In this document: positions 1 to 40,202 of the stretch, one piece after another | Numbering within the stretch: position 1 is the first letter of the stretch | Layout: the number at the start of each line of letters is the position of its first letter | Source of the DNA: an uncultured Saprospiraceae bacterium | Lineage (GTDB): Bacteria; Bacteroidota; Bacteroidia; Chitinophagales; Saprospiraceae | DNA length: 40,202 nucleotides | Assembly: GCA_938028705.1 (NCBI GenBank) | Contig: CALIZI010000083.1 | Location: 1 to 40,202, forward strand | Direction: 5' to 3' | Program-made: the position numbers and the translations under genes | The notes under the pieces: model-generated | Databases searched by the model: none | Seen by the model: the letters and a program-made list of their open reading frames with translations, nothing else | What the model was told of the DNA's origin: nothing

Positions 1-5
1 CGATT

Positions 6-126
6 AAAATAGGGAATAGTTGCAAGGCGAATGTTTTTATGAAAAATGGGTGTCTGAATACTCAAATATCCGCTTTTAACAAAAGAATTCGCCTTGCAAC
101 TCGCGTATAATCATTTACCCTATTTT
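6..126. repeat. Inverted-repeat element 1 (left edge of window)
   Basis: The left arm at 6-32 (reading TTGCAAGGCGAAT at its inner end) is the reverse complement of the right arm at 87-101 and 117-126. The right arm is interrupted by about 15 bases containing CTCGCGTATA. The same CTCGCGTATA word recurs inside another element at 3259-3268, and the GCAAGGCGA word recurs in the palindrome at 6930-6964, so this belongs to a dispersed repeat family. No gene is seen here. The element may extend left of the window. Confidence 0.7.
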
Positions 127-144
127 TGTCGAACACTACCAGAA

Positions 145-277
145 ATCCCGTTTGCTAAACTTCAAAAAGTTTGGTCTCCGATAGCTATCGGAGAAGTAAA
201 GTACTGATATTAAGGTAACTACAAATTTTGGTGATATACTTACGTTTACCAAACTCGAAAAGTTTAGCAAACGGGAT
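145..277. repeat. Nested inverted-repeat element 2 with CTCCGATAGCTATCGGAG core
   Basis: Outer arms at 145-162 (ATCCCGTTTGCTAAACTT) and 260-277 are perfect reverse complements over 18 bases. A second, inner pair (GTTTGGT near 169-175 and ACCAAAC near 248-254) nests inside. A perfect 18-base palindrome CTCCGATAGCTATCGGAG lies at 176-193. The same 18-mer occurs exactly at 3220-3237. No coding potential is seen; this is non-coding repeat DNA downstream of the minus-strand gene that ends at 478. Confidence 0.85.
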
Positions 278-287
278 ATATTATTTT

Positions 288-431
288 GGCTCATGTAGGA
301 AATCAGGTGGAACGCAGGTTGATTTTCGATTTGAATTGAAGTAAAGTGTTGGGAATCAATCCTATAAGGTTTTCGAAAACCTTATAGGATTTGCGTGTGC
401 TTCACATTCCACCTGATTTCCTACATGAGCC
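288..431. repeat. Nested inverted-repeat element 3
   Basis: The 25-base arms at 288-312 and 407-431 are perfect reverse complements (GGCTCATGTAGGAAATCAGG at the left end). Inside lies a separate perfect 34-base palindrome at 358-391 centred on TTTTCGAAAA. The outer-arm/inner-hairpin layout matches elements 2 and 4. As RNA it could fold strongly and might end or protect the transcript of the gene that stops at 478, but there is no U-run typical of an intrinsic terminator. Confidence 0.85.
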
Positions 432-477
432 ATTATTTTTTTCATTTAAAATGTCAACCACTTCTCTAAACATGCCT

Positions 478-3042
478 TTATTTTTCATTAAACTTCGTTT
501 TTGCTGACTGCGAGCTGGAAGCTCTCGTTACAACAATCGCCACCAACAAACTCAAAATAATCAGCAACCATTCACCGGGTTCGGGAACAGAGCCGGAGTT
601 TTTGATTTTGGCATTTTGTAGGCTGTTTTTTGCTTTTTTAATATCAAAACGGTCATAGTCGGCTTGCGTTTCGAGGACCACAAGACTGCTGACGGGCGTG
701 ACGACATACGCCTCTTTTGCCGCATCTACAAATTGCTTTTCCAACTGTTTTTTATCGAAATATCCGCGTCCTACTTTTCGCATCAAGTCATTATAGACGT
801 ACATTCGCATCAGGTGGTCGGGGGCGGCACCGCGGGCTGTTGAGTCTTTTGTAGTGTTGGCTGTTTCTCGTATAATCGTATTGGAATAATGATTCGCAAC
901 TGTCGTATTATTTTCGGAATTATATTTAAAAATATTTTTATTTAAATTATTCGATAATTCTTCAATATCACCATCAGCATAATCAAATACCCGAAGCTCT
1001 TTCAGCGACTTTAAATAAGGCGATAAATCATCGTCCAAATTAAATAATTTGACATTTGTAGTATTCGCTTTTAGGTACTCATTTAGGTTGGTGGCAAAGG
1101 TAGATTTCTTTATATCATCCAATACGGGAGTCAGTCGTGTACCGTTTTTTACAATGACTAATGCGTCTGTCGGATTTTTAATTTTATGAAAAGGAAATAA
1201 AGAGAAATTTCGTCGCAATAGCTTCTTAAACAGCCGTTTATGGTTCGCTTCGCTGACTTTTTCTAAATGATTGGTATAGACATACACCTCGCGATTGCTA
1301 ATGTTTTTCCATAGCTTCAATAGCTCTTTTTTCGACCAACCATTATTAATGTCCAGATAAATTTCTTGTGCTGCAAAGTCATTGATTTCGGGCTGCAATT
1401 CGACCATATCATAACGTTTTCCATTAAAAGAAAAATCGTGTGTAGAGACGGGCGGTGCATCAAATTTCAGTGTCCAATCCGATTTATAGCGACCTTTATA
1501 ATTCCACAAATTACCATCTTCACGAAAAGAAAAAGGTGTGGACAAATCTGCAATTTCACCCTCCGTTACTACATTGATACTTTCCTTTGCATAGTGCCAA
1601 TCCGGTCCTTGAAAATCTATGTTTTCATAGACCAATTTATCATCGTGGAGGAGTAGGGGAGTGGTGACACCGATTTTAAATTGACGGTCTTCTGCGGGGG
1701 TACAGGGGAACACGCGTACCGTCACCCGATTGCCTTCTTGCCAATGTAAGAGCAAGGGATCGCGCCGCTCGCGTCCTACGATTTGTGTATAGGCTTTATC
1801 GGCTTTTGACTTGGTGGTGAGGTAAGCAGGGCGTTCTTCACCTTCTACCCACAATGCCGCCGATGTCACCACCGAACCTTCGGGCAAATAGAATGTATAA
1901 AGTGCTTCTTGTTGTCGTCTCCATCTTTCATTCTTTTTCAGTCGATTGTGTATTTTAAATGTTTTTTCTGTATAAGCCAATCGGTGTTCGGGGAATAGCT
2001 GTACATTGGTCACGATGTCGGTAGTGGAGAGCTTATCGCCGCGCCAAAGTTTGCGCTCGGTTTGGTGGCGTTGGTTGTAGAGCGAATTGAGTACGGTGAT
2101 TCTGTCGTCTGCCGAAAGTTCGAGTTCTCCGGCAAAAAGCGAAGCCGTCATCACAAGCGGGTCATGCTTTCTTGTTTCGTTGATACGTCCGAACCTAGAC
2201 CCCCATCTATTTGCCGTAGCATAAACGAGGTCATTTTTAAGAATTCTTTTACTCACCCAATCCTTCCGCAAATCTTGACTGACACGCACCCAATCCGGTA
2301 ATTCCTGTTCATTAAGTGGGGTATTTTGATTATGAAAAGCATTAGTAATTTGTCGATTCATGGTTGCCCACCTGACAGAAAATAAAGTAACAAACAACAA
2401 AGGAATAAGGACACCTACCACACAAGTTTTCCAATAATCGGGTGAGGCTTTGAGGAATTTTCTCACCACAATAATGGTCGTAATAAAAAACCAAATCGGC
2501 ACAAAAGCATGTAAAGGAATACCAAAAAACCAGAAAGCCATCAGCGCAAACGGATAGACAGGCACAATATAAATGCTTTGGTACAAATGAAAAATAATGC
2601 CCGAAGCGGTGAGTAAGACAATGGCGTGGTTGAGCCAATTTGGTTTATGATTATCGCGTAAAATAAAGACAATTAATGCGAGATTGGACAGGACGATATA
2701 GACACAAAGCCATTCGACGGACTCATTGAATATCGGTATCACGCGATTGAGTGCGTAGGCGGAAATATTCGCCATTTGAAGGAGTATAATATTGTATTTC
2801 AGGTTTTTAAATCGTAATCTTTTTCCATATTTGGCAAGATTTGACCCTACTACAATAAAGAAATATATGACAAATAATATCCCGCAAACTATAAATGAAC
2901 CATTAAAGAAATCTCCATTTCTAAATTCTCCATTTAAGGTAAACAAAAAGACCAATAAAGAAATTCCTAATAGGATAAAACCTGTACGCAAGACATTTTC
3001 CTGCTTAGGTGGATTGGGATTTAAAGTGGCAATAGTGTCCAT
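478..3042 (-). CDS. XrtN-system VIT domain protein with PEP-CTERM-like sorting tail
   Basis: This 854-aa membrane protein has about seven or eight hydrophobic segments in residues 20-225. A VIT-like domain follows at about 350-475, with the typical YTFYLPEGSVV start and a later KADKAYTQIV stretch. A long soluble region comes next. The C-terminus has the tripartite sorting layout: SVPEPGEW, a hydrophobic helix (LLIILSLLVAIVV), then a short basic/polar tail. Polytopic N-terminus plus VIT plus PEP-CTERM-like tail matches the family I recall as the partner of exosortase N (XrtN) in Bacteroidota. Such proteins are thought to be processed and anchored by the exosortase; the actual role is unknown. 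The xrtN gene is not in this window and may lie left of position 1. The start at 3042 fits a good upstream promoter. Confidence 0.8.
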   Translation of the reverse strand: MDTIATLNPNPPKQENVLRTGFILLGISLLVFLFTLNGEFRNGDFFNGSFIVCGILFVIYFFIVVGSNLAKYGKRLRFKNLKYNIILLQMANISAYALNRVIPIFNESVEWLCVYIVLSNLALIVFILRDNHKPNWLNHAIVLLTASGIIFHLYQSIYIVPVYPFALMAFWFFGIPLHAFVPIWFFITTIIVVRKFLKASPDYWKTCVVGVLIPLLFVTLFSVRWATMNRQITNAFHNQNTPLNEQELPDWVRVSQDLRKDWVSKRILKNDLVYATANRWGSRFGRINETRKHDPLVMTASLFAGELELSADDRITVLNSLYNQRHQTERKLWRGDKLSTTDIVTNVQLFPEHRLAYTEKTFKIHNRLKKNERWRRQQEALYTFYLPEGSVVTSAALWVEGEERPAYLTTKSKADKAYTQIVGRERRDPLLLHWQEGNRVTVRVFPCTPAEDRQFKIGVTTPLLLHDDKLVYENIDFQGPDWHYAKESINVVTEGEIADLSTPFSFREDGNLWNYKGRYKSDWTLKFDAPPVSTHDFSFNGKRYDMVELQPEINDFAAQEIYLDINNGWSKKELLKLWKNISNREVYVYTNHLEKVSEANHKRLFKKLLRRNFSLFPFHKIKNPTDALVIVKNGTRLTPVLDDIKKSTFATNLNEYLKANTTNVKLFNLDDDLSPYLKSLKELRVFDYADGDIEELSNNLNKNIFKYNSENNTTVANHYSNTIIRETANTTKDSTARGAAPDHLMRMYVYNDLMRKVGRGYFDKKQLEKQFVDAAKEAYVVTPVSSLVVLETQADYDRFDIKKAKNSLQNAKIKNSGSVPEPGEWLLIILSLLVAIVVTRASSSQSAKTKFNEK

Positions 3043-3105
3043 AATTTTAATGGTTAATGGTGAACGGTTAATGCTTAATTATAATTCTCAAAGTGCTTTG
3101 TATTT

Positions 3106-3137
3106 CAAAGTTAATTTAAAAACGGTGATTTTGCAAA
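3106..3137 (-). promoter_or_regulatory. Bacteroidota-type promoter for the VIT protein gene
   Basis: On the minus strand a TTTG box (3137-3134) is followed after 20 bases by TAACTTTG (3113-3106). This matches the Bacteroidota consensus TTTG-N19-21-TAnnTTTG exactly. The predicted transcript would start near 3100 and carry a leader of about 55-60 bases. That leader contains a word repeat (AATGGTTAATGG and relatives at 3048-3075). Confidence 0.6.
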
Positions 3138-3172
3138 TTTATTTTATTGAAAAAGAAAAAAATCGGCTACTC

Positions 3173-3341
3173 GCCTAAGTTTGCCTAAAATTGAACTCCT
3201 TAGTAGCGGCTGTCTTTAGCTCCGATAGCTATCGGAGAAAAGGTTTGAAAAACCTTTAACTCGCGTATATTCGTGTCAACGTGAATGCTCCCTTATGGTC
3301 GTGGGCAGCTAAAGACAGCCCGTACTAGTGCAAACTTAGGC
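3173..3341. repeat. Nested inverted-repeat element 4, shares core with element 2
   Basis: Outer arms GCCTAAGTTTGC (3173-3184) and GCAAACTTAGGC (3330-3341) pair perfectly. Second arms GGCTGTCTTTAGCT (3208-3221) and AGCTAAAGACAGCC (3307-3320) also pair perfectly. Inside are the 18-base palindrome CTCCGATAGCTATCGGAG (3220-3237) and a small hairpin at 3241-3255. The CTCGCGTATA word found in element 1 is at 3259-3268. No ORF is credible here. The remaining spacer 3342-3525 is AT-rich, and I see no gene or recognisable signal in it. Confidence 0.85.
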
Positions 3342-3531
3342 ACTTAGTCAAAAAAACCTTGTGAATAATATATTTTAATAAAAATCATATATTCTGTGTA
3401 TATTTAATTTTCGTCATCAAGATACAGCAGTAATGCATAAGAAATCATGGTTTTTATTATTCGCGGATAGTGGGTGAGGATTCGTTGGGTTTAAACTCAC
3501 ATTTGAATAAAATTCATGCCTATACAAAAAA

Positions 3532-3555
3532 AGGTCGTTCCGTCAGGAACGACCT
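3532..3555 (-). terminator. Intrinsic terminator of the 946-aa TonB-dependent receptor gene
   Basis: A perfect 10-bp stem AGGTCGTTCC/GGAACGACCT with the loop GTCA is flanked by A and T runs, so it can act in either orientation. On the minus strand it lies about 75 bases after the stop at 3633. Confidence 0.85.
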
Positions 3556-3632
3556 TTTTATACATTAAAATTTTCATGGTATAAATAACAAACTCACAAT
3601 TTATCAATCACGAGTCACCAATCAGTACACCA

Positions 3633-6473
3633 TTAAAAATTATAGCCCAAAGTCAGATATATCATTGTACCCAATTGGCTGAAATGGTAGCCATCGTAAG
3701 TCATTTGTGAATAACGCTGATTGAATGAAATCAAATTGGATTGTACTTCGATGGGTGTAAGTCCGAAAGCATTGGTAGAAGTATCATCAATGATAGCTTG
3801 TCCTTCCTCGTTGTCGGCTTTAAATTCCCATTCCGGGAGTACATTGAGTAGGTTGTTGGCATTCAATGCGATGTTGAATTTGTCGTTGATATTATAATTC
3901 AAACCTAAATCAGTGACGATTTTTGGTGTAAATTCAGTGTATATATTAGCATTCAAACCTTGTTGTCTGAATAGTGTGGGTCCGAAAAGTGTGTTACCTA
4001 GTGTAACACCAAAACCGCCGATGTTGAAGTCCAATCCTAAAATAGCTTTGTATCTCGGACGTGAGGTGAAAAAGAGAGCTTCCTGTGTTGCATTGGCAAC
4101 AGACTGACCTGCTTGCTCTACGAGTTCAGGGTTTTTAATTTCACCATCTCTTTCGTTTTGTATCGTGTAATTACCGGAAAGGTTGATAGCGACTTTTCCT
4201 TCGCCTATTTGCAGACGACTGTAAGATGCTACAAAATCAATACCTGATGTACGGGTATCCAATCCATTAGCAAAGAAACTAATATCAGATATACCACTTT
4301 CCTCAAGAATAAGGTCTAAGTTCGTATTCCCTGCGTCAGTTCCGGTGATTTCGGAACCCAAAATAATACGGTCTTGTAATGCAATATTATAGTAATCAAA
4401 TGTCACGCTCAAACCCGAAACAGGACGTAAACCCAATCCAACGGTAATGTTGGTAGATTTTTCAGGCTGCAATTGTGGCAGTCCAAGCAGGCGCGCTTCA
4501 CGCGATACGTTGTTGACCAAACCACCAACTTGAATACCCTGACCGGGAACGAAACTGTATTGTACTTTTTGGGTATAAATCTGGTGCAAAGTCGGTGCTT
4601 TGAAACCCGTAGAAGCTGAAGCACGCAAGGTGACTCTATCTTGAGCGAGTTTGTAACGTGAACTAACTTTCCAGACAAATGCTTCACCGAAATCGCTATA
4701 ATCTTCGAGACGTGCTGTAGCATTAATCAGGAAATCGTCGGTCAAATCCAAAGCTACATCAACATATCCACCGAAATTGTACCGATTAAATTTACCGGAG
4801 TTGGCAGGGGCATTACCGGAGAATGAATCCGGTCCGCCGGCTTCGTAAGAAGATTCGCTACCTTCAATAATGGTAAAGTCTTCGGTTCTGAACTCCGAAC
4901 CTATGGCAAAGCTAAATTGGTCGCTAAAGCGTTTGGTGATGTCAATATTACCGACATTGTGTGCAAAGCGCGTTCCGCCTACGTCAAAAACAAGTGCGCT
5001 GTTTTCACGATATTTTTGAGAAAACGTTACCTCGTCATCTTGTTGTATTCCGTCAGCATTAGTATCTTCCCAGCTAGGCACCAATACTTCATTTCTGTTA
5101 TGCGAATTACTTACAATATAGGTTTGCTCATTGCTACCTGTGGTAAAACTTACATCCGTCATCCAACCGTTTTTGTTGGATTTGAAACCTACCGTACCGT
5201 TGTAGTCAATCAAGTCGCCGTCGAAAGTCGGCACATAACCGGCATAATCTAAATTACCATCACCATCTGCATCTTCATAACCATATTGATTGCCAAAGAA
5301 ACCTTCCAGATAAGGAAAATCATCCAGCGTTCTCCAATAAGGTGTACGATAGTTGGCAAAGCTGTTGACTTTTTTGTAAATGTATGCGGCATTACCATAT
5401 ACTTCACTTGTTTCACTGACTTTTTTACCTGCATTGACTGCAAATTTCATAGCAGTTGTTTCAGGCGAACCGTTGATATTTCCTGCGTCCGGTTTCTCAG
5501 CTAAAAAGGCTTCTACATCCGCGAGATCCGCACCAAAATCATCGGCTTCACCACCTGCACTCACCGTACCCGGGCGATTCGCCAAAAACTGTTTGGACAA
5601 ATCAATGGTGTAATTCAAGAAACCGTCTTCACCCAATTTTGCACCGTTGTTTAAGGCAGCACCGATGAGTTGTCCGTCACCTGCACTGGTGATACCTGTT
5701 CTCAAATTAAATCTTCCGCCATCTGTACCGTCTTTCAGGATGACGTTCATAACGCCCGCAATGGCATCAGAACCATACTGCGCCGATGCACCGTCTCTCA
5801 AAATCTCCACCCGCTTAATCATATCGGTCGGGATAGCTGAAATATCTGCACCTGTCTCACCGCGCCCCGGAGAGGTCTGAGTATAAAGCAAGGCACTCAT
5901 ATTTTTACGCTTACCGTTAATCAAAATCAAGGTACGGCTGGGTCCCATATTTCTGATTTCGTAAGGGTCGAGCAGCGACGTGGCATCATTGACCGGTGTT
6001 TGTACGGTATTGAAAGAAGGCACGCGATACTGAAGGGCTTTGTCGAAAGTGGTTTGACCTGTACTCGTCAGCTCAGTAGCTCTGAGTACATCCACCGGAA
6101 GCGGCGTAGTGGTCGAAGAACGCGGCGCAGTACGTGTACCCACGACTACGATACTTTCCAAACCTACCGCATTTTCGGACATCGAAACATCCCATGTTCT
6201 GGTCTCTCCTGCTCCTACGGTGAAATCCAATACCTGATCTTCATAACCAATGTAAGAAGCCGTAGCGGTATATCGTCCGGGTTCGAGATTGATGCTATAA
6301 TTGCCATCAATATCCGTAACCGAACCGCCACCGCCCGTTATGGTGACGGTGCCGCCAATCAAACCGCCCGTATCGTCGGAGAGCTTGCCGGAAAGCGTTT
6401 GTGCATTGACCATCAAGGGTAATGCCAAGAGAGCCACAAACAGCAGCCCAATGTTCGTTAGTGTACTTTTCAT
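3633..6473 (-). CDS. TonB-dependent receptor with CarboxypepD_reg-like domain
   Basis: This outer-membrane receptor imports an unidentified substrate using TonB energy. The start at 6473 is chosen over the upstream Met at 6533 because the protein then begins with a normal signal peptide (MKSTLTNIGLLFVALLALPL, cleavage after VNAQ). Residues about 25-105 form a carboxypeptidase-regulatory-like beta-sandwich (GKLSDDTGGLIGG, then GRYTATASYIGYED). A plug domain at about 115-250 follows, with VVVGTRTAPRSS near its start, NMGPSRTLILINGKR and ILRDGASAQYGSDAIAGVMN. The rest is a beta-barrel with an acidic DADGDGNLDY loop and a C-terminal phenylalanine (LTLGYNF). At 946 aa it has normal length. It is a single gene with no SusD partner, so it resembles iron, vitamin or peptide receptors more than the SusC type. 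Substrate unknown. Confidence 0.9.
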   Translation of the reverse strand: MKSTLTNIGLLFVALLALPLMVNAQTLSGKLSDDTGGLIGGTVTITGGGGSVTDIDGNYSINLEPGRYTATASYIGYEDQVLDFTVGAGETRTWDVSMSENAVGLESIVVVGTRTAPRSSTTTPLPVDVLRATELTSTGQTTFDKALQYRVPSFNTVQTPVNDATSLLDPYEIRNMGPSRTLILINGKRKNMSALLYTQTSPGRGETGADISAIPTDMIKRVEILRDGASAQYGSDAIAGVMNVILKDGTDGGRFNLRTGITSAGDGQLIGAALNNGAKLGEDGFLNYTIDLSKQFLANRPGTVSAGGEADDFGADLADVEAFLAEKPDAGNINGSPETTAMKFAVNAGKKVSETSEVYGNAAYIYKKVNSFANYRTPYWRTLDDFPYLEGFFGNQYGYEDADGDGNLDYAGYVPTFDGDLIDYNGTVGFKSNKNGWMTDVSFTTGSNEQTYIVSNSHNRNEVLVPSWEDTNADGIQQDDEVTFSQKYRENSALVFDVGGTRFAHNVGNIDITKRFSDQFSFAIGSEFRTEDFTIIEGSESSYEAGGPDSFSGNAPANSGKFNRYNFGGYVDVALDLTDDFLINATARLEDYSDFGEAFVWKVSSRYKLAQDRVTLRASASTGFKAPTLHQIYTQKVQYSFVPGQGIQVGGLVNNVSREARLLGLPQLQPEKSTNITVGLGLRPVSGLSVTFDYYNIALQDRIILGSEITGTDAGNTNLDLILEESGISDISFFANGLDTRTSGIDFVASYSRLQIGEGKVAINLSGNYTIQNERDGEIKNPELVEQAGQSVANATQEALFFTSRPRYKAILGLDFNIGGFGVTLGNTLFGPTLFRQQGLNANIYTEFTPKIVTDLGLNYNINDKFNIALNANNLLNVLPEWEFKADNEEGQAIIDDTSTNAFGLTPIEVQSNLISFNQRYSQMTYDGYHFSQLGTMIYLTLGYNF

Positions 6474-6510
6474 ACGTAAGTTAAAATTTTTAGTTCGTTG
6501 TGATATACCT

Positions 6511-6572
6511 GTACTGACGACGTTAGCCGTCAAGTGGTTTGGTACGCTACGACGGTTAAAGTCGTTGGTACA
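6511..6572. repeat. Imperfect inverted repeat (GACGACGTTAGCCGTC type)
   Basis: Left arm 6511-6532 (TGTACTGACGACGTTAGCCG at its start) pairs imperfectly with right arm 6551-6572 (GACGGTTAAAGTCGTTGGTA), roughly 16 of 22 positions. It lies in the leader of the receptor gene that starts at 6473, so it could fold in the 5' UTR. It resembles small dispersed palindromes. I see no protein-binding signature. Confidence 0.5.
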
Positions 6573-6585
6573 AAGGCATGAGTTC

Positions 6586-6593
6586 CAAATTTA
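6586..6593 (-). promoter_or_regulatory. Possible -7 element for the receptor gene at 3633-6473
   Basis: On the minus strand 6593-6586 reads TAAATTTG, matching TAnnTTTG. The -33 position (about 6612-6617) has only TTGTG instead of TTTG, so the assignment is weak. The implied leader of about 105 bases would include the inverted repeat at 6511-6572. Confidence 0.3.
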
Positions 6594-6789
6594 TCCTAGC
6601 CCGCCTAAATCACAACTTATTGGTTTGTTGATATTTTGTAATATCTAAATATTTAAACACGTAAAAGTACACTAAAATTTATATAATTCTAAAAAAGTGC
6701 AGTTAAAGTTGACTAGTGAATGACCACGACTTTTTTGTCGGACGGACGACTTATTGATTTTTATTATTTAAATTGGGGTTCATACTACA

Positions 6790-7275
6790 ACTGGACTTTG
6801 GATATTTTGGAAATTCGGTTTTAAATCGTAAGTAATTGATTATCAGGTATTTTTATTAAAATTATCAGGGAGAACGAAAAGTCGTTTAATAATGTGTAAT
6901 ATGTTGATTTTTAAAATTGTCGGGAAGCCTACTCGCCTTGCATTTTCAAAATGCAAGGCGAGTAAAATTTGGGCTACCAGTCAATAGTTGGACAGTCCAT
7001 AGTCCATAGTTGTCATAATAACTTGAATTTCAATGGGCTTGTAACTTGTTGATTGTCAAAGTGTCCAACGTTAGACGGGTAGCCAAAATTTGCCTTTTTT
7101 ATTTAAAATCAGATAATTATACATTTATTTTTTAATAAAATATTTTTATACTCATATTATAAAAACGACTTTTCGTTTGCCCTGAGTAATAAAATTCATT
7201 CAATTGATTATCAATGAGTTACGATTTTAAACCGAGTTTCCCAATTTCCTAATTCCCATTTTGTCCAAAGTCCAA
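6790..7275. repeat. About 490-bp multi-level nested inverted repeat
   Basis: At least three arm pairs nest around an AT-rich body: TGGACTTTGGA and AAATTCGGTTTTAAATCGTAA (6792-6833) against 7215-7275; TCAGGGAGAACGAAAAGTCG (from 6865) against 7163-7185; and the AAATTTGGGCTACC region (6965-6994) against 7063-7091. A stand-alone perfect palindrome, 17-base arms around one base, sits at 6930-6964 (TACTCGCCTTGCATTTT left arm). No coding potential is seen. It fills most of the gap between the starts or stops of neighbouring genes. Whether it moves, folds as RNA or is simply decayed repeat DNA cannot be told from one copy. Confidence 0.75.
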
Positions 7276-7365
7276 TACATAATAGTCCTTTCTACCTCTC
7301 TTTTCAATTACTATATATTGATAGTTGAGTTAGTCGATATGGATTAATTAAGTTCAAATCAAAAA

Positions 7366-7395
7366 AGCAGGACATCCATTACGGAATGCCCTGCT
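7366..7395 (-). terminator. Intrinsic terminator of the Cys-rich lipoprotein gene
   Basis: Stem AGCAGG-CAT / ATG-CCTGCT (AGCAGGACATCC pairing with GGAATGCCCTGCT, one bulge or mismatch) lies 25 bases after the stop at 7420. It is followed in the minus direction by a T-run (A-run 7361-7366 on the plus strand). Confidence 0.8.
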
Positions 7396-7419
7396 ACATT
7401 TTTATAAAAAATGTCTCTG

Positions 7420-8487
7420 TTAGAAACAATCATCTTCACAAGATACACCACTTGCATCTAGATTGATAAGTGTCGTGTTGTTGTAGTAAAATTCGTGATA
7501 CGTACTGGGAGTTCCGTAGCTAAAATAGAGGGTGTTTACGGGTAACAACTGTTTATAATAATTGATTTTCCAGCCTTTTTGTGTCCAGCCTGTACCATGC
7601 GTGACACTACCTAAAGCAGAATGAACACCATAACCTGTTCCCCACTTAATATCGTCATTCTTATTTTTCTTCCAACCGAAAGCTCCTTTTTTCTCAGATG
7701 TCATCTCGCAACTAACAGAAAGCGTACGTTCCCAATACAAATAGCAATGACAGCCCCAGTCAAATACGGGGTGAAGTTTCATATTGCTACGCCATTCACC
7801 ACTTACACGTTTGCTACCGTTTGAAGTACCATTATTGTCGGTGCAACTTCGCAATTGTCCGCAGTCACCTCTAAATTCTACATTATCTTGAACATATTTG
7901 AATACATAAATACCTTCTTCTTCATTGGTTTCCAATGATGCCAAAGCTCTATCAAGTTTAGTTTCGTCTTTATCCAAGATAATAATTTGATAGGTATCTG
8001 TAAAACAGTGCAGAACATTGCCGATGATGACTTTACCTTTTTCATCAAGCATAGCGGTCAATGCTTCATCAGCAATTGGGGCTTGAAATTCGTTTTCGGG
8101 ATTTACAAAATCACTGTTTTCAGAACGAAAAACATTCATCGAATTGTCATCTGTAATAGCTTCAAACTCGTCCATAGCTATTGCTACTTTTTGTCGCAAA
8201 GATGTGAAACCAGTTTTGTTTTCCCATGCAGTTAAGGCTTCATCTGTAAAAAATCGTTCTTCTGAATCTGAGATATAAGCTATCGCATCTTCAAATTCCT
8301 GAAGACCACTGAATTTTAGCATACCATTTTCGGTTTCTACATCAAGGTTAAATTCTGTGACCTTTTGATTGGTCAATACATTTGTTGGGTTGTCATTAAT
8401 AAGTGTCTCTTGTTCGCAAGAGGTCGTGAATAATGCAATTGCTGCCACAGCCAATAAGCTGAATAAAATACTTTTTACGTTTTTCAT
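7420..8487 (-). CDS. Cys-rich lipoprotein of unknown function
   Basis: The 355-aa product starts with a lipoprotein signal peptide (MKNVKSILFSLLAVAAIALF then TTSC, lipid-modified Cys24), so it is probably anchored in the outer membrane. The mature part has an acidic N-terminal half with LKFSGLQEFEDAIAYI and ALTAWENKTGFTSLRQK. This pattern recalls DUF4848-like Bacteroidota lipoproteins, a weak recollection. The C-terminal half is rich in Trp, Tyr and Cys (GDCGQLRSC, WGCHCYLYW, VSCEMTS, ending VSCEDDCF), which suggests disulfide bonds. It stands alone, with its own terminator and a long upstream gap (8488-9064) shared with a divergent receptor gene. I do not recognise a function. Confidence 0.75.
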   Translation of the reverse strand: MKNVKSILFSLLAVAAIALFTTSCEQETLINDNPTNVLTNQKVTEFNLDVETENGMLKFSGLQEFEDAIAYISDSEERFFTDEALTAWENKTGFTSLRQKVAIAMDEFEAITDDNSMNVFRSENSDFVNPENEFQAPIADEALTAMLDEKGKVIIGNVLHCFTDTYQIIILDKDETKLDRALASLETNEEEGIYVFKYVQDNVEFRGDCGQLRSCTDNNGTSNGSKRVSGEWRSNMKLHPVFDWGCHCYLYWERTLSVSCEMTSEKKGAFGWKKNKNDDIKWGTGYGVHSALGSVTHGTGWTQKGWKINYYKQLLPVNTLYFSYGTPSTYHEFYYNNTTLINLDASGVSCEDDCF

Positions 8488-8801
8488 GATTAAAAATTGT
8501 TTAAAAAATTTAGTAATAAATTTAAAAAATTGTTTGATGTGTTATTTGTTCTTGCGATGAATTGATACTGCAATATTCAGATTTATTTCAAGGCTACCCA
8601 ACTACATATTTTCGAGATTTCCGATGAATTTGTATGGTGTTTTTTATAAATTACAATATTTTTATAATACTAATTAATTGATTAATACATTATTAAAAAT
8701 AAAAATAATTAGTATGATTTTATTTCTTTACAAAAAAAAGAACTTGTTTTTGTATGAAAATAATGTTGAAAACAGACTTGAAGTATAGTCAAAGGAAGGA
8801 A

Positions 8802-8925
8802 TATGTTGTGAATGATTAAGTTTTGGAAGGTGAAACTCAATGTACAAAACTCCTTATCACAAATCACAAAAGGTCAGAGTTTGAACCCTGACCTTTTGTG
8901 ATAAGAAGGTTTATTCACAACATTT
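8802..8925. repeat. Nested hairpin element between divergent genes
   Basis: The inner stem CACAAAAGGTCAG / CTGACCTTTTGTG (8865-8877 with 8888-8900) is perfect with a 10-base loop. It extends outward through CTTATCAC (8853-8860) and ATAAG (8901-8905). The outer words TGTTGTGAATGATTAA (8804-8819) and TTATTCACAACA (8911-8922) also pair. It lies between two divergently transcribed genes, so it is not a simple terminator. The rest of 8488-9064 is AT-rich spacer with no gene seen. Confidence 0.75.
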
Positions 8926-9064
8926 AAAAATATTTTTATACATAAATTTATGATTAAATATGTACGATTTTAAAACATAAACTAAACCTTCGTCAATACT
9001 TGCATGTTGTTAAAACCGGACTCCGACTTCTCTAAATTTCGACAAGTAAATTTTACACAAATAA

Positions 9065-11452
9065 ATGTCATTCAGAAAACCATCCACTCCAAACCGTTTA
9101 CCGTTCACCGTTTACCGTCTGCCCTTACTTTTCATCTTATGTCTGATGTCGCTTGCCTCGTATTGTCAAACCAAACACACCCTGAGCGGCTACATCAAAG
9201 ACGCATCAAGCGGCGAGACCCTCATTGCTGCCAATATTTACAATAAAGAAAACATCACACAAGGTGCGACGAGCAATATTTACGGTTTCTATTCCCTCAC
9301 GCTGCCCGAAGGCGAATACACCATCGTTGGGAGATACTTGGGTTATGATGACCGCGAAATAACGGTCAATCTCAACCAAGACCAAACGCTTGATATAGAA
9401 CTCAATCTTGGCGGTACGCTGATGGAAGAAATCGTCGTCACAGGCGAACAAATAGACCGCAACGTAGAAAGCACCGAAATGGGAACGGTAGAACTTTCCA
9501 CCGAAACTTTGAAGCGCATCCCTGCCCTGCTTGGTGAGGTGGATGTCCTCAAATCTATCCAACTTCTGCCCGGTGTCCTCTCTGCCGGAGAGGGCAATGC
9601 GGGTTTTTATGTACGCGGTGGCGGTCCTGACCAAAATCTGGTTTTGCTGGATGAAGCGGTCGTCTATAATCCGGGACATTTATTGGGTTTTTTCTCGGTG
9701 TTTAATGCGGATGCCATTAAAAACACCACGCTCATAAAAGGCAGTATGCCAGCTAATTATGGCGGACGACTTTCATCAGTAGTTGACATCCAAATGAAAG
9801 ACGGCAACAACAAACGCTTTGCCGCATCGGGCGGAATTGGTATTATTTCTTCGCGCCTGACTGCCGAGGGTCCGATAGTGAAAGAGCGCAGTTCGTTCCT
9901 GATTTCGGGGCGGCGTACATACCTATTCGATGTAGCGCAACCGGTTATTAATAATACCGATTTTGCAGGTACAAATTATTATTTTTATGATTTTAATACG
10001 AAAATAAATCATCGTTTTTCGGAAAAAGACCGCTTGTATTTCAGTGGTTATTTTGGGCGCGATGTCTTGAATTATGTATCGAATGAACGTGGTTTTACAC
10101 TGAATATGCCTTGGGGAAATTCTACCGCGACCTTGCGTTGGAATCACCTGTTCTCCGACAAATTATTTATGAACGCGATGGCGATTTATAATGATTATCA
10201 ATTTGAATTGCATGGCGAACAACAGGAATTTAACTTCGACCTCTTTTCGGGTGTCCGCGATTGGAGTGGCAAAGTTGATTTTGACTACTATCCCAACCCG
10301 CGCCACCAAGTCAAATGGGGCGCACAATACACGCACCACACCTTCACGCCTTACTCCGCCTCTGCAACCGCAGGCGATGTGGATTTCAATACCAATACCG
10401 AAAGCAAATACGCACACGAAACAGGCATTTACCTCCAAGATGAAATGAAAATTACGGATGCCCTCACGCTCAATGTCGGCTTGCGCGGTTCATCATTTAC
10501 CCAAGTCGGTCCTTATGCAACGGCGGATTCTTCGCGTGTATATGCGGCGGGTGAACCTGTCGAAACTTACGGCGGTCTGGAGCCGCGTATCAGTGCCAAA
10601 TATTCGCTTACGGGGTCGTCATCTATCAAGGCAGGATTTGCTTATACCTATCAGTATATTCATTTGGTATCGAGTTCGACGAGTACGCTGCCGACTGACC
10701 TTTGGGTGCCGAGTACCCAAAAAGTAAAGCCGCAAAACGGCACGCAATACGCCCTCGGTTATTTCCAAAATCTAAAGGATAATACTTACGAAACCTCCGT
10801 TGAAGTCTATTACCGCGACCTCAATAATCAAGTGGATTATAGCGAAAATTACGTTCCCGACCTGACAACGGATGAAGAAGATAACTTTGTATTCGGCGAT
10901 GGAAAAGCATACGGTGTGGAACTGTTTTTCAAGAAAAGAACGGGCAAACTCAACGGTTGGGTAGGCTATACGCTGTCGCGCACTTTCCGCACTTTCGATG
11001 ACATCCAAGACGGCGAACCTTTTCCCACGAGATACGACCGTACCCACGATTTATCCGTCGTTGCCAATTATGCGCTGAATAAAAAATGGGATTTTGGCGG
11101 CGTATTTATCTATGGTACGGGCAATGCATTTACGCTGCCGCAGAGTTTCTATTTTGTTAATTTTCAGGTGAATACAAAATATGGTCCGCGCAATGGAAGC
11201 CGTCAAGACCCTTATCACCGACTCGACCTCTCCGCTACCTTCACCCCCAAAGCCGAGCGCAACGATAAAGCCTTTCATTCGAGTTGGACTTTCTCGATTT
11301 ATAATATTTATAATCGCAGAAATGTCTTTCTCACCTATTTCAGTCCTGAACAAGATGCGCTGAGTGGTACGGCGGTGTTGAAGGCGTATAAGGTGTCGCT
11401 GTTTCCCATTATTCCGTCGGTGACTTGGAATTTTAAGTGGAAGCAACCTTAG
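9065..11452 (+). CDS. TonB-dependent receptor with CarboxypepD_reg-like domain (short barrel type)
   Basis: This 795-aa outer-membrane receptor has a signal peptide ending near ASYCQ (residue 35), a carboxypeptidase-regulatory-like domain at about 40-120 (LSGYIKDASSGETLIAANIY, GEYTIVGRYLGYDD), a plug at about 125-245 (GEQIDRNVESTEMG, AGFYVRGGGPDQNLVLLDEA, GSMPANYGGRLSSVVDIQ) and a beta-barrel ending SVTWNFKWKQP. The plug pattern IQLLPGVLSAGEGNAGFYVR is typical of the Bacteroidota receptor subgroup that lacks SusD. The n-region of the signal peptide (TPNRLPFTVYRLPL) is encoded by a TTTACCG-type word repeat, 9093-9128. Substrate unknown. I see no good promoter match upstream. Confidence 0.9.
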   Translation: MSFRKPSTPNRLPFTVYRLPLLFILCLMSLASYCQTKHTLSGYIKDASSGETLIAANIYNKENITQGATSNIYGFYSLTLPEGEYTIVGRYLGYDDREITVNLNQDQTLDIELNLGGTLMEEIVVTGEQIDRNVESTEMGTVELSTETLKRIPALLGEVDVLKSIQLLPGVLSAGEGNAGFYVRGGGPDQNLVLLDEAVVYNPGHLLGFFSVFNADAIKNTTLIKGSMPANYGGRLSSVVDIQMKDGNNKRFAASGGIGIISSRLTAEGPIVKERSSFLISGRRTYLFDVAQPVINNTDFAGTNYYFYDFNTKINHRFSEKDRLYFSGYFGRDVLNYVSNERGFTLNMPWGNSTATLRWNHLFSDKLFMNAMAIYNDYQFELHGEQQEFNFDLFSGVRDWSGKVDFDYYPNPRHQVKWGAQYTHHTFTPYSASATAGDVDFNTNTESKYAHETGIYLQDEMKITDALTLNVGLRGSSFTQVGPYATADSSRVYAAGEPVETYGGLEPRISAKYSLTGSSSIKAGFAYTYQYIHLVSSSTSTLPTDLWVPSTQKVKPQNGTQYALGYFQNLKDNTYETSVEVYYRDLNNQVDYSENYVPDLTTDEEDNFVFGDGKAYGVELFFKKRTGKLNGWVGYTLSRTFRTFDDIQDGEPFPTRYDRTHDLSVVANYALNKKWDFGGVFIYGTGNAFTLPQSFYFVNFQVNTKYGPRNGSRQDPYHRLDLSATFTPKAERNDKAFHSSWTFSIYNIYNRRNVFLTYFSPEQDALSGTAVLKAYKVSLFPIIPSVTWNFKWKQP

Positions 11453-11469
11453 CGTAATGCCTGTGGCTT

Positions 11470-11610
11470 GCGCCCGTAGAACGGAGCTTTCAGCCCGTGT
11501 TTGTGAGTGTTTCGCGTTCCTAACGCAGCACGGACTGGAAGTACCGTGCTACGTGGCATCGGCGATAATTTTAATAGTGTGGCGAAGGGTTTGGCTTATC
11601 GTTTTTTGTT
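11470..11610. repeat. Dispersed palindromic repeat, copy 1 of 3
   Basis: This copy contains AGCCCGTGTTTGTGAGTG, TTTCGCGTTCCTAACGC, CACGGACTGGAAGTACCGTG and, at its right end, TTTTAATAGTGTGGCGAAGG and GGTTTGGCTTATCGTTTTTT. Copies 2 (11964-12075) and 3 (15110-15250) share these blocks in the same order or in part. In copy 3 the core is a clear inverted repeat. This copy lies directly after the receptor gene stop and before the DUF433 gene. Confidence 0.75.
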
Positions 11611-11701
11611 GTTTGCAACGTAATGTGATACTTCCGGTTCACGTACTTGCAAGTATATTTATCATCCAAAAAAATTATATCTTGCAGAAAAATTATACAT
11701 A

Positions 11702-11899
11702 ATGGAATTATTGCAACGCATTACGATAGACCCGCAAATATCACATGGCAAACCTGTGATACGCGGTATGCGCTATCCGGTGGAGAGTATTTTGGAATAC
11801 CTCGCGGGAGGCGATACAATTGAGGATATTTTGGCAGAGTTTGAGGACTTGGAACGTGAGGATGTGTTGGCTTGCTTGGCGTATGCGACAAAATCATAG
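11702..11899 (+). CDS. DUF433 family antitoxin
   Basis: The 65-aa protein has the DUF433 signature: ITIDPQISHGKPVIRGMRYP, then VESILEYLAGGDTIEDILAEF, then LEREDVLACLAYA. DUF433 proteins contain a winged-helix or RHH-like DNA-binding fold and usually act as antitoxins of VapC-like DUF5615 PIN toxins encoded just downstream. Here no intact toxin follows; a short fragment that might be its C-terminal tail overlaps the stop codon. The gene is bracketed by two copies of the same palindromic repeat (11470-11610, 11964-12075). It is probably an orphan antitoxin. Confidence 0.85.
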   Translation: MELLQRITIDPQISHGKPVIRGMRYPVESILEYLAGGDTIEDILAEFEDLEREDVLACLAYATKS

Positions 11900-11961
11900 A
11901 TGCACTCGCCGGATATGATTTGATTGAATTGCATCGGGATAAAATTATTGGGATTGATTAG
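11896..11961 (+). pseudogene. Possible C-terminal relic of a DUF5615 PIN-like toxin
   Basis: Reading from the frame that overlaps the DUF433 stop gives about 21 residues (IDALAGYDLIELHRDKIIGI) followed by a stop at 11959-11961. The amphipathic helix, acidic strand and terminal hydrophobic residues resemble the tail of DUF5615 toxins, which normally follow DUF433 antitoxins. The match is by eye and the fragment is short. It could be chance. Confidence 0.3.
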
Positions 11962-11963
11962 GA

Positions 11964-12075
11964 TTTAGCTTATCGTTTTTTTGCTTTTTGAATGACTTAG
12001 CACGGTGCTTCCAGCTCGTGTTTTGCGTATGTTTCGCGTTCCTAAGGTGGCACGGTCTGGAAGTGTCGTGATGGG
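11964..12075. repeat. Dispersed palindromic repeat, copy 2 of 3
   Basis: It shares TTAGCACGGTGCTTCCAGC, CGTGTTTTGCGTATGTTTCG, CGTTCCTAAGGTGGCACGG and CTGGAAGTGTCGTG with copy 3. It also has TTAGCTTATCGTTTTTTTG at 11965-11983, which in copies 1 and 3 lies at the other end. It lies between the DUF433 gene and the ATPase promoter. Confidence 0.7.
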
Positions 12076-12135
12076 TTTTGGGCAAAAATACTCAAGTAAC
12101 TTTTTTATAAAAATCGTCAAAAAACACGTTTTTTG

Positions 12136-12167
12136 TTTGTTCTAATAAACAAATTATCCTATTTTTG
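12136..12167 (+). promoter_or_regulatory. Promoter (and possible operator) of the AAA ATPase gene
   Basis: TTTG at 12136-12139, 20 bases, then TATTTTTG at 12160-12167 is an exact match to the Bacteroidota consensus. A transcript from here would start near 12174, after the first possible Met codon (12165), so translation must begin at the second Met (12186). The stretch 12131-12184 is full of TTTGTTT and AAACAAA words, such as TTTGTTTATACAAACAAA at 12164-12181. These form a near-palindrome over the start point and could bind a repressor. Confidence 0.65.
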
Positions 12168-12185
12168 TTTATACAAACAAACAAA

Positions 12186-13388
12186 ATGAAAGAATTAGTA
12201 CAGAAATCAGACCGTTTAATCAATATAGTATCGTTACAATTGCAGCGAAATGTTCCAAAAAATATTAATTGGAATTGGCGACTCAACTCAATTGTAGGTG
12301 CCAGAGGAACGGGTAAAACGACCTTATTATTGCAAAGAGCAAAAATGCTACGGGAGCAAAAAAAAGAAGTCCTTTACCTATCTTTGGATGACCTGTATTT
12401 TACTGAAAATAAGCTCGTTGATTTAGCCAAATTATATGAACAACAAGGGGGAAAATATCTCTTTATTGACGAAGTTCATAAGTATCCTAACTGGGCAAGG
12501 GAGCTAAAAAACATTTATGATTATTACCCCGAACTCATCGTTACTTTTTCGGGTTCTTCTATCTTGGAAATTTTCAAACAAGATGTTGACCTCAGCCGAA
12601 GAGCCTTGATGTATGAGTTGCCGGGCTTGTCTTTCCGCGAATTTCTTGGTTTTTCCGGTTTAGGAGACTTTCAAGTCTTTCCACTGACGGATATACTCTC
12701 ACATCATAGAGCTATTGCTTCAGATATTGTTCAACAAGTCAAACCCTTACAATATTTTAAGACCTATCTTCAGTCGGGCTACTATCCCTTTTTTATGGAA
12801 AAGGAAAGAGATTATGCCTTGACTATCGAACAAATTGTTCAGTTGGTGGTGGAAACTGATTTGCGTTTTATGAAAGGCTATGACCCCACCTATAGCCGAA
12901 AATTATTGCAATTACTCAGAGTCATTGCAGGAAGCCCGCCTTTCAAACCGAATATCAGTAAATTGAGTGAACGCATTGGTCTGAATCGGGCTACGCTTAT
13001 CAACTACCTTCGCTATTTGGAAAAAGCAAGGCTCGTCTCTCTGTTGAATCAAGCCGAAAAATCCATCAGCGTTTTACAAAAACCGGATAAAATCTTTTTG
13101 AATAATCCAAATTTATATTGCACACTCAACCCAATTGGCTTTTCAATCGGTAGTATGCGAGAGACTTTTTTTCAGAACCAATTAGGTGTGTTACATGAAG
13201 TTGCGCTGCATCCCAAAACAGACTTTTATGTTTATCATAACCAAGTGCAATATGCTTTTGAAATTGGTGGCAAAAACAAAAAGAAGTCTCAAATTCAAGA
13301 ACTCGACAATGCTTATCTCGCCCTAGATGACCTCGAAACCGGTTATGCTCATCAGATTCCACTTTGGCTTTTTGGCTTTTTGTATTAG
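12186..13388 (+). CDS. AAA family ATPase with DUF4143-like C-terminus
   Basis: The 400-aa protein has Walker A GARGTGKTT (residues 38-46), Walker B YLFIDEVH (91-98), a sensor-1-like FSGSS (121-125) and the LSRRALMYELPGLSFREFL block (137-155) that defines the ATPases usually annotated AAA_14/DUF4143. A winged-helix segment (LSERIGLNRATLINYLRYLE) lies in the middle. The C-terminal part (FYVYHNQVQYAFEIGGKNKK) has an E-x-G-G-K pattern like the PD-(D/E)XK-type fold of DUF4143. These proteins are widespread, often mobile, and of unclear biological role. The start at 12186 is set by the promoter. It is a single-gene unit followed by a direct repeat at 13490. Confidence 0.85.
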   Translation: MKELVQKSDRLINIVSLQLQRNVPKNINWNWRLNSIVGARGTGKTTLLLQRAKMLREQKKEVLYLSLDDLYFTENKLVDLAKLYEQQGGKYLFIDEVHKYPNWARELKNIYDYYPELIVTFSGSSILEIFKQDVDLSRRALMYELPGLSFREFLGFSGLGDFQVFPLTDILSHHRAIASDIVQQVKPLQYFKTYLQSGYYPFFMEKERDYALTIEQIVQLVVETDLRFMKGYDPTYSRKLLQLLRVIAGSPPFKPNISKLSERIGLNRATLINYLRYLEKARLVSLLNQAEKSISVLQKPDKIFLNNPNLYCTLNPIGFSIGSMRETFFQNQLGVLHEVALHPKTDFYVYHNQVQYAFEIGGKNKKKSQIQELDNAYLALDDLETGYAHQIPLWLFGFLY

Positions 13389-13489
13389 ATTTTGGATAGA
13401 GGAAATTAGGGAATTTGGAAATTAGGTAAGTATCTACGTAAATATTGGAGTATCGTGGTATTGAATAAACCTTATAAACGAATGTCTTT

Positions 13490-13586
13490 ATTTGCTCATC
13501 TTCAAAAAACATCGTAAATTACCATTTATCACAACGGAACTATCATTTTTCATTTTTTGTTTGGTAAATATGAATACAATTACAAC
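13490..13586 (+). repeat. 97-bp direct repeat, copy A
   Basis: Nearly identical to 14621-14717 (93 of 97 bases by eye). It includes ATTTGCTCATCTTCAAAAAA, TTTTTCATTTTTTGTTTGG and ATGAATACAATTACAAC. In copy B that last part is the start codon and first codons of a real antitoxin gene. Here the same frame runs into a stop after about 20 codons. Copies A and B bracket a two-gene cassette. Confidence 0.9.
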
Positions 13587-13589
13587 CAA

Positions 13590-14036
13590 ATGCAGTTTCA
13601 TTACAAAGAATACCATGACGTTTTATCGGTAGAATGTCCACCTAAAAGCTACAAGCCCGAAGAAACCCGCGCTTATCGTTGGGTGTCTGACGATATTGAG
13701 AATAGTAATAATTTTATTCCGCAATATCACAAAAATCCAAGACGATTCAATGATAAAAGTGACCACAAAAAGTGTGTAGCGATGTCGTTGTCTTTGTACA
13801 AGGACGTGGGAAGTGCCGTTGAAAGATTTGTTTTTTTCAAAGAAGAACAGGGAATGGGTGAACGGGCTTTTAGAATACTTGGTCGCTGTATTGCAGAAGG
13901 TATATTCAACGAAAATGACGGCGTAAATGAGCGCGAAAAATCCGGCGAACCTATTGAAATGGGGCATTTCAGCCACCACCCTGTGCTCGACTATGATTAT
14001 GCTAAAAAATTTAAAATTATCGCCTCGTTCATCTAA
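13590..14036 (+). CDS. Unrecognised protein, first gene of two-gene cassette
   Basis: The 148-aa soluble protein has no signal peptide and no family I recognise. The start at 13590 (MQFHYKEYHDV) is preferred over 13557 because the upstream codons lie in the direct repeat. Visible features are an N-terminal CPPKSYKPEETRAYRWV, a charged middle (QYHKNPRRFNDKSDHKKC), and a helical region (AMSLSLYKDVGSAVERF, GERAFRILGRCIAEGIF). The C-terminus, EMGHFSHHPVLDYDYAKKF, has clustered His and Asp that could bind metal. Its stop codon overlaps the next start (TAATG), so the two genes are translationally coupled and probably act together, perhaps as a toxin-antitoxin or defence pair. That role is inferred from context only. 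Confidence 0.7.
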   Translation: MQFHYKEYHDVLSVECPPKSYKPEETRAYRWVSDDIENSNNFIPQYHKNPRRFNDKSDHKKCVAMSLSLYKDVGSAVERFVFFKEEQGMGERAFRILGRCIAEGIFNENDGVNEREKSGEPIEMGHFSHHPVLDYDYAKKFKIIASFI

Positions 14037-14575
14037 TGAAAATTATGGAACATATAAAAGGTATAACATTAAAAAGTCTGTCTTTTTCGCCTAAAAAATT
14101 AGGTGATTTTTTGTACCATGAAGGTCCGCTATTATCTCATTTCGTGGATGAAAACAGACCGGATGACCACTATCTGTACAGATGGGTAGATTCGGGTGAT
14201 GAAGTACACAGGTGGTTGATATTCAAGGTTTCAGAAGAAGATTTATTGGCTTTTTTTGAGCAAAAAACAAACCTGAAAGCCTTGATACTTTCTCGCCAAA
14301 CCGTCACTGTTTTGGATTTGGATAATGATTTAAATAAAAAACAAATACAACTCATTCCGACAGAGCATTTGCCCGAAAATTATTTGCCTTCCGATACTTC
14401 TACGTTCAAAGAAAAATTCTACGATGAATATGCGCTAAAATTACGAAAAAATATCATCACAAAAGCACAAGAACAATCTACCATAGCCACTCTATTGGGC
14501 AAGGTGGATAATTTGGAAAAACAACAAAATGCTATTCTTGAAAAGATGAATGAGTTGTTGGGTTCGCCGCGATAA
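14036..14575 (+). CDS. DUF6575-like protein, second gene of two-gene cassette
   Basis: The 179-aa protein begins at the ATG overlapping the previous stop. The N-terminal two thirds (YHEGPLLSHFVDENR, HYLYRWVDSGDEVHRWLIF, VSEEDLLAFFEQKTNLKAL, VTVLDLDNDL, LIPTEHLPENYLPSDTS) match what I remember of DUF6575 proteins, with moderate confidence. The last 45 residues are a predicted coiled coil (IATLLGKVDNLEKQQNAILE) that could mediate oligomerisation or binding to the product of the first gene. No catalytic motif is evident. The pair sits between 97-bp direct repeats, as if inserted as one unit. Confidence 0.65.
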   Translation: MKIMEHIKGITLKSLSFSPKKLGDFLYHEGPLLSHFVDENRPDDHYLYRWVDSGDEVHRWLIFKVSEEDLLAFFEQKTNLKALILSRQTVTVLDLDNDLNKKQIQLIPTEHLPENYLPSDTSTFKEKFYDEYALKLRKNIITKAQEQSTIATLLGKVDNLEKQQNAILEKMNELLGSPR

Positions 14576-14620
14576 AAGATATAAAAAGACGGTACGGTAA
14601 AAGTGCTGCCCAATCATTAA

Positions 14621-14717
14621 ATTTGCTCATCTTCAAAAAACATCGTAAATTACCATTCACCACAAGGGAACTATCATTTTTCATTTTTTGTTTGGTTAAT
14701 ATGAATACAATTACAAC
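14621..14717 (+). repeat. 97-bp direct repeat, copy B
   Basis: Partner of 13490-13586. It differs at about four positions (CATTCACCACAAGGG here against CATTTATCACAACGG in copy A, and GGTTAAT against GGTAAAT). It forms the leader plus the first six codons of the antitoxin gene starting at 14701, so this is likely the native context and copy A the duplicated one. Confidence 0.9.
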
Positions 14718-14967
14718 GGATAATAAGGCGGATAAATATTTTGCGATGCTCGTCGATTTGACACCGGATGTGAAGATTGAATTGATTAAAAAATTGGCAG
14801 ATTCATTGAAAAAGGATTTGAAAGACGACATAAAAACTGAAAAAGAGGACAATAATATTTTTGACCAACTTGACGGTTCATGGGGAGGTAGCGATAAAAC
14901 CGCAGAAGAACTCGTAGCTGAAATTAGAAATTCAAGATACTTTGAAGATAGAGACATCAAGTTATGA
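14701..14967 (+). CDS. VapB-like antitoxin
   Basis: This 88-aa acidic and basic protein has an N-terminal helical half (YFAMLVDLTPDVKIELIKKL, ADSLKKDLKDDIKTE) and a C-terminal toxin-wrapping tail (FDQLDGSWGGSDKTAEELVA, then EIRNSRYFEDRDIKL). This layout is typical of Bacteroidota antitoxins that neutralise PIN-domain VapC ribonucleases. The start at 14701 is chosen because the direct repeat ends just inside it and because the longer reading from 14623 lies in the repeat leader. Its last codons overlap the ATG of the toxin relic by four bases (ATGA), the usual coupling of such operons. The toxin is destroyed, so this is an orphan antitoxin. Confidence 0.75.
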   Translation: MNTITTDNKADKYFAMLVDLTPDVKIELIKKLADSLKKDLKDDIKTEKEDNNIFDQLDGSWGGSDKTAEELVAEIRNSRYFEDRDIKL

Positions 14968-15091
14968 CATATCGTTTAGATTCGGTTCTACCTCACTCAC
15001 CAAAGACCTTATCATGGTCACAGGCAATCAAAAACATTTTAGTAAAATAAAGGATATTCAAATCGACAATTGGGTAGCGGGTAAACGGTGA
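14964..15091 (+). pseudogene. vapC (PIN-domain toxin) relic with large internal deletion
   Basis: The ATG at 14964 overlaps the antitoxin stop and encodes MTYRLDS, matching the usual VapC start (MTYLLDTN). The frame then fails. From about 14990 another frame gives SLTKDLIMVTGNQKHFSKIK, then DIQIDNWV and a stop at 15089-15091. This is the conserved VapC C-terminus (last PIN acidic strand, VT-N--HF motif, then IDNW). The total of 128 bases is not divisible by three; an intact gene would be about 390-400. So roughly 260-270 bases, including most catalytic Asp codons, are gone and the product cannot be a working RNase. Confidence 0.85.
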
Positions 15092-15109
15092 GAATCAAGG
15101 TTTTAAGGT

Positions 15110-15250
15110 GACGTAGCACGGTGCTTCCAACCCGTGTTTTGCGTGTATTTCGCGTTCCTAATGCGCCACGGGCTGGAAGTGCCGTGCTACGGGGCATTCG
15201 GCGATAGTTTTAATGGTGTGGTGGAGGGGTTGGCTTATGGTTTTTTGTTG
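15110..15250. repeat. Dispersed palindromic repeat, copy 3 of 3 (best preserved)
   Basis: Left arm 15112-15136 (CGTAGCACGGTGCTTCCAAC at its start) pairs with right arm 15167-15191 (GGCTGGAAGTGCCGTGCTAC) at about 22 of 25 positions, around a loop containing TTTCGCGTTCCTAATGCG. A conserved right tail follows (GGCGATAGTTTTAATGGTGT, then GGTTGGCTTATGGTTTTTTG), shared with copy 1. Together with the spacer to 15364 this forms the gap between the toxin relic and the zinc-ribbon operon. No other gene is seen. Confidence 0.85.
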
Positions 15251-15306
15251 TCTCAATCACATTAACCTCATAACATTCTAATTTCTATTTATTTTTTTCA
15301 ATTTCT

Positions 15307-15337
15307 TTTGTTGTTAATTCATAATACTCTATTTTAG
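15307..15337 (+). promoter_or_regulatory. Promoter of the zinc-ribbon/EAD operon
   Basis: TTTG at 15307-15310, 19 bases, then TATTTTAG at 15330-15337 (one mismatch to TAnnTTTG). The predicted start near 15344 gives a leader of about 20 bases before the ATG at 15365. Confidence 0.55.
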
Positions 15338-15364
15338 CGTAATCTTAATGACCAATTTTAAGCC

Positions 15365-16729
15365 ATGAAAAAATATATTTCTAAAATACCTTTAATCTTC
15401 TGCAAATTACGTTTTCACAAATGGGAACAATGGCAAGACACTCCTATATGTAAGGAGTATAGATTCTGTACCCGATGTCATAAATCACAAGTCAGGCAAA
15501 TAAAACACTCATGGAACAATTGGCAGTATATGTCTAAAACCAACTGTCAAATAATCAGGACTTGTAATAAATGTGACGAAACTGAGTTGGGTGATTTTAA
15601 ACACAAGTGGAAAAACTGGACACCTAATCCTAACGGAACAGACATCCATCATCTACGACAGACTCATAAAATACTAAAGAAAAGAACCGTAGGGGAAATA
15701 AACACTATATGTTTTTCACTGGACATAGACTATGAAAATTTGAAAAGGCAGATAAAGTCAGAACTCATAATATCTCTGATTGGAGAAACAGTAAAAACTA
15801 GGCGATTTACTGAGTTACTATATCAAATACAGGAGAATGTTGATGACATTTCTAAAAAAGATAAAGAATTAATTTATAATATAACAACAGACGTTTCTAA
15901 TCCCAAAGTTGACAATATATATAATCTTAATTGGAACAGTAAGCACATTTGCAGAGAAACAAGGGAGTGCTCAAGATGTGGCGAGTCAGAGGAAAGATAC
16001 AATCATAATTGGGGGCAACCAATGTACCTACATGATAATCAATGTGACTGGGCGCACATTTGCATATCGTGCGGAACGTCAGAAACTATAGATAAAAATC
16101 ACCAATGGAACAATTGGCAGAAAGACGCAAAAGAACCATGCTCAATAAGTAGAAGAACTTGCAAACGATGTAACATCGAAGAACGTAAACGCTTACTTGA
16201 GAAAAGACATGCTTGGAATAATTGGAGTCCGGATGTAGAAGAACCATGCTCAAAAAAAACAAGAACCTGCCTACAATGTGGATTTGAACAACATCAAATT
16301 TTAGAGAAAAAAAATCATGATTGGAGTCATTGGCAAGAAGACCCCCAAAAACCATGCACTGTAAAGATAAGAACTTGCAAAAAGTGTAACAAACAAGAAC
16401 AATCACGCCTACCTAATGACAAGCATGAATGGAAGGGGTGGACACCAGACCCGCAAAAACCGTGTTCAAAACAGGTAAATCAATGTAGTAGATGTGGTGA
16501 GAAAAAATCTAAAAATATTAGTCCAAATCATGAGTGGAAAGGTTGGACGAAAGACCCGCAAAGACCATGCTCAAGACAAGTAAATCAGTGCAATAAGTGT
16601 GGTGAAAGAAAGTATAAAAATATCTATCCAAATCAACACCAATGGGGAGAATGGTATAAACAAGACCCTGATTCAGAGACGTTTATAAAAATTTGTAATG
16701 TTTGTGGTGAAAAACAGAAAGCGGTGTAA
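15365..16729 (+). CDS. Zinc-ribbon-repeat protein with embedded EAD-like domain
   Basis: This 454-aa protein is built from about eleven units of the form H-x-W-x2-W-x(8-12)-C-x(5-7)-C-x2-C, for example HKWEQWQDTPIC, HAWNNWSPDVEEPC and HEWKGWTPDPQKPC. Two complete units and the start of a third come first. A helical insert at about residues 104-157 (VGEINTICFSLDIDYENLKR) resembles an effector-associated domain (EAD) of the type found in bacterial conflict systems. Eight further units run to the C-terminus. Each unit offers one His and three Cys, so a chain of small zinc-binding modules is likely, but metal binding is inferred. No signal peptide or enzyme motif is seen. The next gene starts 11 bases later and carries the same EAD-like motif (ICFELEIDYENL), pointing to a physical pair. 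The DNA is visibly AT-richer than ccmF next door, suggesting transfer. Confidence 0.75.
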   Translation: MKKYISKIPLIFCKLRFHKWEQWQDTPICKEYRFCTRCHKSQVRQIKHSWNNWQYMSKTNCQIIRTCNKCDETELGDFKHKWKNWTPNPNGTDIHHLRQTHKILKKRTVGEINTICFSLDIDYENLKRQIKSELIISLIGETVKTRRFTELLYQIQENVDDISKKDKELIYNITTDVSNPKVDNIYNLNWNSKHICRETRECSRCGESEERYNHNWGQPMYLHDNQCDWAHICISCGTSETIDKNHQWNNWQKDAKEPCSISRRTCKRCNIEERKRLLEKRHAWNNWSPDVEEPCSKKTRTCLQCGFEQHQILEKKNHDWSHWQEDPQKPCTVKIRTCKKCNKQEQSRLPNDKHEWKGWTPDPQKPCSKQVNQCSRCGEKKSKNISPNHEWKGWTKDPQRPCSRQVNQCNKCGERKYKNIYPNQHQWGEWYKQDPDSETFIKICNVCGEKQKAV

Positions 16730-16740
16730 AAGTCAAACGA

Positions 16741-17241
16741 ATGAATAGAAAAAAAGCACTTAAAATTTTGAAAGAGTATTTCAACGAAAGTGAAATCAAA
16801 GAAATTTGCTTTGAGTTAGAAATTGACTATGAAAATTTAGCACACAACAATAAGGCTGATTTAGCCAGAGAACTTATAGTTTATTTGCAAAATAGAGATA
16901 GATTAGAAGATTTAGAAAAAGTCATATGTGAGAAAAGACCTCATTTGTGTAAAGGTTATGCAAGGAAAAATATGCCCAAAGAAAATGTCAAAACAAAAAT
17001 TGAAGAAGTTATCAAGCTAATAAAAGAAGATAGAATTGAATTAGCAATGACTCAACTGGAAATATTACTAAATGATGTAGGTAATGACGAACATCGTGAA
17101 CCAATAATACAGAATAAAGCACAGTATAATCGACTCAAAAAAGACGTGATAAGCAACACAATTACAAGGGAACAAGCGAATACTGAAAAAGCAAGAATTA
17201 CCAGAAATATGTTAGGAATCATAGACTCCATTCAATCCTAA
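16741..17241 (+). CDS. Double EAD adaptor-like protein (EAD7-like plus EAD11-like)
   Basis: The 166-aa protein has two small helical domains. Residues 1-75 (LKILKEYFNESEIKEICFEL, EIDYENLAHNNKADLARELI, DRLEDLEKVICEKRP) match the EAD family with the F..-EL--LCFEL-IDYENL pattern, which I recall as EAD7. Residues about 82-166 (KIEEVIKLIKEDRIELAMTQ, then NKAQYNRLKKDV, ITREQANTEKARITRNMLGI) match EAD11. EADs are thought to link sensors to effectors by homotypic contact in NTPase-based immune systems. There is no effector domain, so this looks like an adaptor. It follows the zinc-ribbon gene by 11 bases. Its stop overlaps the convergent ccmF stop by four bases. The EAD numbers are from memory. Confidence 0.75.
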   Translation: MNRKKALKILKEYFNESEIKEICFELEIDYENLAHNNKADLARELIVYLQNRDRLEDLEKVICEKRPHLCKGYARKNMPKENVKTKIEEVIKLIKEDRIELAMTQLEILLNDVGNDEHREPIIQNKAQYNRLKKDVISNTITREQANTEKARITRNMLGIIDSIQS

Positions 17242-19742
17242 GACCACCTTCTCACCATCCCCATCGCCAATCCAGTCATCATCATAATCGACCCCAGCCA
17301 CACCAAATTAATACCCGGAAACAGTATCGCCTGCATCACGATATACTCGGTGCGGGGCTTGCCTTCGGCGATTTCAAAAGTCATTGTACGGGCTTTCGGG
17401 TCCACTTTATTGAAGCGGAAACGCAAGCCGAGTTCGTCAATTTTATCGTCAATGCTCATGCCGAAGTTATTGCGAATGAGATAAACGGGTTCGGCTTTCC
17501 ATGTAGAATCGGTGTCCATTTTGCGGACGGTCAGTTGGGCAGCTACGGGGATGTCGCCGGGTTGGGGTGCGTAGTCTTCGTGGGTGGGTTGTTGGCTGAA
17601 ACCGTCGAATGTGATGTAATGTTCGCTCGTAAACATCGTGTCTTTTTCGGAGACGACGTACTCGACATATTGTAGGCTATCTTCCTGTGCTTGAGCCGCT
17701 TCGGGGTCGGTTTCGCTCATGGGTAGCGCAGAGACATAGGTAAAAATATCCTTTGCCAAATAGTGTTTGGTAGATGGATTAGAGGATTCTATTTTGGTGA
17801 GCATTTTATTGTACAGGACATTCGGATGCAAGTCAAATTCTTCTACGATTTCAGATTTATTGTCATTATATCGTTTATAATTGATATTAAATTTGCGGGT
17901 AAAACCATTCATTTCATCGCCCTCATAAGTCACTACATAATCGTTCATCACAACAGGCAATCCCTTCGGCAATTGTATATTAATTCGCGCTTCTTCTGCA
18001 TCAAATCCTTCAATCATCGCTGCACTCATAAAGTTATTTTGAGAGATAACTTCCTTCTTCGCCCCCGAAAATATCACGCCCAATAACATAAGACCAAATC
18101 CAATGTGTCCCACTGCCGAACCCGACACCTGAATTTTGCCACGCAACACCGTTATCACATAATCCAAATTCGTAATAATTGCGTATAATCCGGCGATTAA
18201 CAGGAGAATATATTGCCATGTTTTGATGCCGGAAAAATACGCCATCGCCCAACCGCCGACCACACTCATCGCCAAGGCAAAACCTGTGTGTATCAGGAAT
18301 TTACGCCGATTATCGCCCGTCATTTTATCGCCTCTATATCGCAGAAATTGCGACATGCCCGACAACATTCCTATAAAAACACCTATCCATAATTGATATT
18401 TGTTATAATGCGCCACCACATCTTCCGGCGGACTGTAATTGACCGGATTGCCACCGCCCAATTCAGAGAAAAAGGTCAGTATTTTATTAAAAACAGGAAT
18501 CGAAGTCGTAAAGGAAATTAAGACGGAAGAAAATATCAAAACCAATGAACCGATAAACATCCAAAACTCCTTCGAGTAGGCACTTTCTTCTTTTTTGGGC
18601 GCGGGTATTTCTTTTCTTTTTCGGAATAATAAAAATAATGGCGGAATGAGAAATGTAAGGATAAAACCGACCAATTGCCACTCCAAACCCATCTCCGTAA
18701 ATGCGTGTACAGAGGTATCGCCGAGTACGCCGCTTCGCGTGAGGAAAGTCGAGTATAGTATCAGTACGAATGTAAGAATAAAAAATAGATAAGTCGCTTT
18801 GATAGAGTAACCTGTATTCTTGGCGACCACGCCCGTATGTATGCCCGCGATGAGGACAATCCACGGCACGAGCGACATATTTTCAACGGGATCCCAAGCC
18901 CAATATCCACCAAAACTCAATGCCTCATAAGCCCATGCGCCGCCCATAAGGATGCCCGTACCAAGTATCGCCCCCGAAAATAAAGCCCAGGGAAGTGCAG
19001 GTTTCAACCATTCTTTGTGCTTGCCCGTCCACAGTCCGGCTAGGGCATAACAAAAGGGTATCGCCGTAGAAGCAAAACCCAAAAACAGGGTCGGCGGATG
19101 TATCGTCATCCAGTAATTTTGGAGTAGCGGATTCAAGCCCTTGCCTTGCAGTGCCGCCACGTAATCAGGACGCGAAAATATCGGCGCATCAAACATATCC
19201 CGCACCATCACAAAAGGACTCGACCCGATGCGCGTAAACTCGCCACCATGATACACATACAAACCCAAAATCATCGACATGATAAATGCCTGAATCAGCG
19301 AAAGCACCGAAATCACAGGGGCTTCCCAAGTTCGCGCCGTCCGCAGCAAGACCAATCCCAAGACGCAATGCCAAAACATCCACAACAAAAAACTGCCTTC
19401 TTGTCCTTCCCAAAACGCCGAAAAAATATAGCTAAAATCCAAGTCGTCCGAGACGTGTTCCATGACGTAATGATACTCATAATATTGGTTGAGCATCATA
19501 TAAAAAATCGTACCGACGATACCAAATACCGCCAAACTATGCACCACAAAAGCCCCGCGCCCCATTCGCAACCAACCGGAGCGCAATGCCTCCCGTTCAA
19601 GCGGCAATTCGCCCTGAATCGCCTCCCGATTGCGCGTAGCCAACCAATAACTCAAAGCCGCTAACAGACTGGAAATGAAGCCCAAAAGCACCAAAAAGTG
19701 TCCAAGTTTTCCGGGTAGGATGTGTTCGTTGATGTATTCCAT
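17238..19742 (-). CDS. ccmF: Cytochrome c maturation protein CcmF (haem lyase subunit)
   Basis: CcmF attaches haem to apocytochrome c in the periplasm. The 834-aa polytopic protein has the CcmF landmarks: EGQEGSFLLWMFWH near residue 112, the His in MTIHPPTLFLGF (215), the tryptophan-rich WWD motif (FGGYWAWDPVENMSLVPWI, 277-295) and the following IHTGVV. It is longer than Enterobacterial CcmF (about 650 aa) because of a large C-terminal periplasmic region (about 600-800), as in other Bacteroidota. Its usual partner ccmE (25936-26346) lies about 6 kb upstream on the same strand, separated by accessory genes. The start at 19742 (MEYINEH) is supported because exactly this 5' end is duplicated at 20452-20473. 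The stop overlaps the convergent EAD gene; no terminator lies between them. Confidence 0.95.
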   Translation of the reverse strand: MEYINEHILPGKLGHFLVLLGFISSLLAALSYWLATRNREAIQGELPLEREALRSGWLRMGRGAFVVHSLAVFGIVGTIFYMMLNQYYEYHYVMEHVSDDLDFSYIFSAFWEGQEGSFLLWMFWHCVLGLVLLRTARTWEAPVISVLSLIQAFIMSMILGLYVYHGGEFTRIGSSPFVMVRDMFDAPIFSRPDYVAALQGKGLNPLLQNYWMTIHPPTLFLGFASTAIPFCYALAGLWTGKHKEWLKPALPWALFSGAILGTGILMGGAWAYEALSFGGYWAWDPVENMSLVPWIVLIAGIHTGVVAKNTGYSIKATYLFFILTFVLILYSTFLTRSGVLGDTSVHAFTEMGLEWQLVGFILTFLIPPLFLLFRKRKEIPAPKKEESAYSKEFWMFIGSLVLIFSSVLISFTTSIPVFNKILTFFSELGGGNPVNYSPPEDVVAHYNKYQLWIGVFIGMLSGMSQFLRYRGDKMTGDNRRKFLIHTGFALAMSVVGGWAMAYFSGIKTWQYILLLIAGLYAIITNLDYVITVLRGKIQVSGSAVGHIGFGLMLLGVIFSGAKKEVISQNNFMSAAMIEGFDAEEARINIQLPKGLPVVMNDYVVTYEGDEMNGFTRKFNINYKRYNDNKSEIVEEFDLHPNVLYNKMLTKIESSNPSTKHYLAKDIFTYVSALPMSETDPEAAQAQEDSLQYVEYVVSEKDTMFTSEHYITFDGFSQQPTHEDYAPQPGDIPVAAQLTVRKMDTDSTWKAEPVYLIRNNFGMSIDDKIDELGLRFRFNKVDPKARTMTFEIAEGKPRTEYIVMQAILFPGINLVWLGSIMMMTGLAMGMVRRWS

Positions 19743-19749
19743 TTATTAC

Positions 19750-19781
19750 GTGTAAGTTCGAGTGTCAGGTGCAAGTTTAAG
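19750..19781. repeat. Flanking inverted repeat, ccmF side of the island
   Basis: The minus strand reads TTAAACTTGCACCTGACACT, then CGAACTTACA. This matches the plus strand at 25903-25937 (TTAAACTTGAACTTGACACT, then TGCGCTTGAACTTAC) except for a 6-base gap and a few substitutions. The two copies are inverted relative to each other and enclose the whole accessory island. They are made of the word ACTTGAAC, which is repetitive elsewhere (37405-37462), so chance or general repeat spread is possible. Confidence 0.5.
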
Positions 19782-20412
19782 CTGTTTTTGTCACCATTTC
19801 TTTGAGAATGTTTTTTAGTTTTCTTAGTATTTTGAAAATGATGAAAATATCGTCACGAGTTGCTAAATAGGCATCACTAATGCAATATTCGCGGTCTTTC
19901 AATGTCAAAAAATACCAGCTTCTCCCCATTACGTAAGTACCATAAATAATGTTTGTATCATCATTGACAGCTTGTGCAGTCATCATCGCAATGATAAGTT
20001 GACCGAGTGGGTCATTATCCGCACCTTTCTCTTTCTTATATTCGTGTAAGCAAAAATAAGGACTTTGAGGTTCAAATTGACCGGAGGCTATCATCAAATC
20101 TACCTCGCCCGAAACCGGCTGTCCGTCTATCTCACCATTCAATCTCCTATTTGCAAATAATTTGTATAAATCATTGTCATAATTGATTTTATCTATCAAT
20201 AATGCAATGAATTTAAATATCAATTCTTGCTCATTCCAGCTATCTACATTATCGCGTAGTTTTTCCTGCAAACGAACTAAATCATGTTTAATATCTTCCG
20301 AAATATCCTCATCACTTTGCAGCCAATTATTCAATTCCTCACATTCTTTCTTAACCCCCAATCCAAATGTATTGGCAATATCTTGACGAGTCCAGTGTTT
20401 GAACGTTTTCAT
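19777..20412 (-). CDS. Paralog A: PD-(D/E)XK-like family protein, ccmF-proximal copy
   Basis: One of six paralogs of about 211 aa here. The shared layout is an N-terminal KHW----I--TFGL motif, a helical region with the conserved SWNEQELIFKFIA, a core with SGEVDLMIASG and FCLHEYKKE (D, 18 residues, E-x-K), then DPLGQLIIAMMTAQ, IIYGTYVMGRSWYFLTL and a C-terminal helix. The D plus E-x-K plus Q arrangement resembles PD-(D/E)XK nucleases; this is my inference, not an established annotation. In this copy all putative residues are intact. The start at 20412 (MKTFKHW) is used because all six copies align there. The gene is flanked by 22-bp direct repeats of the ccmF start region (19727-19748 and 20452-20473), as if it had been inserted immediately before ccmF. 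Confidence 0.75.
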   Translation of the reverse strand: MKTFKHWTRQDIANTFGLGVKKECEELNNWLQSDEDISEDIKHDLVRLQEKLRDNVDSWNEQELIFKFIALLIDKINYDNDLYKLFANRRLNGEIDGQPVSGEVDLMIASGQFEPQSPYFCLHEYKKEKGADNDPLGQLIIAMMTAQAVNDDTNIIYGTYVMGRSWYFLTLKDREYCISDAYLATRDDIFIIFKILRKLKNILKEMVTKTA

Positions 20413-20429
20413 AAGCATAATTTTCATAT

Positions 20430-20490
20430 AGTTAAATACCCAAACTACTTACGTTGCTGTATTCCATTTATTAACTGTGAGTTCAAGTTA
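20430..20490 (-). other. Junction relic: ccmF 5' end fused to paralog tail/leader
   Basis: On the plus strand, 20452-20473 repeats the first codons and leader of ccmF (19727-19748), 21 of 22 bases identical. On the minus strand the relic reads MEYSNV and then stops within a few codons. It runs straight into a sequence (about 20454-20412 on the minus strand) matching the end of paralog F plus the leader of paralog E (25035-24995): GAAGT-GTTTAGGTATTTAA and ATTATGCTTATG. So a ccmF-start copy is joined to the tail of a lost paralog copy. This records at least one duplication/insertion event. Confidence 0.7.
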
Positions 20491-21249
20491 AACATACGTT
20501 TTATTGCGAAGTCTTTTTCTGGCAAACTCTATATCAACGATTTTTGTATGTTGCTGACTTGCAATATCACGTAGCCGTTTGAGATAATATTTGTAAGCAT
20601 CTCTTTCTTCGTAACTAAGATTTTTCTCTTCTAATTTTTGTCTTGCCGCAGCCAAGCCCTTAGCTGAGAAGGTCTCTTTTACGCCGTCATTTTTTAAAAA
20701 ATAAATCCACTCGTCAAGTCCGTTTTGTATCGTATCATCGAACTGATTGAGTCTTATTAAATGGTATTCAGGACTGATTCCGTACAACTCATTGATATAT
20801 CGCGACCACCTTGTTTCATAACGCCAATATAGTGTATCTCCTTTGTAAACGTCATTAAATTCTTCAGTTCCACAATACAAATAACCTTTTTCTAAATCTA
20901 TATCAAAATACGCTATTGTTACAGAAATTACTTTACTGATTTGCGTATGCTTATCTTTCAACAGGTTTTGCACAATTGCATGTGAAACACCGAATAAGGT
21001 ATAAATACGATATTCATAGGTTTTGCTTACATGGATATTGACGATTATTGATTCACCTTTTGAATTCTCAACTAAAACACTCGTATCATCTCCTTCCCAC
21101 TCGTTTCTTTCTCCAAGAACTTCTTGAATCCGTATATCTTCAGACAATAATTCACTCAGAAAGCCCTCCAATATATCAAAGTTGGCTTTATCCTTGAGCA
21201 CTTTTTTCATTGCCCAATCAAAACGAATGAGTTGTTTGTCTTTTTTCAT
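20488..21249 (-). CDS. Rpn family PD-(D/E)XK nuclease/putative transposase, degenerate active site
   Basis: The 253-aa protein matches the Rpn/PDDEXK_2 family by its N-terminus (LIRFDWAMKKVLKDKANFDI, LEGFLSELLSEDIRIQEVL) and by YEYRIYTLFGVSHAIVQ. Intact members carry D (in VDVLVED) and E-x-Q (in EIQN), which form the nuclease site. Here the aligned positions read TSVLVEN and NIHVS, so D is S57, E is N71 and Q is H73. The protein is therefore probably not a nuclease, though the fold looks complete and the frame is open over 253 codons. It lies between paralogs B and A in the same orientation, 45 bases after B. Rpn proteins promote RecA-independent recombination in E. coli, which would fit a rearranging island, but that role is doubtful for this variant. 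Confidence 0.8.
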   Translation of the reverse strand: MKKDKQLIRFDWAMKKVLKDKANFDILEGFLSELLSEDIRIQEVLGERNEWEGDDTSVLVENSKGESIIVNIHVSKTYEYRIYTLFGVSHAIVQNLLKDKHTQISKVISVTIAYFDIDLEKGYLYCGTEEFNDVYKGDTLYWRYETRWSRYINELYGISPEYHLIRLNQFDDTIQNGLDEWIYFLKNDGVKETFSAKGLAAARQKLEEKNLSYEERDAYKYYLKRLRDIASQQHTKIVDIEFARKRLRNKTYV

Positions 21250-21294
21250 GATAAATTTTATAACATATTATCTTTCAGCATTTTATACAAAAAT

Positions 21295-21930
21295 CTAAAC
21301 CGTTTGAGTTGCCATTTCCTCAATAATTCCTTTTAATTTTTTGAGTATTTTGAAGATGGTGAAAATGTCGTCTTGAGTAGCTACGTAAGCGTCACTGATG
21401 CAATATTCTTTATCCTTCAATGTCAAAAAATGCCAGTATCTTCCCGTTACATAAGCACCATAAATCACATTTACATTATTATTGACAGCTTGTGCTGTCA
21501 TCATAGAAACAATCAATTGACCAAGCGGATCACTATCTCCTCTCTTCTCTTCTACGTATTTATACAAACAAAAATATGGGGCTTTCGGCTCAGGCTTACC
21601 ACTTGACAATATCATATCTACTTCACCCGAAACCAACTGTCCGTCCACTTCACCGCTTATCTTTCTATTGGAAAATAATTTATATGAATTACTGGTGTAA
21701 TCAACTTTGTGTATAAAAGGTGCAATGAATTGATAAATTAATTCTTGCTCGTTCCAATGGTCTACATTTTTGTGTAATATTTTTTGCAAAAAAATTAACT
21801 CCTCTTCAATATTCACCGGGATATTTTCATCAATACTCAACCAATTATCTAGGTCATTGCATTGTTGCCTGACATCCAATCCGAAAGTTCTTGCCATTTC
21901 CCCTCTTGTCCAATGTTTGAAAGTTTTCAT
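21295..21930 (-). CDS. Paralog B: PD-(D/E)XK-like family, subtype II, catalytic motif lost
   Basis: Family layout as in paralog A. Subtype II is marked by RGEMARTFGLDVRQQC and SGEVDMILSSG, both shared with paralog D. The position of the conserved HEYKKE reads YKYVEE, so the putative E-x-K becomes K-x-V, while the upstream Asp and DPLGQLIVSMMTAQ remain. If the family is a nuclease, this copy should be inactive or a regulatory subunit. The start at 21930 (MKTFKHW) is chosen by alignment; an in-frame Met eight codons earlier is unlikely. It follows paralog C by 27 bases, the same spacing as between F and E. Confidence 0.75.
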   Translation of the reverse strand: MKTFKHWTRGEMARTFGLDVRQQCNDLDNWLSIDENIPVNIEEELIFLQKILHKNVDHWNEQELIYQFIAPFIHKVDYTSNSYKLFSNRKISGEVDGQLVSGEVDMILSSGKPEPKAPYFCLYKYVEEKRGDSDPLGQLIVSMMTAQAVNNNVNVIYGAYVTGRYWHFLTLKDKEYCISDAYVATQDDIFTIFKILKKLKGIIEEMATQTV

Positions 21931-21957
21931 AAAAATAATTTTTATATGAATCAATAA

Positions 21958-22593
21958 CTAAGCCGCTTCGGCTGCCATTTCCTCAACAATCCCCTTCAAT
22001 TTTTTGAGTATTTTGAAGATGGTGAAAATGTCATCACGAGTTGCAACATAGACATCGCTAACACAGTATTCACGATTTTTCAAGGTCAAAAAACGCCAAT
22101 TTCTGCCCATTACATAAGCACCATAAATGATATTTGTATCGTTATTAATAGTTTCCGATACCGCCATAGCGATGATAAGTTGACCGAGTGGATCGTTGTC
22201 TGCACCTTTTTCTTTTTTATATTCATGCAAACAAAAATAAGGGGCTTTTGGCGCATGTTCACCGGTGGCAAGCATCCAATCGACCTCTCCCGATACCAAG
22301 TGTCCGTCTATTTCTGCACTCAATTTTCTATTAGAAAAAGGTTTATATAAATCATTTTCATACTCAACTTTATCTATAAATAATGCGATGAATTGACCGA
22401 AGAGTTCTTGCTCGTTCCAATCATCCACACGTCTGCGTAATCGTTGTTGCAGACGGACTAAATCCCGTTTGACATCCTCCGAAATATCCTCATCACTATT
22501 TAGCCAATTATCCAAATCATCACATTGGTATTTCTCCTTTAATCCAAAAGTATCAACCAAATCTTGTTTTTTCCAATGTTTGAAAGTTTTCAT
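21958..22593 (-). CDS. Paralog C: PD-(D/E)XK-like family, subtype I
   Basis: Subtype I is marked by KKQDLVDTFGLKEKYQC and DGHLVSGEVDWMLATGEH, closely shared with paralog E. The putative active site is intact (GEVD, then HEYKKE, then DPLGQLI). The C-terminal helix ends IFKILKKLKGIVEEMAAEA, nearly the same as in B, D and E, which suggests gene conversion or very recent duplication. C and B together repeat the E and D unit. The start at 22593 aligns with the others; an alternative Met lies two codons upstream (MLMKTF). Confidence 0.75.
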   Translation of the reverse strand: MKTFKHWKKQDLVDTFGLKEKYQCDDLDNWLNSDEDISEDVKRDLVRLQQRLRRRVDDWNEQELFGQFIALFIDKVEYENDLYKPFSNRKLSAEIDGHLVSGEVDWMLATGEHAPKAPYFCLHEYKKEKGADNDPLGQLIIAMAVSETINNDTNIIYGAYVMGRNWRFLTLKNREYCVSDVYVATRDDIFTIFKILKKLKGIVEEMAAEAA

Positions 22594-22604
22594 AAGCATA
22601 ATTT

Positions 22605-23102
22605 TTATGATGATTGAATGGCTAAAATACTATTTTCCAATTCCTTATCCGTCGTCAAATATCTCAATTCATTGCAGTAATAATTCCATTTCTCATAAAT
22701 CGGAAGCGTTTCTTGTATGGTAATTTTTGAGGCAAATTTGCTCTTCGCTACGCGATAAAAGAAGATTTCTTTAGTTGAATTCGGCTGACTTTCATTTATA
22801 ATTTGGTCGAATCTAATATCTTCTCTTTTCTCTTTCGCCATATCTGCGACCAATCCTAACACCGATATATCGCCTTCTTTTTTTGTTAAATTAATTAATT
22901 CAAAAACATCAATCGTATCAATATTTCTAATTAAAAAATCCAATAAAATCCACATTAATCTCCCTGAATAACGACAGTAATTTGTCGTTTCAGCAATTAG
23001 TTTTTCGATAGCAATGTCCTCGACATCAACACTTTCAGCTACTAATGCTTTGCTATCTTGTCTGTTCCAATGTTGAAATAATATATTTAATTTATCTTCC
23101 AT
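22605..23102 (-). CDS. Unknown protein coupled to the nucleotidyltransferase
   Basis: The 165-aa, mostly helical protein (MEDKLNILFQHWNRQDSKAL, YSGRLMWILLDFLIRNIDTI, TLPIYEKWNYYCNELRYLT) is one I do not recognise. The start at 23102 is preferred over 23141 because it overlaps the end of the nucleotidyltransferase reading frame by 16 bases, a normal operon overlap. Proteins encoded next to AbiEii-type nucleotidyltransferases are often their antitoxins or targeting partners, so a partner role is plausible. That is inference from position only. The gene ends 11 bases before paralog C and shares no visible motif with the paralogs apart from an FQHWNRQD start reminiscent of FKHWTRQD. Confidence 0.55.
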   Translation of the reverse strand: MEDKLNILFQHWNRQDSKALVAESVDVEDIAIEKLIAETTNYCRYSGRLMWILLDFLIRNIDTIDVFELINLTKKEGDISVLGLVADMAKEKREDIRFDQIINESQPNSTKEIFFYRVAKSKFASKITIQETLPIYEKWNYYCNELRYLTTDKELENSILAIQSS

Positions 23103-23611
23103 CCTTGTTCTTCTAAAAAGTATTGAATTTTTTGCGCCCAATCGGGTCTTTTCTTTCCTATCACGTCCATGTTTTTGATGACTCTTTGTTTGTCATCTTC
23201 AGTTAGTTGGGGCAATAGAACTTCAATATCCTCCAAATCTTATTCGCGTAATGCTCTGATTTTCATGGTTAATTGTTCTGCAATACCCAAAACAAATACT
23301 TCGAGAAACTTCAAATCCAAATCGAGTTTGGTTAATCTTTCTCCAAAATCAGGTGGTAAAGCATCTACAAAACCTTTTACACCGTCATTCAACCAATCTT
23401 CATCCAAATCAAATTTTTGGGCAACAATTTTCGAAGCATTTTTTAACTCATTCAAATCATTTCCCTCCATAATTACATCAACATCGCGTGTGGCACGCAG
23501 CGAACCAAAATGAATAATCATTGCCGCACCACCGATGATGACAATTCTGAAAGGTTGAGTAACTTCCTTATCAAGCCCTGTTAATGCGTTTACTAATTCG
23601 GATTTGTTCAA
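23087..23611 (-). pseudogene. AbiEii/DUF6036-like nucleotidyltransferase with one in-frame stop
   Basis: The first 123 codons carry the nucleotidyltransferase signature GGAAMIIHFGSLRATRDVDV (residues 27-46, catalytic D43 and D45). A TAA at 23242-23240 interrupts the frame after RALRE. The same frame then stays open for another 50 codons (DLEDIEVLLPQLTEDDKQRV, then MDVIGKKRPDWAQKIQYF) to a stop at 23089-23087. This is the normal continuation of the family (K-x-RDLEDIE type). A single AAA-to-TAA or GAA-to-TAA change would explain it. The truncated product keeps the catalytic Asp pair but loses the C-terminal helices. It could be a recent pseudogene, a read error, or a stop with read-through. 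Confidence 0.75.
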
Positions 23612-23648
23612 AGTGAAAAATTAATATATTTGTAAATATTCAAAAAAA

Positions 23649-24287
23649 CTAAACCGCTTCCGCTGCCATTTCCTCAATGATTCCTTTTAATTTTTTGAGT
23701 ATTTTGAAGATGGTGAAAATGTCATCGTCACGAAAGGCATTATAAGCGTCACTAACACAATACTCACGATTTTTCAGGGTTAGAAAGTACCAAAATCGTC
23801 CCATCACAAATGCACCGTATATAACATTTGTATCATTATTGACAGCCTGTGCAGCCATCATCGCAATAATGAGTTGACCAAGCGGATCTTTGTCTCCACC
23901 TTTTTCTTTTTTATATTCATGTAGGCAAAAATAAGGGGCTTCCGGTTGGAATTTGCCACTTGCCAACATCATATCTACTTCTCCCGAAACCAGTTGCCCG
24001 TCTATCTCACCGCTTAGTTTTCTATTGGAAAATACCTTATATAGCTGACTTCTATAATTCACCTTATGTATCAAGGGTGCAATGAATTGATAAATCAACT
24101 CTTGCTCATTCCAATCATTTACATCCTCACGTAGTATTTGTTGCAGATAAATTAACTCTTGTTCAGTATCCTCCGAAATATCTTCGTTACTGTTCAACCA
24201 ATTATCCAAGTCATCACATTGTTGTTTGACATCCAGCCCGAAGGTCTTTGCCATTTCTCCTCTTGTCCAGTGCTTGAAAGTTTTCAT
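23649..24287 (-). CDS. Paralog D: PD-(D/E)XK-like family, subtype II
   Basis: The 212-aa subtype II copy (RGEMAKTFGLDVKQQC, DGQLVSGEVDMMLASGK) has the putative active site intact (GEVD, HEYKKEKGG, DPLGQLIIAMMAAQ). It starts exactly at MKTFKHW with no upstream Met. Its leader (24288-24335) is nearly the same as the leader of paralog F plus the last codons of the 25684-25893 gene (GGACTTCAAAAT). So the duplicated block that produced D began inside that upstream gene. It is followed 37 bases later by the broken nucleotidyltransferase gene. Confidence 0.75.
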   Translation of the reverse strand: MKTFKHWTRGEMAKTFGLDVKQQCDDLDNWLNSNEDISEDTEQELIYLQQILREDVNDWNEQELIYQFIAPLIHKVNYRSQLYKVFSNRKLSGEIDGQLVSGEVDMMLASGKFQPEAPYFCLHEYKKEKGGDKDPLGQLIIAMMAAQAVNNDTNVIYGAFVMGRFWYFLTLKNREYCVSDAYNAFRDDDIFTIFKILKKLKGIIEEMAAEAV

Positions 24288-24355
24288 AAGAATGAATTTT
24301 GATTAGGAATAATTTATTTTGAAGTCCTGTATGTATTTGTGAATATTCAAAAAAT

Positions 24356-24994
24356 CTAAACCGCTTCAGTTGCCATTTCCTCAATGATTCCTTTTAATTT
24401 TTTGAGTATTTTGAAGATGGTGAAAATGTCATCGTCACGAGTGGCAGTATATGATTCGCTAACACAGTATTCTTGATTTTTCAAGGTCAAAAAATACCAG
24501 TATCTCCCCGATACATAAGCACCGTAAATGGTATTTGTATTTTCATTAATGGCTTGTGCTACTACCATAGCAATGATAAGTTGACCAAGCGGGTCATTGT
24601 CCACACCTTTATCTTTTTTGTATTCATGTAAACAAAAATAAGGTGCTTTAGGCTCATGTTCACCACTTGCCAGCATCCAATCTACCTCTCCCGACACCAA
24701 GTGTCCGTCTATTTCCGCATTCAATTTTCTATTTGCAAAAGTTTTATACACATCACTCTTATAACGCACCTGATGTAACAATAATGCGATGAACTCAACA
24801 ATGAGTTCTTGCTCATTCCAATCATAGACGCGCTCACGCAGTTCTTGTTGCAAACGAACCAACTCACGTTTAGTATTCTCCGAAATATCCTCGTCACTAT
24901 TTAGCCAGTCATCCAAGTCATCACATTGTCGTTTTTGCCTTAATCCAAAAGTATCGACCAATTCTTGTTTTCTCCAATGTTTGAAAGTTTTCAT
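24356..24994 (-). CDS. Paralog E: PD-(D/E)XK-like family, subtype I
   Basis: The 212-aa subtype I copy is close to paralog C (KQELVDTFGLRQKRQC, DGHLVSGEVDWMLASGEHEP). The putative active site is intact (GEVD, HEYKKDKG, DPLGQLIIAM). Its N-terminal third also resembles paralog F (QKRQCDDLDNWLNSDEDI), while its C-terminal tail is that of B, C and D. This mosaic pattern points to recombination between copies. It lies 27 bases after F. Confidence 0.75.
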   Translation of the reverse strand: MKTFKHWRKQELVDTFGLRQKRQCDDLDDWLNSDEDISENTKRELVRLQQELRERVYDWNEQELIVEFIALLLHQVRYKSDVYKTFANRKLNAEIDGHLVSGEVDWMLASGEHEPKAPYFCLHEYKKDKGVDNDPLGQLIIAMVVAQAINENTNTIYGAYVSGRYWYFLTLKNQEYCVSESYTATRDDDIFTIFKILKKLKGIIEEMATEAV

Positions 24995-25021
24995 AAGCAT
25001 AATATTTATATAATTAAATAC

Positions 25022-25657
25022 CTAAACCACTTCCGCAGCCAATTTCCCAACAATCCTCTTTAATTCTTTAAGTATTTTGAAAATGGTAAAAATATCACTT
25101 TCGCGGGATGCAATATATGAATCACTAACGCAGTACGCACGATTTTTCAAGGTCAAAAAAAACCAATTTCTCTCCAAAATATACACGCCGTACATCGTTT
25201 CCTGATTACTGATGCTTTGTGCGGTCATCATGGCAATAATCAGTTCGCCAAGCGGGTCATAATCCTCATCTTCTCCGATTTTACATTGACTGAGGCAAAA
25301 ATACGGCATTTTCAATCCGTATTCTCCACTGCCAATTATCATATCTACTTCGCCTGATACGGTCTCTCCGTCTATCTCTCCAATCAATGTTCTATTAGCA
25401 AACAATCCGAATAAAGCATTGTCGTAGTTAATTTTATCCATTATTAATGAAATGAATTTGACTGTCATTTCCTGTTCATTCCAAGTCAATATATTCCTAC
25501 GTAATTTTTCTTGCAAACGGATTAACTCACGTTTGGTATTCTCCAAAATATCCTCATCACTATTCAACCAATTATCCAAATCATCACATTGTCGTTTTTG
25601 CTTTAATCCGAAAGTATTAACCAATTGCTGCCTTCTCCAATGCTTGAAAGTTTTCAT
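25022..25657 (-). CDS. Paralog F: PD-(D/E)XK-like family, most divergent copy
   Basis: The 211-aa first paralog in transcription order has a subtype I N-terminus (LVNTFGLKQKRQCDDLDNWL) but a divergent core. GEVDMIIGSG is kept, whereas the HEYKKE position reads SQCKIGED (E replaced by Q, K kept) and DPLGQ becomes DPLGE. The region IYGVYILERNWFFLTL also lacks the usual YVxGR. If the family is a nuclease, this copy is probably impaired. It starts at MKTFKHW, 26 bases after the small antitoxin-like gene. Confidence 0.75.
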   Translation of the reverse strand: MKTFKHWRRQQLVNTFGLKQKRQCDDLDNWLNSDEDILENTKRELIRLQEKLRRNILTWNEQEMTVKFISLIMDKINYDNALFGLFANRTLIGEIDGETVSGEVDMIIGSGEYGLKMPYFCLSQCKIGEDEDYDPLGELIIAMMTAQSISNQETMYGVYILERNWFFLTLKNRAYCVSDSYIASRESDIFTIFKILKELKRIVGKLAAEVV

Positions 25658-25683
25658 GTGAATAAATTTTGATTAGAAATAAC

Positions 25684-25893
25684 TCATTTTGAAGTCCTGT
25701 TGCGCTTATTAAATTGAGCCAAACTCTCATTAATTTCATTAGTTACTTCTTCTATCTGCGCTTCTGTTGCCTGACTTTTTGAAATGATTGTTTTATAACG
25801 AATTAAATCTATAAAACGTTGAATTTCTGAAATTTCCATTAATCCTTTAGGAATGGAAATCAATAATTCATCTTTAGTATTTATAATTTTCAT
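25684..25893 (-). CDS. Small antitoxin-like protein, no toxin partner
   Basis: The 69-aa protein (MKIINTKDELLISIPKGLME, EIQRFIDLIRYKTIISKSQA, then EEVTNEINESLAQFNKRN) resembles small Bacteroidota antitoxins with an EIQ--IDYI----ISKSQAT core. The start at 25893 is chosen over 25923 because the upstream codons lie in an ACTTGAAC word repeat. A toxin gene would be expected next, but paralog F follows instead, 26 bases later. Part of its 3' end is copied at about 24320-24335, upstream of paralog D, marking a duplication boundary. Confidence 0.6.
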   Translation of the reverse strand: MKIINTKDELLISIPKGLMEISEIQRFIDLIRYKTIISKSQATEAQIEEVTNEINESLAQFNKRNRTSK

Positions 25894-25902
25894 AATATAA
25901 AA

Positions 25903-25937
25903 ATTTAAACTTGAACTTGACACTTGCGCTTGAACTT
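25903..25937. repeat. Flanking inverted repeat, ccmE side of the island
   Basis: The plus strand reads TTAAACTTGAACTTGACACT followed by TGCGCTTGAACTTAC. It is an imperfect inverted copy of 19750-19781 (28 or so matching positions after allowing a 6-base gap). It overlaps the end of ccmE by one or two bases and lies immediately before the antitoxin-like gene. Confidence 0.5.
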
Positions 25938-26346
25938 ACCGACTCTCTGTATAAACATTATCCCTCAGTTGAATCTCCTCCTCTGTATATTTCGACGGGC
26001 ATTTCATCAGCATATCCGTAGCGACAAATTCATCACCTTTCATCGTGCCGGTAAGTACTAACTCCTCTGAACGTTCAAAATCCTGTGGTTTTGTACCGAT
26101 GTATGCGACCTTTTTTTCTGTACCTTTTTTGTCTTTCATATAAAAAGAAAACAAATTGGCATCGATTTCAGGATTGTAGGTCATGGGTTTATCTTTGGCG
26201 AGATAGCCTACGATTTGATGCTTTTGGTCGGGCTGTTCCATAGCGATTTGAAAGTTGGAATAAGTCCCCATATCACCTGATGCAGAGACCAATACGCCGA
26301 TAGCCGCCGCTACCATTATCAATCCTATTATATGTGTTGTCTTCAT
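25936..26346 (-). CDS. ccmE: Cytochrome c maturation protein CcmE, CxxxY variant
   Basis: CcmE is the periplasmic haem chaperone that hands haem to CcmF. This 136-aa protein has an N-terminal membrane anchor (IIGLIMVAAAIGVLVSA, residues 6-22) and an OB-fold with YLAKDKPMTYNPEIDANLFSF and LVLTGTMKGDEFVATDML. The usual haem-binding His motif is replaced by KCPSKY (C116, Y120), i.e. C-x3-Y. This C-x3-Y form is known from a variant System I in archaea and some bacteria that lacks the usual His and CcmG/CcmH, and I believe it is common in Bacteroidota. It is encoded upstream of ccmF on the same strand; the island 19777-25893 separates them. Confidence 0.85.
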   Translation of the reverse strand: MKTTHIIGLIMVAAAIGVLVSASGDMGTYSNFQIAMEQPDQKHQIVGYLAKDKPMTYNPEIDANLFSFYMKDKKGTEKKVAYIGTKPQDFERSEELVLTGTMKGDEFVATDMLMKCPSKYTEEEIQLRDNVYTESR

Positions 26347-26393
26347 AAAAATAACCTTGTGCGATTTTAAAAAATCGTGTTACGTGTAAAACG

Positions 26394-26401
26394 CAAAAAT
26401 A
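26394..26401 (-). promoter_or_regulatory. Possible -7 element for ccmE and the downstream island
   Basis: The minus strand reads TATTTTTG (26401-26394), matching TAnnTTTG. No TTTG is present at the expected -33 position (about 26421-26424), so it is only partial. No promoter as good was seen inside the island, so island genes may be read from here. Confidence 0.35.
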
Positions 26402-26461
26402 CGACTTTTTGTTGGTTAAAAACAGGTAAATTCAGGGCTTAGAATGAATCTAAACAAAGAT

Positions 26462-27412
26462 TTACTTTACTAATACTTTCCCAACTGCCAACAACTGTGT
26501 TTTGTCAAAAATCTGAATAAAATAAATCCCCGCAGATAGTTCGTTTACAGTGATTTCTGCACGATGTCCTGAGAATTTTCCATCTTTAATGACTTGCCCT
26601 GTTATGGTAGATAATTTGTAACTGCCTTTTGTAATATAATCGTCCGCTTTAATGTGTAATATATCTTTGACGGGTGAGGGAAATGCTTTTATATTATTGG
26701 AAGTGAATACATTGTTGATAGCCCAATTATCCGTAGGACCAGTTTCCTCGCAGGAAAGTCCCGGCAAAACATCATACCCATAAATTAGGTCTCTGGGTGC
26801 TAAAATATCAGGTAGCAATGGTCCTGAATCACTTCCTATACCTTCATAAAACCATGCCCAAGTATTATATGTATTTCCATTTTCCCACAGTATTTCACAT
26901 TGAACACTAAACACTTCTCTCTCTGACGATGCTTGCCAATCAATAACAGGAAATGTGTCAATTCCTATTACTATGCAATATTGTATCGTTGCGAGTGGAT
27001 GTCTCATCCAACAATATCTGTCAAGTGTATCTCCCGTTTCAAGACTATAATCAAACAGTTCATGCTCTATATTCAGGGCACATGAATCAGCGACTAAATC
27101 AGGTTTACCTGAAAAATCATTTTCACATTCATCCCTTAATAGAATATTATAGACTTTTTGTGTGGAAATATCTTCCCTAACCAAAGCAAAAAGCGTATCT
27201 CCTAAATATCCGCATTGACAATAATAGACTTTTTTATAAGTTTGACCGTCAACAACAGTGTCCCCTCGCATGATAAAGTCTTGAAATACACTAAATCCGA
27301 GTGCCGGAACGCCGCATCTCCAGTGAGCATCCTCCACCACCAAAGGTTCATATTGAGCAAAAGAAAAAAGAGAAGAAAAGGTGAGTGTAAAACACAAAAT
27401 TAGCTTTTTCAT
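26462..27412 (-). CDS. Secreted T9SS type A sorting-domain protein, unknown function
   Basis: The 316-aa protein starts at 27412 with a clean signal peptide (MKKLILCFTLTFSSLFSFAQ); an upstream in-frame Met at 27445 would spoil it. The mature part (residues 21-240) is Cys- and Trp-rich (WRCGVPALGF, VYYCQCGYLGDTLFAL, RYCWMRHPLATIQYC) and contains GDTVVDGQTYKKVYY, a common motif in Bacteroidota secreted proteins of unknown role. The last 75 residues are a type IX secretion sorting domain: AFPSPVKDILHIK, YKLSTITGQVIKDGKF, LSAGIYFIQIF, GKVLVK. It is predicted to be exported and fixed to the cell surface. No enzymatic motif is seen. Confidence 0.85.
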   Translation of the reverse strand: MKKLILCFTLTFSSLFSFAQYEPLVVEDAHWRCGVPALGFSVFQDFIMRGDTVVDGQTYKKVYYCQCGYLGDTLFALVREDISTQKVYNILLRDECENDFSGKPDLVADSCALNIEHELFDYSLETGDTLDRYCWMRHPLATIQYCIVIGIDTFPVIDWQASSEREVFSVQCEILWENGNTYNTWAWFYEGIGSDSGPLLPDILAPRDLIYGYDVLPGLSCEETGPTDNWAINNVFTSNNIKAFPSPVKDILHIKADDYITKGSYKLSTITGQVIKDGKFSGHRAEITVNELSAGIYFIQIFDKTQLLAVGKVLVK

Positions 27413-27521
27413 AGTATTATTTTTTTTATTTAAAAAAGGAATCACAATGGCAAGATAGCATTATTATTGGAAAATGTAGGTTCTAATACATATTATGAAT
27501 CTAAATAAACCCAATCAAAAA

Positions 27522-27544
27522 AGCCCGACGCAAAGCGTCAGGCT
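27522..27544 (-). terminator. Intrinsic terminator of sodC
   Basis: Stem AGCC-GACG / CGTC-GGCT (one C-A mismatch, loop CAAAG) lies 25 bases after the stop at 27569, with an A-run at 27516-27522 that gives a U-run in the minus transcript. Confidence 0.8.
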
Positions 27545-27568
27545 CTTATAATGAATATATGATATTCT

Positions 27569-28111
27569 TTATTGAAGTTCAATAACTCCACAACCGATAC
27601 GCGCTCCGGCTGCCCCTGAAGGTTGAGAAGAAAAATCATCAATCCCTTCATGAACGATCATTCCTTTTCCAACTACGTCATTATCCTCACCACAACCTAC
27701 ACACCATAGGTCAGTGGTACGACTGATAGTTCCGGTGCCATCAGCACCAATCGTGATATTGCCGATGTCGCCTAAGTGAAAAGGAGCTGTTCCCCATACA
27801 CCGTGGTCTTCGTTGGTTGGGTTCCAATGTCCTCCGGCAGAAGTACCATCGGCAGCACTACAATCGCCCATAGCGTGAATGTGGATAGCATATTCGCCTT
27901 CGGCAATACCCGAAATATTCGCCTCCATAGTTACCCCTCCGTCTGCATCTTCTGTAAATGTTACGGTTCCGCTTAATCCGCTGTTATTTGTAGCAACCAT
28001 TTCGGCAGTGGCAGTTGTCGTGTCACTGTCATCACTGGCACAACTATAAATTACTAATGCCATCGCAGAGAGGGCAAATAATAGGGCAGAAAATTTTAAT
28101 GCGTTTTTCAT
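27569..28111 (-). CDS. sodC: Cu/Zn superoxide dismutase lipoprotein
   Basis: It converts superoxide to hydrogen peroxide and oxygen in the periplasm or at the outer membrane. The 180-aa protein has a lipoprotein signal peptide (lipobox VIYSC, Cys24). All metal ligands are visible: Cu by HIH (in YAIHIHAMGDC), the bridging His in GGHWNP, and VHEG; Zn by the His in NEDHG, FHLGD and its Asp. The structural disulfide is formed by Cys in MGDCSA and RIGCGVI. A WCVGCG stretch adds a possible second cysteine pair. Length is normal. It is a single gene with its own terminator, next to gcvP on the same strand. A TATTTTTG element at 28168-28161 is a weak promoter candidate. Confidence 0.93.
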   Translation of the reverse strand: MKNALKFSALLFALSAMALVIYSCASDDSDTTTATAEMVATNNSGLSGTVTFTEDADGGVTMEANISGIAEGEYAIHIHAMGDCSAADGTSAGGHWNPTNEDHGVWGTAPFHLGDIGNITIGADGTGTISRTTDLWCVGCGEDNDVVGKGMIVHEGIDDFSSQPSGAAGARIGCGVIELQ

Positions 28112-28269
28112 ATTTATTTATTTGTAAAATTAAGTTTGGATGGTTATTTAAAATATCGCCCAAAAATAATACAAAAGAGGTAATTTATTATTATCAAAAT
28201 ATAATTAAAAATTATTGAATATCATGTTAGTATAATAAAATTATATGACTATTAGCTTATCAACAAAAA

Positions 28270-28291
28270 AGCCCGATACTAATATCAGGCT
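28270..28291 (-). terminator. Intrinsic terminator of gcvP
   Basis: AGCCCGATA / TATCAGGCT stem with loop CTAA lies 40 bases after the stop at 28331. It is flanked by an A-run (28265-28270) that becomes the U-run of the minus-strand RNA. Confidence 0.8.
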
Positions 28292-28330
28292 TTTTGTATT
28301 TTAATAAAAAAATTATTTAATAAGCTATTT

Positions 28331-31243
28331 TCACTCCATATATGCCTCCAAAGGCGGACAAGTACAAATCAAATTCCTATCGCCATGCGAATTATTCACA
28401 CGCCCAACGGCTGCCCAAAATTTGACATCGCGTACATAAGGTAGCGGGAAAGCTGCCTTCTCACGCGAGTAACTATGTGACCAGTCATTTGCCGTAATAA
28501 CGGACAGTGTATGTGGCGCATTATTCAATACATTATCTTCTTTATCGGCTGCGCCTGTGGCGACTTCATCCATTTCTTTTTTGATTTCGAGCATAGCATC
28601 ACAGAAGCGGTCAAGTTCATCCTGACTTTCGCTTTCGGTAGGTTCAATCATTATCGTTCCGGCAACGGGGAATGACAAAGTTGGCGCATGGAAACCATAG
28701 TCTATCAGGCGTTTAGCCACATCTTCGGCTTCTACACCAAGCGGTTTAAATTTGCGTAAATCAATAATCAACTCATGCGCTACACGTCCTTTTTCTCCTT
28801 TGTATAAAATGTCGTATTCGCCCTGCAAACGCGCTGCAATATAATTGGCATTGAGTATCGCATAGCGCGTCGAATCTACTACACCTTCATTGCCGAGCAT
28901 CCGTATGTAAGCATAAGAAATCAGCAAAATACTCGCGCTTCCCCACGGCGCAGCCGACACTGCCGGAATCCCTTTTACACCGCCCGTCTGTACAAGCGGA
29001 TGCTTGGGCAAATAAGGCGCAAGACTTTGATTGACACAAATCGGACCCATGCCCGGACCGCCGCCGCCATGTGGTATCGCAAAAGTTTTGTGCAAATTCA
29101 AGTGACAGACATCTGCGCCAATCTCTGCCGGACTCGTCAAGCCGACTTGTGCATTCATATTAGCACCGTCCATATATACTCTACCGCCATTCGTATGAAT
29201 GAGGTCGCAAATCGCTTTAATTTCTACTTCAAAAACACCATGCGTAGAAGGATAAGTTACCATTAGGCAAGAGAGGTTTTCGGCATGTTCTTCGGCTTTT
29301 GCTGTCAAATCTTCGAGGTCGATATTGCCATTTTCATCACACTTGGTCACGACGACTTTCATACCTGCCATCACTGCACTCGCCGGATTCGTACCATGCG
29401 CCGAAGCGGGAATCAACGCAATATTTCGGTGCGTATCGCCATTGGCTTCATGGTAGGCACGTATGGTCAATAGCCCTGCGTATTCGCCTTGTGCGCCGGA
29501 GTTGGGTTGTAGCGAACAGGCAGCAAAACCCGTAGCGGCACACAGATAACTTTCGAGTTCTTCAAAAATCTGTTTGTAGCCCTGCGCTTGCTCCATTGGT
29601 ACAAAAGGATGCAAGCCACCAAACTCTGCCCAACTTACCGGAATCAACTCCGTAGCGGCATTCAGTTTCATGGTACACGAACCTAAAGGAATCATTGAAT
29701 GTGTAAGCGATAAGTCTTTGTTTTCCAATGACTTAATATAACGCATCATCTTAGTTTCCGAATGATGACTATTAAAAACCGGATGCGTGAGATACTCGCT
29801 TTTGCGCTTTACATTAGTCGGTATTTTAGCTTCCAATTTAGCGGCTATGGCTTCGTATTCCTTGCGTTCACCATTCAAGGGTGAGGCAACGAAATCCAGT
29901 CGATTTGAATTTTTAAATATATCAATAATGTCTTTTATGTCATTATATTGTATCGTTTCATCGAGTGTTATTTGAATATTATTTTCATGATTATAATAAA
30001 AATTAATACCGTTTTGAAGAGCAATTTTTTGAATATTATCGCCAACTTCTTTAGAGGGTATTTCTATATTTAATGTATCAAAATAATATTCGTTTTTATT
30101 ATTAAAACCCAATTGAGCGAGTTCGTGTTCGAGTACCCGCGCCAGTCCGTGAATGCGTGTAGCGATAGCCCGAATGCCCGCCTGACCATGATACACCGCA
30201 TACATACCCGCCATGATTGCGAGCAATGCTTGTGCCGTACATATATTGGAAGTTGCCTTATCTCTGCGAATGTGTTGCTCACGGGTTTGGAGTGCCATAC
30301 GAAGGGCAGGATTGCCGTTGCTGTCCACAGAAACTCCGATAATACGTCCCGGAATTTGGCGTTTGAAATCTTCGGTAGTCGCAAAATATGCTGCGTGTGG
30401 TCCGCCGTAGCCCATCGGTACGCCCATGCGTTGAGTGGTGCCGACTACGGCATCTGCGCCCCATTCGCCCGGAGGAGTGAGCAAGGCAAGACTCAATATA
30501 TCGGCAGCTACGGTAAGATAGGCTTCGGCTGATTTGGCTTGCTGTGCAAAGGCGGTATAATCAGCCACTTCGCCATCGGCACAAGGATATTGAAGCATTG
30601 CGCCAAAGGTTTTATCATCAAATTTGAAAGTATGCCAATCACCAATCACCAACTCAATATCAAGTGGTTTGGAGCGAGTTTGGAGTACGTCAATTGTTTG
30701 TGGCAATACTTTATCGGAAACGAAAAATTTATTAATTGCCTCGCCTTTATTGCGTTTATTTTTTTGATTATAAAACATGGTCATCGCTTCGGCGGCAGCC
30801 GTACCTTCATCAAGCAAAGAAGCATTGGCGATAGGCAAACCCGTCAGGTCGCTGACCATAGTTTGGAAATTGAGGAGAGCCTCAAGTCTGCCTTGTGCAA
30901 TTTCGGCTTGGTAAGGCGTATATTGCGTGTACCAACCCGGATTTTCAAAAATATTTCGCAAAATAACAGACGGCGTAATCGTACCATGATAACCCAAACC
31001 GATGTATGAACGAAAGACTTTGTTCTTCGCGGCAATCTGTTTGAGTGTGCGGAGATATTCGTATTCGGTGAGGGCTTCGGGGAGTTTGAGGTCGCTGTTG
31101 ATGCGGATATTCGTAGGAATGGTCTCATCAACGAGTTGGTCTAATGTAGGAACTCCAATAGTATCGAGCATAGATTGTAGCTCTGCCGGATTGGGTCCGA
31201 TATGGCGTTTGACGAATTGGTCAAAGGATTTTATAGTAAGCAT
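28331..31243 (-). CDS. gcvP: Glycine dehydrogenase (aminomethyl-transferring), P-protein
   Basis: This PLP enzyme of the glycine cleavage system decarboxylates glycine and loads the aminomethyl group on the lipoyl arm of GcvH. The 970-aa single-chain form begins at 31243 ([18 protein letters not shown]), the typical P-protein start; the 15 extra upstream codons are not conserved. N-terminal half: [41 protein letters not shown]-terminal half: [18 protein letters not shown], and the PLP-binding lysine in [20 protein letters not shown]. Full length, with no frame damage. gcvT and gcvH are not in the window, as is common in Bacteroidota where the genes are scattered. Confidence 0.97.
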
Positions 31244-31277
31244 TGAATTTATTTGAATACCAAGTGAAAATTTTGTG

Positions 31278-31285
31278 CAAAAATA
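31278..31285 (-). promoter_or_regulatory. Possible -7 element of gcvP
   Basis: The minus strand reads TATTTTTG (31285-31278), 35-42 bases before the start codon. The expected -33 TTTG is absent (ATGGACA there). The rest of 31286-31500 is AT-rich spacer with no gene or other clear signal. Confidence 0.35.
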
Positions 31286-31506
31286 CAATGTAAAACAGAA
31301 ATGTCCATGACATTATTACAGCATTTTTTCTGCTTTTGATAGCATTATATTGTGCAAAAATGATTGATAATAAAAGGTGGCTTGTATTGTTATTTTAGAC
31401 GGTCAAATCTGTAATTGGTGACTTGATTTGATACTAACAATATAGATGATGAATGGTTGGTATTTGTTTTGGGATTTTTATAAAAAAGCCATTGGCAGTG
31501 ACAAAA

Positions 31507-31537
31507 AATGGCAGATATTTCAAAAATATCTGCCATT
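31507..31537 (-). terminator. Intrinsic terminator of the SusC/SusD operon
   Basis: A perfect 14-bp stem AATGGCAGATATTT / AAATATCTGCCATT with a three-base loop lies about 45 bases after the susD stop at 31584, with an A-run beside it. It also contains a partial echo, GCCATTGGCAGT, at 31488-31499. Confidence 0.85.
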
Positions 31538-31583
31538 CATTTTCTATAAAAAACGAAAATAATTAACCGTTAATCATTAACCA

Positions 31584-33467
31584 TTAATACCCCGGATTCT
31601 GCACCAATGAGGCATTCCGCTGTATTTCATCCCGCGTAATCGGGCGATAATACATTTTATCCACCCAAGTCCGCGTTTCGACTTCGGTATTATCGAAAAC
31701 GGTATAGGTATAATCATAAACCGACTTATCGTGCTTGTATGGTACGTGCGGTATTGCACCTGCTTTGAGCGTGGCTTGTACATTGACGGCTTTGATGCCT
31801 CTGCCGAGTGTTTCGGGCGCAATCATCCACCTACGGGCATCGTGGTAACGATGTTCCTCGTAGGCGAGTTCGACCCTACGCTCGTTGCGGTATCTGTCCA
31901 TGAGGGCTTCTCCCGAATCGGTGATTTCGGGCATACCCACACGGTAGCGTATTTTATTGAGCCAGTCGCGTGCGTCCTGCTCCATACCAAGTTCTATGGA
32001 GGCTTCTACATAATTGAGTACAACCTCTGTATAACGGATAAATGGCCAAGGCACTTCCTGTGTATTTGACTGATTATCAGGCAGTGCCGGGTTAGGGTCA
32101 ATAAATTTTCGCGTGTAGTAGTGTGTGCGACTGCCATTCCAGTTTTCAACGGTGGATTCGCGGGTATCTACACCATTGACAATGCCTCCTGCACCATCGT
32201 CGTAGTAGCCCGTCTGGATTTGATTCATCGGGTCAATTGGTGATACAGATGAAGGTCTTGGCTTCCATTCTGCGCCATCGTAGAGAATACTCGCATAAAA
32301 ACGCGGGTCTCTATCGGTGTATGGGTCGGCTGCCATGTCGGGGTCGTTCCAATCAAATTTTGAGCCGTCCATCATTTCATAATCATCTACCAACTGCTGA
32401 ATAGGTGTGTTGCCGCCCCAGTTGTTGTAACCGTTGGGTCCGTTGTTGATGCCATAGTGCAGACCGCCGAGGGGCCATATCGACTCCTCTGTATAATCGG
32501 ACGTGGCGGAGCGTTGGAAGATGAGTTCGACGGCTGCGGCAGCATCGGCTGCAGCACTACCGCCGCCCATAGCGAGTGCGATGTAATTGGCTTTGCCCTC
32601 TTCTGCCGAAACGGGTGCGGTCAAATCCATTTTGTAACCTGTACTTTCATTAAGCGCAGCTTGTGCCGCATCGCGTGCAGTTTGCCAGCGACTCATTTGG
32701 TCGCCGGAAGTGTAAGCTACCAGTTCGAGATTGGCGTAGGAAGCCAAGTCAGAAGAATTGGCGGAAGCGGTAGGTCCATCGTGCAAATCACTCGCTGCAT
32801 AGAGCAACACACGCGATTTGAGTGCAAGTGCAGAAGCACGTGTAGCACGTCCGTCACCCGTTGCGATACCGTCCAGAATTTCCGCTGCTTTATCCAAATC
32901 CGCAATAATGAAGTCCACACATTCTTTATAAGAATTTCTGGCAATGGAGTAATCTTCATCCAAGCCATAGAGCCTATCCACAAGCGGTACACCACCAAAA
33001 TATCTCAATAATTGCTGATAATAATAAGCCCGCAGAAAATGCGTTTCACCGATAAGTTGTTGTTTCAAGCCTTCGTCGATTGTAGCTCCGGGCAGCTCGG
33101 TCAAAGCGATATTTGCCTGACGAACAGCGAGATACATATTGCCCCATTCATAAGTATCACTCATAAATGCCAGATTGGTCGGGCTTTCCGTACCTTCATT
33201 GAGCGGCGGAATGGGTCGCCCCGCATGTGTAAACATGGCTTCATCGGTATAAGCTGCCAGTGCCTGCTCCTCAAATCCGCCGTAACCAAGAAATGAATAC
33301 ACATTGAACACAAAAGCCTCTGCCAATGCGCCGTCTTGCCAAGTGGCTTCCGCCGAAATTTGGTCAAGCGGTTGTGTGTCCAAAAAATCCTGATTACACG
33401 AAATCGGTAAAAGCAACATTACTACGAGTAGTGGCACTGTTAGTAATAATATTTTATTTTTTTTCAT
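31584..33467 (-). CDS. SusD/RagB family nutrient-binding outer-membrane lipoprotein
   Basis: This surface lipoprotein caps the SusC-type transporter and binds its substrate. The 627-aa protein has lipobox LPISC (Cys24) followed by NQDFLDTQPLDQISAEATW, the classic SusD start. TPR-like helices include LIGETHFLRAYYYQQLLRYF, FGGVPLVDRLYGLDEDY and ATRASALALKSRVLLYAA. The C-terminal block YRNERRVELAYEEHRYHDAR RW is also typical. It is full length. It follows SusC in the same orientation after a 248-bp spacer filled with repeats. No glycoside hydrolase, sulfatase or peptidase is present nearby, so the substrate cannot be named. Confidence 0.95.
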   Translation of the reverse strand: MKKNKILLLTVPLLVVMLLLPISCNQDFLDTQPLDQISAEATWQDGALAEAFVFNVYSFLGYGGFEEQALAAYTDEAMFTHAGRPIPPLNEGTESPTNLAFMSDTYEWGNMYLAVRQANIALTELPGATIDEGLKQQLIGETHFLRAYYYQQLLRYFGGVPLVDRLYGLDEDYSIARNSYKECVDFIIADLDKAAEILDGIATGDGRATRASALALKSRVLLYAASDLHDGPTASANSSDLASYANLELVAYTSGDQMSRWQTARDAAQAALNESTGYKMDLTAPVSAEEGKANYIALAMGGGSAAADAAAAVELIFQRSATSDYTEESIWPLGGLHYGINNGPNGYNNWGGNTPIQQLVDDYEMMDGSKFDWNDPDMAADPYTDRDPRFYASILYDGAEWKPRPSSVSPIDPMNQIQTGYYDDGAGGIVNGVDTRESTVENWNGSRTHYYTRKFIDPNPALPDNQSNTQEVPWPFIRYTEVVLNYVEASIELGMEQDARDWLNKIRYRVGMPEITDSGEALMDRYRNERRVELAYEEHRYHDARRWMIAPETLGRGIKAVNVQATLKAGAIPHVPYKHDKSVYDYTYTVFDNTEVETRTWVDKMYYRPITRDEIQRNASLVQNPGY

Positions 33468-33479
33468 GTTTTAATTTTT

Positions 33480-33715
33480 TTAGTTCATGGTTGATAGTTC
33501 ATGGTTGATAGTTTTTAGTTGATAGTTGTTGGTTCATGGTTTGTAGTTGTTGGTTTATAGTTTTATAAAATTTATTTTTTTAATAATTTATAAAAAAACT
33601 AATTAATAATTTTTTTAATAAAATTAAATTATTATTTATAATAATTTTCTAAAAACCAAAAACTATGAACTAAAAACCATGAACTAAAAACCATGAACTA
33701 TCAACTATGAACTAA
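33480..33715. repeat. TGAACTA word-repeat inverted arms between susC and susD
   Basis: The left arm (33480-33565) is built from AGTTCATGGTTGATAGT-like words and the right arm (33655-33715) from the reverse words (ACTATGAACTAAAAACCATG). The outer 27 bases at 33480-33506 and 33689-33715 pair with one mismatch. Between them are about 90 bases of almost pure A and T. The RNA could form a long hairpin between the two operon genes, which might lower susD expression relative to susC or mark an RNA-processing site. That is inference. Confidence 0.85.
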
Positions 33716-36700
33716 TTATAATGTCAAACTGAAACCTACATTGACGACTCTGGACAATGGATAGTAAAGTCCTGCAGAGTTGGTAGATTCCGGGTCGAGA
33801 ATACTAAATTTATCTATGGTAATTAAATTAAATGCGTTGACATATATACGTCCGCCGCTGAATCCGGCTTTGCCCAAGAAACTGTCTTCGCCAAGTCCGT
33901 ATCCGATTTCTAAGTTTTTCAAACGAATATAATCTTTATCAAATAAGTAATAGGTATTATTGCCAAAATTACCACCTGAATAATAGGTATCACCACGACT
34001 TGCCAGACGCGGATGTTCTGCACTCGGATTGTCAATAGACCAACGATTGTCGTGATTGTATTTCAGATAATTACCAATATCACCGGATTCCGTTTGAATC
34101 GGAATACTTGCGCCTGTAGCACCTTGCCAAAGCATGGAGAAATCAAAGCCACCATACTCGGCGCGAAGGTTGATACCAAAGTTGAATTTCGGTATGATGT
34201 TCTCATTCAAGCGGATTTGGTCGTCACCATCTATCAAGCCATTGCCGTCCTGATCGACGAATCTCATATCGCCGGGAATCAAAGCGGGCGTAACGGCACT
34301 GTAATCAATCGTATTGGTTTCGATAGCAGCTTGGTCTTGGAACACACCATCAGACTCATATACCAAATAAGAACCAATTGGCTTGCCCTCTTGCAATTGA
34401 TAATCGGGCGTACCGGGAACTTCATCTATAAAGATGACTTCATTGTTTGCCCAACCACCATTTATACCAAGCTGATAGCGGAAGCCACTTCTACTTGAGC
34501 TTTTATCACCACCATTATATAGTACATTAAATTCAAAACCTCTGTTGACGACTTCACCCGCATTGACGGGGGGCAACAAACTACTGATACCTGACGAGCC
34601 GGGTGTAGAGGTTCTTTGAATCAAAATTTGGTCGCGGTTATTGTTGAAATATTCCAAAATAATATCCAATCTGCCCAAGAGCGTCATGTCTAAACCGAGA
34701 TTGAGATTGTTGGCTCTTTCCCATGTGAAATTAGGATTGGGAAGTATAGTTTCTCCCAATGTGGTCTGAACTGTACCTTCGGTAGGGAAGCCTCCCAAAC
34801 CGTAAGTCTGTAGATAAGCGTACTCTTGTAATCTATCATCAAAGAATACTTGATCGTTGCCCATTTGTCCGTAAGAAGCGCGAAGTTTGATATGGTCAAA
34901 TAGGTTGGAATTGAACCATTCTTCGCTCGAAATATTCCAACCCAACAAGACACCGGGGAAGAAACCAAAACGCCCGGATTGGGGGAAGATGTACGAGCCG
35001 TCATAACGCCCGATAAATTCTACAAGGTATTTTTCGCGGAAATTATATTGTAATCTACCGTAATAACCCAAGCGGGTACGATTGTATGCACCACCGCCTG
35101 CGTTTTGTTGTTCTGTGCCTCCGGCAAATAATTGATCAATGGCAGTAGAGACATAGTTTCTGCGGAAAGCAAAGAAATTATCGCCTTGAAACTGCTCGCG
35201 AGTGGCACCCGCGAGGATATTCAAACCATGATCCGTACCGATTTTTTTATCATAACTCAAGATACCTGTCAGGTTGGTATTGAGCAATGAAAATGACGCT
35301 TGTGTAAGTCGTGCATCTGTAAAAAGTGAGCGGACGGACGGTTCGAGCAGTGGTGTAACACCGTCGTCTTGGTAGGTTTGTTTATCCCAAAAATAGAGTT
35401 CCCAGGGTGTTTGCCAGACCTTATTGGTCGTGATATTTCTATCCATAGCACCGGAAAGGGTAAGTTTCAAACCTTTGACCCAAGGATTGCGAATGTCCAC
35501 ACCGCCATTGAGTTGTACGATGTCGGACGGCGTGTTTTGATAACCTGTGGCATTGGTGGTGATGACGACCGGATTTTGCCCGTTTTCGATGTCTGGTCCG
35601 GGTTCTCCGGTGGGCCATACGGCGGGTTCGGTGGGTCGTCCGCGCATCAACATTCTGAAAATGGCATTGGCATTTTCCGTTGGGAAGTTACGGTCTTCGC
35701 GTCTTCCGTTGATACCGACATTGGCGGTGATGTAGTCGTTTACATCTGCGTCGAGATTGAGTCGGAAGCCGTATTGCTTATAATAGGTAGCGGAATTTTG
35801 GTAAATCGCATCTTGAAAAGTATAGCCGAGCGAGGTGTAATAACGTACCTTATCCGAGCCGCCACTCAAACCGATATGGTGTTGATTTTGCGGCGACCAT
35901 TCGCGGAAGGTATCGCCAAACCAATCGGCATCGGGGTAAGTCCATTCGTCGGAGCCGTCGCCATGTGCCTCAACAGCTTCCGGGCTGAAATTGGCACTCA
36001 ATGTACCAATATCGGGTGTGGGTGAATCATAGGTACCCGTTGTGCGGATGCTGTTCCATGCGTCTCCCCATTCCTCAACGGGAATGGAACGATAAATCGG
36101 CAGTTCGTTCATGATGTTGGCGTACTCAACGGCATTGGACATTTCGGGTACAATGGTCGGTTGCGACCAACCTCTATTGAAGGTATAAGTTGCGGTCGGT
36201 TTGCCTGATTTGCCACGCTTGGTGGTGACGAGTACTGCGCCATTTGCCGCCCGCGCTCCGTAAATCGCGGCAGAGGCATCTTTGAGTACCGAGACCGATT
36301 CGATGTCTTGCGATTGCAGCCTTGAAATACCGCCGTCTCTGTCGGGAATACCGTCAATGACGACCAGAGGTGTACTGTTTCCTAATGTGTTAGTGCCTCT
36401 GATTCTGATGGTTGCGTCATCGCTACCGGGTTCGCCGCTTGGCTGAATGACGACGAGACCGGGCAGCCGCCCCGCCAGTGAAGTTGAAAGATTGACCGCC
36501 GGAGATTCTACGAGGACATCGCCTTTGAGTTGGGCTACTGCACCTGTAACCGTCACTTTTTTCTGTGTGCCATAAGCGACCACGACAACCTCATCAAGGC
36601 TTGTGCCTTCTTTCATGGTGACGCTGACATTGGATTGGTTGCCAACGTCTATTTCCTGGTCGCCAAAGCCTACGTAGCTGAATACCAGTACGTCACCTTC

Positions 36701-36898
36701 GTTTACTTCGAGGGAGTAATTTCCGTTAATGTCTGTTACTGTTCCCTTGGTTGTGCCTTGTACCGATACATTGACTCCGATAAGTGGTATATTATCTTCA
36801 TCCACGATTGTACCGGACACCGTTGTTTGAGCATACAAAGAAGCACTCAACAAAAACATTAACGAAAAGAACAGGATTTGTAATTTTCGTCTTTTCAT
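33716..36898 (-). CDS. SusC/RagA family TonB-linked outer-membrane transporter
   Basis: This is the TonB-energised transporter paired with the SusD protein downstream. The start at 36898 (MKRRKLQILFFSLMFLLSAS, cleavage after LYAQ) gives a proper signal peptide; 22 upstream codons are discarded. Length is about 1060 aa. A CarboxypepD_reg domain (VSGTIVDEDNIPLIGVNVSV to SYVGFGDQEIDV) spans residues 24-100. The SusC signature VVVVAYGTQKKVTVTGAV follows, then a plug with ATIRIRGTNTLGNSTPLVVI, DGIPDRDGG and VLKDASAAIYGARAANGAVL, and a barrel with an EF-hand-like DQDGNGLIDGDDQI loop. The C-terminus RVVNVGFSLTL is typical. Substrate unknown. No sigma/anti-sigma pair is next to it. The upstream gap 36899-37655 is filled with repeats. 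Confidence 0.95.
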   Translation of the reverse strand: MKRRKLQILFFSLMFLLSASLYAQTTVSGTIVDEDNIPLIGVNVSVQGTTKGTVTDINGNYSLEVNEGDVLVFSYVGFGDQEIDVGNQSNVSVTMKEGTSLDEVVVVAYGTQKKVTVTGAVAQLKGDVLVESPAVNLSTSLAGRLPGLVVIQPSGEPGSDDATIRIRGTNTLGNSTPLVVIDGIPDRDGGISRLQSQDIESVSVLKDASAAIYGARAANGAVLVTTKRGKSGKPTATYTFNRGWSQPTIVPEMSNAVEYANIMNELPIYRSIPVEEWGDAWNSIRTTGTYDSPTPDIGTLSANFSPEAVEAHGDGSDEWTYPDADWFGDTFREWSPQNQHHIGLSGGSDKVRYYTSLGYTFQDAIYQNSATYYKQYGFRLNLDADVNDYITANVGINGRREDRNFPTENANAIFRMLMRGRPTEPAVWPTGEPGPDIENGQNPVVITTNATGYQNTPSDIVQLNGGVDIRNPWVKGLKLTLSGAMDRNITTNKVWQTPWELYFWDKQTYQDDGVTPLLEPSVRSLFTDARLTQASFSLLNTNLTGILSYDKKIGTDHGLNILAGATREQFQGDNFFAFRRNYVSTAIDQLFAGGTEQQNAGGGAYNRTRLGYYGRLQYNFREKYLVEFIGRYDGSYIFPQSGRFGFFPGVLLGWNISSEEWFNSNLFDHIKLRASYGQMGNDQVFFDDRLQEYAYLQTYGLGGFPTEGTVQTTLGETILPNPNFTWERANNLNLGLDMTLLGRLDIILEYFNNNRDQILIQRTSTPGSSGISSLLPPVNAGEVVNRGFEFNVLYNGGDKSSSRSGFRYQLGINGGWANNEVIFIDEVPGTPDYQLQEGKPIGSYLVYESDGVFQDQAAIETNTIDYSAVTPALIPGDMRFVDQDGNGLIDGDDQIRLNENIIPKFNFGINLRAEYGGFDFSMLWQGATGASIPIQTESGDIGNYLKYNHDNRWSIDNPSAEHPRLASRGDTYYSGGNFGNNTYYLFDKDYIRLKNLEIGYGLGEDSFLGKAGFSGGRIYVNAFNLITIDKFSILDPESTNSAGLYYPLSRVVNVGFSLTL

Positions 36899-36920
36899 AG
36901 TGTGTAGTAGTTTGTTTGAA

Positions 36921-37146
36921 AATTCCAATCCCGTATGCCGATAGCTATACGGCATTGTGGACAAATAACAAATTCCAAAGTATTTAAATAATAAACTGTA
37001 AAATTATTTAATTTATAATTTTTAATACTATTTTTGTAAAATAAAAATTATATAATAATATTTTTATTTATTTAAATAATATATTGAAGTTGGAATTTGA
37101 ATATTGTCCACGATGCCGTATAGCTATCGGCATATGGGAGGGAATT
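36921..37146. repeat. Inverted-repeat element with ATGCCGATAGCTATACGGCAT-type core, upstream of susC
   Basis: Arms 36921-36976 and 37092-37146 match over about 55 bases (AATTCC, CCGTATGCCGATAGCTATAC and GTGGACAA blocks pair with their reverse complements). Each arm itself holds a smaller near-palindrome around ATAGCTAT (36935-36955 and 37113-37134). The loop is about 115 bases of nearly pure A and T. It occupies the expected promoter region of susC. From 37147 to 37417 I see only AT-rich spacer with no gene or clear signal. Confidence 0.85.
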
Positions 37147-37417
37147 TCTCAAGTTTTCATATATAACTTGATTCAATAATAGAATTGTTTTTGGTAGCCA
37201 TGGTATTTAATATATAAACACTGCACGAAATTATTGATTTATTTTTTAAAATTATAATTTATCGTGATTTTTCTTTGTCACTTAAAGTGTTTTTGAAATT
37301 AAATTTGGAGAGAGGTGATGTGATTTACTAAATCGTTTTACGTGTGTTTGCAAATCTGCATTTAAACATTATCTTTACAAATATAAAAATGCTTGTACAA
37401 AATTGAACTTGTACTTT

Positions 37418-37447
37418 CCCGATGCCGTATAGCTATTGGCATACGGG
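37418..37447. repeat. Third copy of the GATAGCTATC-type palindrome
   Basis: The sequence reads CCCGATGCCGTATAGCTATT then GGCATACGGG, a near-palindrome matching the cores at 36935-36955 and 37113-37134. It is embedded in ATTGAACTTG word repeats on both sides (37403-37412 and 37449-37462). Confidence 0.8.
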
Positions 37448-37471
37448 ATTGAACTTGAACTTAATAACACC

Positions 37472-37621
37472 ATGTCAGACCAAACACATTTACTTACATT
37501 TACTTGTTACAAATGTGGAAAAGAAAGTATGTACCCGAATTATCTCAACCGTACAGGCGACTTCAGTCGCCATGTGACAGTGCGACTGAAGTCGCCTGTA
37601 CGAAGGATTTGCCATCGTTAG
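37472..37621 (+). pseudogene. Short zinc-ribbon-like ORF read into a palindromic repeat
   Basis: The ATG at 37472 opens MSDQTHLLTFTCYKCGKESM, with one C-x2-C knuckle that could be half of a zinc ribbon. After about 26 codons the frame enters the perfect inverted repeat at 37550-37602, and the remaining residues come from the repeat. It could be a gene truncated by repeat insertion, or a tiny free-standing peptide. No matching second half is visible downstream. Confidence 0.35.
37550..37602. repeat. Perfect inverted repeat, GGCGACTTCAGTCGC type
   Basis: The 21-base arms at 37550-37570 and 37582-37602 are exact reverse complements (CGTACAGGCGACTTCAGTCG at the left), with an 11-base loop. Each arm contains the self-complementary GCGACTTCAGTCGC-like core. 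A typical small dispersed palindromic repeat. Confidence 0.9.
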
Positions 37622-37655
37622 TGCAATTATTTAACTTTATCAAAAAATAAAAATT

Positions 37656-37895
37656 ATGAGTACGGCAGAATTGAAAAATAATCTTCATCGGTTAATCGTA
37701 GAAACCGATAATACGGACATTCTTTTGAAAGTACAGAATATATTGATTGAACCTAAAAGTGAAGTATTCGAATTATCGGATTATGAAATACAGCAAATAG
37801 AAAAAGGTTTGAAAGATATTGAGGAAGGTAGAGTTTATACTCACAAAGAGGTCAGAGCTAAAATTGATAAATGGATAGCTGAAAAGCAACTATAA
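37656..37895 (+). CDS. Orphan antitoxin-like protein (addiction-module component family)
   Basis: The 79-aa protein has an N-terminal helix pair (MSTAELKNNLHRLIVETDNT, ILLKVQNILIE) and the C-terminal block YEIQQIEKGLKDIEEGRVYT then HKEVRAKIDKWIAEKQL. This matches antitoxins of RelE/ParE-type modules in Bacteroidota. A toxin gene normally follows within a few bases; here only 24 bases separate it from the convergent end of the next gene, so none is present. It is likely a free antitoxin kept after toxin loss. Confidence 0.7.
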   Translation: MSTAELKNNLHRLIVETDNTDILLKVQNILIEPKSEVFELSDYEIQQIEKGLKDIEEGRVYTHKEVRAKIDKWIAEKQL

Positions 37896-37919
37896 AATTT
37901 ATACAACATTTCCCTCCTC

Positions 37920-40169
37920 TCACCGCACAAGCGTCACATAACCCGTCAGTTCCTCCTCCATCCCCCGTGCACCTGTCAATGTGACGTGATACACATACAC
38001 ACCGACGGGCAACATCTGCCCGGTATTATATTTCCGTCCGTTCCATGCAATGTTTGGGTCATTGGTTTCAAAGACCAACTCACCCCAACGATTCCAGATG
38101 GTCATATTAAAAGTTTCGATACCATAAAAAAGACCTGCGCCTCTGAAACCGTCATTGACATCATCATAATTGGGTGTAAAGGCATTGGGCAAATGATAGG
38201 TATAACGCGGTTGTACGTCAATGAATTTTGAGGTCGAATCCTGACAACCGCTTTGATGTGTGGCAATCAGTTGCACTTCATACTTGCCGGTATCGGGAAA
38301 GGCATAAATCGGATTTTGCAAGCCGGAATTATCGCCTGTACCAAACTCCCAAGACCAAGCGACTGCATTGATGGATTGGTCGGTAAAAGTCACTTCGGGT
38401 GCAAAATTGGTCGGGTTTTCGGGCGTACAGCTAAAGGCGGCATCAGGTGCTGCCAAGATGCGGACATAATCGGGGAAGACCTGTGACGAGACACAACCCG
38501 TAGGTGAGGTCATGGTCAGTGTAGTGGTGTAGCTGCCCGGCTGCGGATAGGTATGTATAGGGCTGACTTCGGTAGAAGTCGTGCCGTCTCCCAAATCCCA
38601 CTCTGTTGTATAACCGTTTATCGGAAATGAATTATTGATAAATTCGACAGTCGCAGGCGCACATACATTGGCATTTTCTATCGAAATATTGATTTGAGAT
38701 TCGGGGAACCAACTGATGCTTTGCATATAAGTATCTTCGCATTGATTGATGTCTCTTACAGTCAAATTGATATTAAAATTTCCTGCCTGTGTATAGGTAT
38801 GATTCGGGCTTTGAGTCGTCGAAGTATTGCCGTCACCGAAGTTCCAATTCCAATTCGTAATCACGCCGCTTCCGGTGGTAGATTGGTCACTAAATTGAAT
38901 CGGTACATTCTCGCAGGAGTCTATTGCAAAGTCAAAATCAGCTTGAATATCGGGATAAATATTCACAAAGATATTGGCAGTATCAGCACAGTCAGGACTA
39001 TCTGGATTGACAATTAAAATACCTTCATATTCACCGATTCCATTAAAAGTAATCGTAGGATTAGTCTCTGTTGTGGATGCCGTACCAAGCCCTGTCTCAA
39101 ATTCCCAATAATAACCTTCAATAAAGGCAACTTGTTGACTTTCATTGACAAATGTAATCGTATTATTGCCACATGAATTAACAATATATTCGCGGTAGCC
39201 TGCCCCCAGGCTGTCCTCACGTATGTCTGCCGTAATACTTCGTTCACAATTGGTGACATTAAACTGAAAATCGCGCCGCGTGATACTCAACAATTCGCCG
39301 CTTCGATACTCATACACACACACGCCTACCACGAACTGCCCTTGTATGGTAGGAATGCCTGTAATCAAACCTGTTGTCGGATGAATCGTCACAGGAGGAT
39401 TGCCGCCAAGCGGCTCGGTTTCACTATACGGATTGACATAATTGACGGTTGGATAGTGCGGAAAATTAACCGCAGGCGTAGTGGCTACTTCCGGTGCAGG
39501 GAACATCGAAGAAGCTCCCGTAGTAGGTCGGCAGAGTTCATAAATGAGTTCGTCACCTTCTGCATCGGTGGCAGAATGGTCAAAACTCAGCGGTTCTCCG
39601 GCACAAATCGCAATAGGCGGAAAGCCATTAAATACCGGGCTGTTATTACAACTTTGTTGGGCTTCGGAAGAAATGAACATCGTGTAAGTTGCCCCTACAT
39701 CGCCGGGTGTAACAATATTGCTGATTGTAGTGTTTCTACAACATCGCTGATAGACAATATGGTAGCCCGCAGCAAAAAACGGAAGGTTGGTAGTAAAGGT
39801 GTATGTGCCAAATTCGACACAAACATTAGAAGGCGGCACAAGGCAGGGATTATCCGTTTCGGCAGGAATAAAACCTTGTTGGTCGAGTGGTACCAGACGA
39901 CTGAAACCAAATTGGGTAGCCGGTGTACCACCTCTGAAAATGGTAATGAAAGCCGGATCGTCCAACAAAGCACCACCTTGCGAAAAGCAATCCCGATAGA
40001 CATTCAAAGTGATTTCGTAATTGTCATTACCCAAACACTCATAAGAAAAATCTCCGCCAATAATATGTAGGGCAGAAACAGAACCTGCGAAAAAAAACGC
40101 AACAGTTAGTACAAGAAATATATGTCGAAATACGTTCAAAATTGTAATTTTACGGTAGATGAAAAACAA
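37920..40169 (-). CDS. PKD-repeat surface protein with gliding-motility-type (CHU_C, T9SS type B) C-terminus
   Basis: The 749-aa secreted protein has a signal peptide of about 34 residues (FLVLTVAFFFAGSVSALH). An N-terminal region (HIIGGDFSYECLGNDNYEIT, then VYRDCFSQGG) of a type common in Bacteroidota adhesins follows, then a cadherin-like or Ig-like region (FDHSATDAEGDELIYELC). Three PKD-like domains are visible: NWNWNFGDGNTSTTQSPNHT near 440, TEWDLGDGTTSTEVSPIHTY near 530, and WSWEFGTGDNSGLQNPIYAF near 610. The CHU_C/T9SS type B sorting domain comes last (YHLPNAFTPNYDDVNDGFRG, TIWNRWGELVFETND, LPVGVYVYHVTLTGA). It is probably a cell-surface adhesin. The start at 40169 has little upstream sequence in the window, so the promoter cannot be judged. 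No terminator is visible in the 24-base gap to the convergent antitoxin gene. Confidence 0.9.
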   Translation of the reverse strand: MFFIYRKITILNVFRHIFLVLTVAFFFAGSVSALHIIGGDFSYECLGNDNYEITLNVYRDCFSQGGALLDDPAFITIFRGGTPATQFGFSRLVPLDQQGFIPAETDNPCLVPPSNVCVEFGTYTFTTNLPFFAAGYHIVYQRCCRNTTISNIVTPGDVGATYTMFISSEAQQSCNNSPVFNGFPPIAICAGEPLSFDHSATDAEGDELIYELCRPTTGASSMFPAPEVATTPAVNFPHYPTVNYVNPYSETEPLGGNPPVTIHPTTGLITGIPTIQGQFVVGVCVYEYRSGELLSITRRDFQFNVTNCERSITADIREDSLGAGYREYIVNSCGNNTITFVNESQQVAFIEGYYWEFETGLGTASTTETNPTITFNGIGEYEGILIVNPDSPDCADTANIFVNIYPDIQADFDFAIDSCENVPIQFSDQSTTGSGVITNWNWNFGDGNTSTTQSPNHTYTQAGNFNINLTVRDINQCEDTYMQSISWFPESQINISIENANVCAPATVEFINNSFPINGYTTEWDLGDGTTSTEVSPIHTYPQPGSYTTTLTMTSPTGCVSSQVFPDYVRILAAPDAAFSCTPENPTNFAPEVTFTDQSINAVAWSWEFGTGDNSGLQNPIYAFPDTGKYEVQLIATHQSGCQDSTSKFIDVQPRYTYHLPNAFTPNYDDVNDGFRGAGLFYGIETFNMTIWNRWGELVFETNDPNIAWNGRKYNTGQMLPVGVYVYHVTLTGARGMEEELTGYVTLVR

Positions 40170-40202
40170 ATAGACGAATGAATTGAAATGTAAAATGTAA
40201 AA

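Follow-up and report, generated by a model that had tools for sequence, protein, structure and literature searches.

Bacterial MITEs are derived from insertion sequences, and the part of a review that was available here names them as places of homologous recombination (PMC10969869); the terms "nested" and "Bacteroid" have no matches in that part of the text. Element-in-element conglomerates of MITEs, PATEs and SMRs have been described from the archaeon Haloquadratum walsbyi, with 192 events of small elements inserting into others, some of them at near-terminal palindromes, according to the available part of that report (PMC3119063). Among repeats of the REP kind, including the GTAG- and CGTC-tagged palindromes, CGTC repeats are reported from Bacteroidetes among other phyla, again in the part of the source that was available (PMC3733652).

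The palindrome in this study lies within a 40,202-nucleotide stretch of DNA from an uncultured Saprospiraceae bacterium (the window), and is a pile-up of three kinds of small non-coding mobile DNA, here named A, B and C, nested one in another. With the bacterial MITEs, MITEAba12 included, it shares short, non-coding elements with terminal inverted repeats, target duplications, many copies and ends in common with a transposase-bearing element, but here three unrelated MITE families are stacked one in another (PMC10969869 and PMC6382973, as far as the available text goes). The insertion of small elements into small elements, some at near-terminal palindromes, is also seen in the conglomerates of H. 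walsbyi, whereas PATEs have neither terminal inverted repeats nor target duplications and A, B and C have both (PMC3119063, available text). As with REP and the GTAG- and CGTC-tagged sequences, short palindromes are repeated through the genome, but the hairpin of this locus is built at a constant position into a larger element, which has ends and duplications of its own (PMC3733652, available text).

The palindrome is best read as a composite of selfish non-coding MITEs without host function, formed in the four steps set out below, and a probability of roughly 0.85 is given to this reading. Explained in this way it is a poor candidate for a regulatory structure, and the locus preserves, as readable layers, three MITE-like families of a Bacteroidota genome, two of which are tied to transposases. 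Movement of A, B and C is read from their sequences throughout, rather than from observed transposition.

Extent, folding and distribution of the palindrome

Comparison with its copies places the limits of the imperfect palindrome at 6791 and 7275 (485 bp), in agreement with an earlier note on this DNA, which had described a palindrome of about 490 bp between two genes. On one side is a gene for a TonB-dependent receptor (3633 to about 6470, minus strand), and on the right is a gene without a Pfam family at 7420–8487, also on the minus strand, for which a terminator-like hairpin with a T tail can be seen at 7366–7395. A repeat search recovered inverted arms of 99 nt at 6789–6887 and 7163–7261 (72% complementary), inverted arms of 27 nt at 6792–6818 and 7248–7274 (78%), and the perfect 17-1-17 hairpin of the earlier note, with its halves at 6930–6946 and 6948–6964. 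Folding of 6785–7280 as one strand gave −170.6 kcal/mol as RNA (z −14.8) and −104.4 kcal/mol as DNA (z −15.2), and none of 100 shuffles was equally stable in either case; the fold is far more stable than those of shuffled sequences, contrary to one of the two outcomes that the note named as refuting it. Within 6791–7275 there is no ORF as long as 80 aa.

The arms and inner pieces also recur elsewhere in the genome, against the possibility raised in the note that no arm would have a copy. A 506-bp query gave at least 93 matches in the window's own genome (8.0 Mb, 483 contigs), a number in which the window and its self-complementary matches are counted and which comes from scoring the best 40 of 716 candidates. 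These matches split into modules with sharp borders, namely an outer arm, a core that is interrupted in the window, and a 113-bp inner piece, and it is the alignments of these modules that define elements A, B and C. Pieces of the palindrome are present in at least 11 of the 40 genomes of the search among relatives, including its own and all five of its genus, where the match counts per genome are lower bounds from the best 16 scored in each. One genome of the same family, G024, gave at least 16 matches, all at the right end of C among the matches listed. A 22-mer from the end of C was found in 32 contigs of Phaeodactylibacter sp. mag.15, a genus placed in the Saprospirales of the Bacteroidota (NCBI), and in one contig of an uncultured Saprospiraceae bacterium.

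Element A and its partner

The outermost parts of the palindrome are arms of element A. The left arm (6791–6865, minus strand) begins CTGGACTTTGGA and, as far as the junction with B, is half of an A-prime MITE; it aligns with L035 and L037, both whole elements of the A-prime subfamily, and also with the left arm of another locus, L236. The right arm (7185–7275, plus strand) finishes GTCCAAAGTCCAA and is the right-hand half of a MITE of the standard subfamily, found at 27 other places in the own genome at 92–98% identity among the matches listed. Elements of this family are about 170–200 bp long and as a rule have two unlike arms, one of them AT-rich, as seen in the window, and the other with a terminator-like CCCGATAACTATCGGGACTTTTTT in 13 of 27 aligned copies.

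The ends of A start TTRGACTTTGGACA or CTGGACTTTGGACA, and 235 places in the own genome carry the end motif TTTGTCCAAAGTC, compared with 0 for the reversed control, which implies about 118 A elements. Flanking duplications were read in 41 copies, these being the ones in the own-genome loci that were fetched, with the end definition that was the best of three offsets tried and was then controlled; the entry for the window was left out as a false pair ending inside C. An exact 7-bp duplication is present in 22 of the 41 copies and an exact 8-bp duplication in five, compared with 2/1640 and 0/1640 control pairs, respectively.

A transposase-bearing element with the ends of A is found in the sister genome G002 (L237:593–2235), as an insertion sequence of 1,643 bp with perfect 14-bp ends CTGGACTTTGGACA and a 7-bp duplication, AAAGTAA. 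Its transposase of 501 aa belongs to DDE_Tnp_1 (PF01609), and scores E 4.1e-73 against the putative transposase model NF041680, with 246.9 bits where the cut-off is 440, so by that model it is a relative and not a member. A shares with this element the terminal GACTTTGGACA and the 7-bp duplication, and thus has the ends, the duplication and the autonomous partner expected of a MITE. The insertion sequence at L237 is the probable driver of the A elements; no such partner was seen in the own genome. A long spacing of A end motifs on contig C162 was considered as an A insertion sequence and was rejected, as the interval holds unrelated ORFs. At L236:1031–3010 (own-genome contig C479), an A element with one A-prime and one A arm has another insertion sequence within its CCCGATAACTATCGGG hairpin.

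Element B

Element B occupies 6866–7184 (plus strand), and is made up of 198 bp of its own together with C and a single copy of the duplication made by C. Its terminal repeats are CAGGGAGAACGAAAAGTCGTTT and AAACGACTTTTCGTTTGCCCTG, with CAGGGNNAACGAAAAGTCGTTT as its ends. Seven copies in the own genome have both ends, and six copies were aligned; an exact 9-bp duplication flanks two of the seven and an exact 10-bp duplication three, with none found at the window copy or at L107. Insertion of B into A, with clean duplications, is seen elsewhere on contigs C257 (TTAATAAAA) and C259 (TTTTATTAT).

The ends and duplications of B are those of a MITE, and it is named MITE-like here because no autonomous partner turned up in draft assemblies, which break in repeats: a long element with B ends was absent among the pattern hits, with one mismatch, in the own and five sister genomes. 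An IS1595 transposase was considered as a partner and was set aside, as it rested on one weak match below the cut-off and the element in question has other ends, GGTAGTGT as judged by eye.

Several further repeats were seen around these loci. At about 1500–2250 of L062 (own-genome contig C349) there is an insertion sequence with ends GGTAGTGT, as judged by eye, which is unrelated to A, B and C and is presumably IS1-like. The flanks of L014, L015, L046 and L062 hold yet another repeat family, whose ends are GAATTTGGGCTAAAACTCGTC.GACATTT, and B lies twice in or beside a member of this family, at TGGGTACAAA (L014, L015). Outside B, the CTCGCCTTGCATTT hairpin stands at L048 between a preceding AAAA and a following TTTT, in the manner of a two-way terminator, and at L058 and L061 it is followed by TTTT.

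Element C and its target site

Element C is a MITE of 113 bp at 6972–7084 (plus strand), GGCTACCAGTC...GACGGGTAGCC, of which the right 23 nt are identical to the end of the DUF6399 insertion sequence described below. A perfect 8-bp target duplication, AAAATTTG, borders it on both sides, with the left copy at 6964–6971, where it overlaps the last base of the hairpin, and the right copy at 7085–7092 (both plus strand). In five B copies without C, a single AAAGTTTG is found where the window has AAAATTTG twice, and these are empty sites. Among 34 C copies, found in the fetched own-genome loci by the end motifs GGCTACC.../...GGTAGCC with one mismatch allowed, the target duplication is exact in 25 and agrees in at least seven of eight positions in 28, leaving six below that level; mismatched pairs of flanks gave 1/1122 and 6/1122 at the same two levels. 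Terminal inverted repeats, a duplication of fixed length, no coding capacity together with many copies, and ends in common with an autonomous element, the properties of a MITE that were tested, were all found for C.

The presence of C directly beside the hairpin is the cause of the off-centre place of the latter, a feature to which the earlier note had drawn attention. This spot has probably been hit twice by C, because the hairpin locus on contig C411, which matches the window at 84% over 237 bp with flanks included, has its own C copy beside the hairpin, with ends one base away and a different duplication, TAAAATTT.

Proposed order of events

The proposed history would begin with the spread of A-family MITEs, for which the ends and duplications are seen directly and the action of the DDE_Tnp_1 transposase in trans is presumed. 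B, with its CAGGG... ends, 9–10-bp duplication and built-in hairpin, would then have inserted in the AT-rich middle of A, an event observed as such on C257 and C259. In a third step, a B within a reversed A-prime element and a B within a forward A element may have recombined, leaving like-facing A arms on the two sides of one B and hence the long outer palindrome; in a variant of this step, B copies in the same orientation would act as direct repeats and the DNA between them would be deleted. Finally C, which is related to the own genome's DUF6399 insertion sequence, would have inserted beside the hairpin, an event for which both the 8-bp duplication and the empty sites can be read. Its placement after the third step is conjectural, and C may alternatively have ridden along with B.

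The earlier note had suggested that later repeats inserted into earlier ones. This agrees with C lying in B and B in A, but does not extend to the perfect hairpin, which the note took for a late insertion and which is internal to B. The locus as a whole appears to be mostly ordinary selfish DNA, made of nested MITEs and a probable recombination scar.

Alternative explanations

The hairpin (6930–6964, no strand assigned) could instead be a separate short mobile palindrome, similar to REP sequences, that inserted into B. Its size fits that of a 20–40 bp palindrome and it also stands outside B, with six of its 16 exact-pattern places in the own genome lying in aligned B copies; by eye, its feet show no GTAG or CGTC tag. 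It holds the same position in all six aligned B copies (the window and five others). Relatives of B in the sister genomes G002, G003 and G005 also have a pairing hairpin, with a different sequence and lying +34 to +59 nt away from the end motif (+42 in the window), and four of these loci have one hairpin in each half. Stems with at least 12 of 14 pairs were present in 25 of 31 B-end stretches and in 0 of 310 shuffled ones, where the 31 rows come from 23 chosen loci and are not independent, some hairpins being seen from both ends, and where two of 33 B ends were skipped as shorter than 80 nt. Among 11 distinct stems, which were drawn from rows already pairing at 12/14 or more and so favour pairing, 139 of 154 cells pair, a value reached by 0 of 1000 column shuffles, which ignore relatedness; six positions have changed on both sides, which 10 of 1000 such shuffles also reach. 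As the sequences are selected and related, both values serve as a guide only. An inserted REP-like hairpin is considered very unlikely. The same retention of pairing in sister species despite changed letters, together with the very strong fold on both energy models, could also be taken to indicate a functional RNA, whether terminator, attenuator or small RNA, acting for the neighbouring genes. Strong folding is expected anyway from the inverted repeats of MITEs, however, and copies of the modules stand on many contigs, while a scan of the window found 0 Rfam families. The sole terminator-like site in 6400–7500, at 7395–7366, is outside the palindrome and comes before it for the minus-strand gene, and the regions of G001, G003 and G004 that were read on either side of their TonB ortholog contain no match to the palindrome. 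A function of this kind for the palindrome is considered extremely unlikely.

The origin of the outer palindrome is a separate question, and here the alternative to recombination is that one symmetric element of the A family received B and that the duplications of both have since decayed. Both sides of the palindrome carry a right-type A arm, the left being A-prime, as in the whole elements L035 and L037, and the right being standard A, identical at 87 of 89 positions to the standard arm of L020. In 41 other A elements, a marker for the right-type arm is present in one direction only in 39, in neither in one and in both in one (L037); this last was rejected as a symmetric element, as the marker is near-palindromic and lies once in L037, leaving no A element with two right-type arms among the 41. 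The left arm of the window meets the same near-palindromic marker only at four mismatches, and not at three. No 7-bp duplication surrounds A in the window, where the flanks are ACTACAA and TACATAA, and the duplication of C is perfect while both A and B are without one. A symmetric element with decayed duplications would be in keeping with the many A copies that have no exact duplication, which is still shown by at most 27 of the 41, and with L236, where A-prime and A arms flank another insertion sequence. Against it, the arms come from different subfamilies and are 72% complementary over 99 nt, and exact duplications are kept in five of the other six two-ended B copies. It is considered unlikely, and slightly more so since L037 proved to be an artefact of the marker, and the outer palindrome is probably not a single element, as two arms from two A subfamilies point to recombination and not to insertion alone.

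Recombination through B is thus the preferred origin, because the outer arms belong to different subfamilies of A, and duplications are missing here from A and B alike; the outer palindrome would then be a scar joined through B, as read from one locus and from missing duplications, which decay could also erase. Given L236, a second mixed A-prime/A composite without duplications, mixed arms may also arise in another way, and no reciprocal joint was seen by eye among the B ends that were read. The TonB receptor has orthologs that are 77–80% identical in G001, G003 and G004, and no right-hand gene of the window had a match in the stretches that were read upstream of them (18.5, 4.8 and 5 kb, respectively); the best relative of the gene directly to the right in the five sister genomes is only 30% identical. 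Because gene order upstream of TonB differs among these three genomes, synteny neither supports nor refutes a deletion. The mixed outer arms suggest how recombination between nested MITEs may make long palindromes, and scans for RNA structure will meet such palindromes again.

The DUF6399 insertion sequence, partner of C

The pattern GACGGGTAGCC is present at 48 places and led to contig C85, the first 1,689 bases of which (L113:1–1689) are an insertion sequence that starts GGCTACCCGTCTAACG and finishes GTCCAACGTTAGACGGGTAGCC. Its right end is identical to that of C over 23 nt and its left end over 7. At least seven further contigs of the own genome (C37, C47, C123, C161, C229, C333 and C464) are cut inside such a copy, and the 8-mer TACTTAAT is common to the two outer sides of the contig ends of C37 and C229, both of which lie inside the insertion sequence; this is taken as the target duplication of one copy. 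An ORF beside a C end on contig C162 was considered as a second DUF6399 gene and was rejected, with 0 Pfam families.

The element on C85 has two overlapping frames of 180 and 368 aa, the second of which matches Pfam DUF6399 (PF19936) with an E value of 9.3e-43; no NCBIfam model was above its cut-off for either frame. The family is present in two of 149 genomes of the order, the own genome and G139, whose element (L167:1–1670, contig G139:C112) bears GGCTACCCGTCTAAAGTTGGACAG at its ends and likewise has two frames that meet in the same CCTTTTTTTGAAGAAG overlap. Both copies have GGCTACCCGTCTAA... at both ends, and their own target duplications are unreadable because each begins at the first base of its contig. 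Searches for relatives of the protein in genomic contigs, a set that may omit records near the own genome, and in viral contigs (two scans) found none, no PDB match by sequence was below E 0.069, and a full-text literature search for "DUF6399" found no paper in the collection searched.

These results make DUF6399 a likely insertion-sequence transposase, an interesting by-product of the analysis of the palindrome. Judged from its sequence, the protein would be a DDE transposase made by a −1 frameshift, with both frameshift and fold as predictions; the frameshift is suggested because the two-ORF elements of C85 and G139 share the CCTTTTTTTGAAGAAG overlap. The Pfam entry lists the domain as of unknown function, whereas here it would form the C-terminal portion of a DDE-like transposase that is encoded by two ORFs and has defined ends. 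The domain so gains ends and a target duplication, along with a conserved frameshift site and a candidate catalytic triad, which makes its role testable by a simple transposition assay. A broader proposal is that there is an undescribed family of insertion sequences whose transposases are the DUF6399 proteins, encoded by a single ORF in cyanobacteria and by two ORFs in Bacteroidota through a conserved −1 ribosomal frameshift in CCTTTTTTTGAAG, so that ORF1 supplies the first catalytic Asp, and ORF2 the second Asp as well as the Glu; that this family spawns MITEs which land beside the hairpin of other MITEs; and that palindromic scars, left where nested MITEs such as B in A have recombined, are marks of deletions. 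Taken jointly, these statements are held to have slightly better than even odds.

A collection of plasmids held four records matching the DUF6399 protein, and the two that cover most of it are cyanobacterial, each with a single ORF annotated as "DUF6399 domain-containing protein". When the joined Bacteroidota frames are aligned with these two single-ORF proteins, the candidate catalytic residues D, D and E follow in order within GxDE, VSDxAxAL and EGRNGYL, and are invariant in the four sequences from two phyla; the second Asp and the Glu were seen in a further alignment as well.
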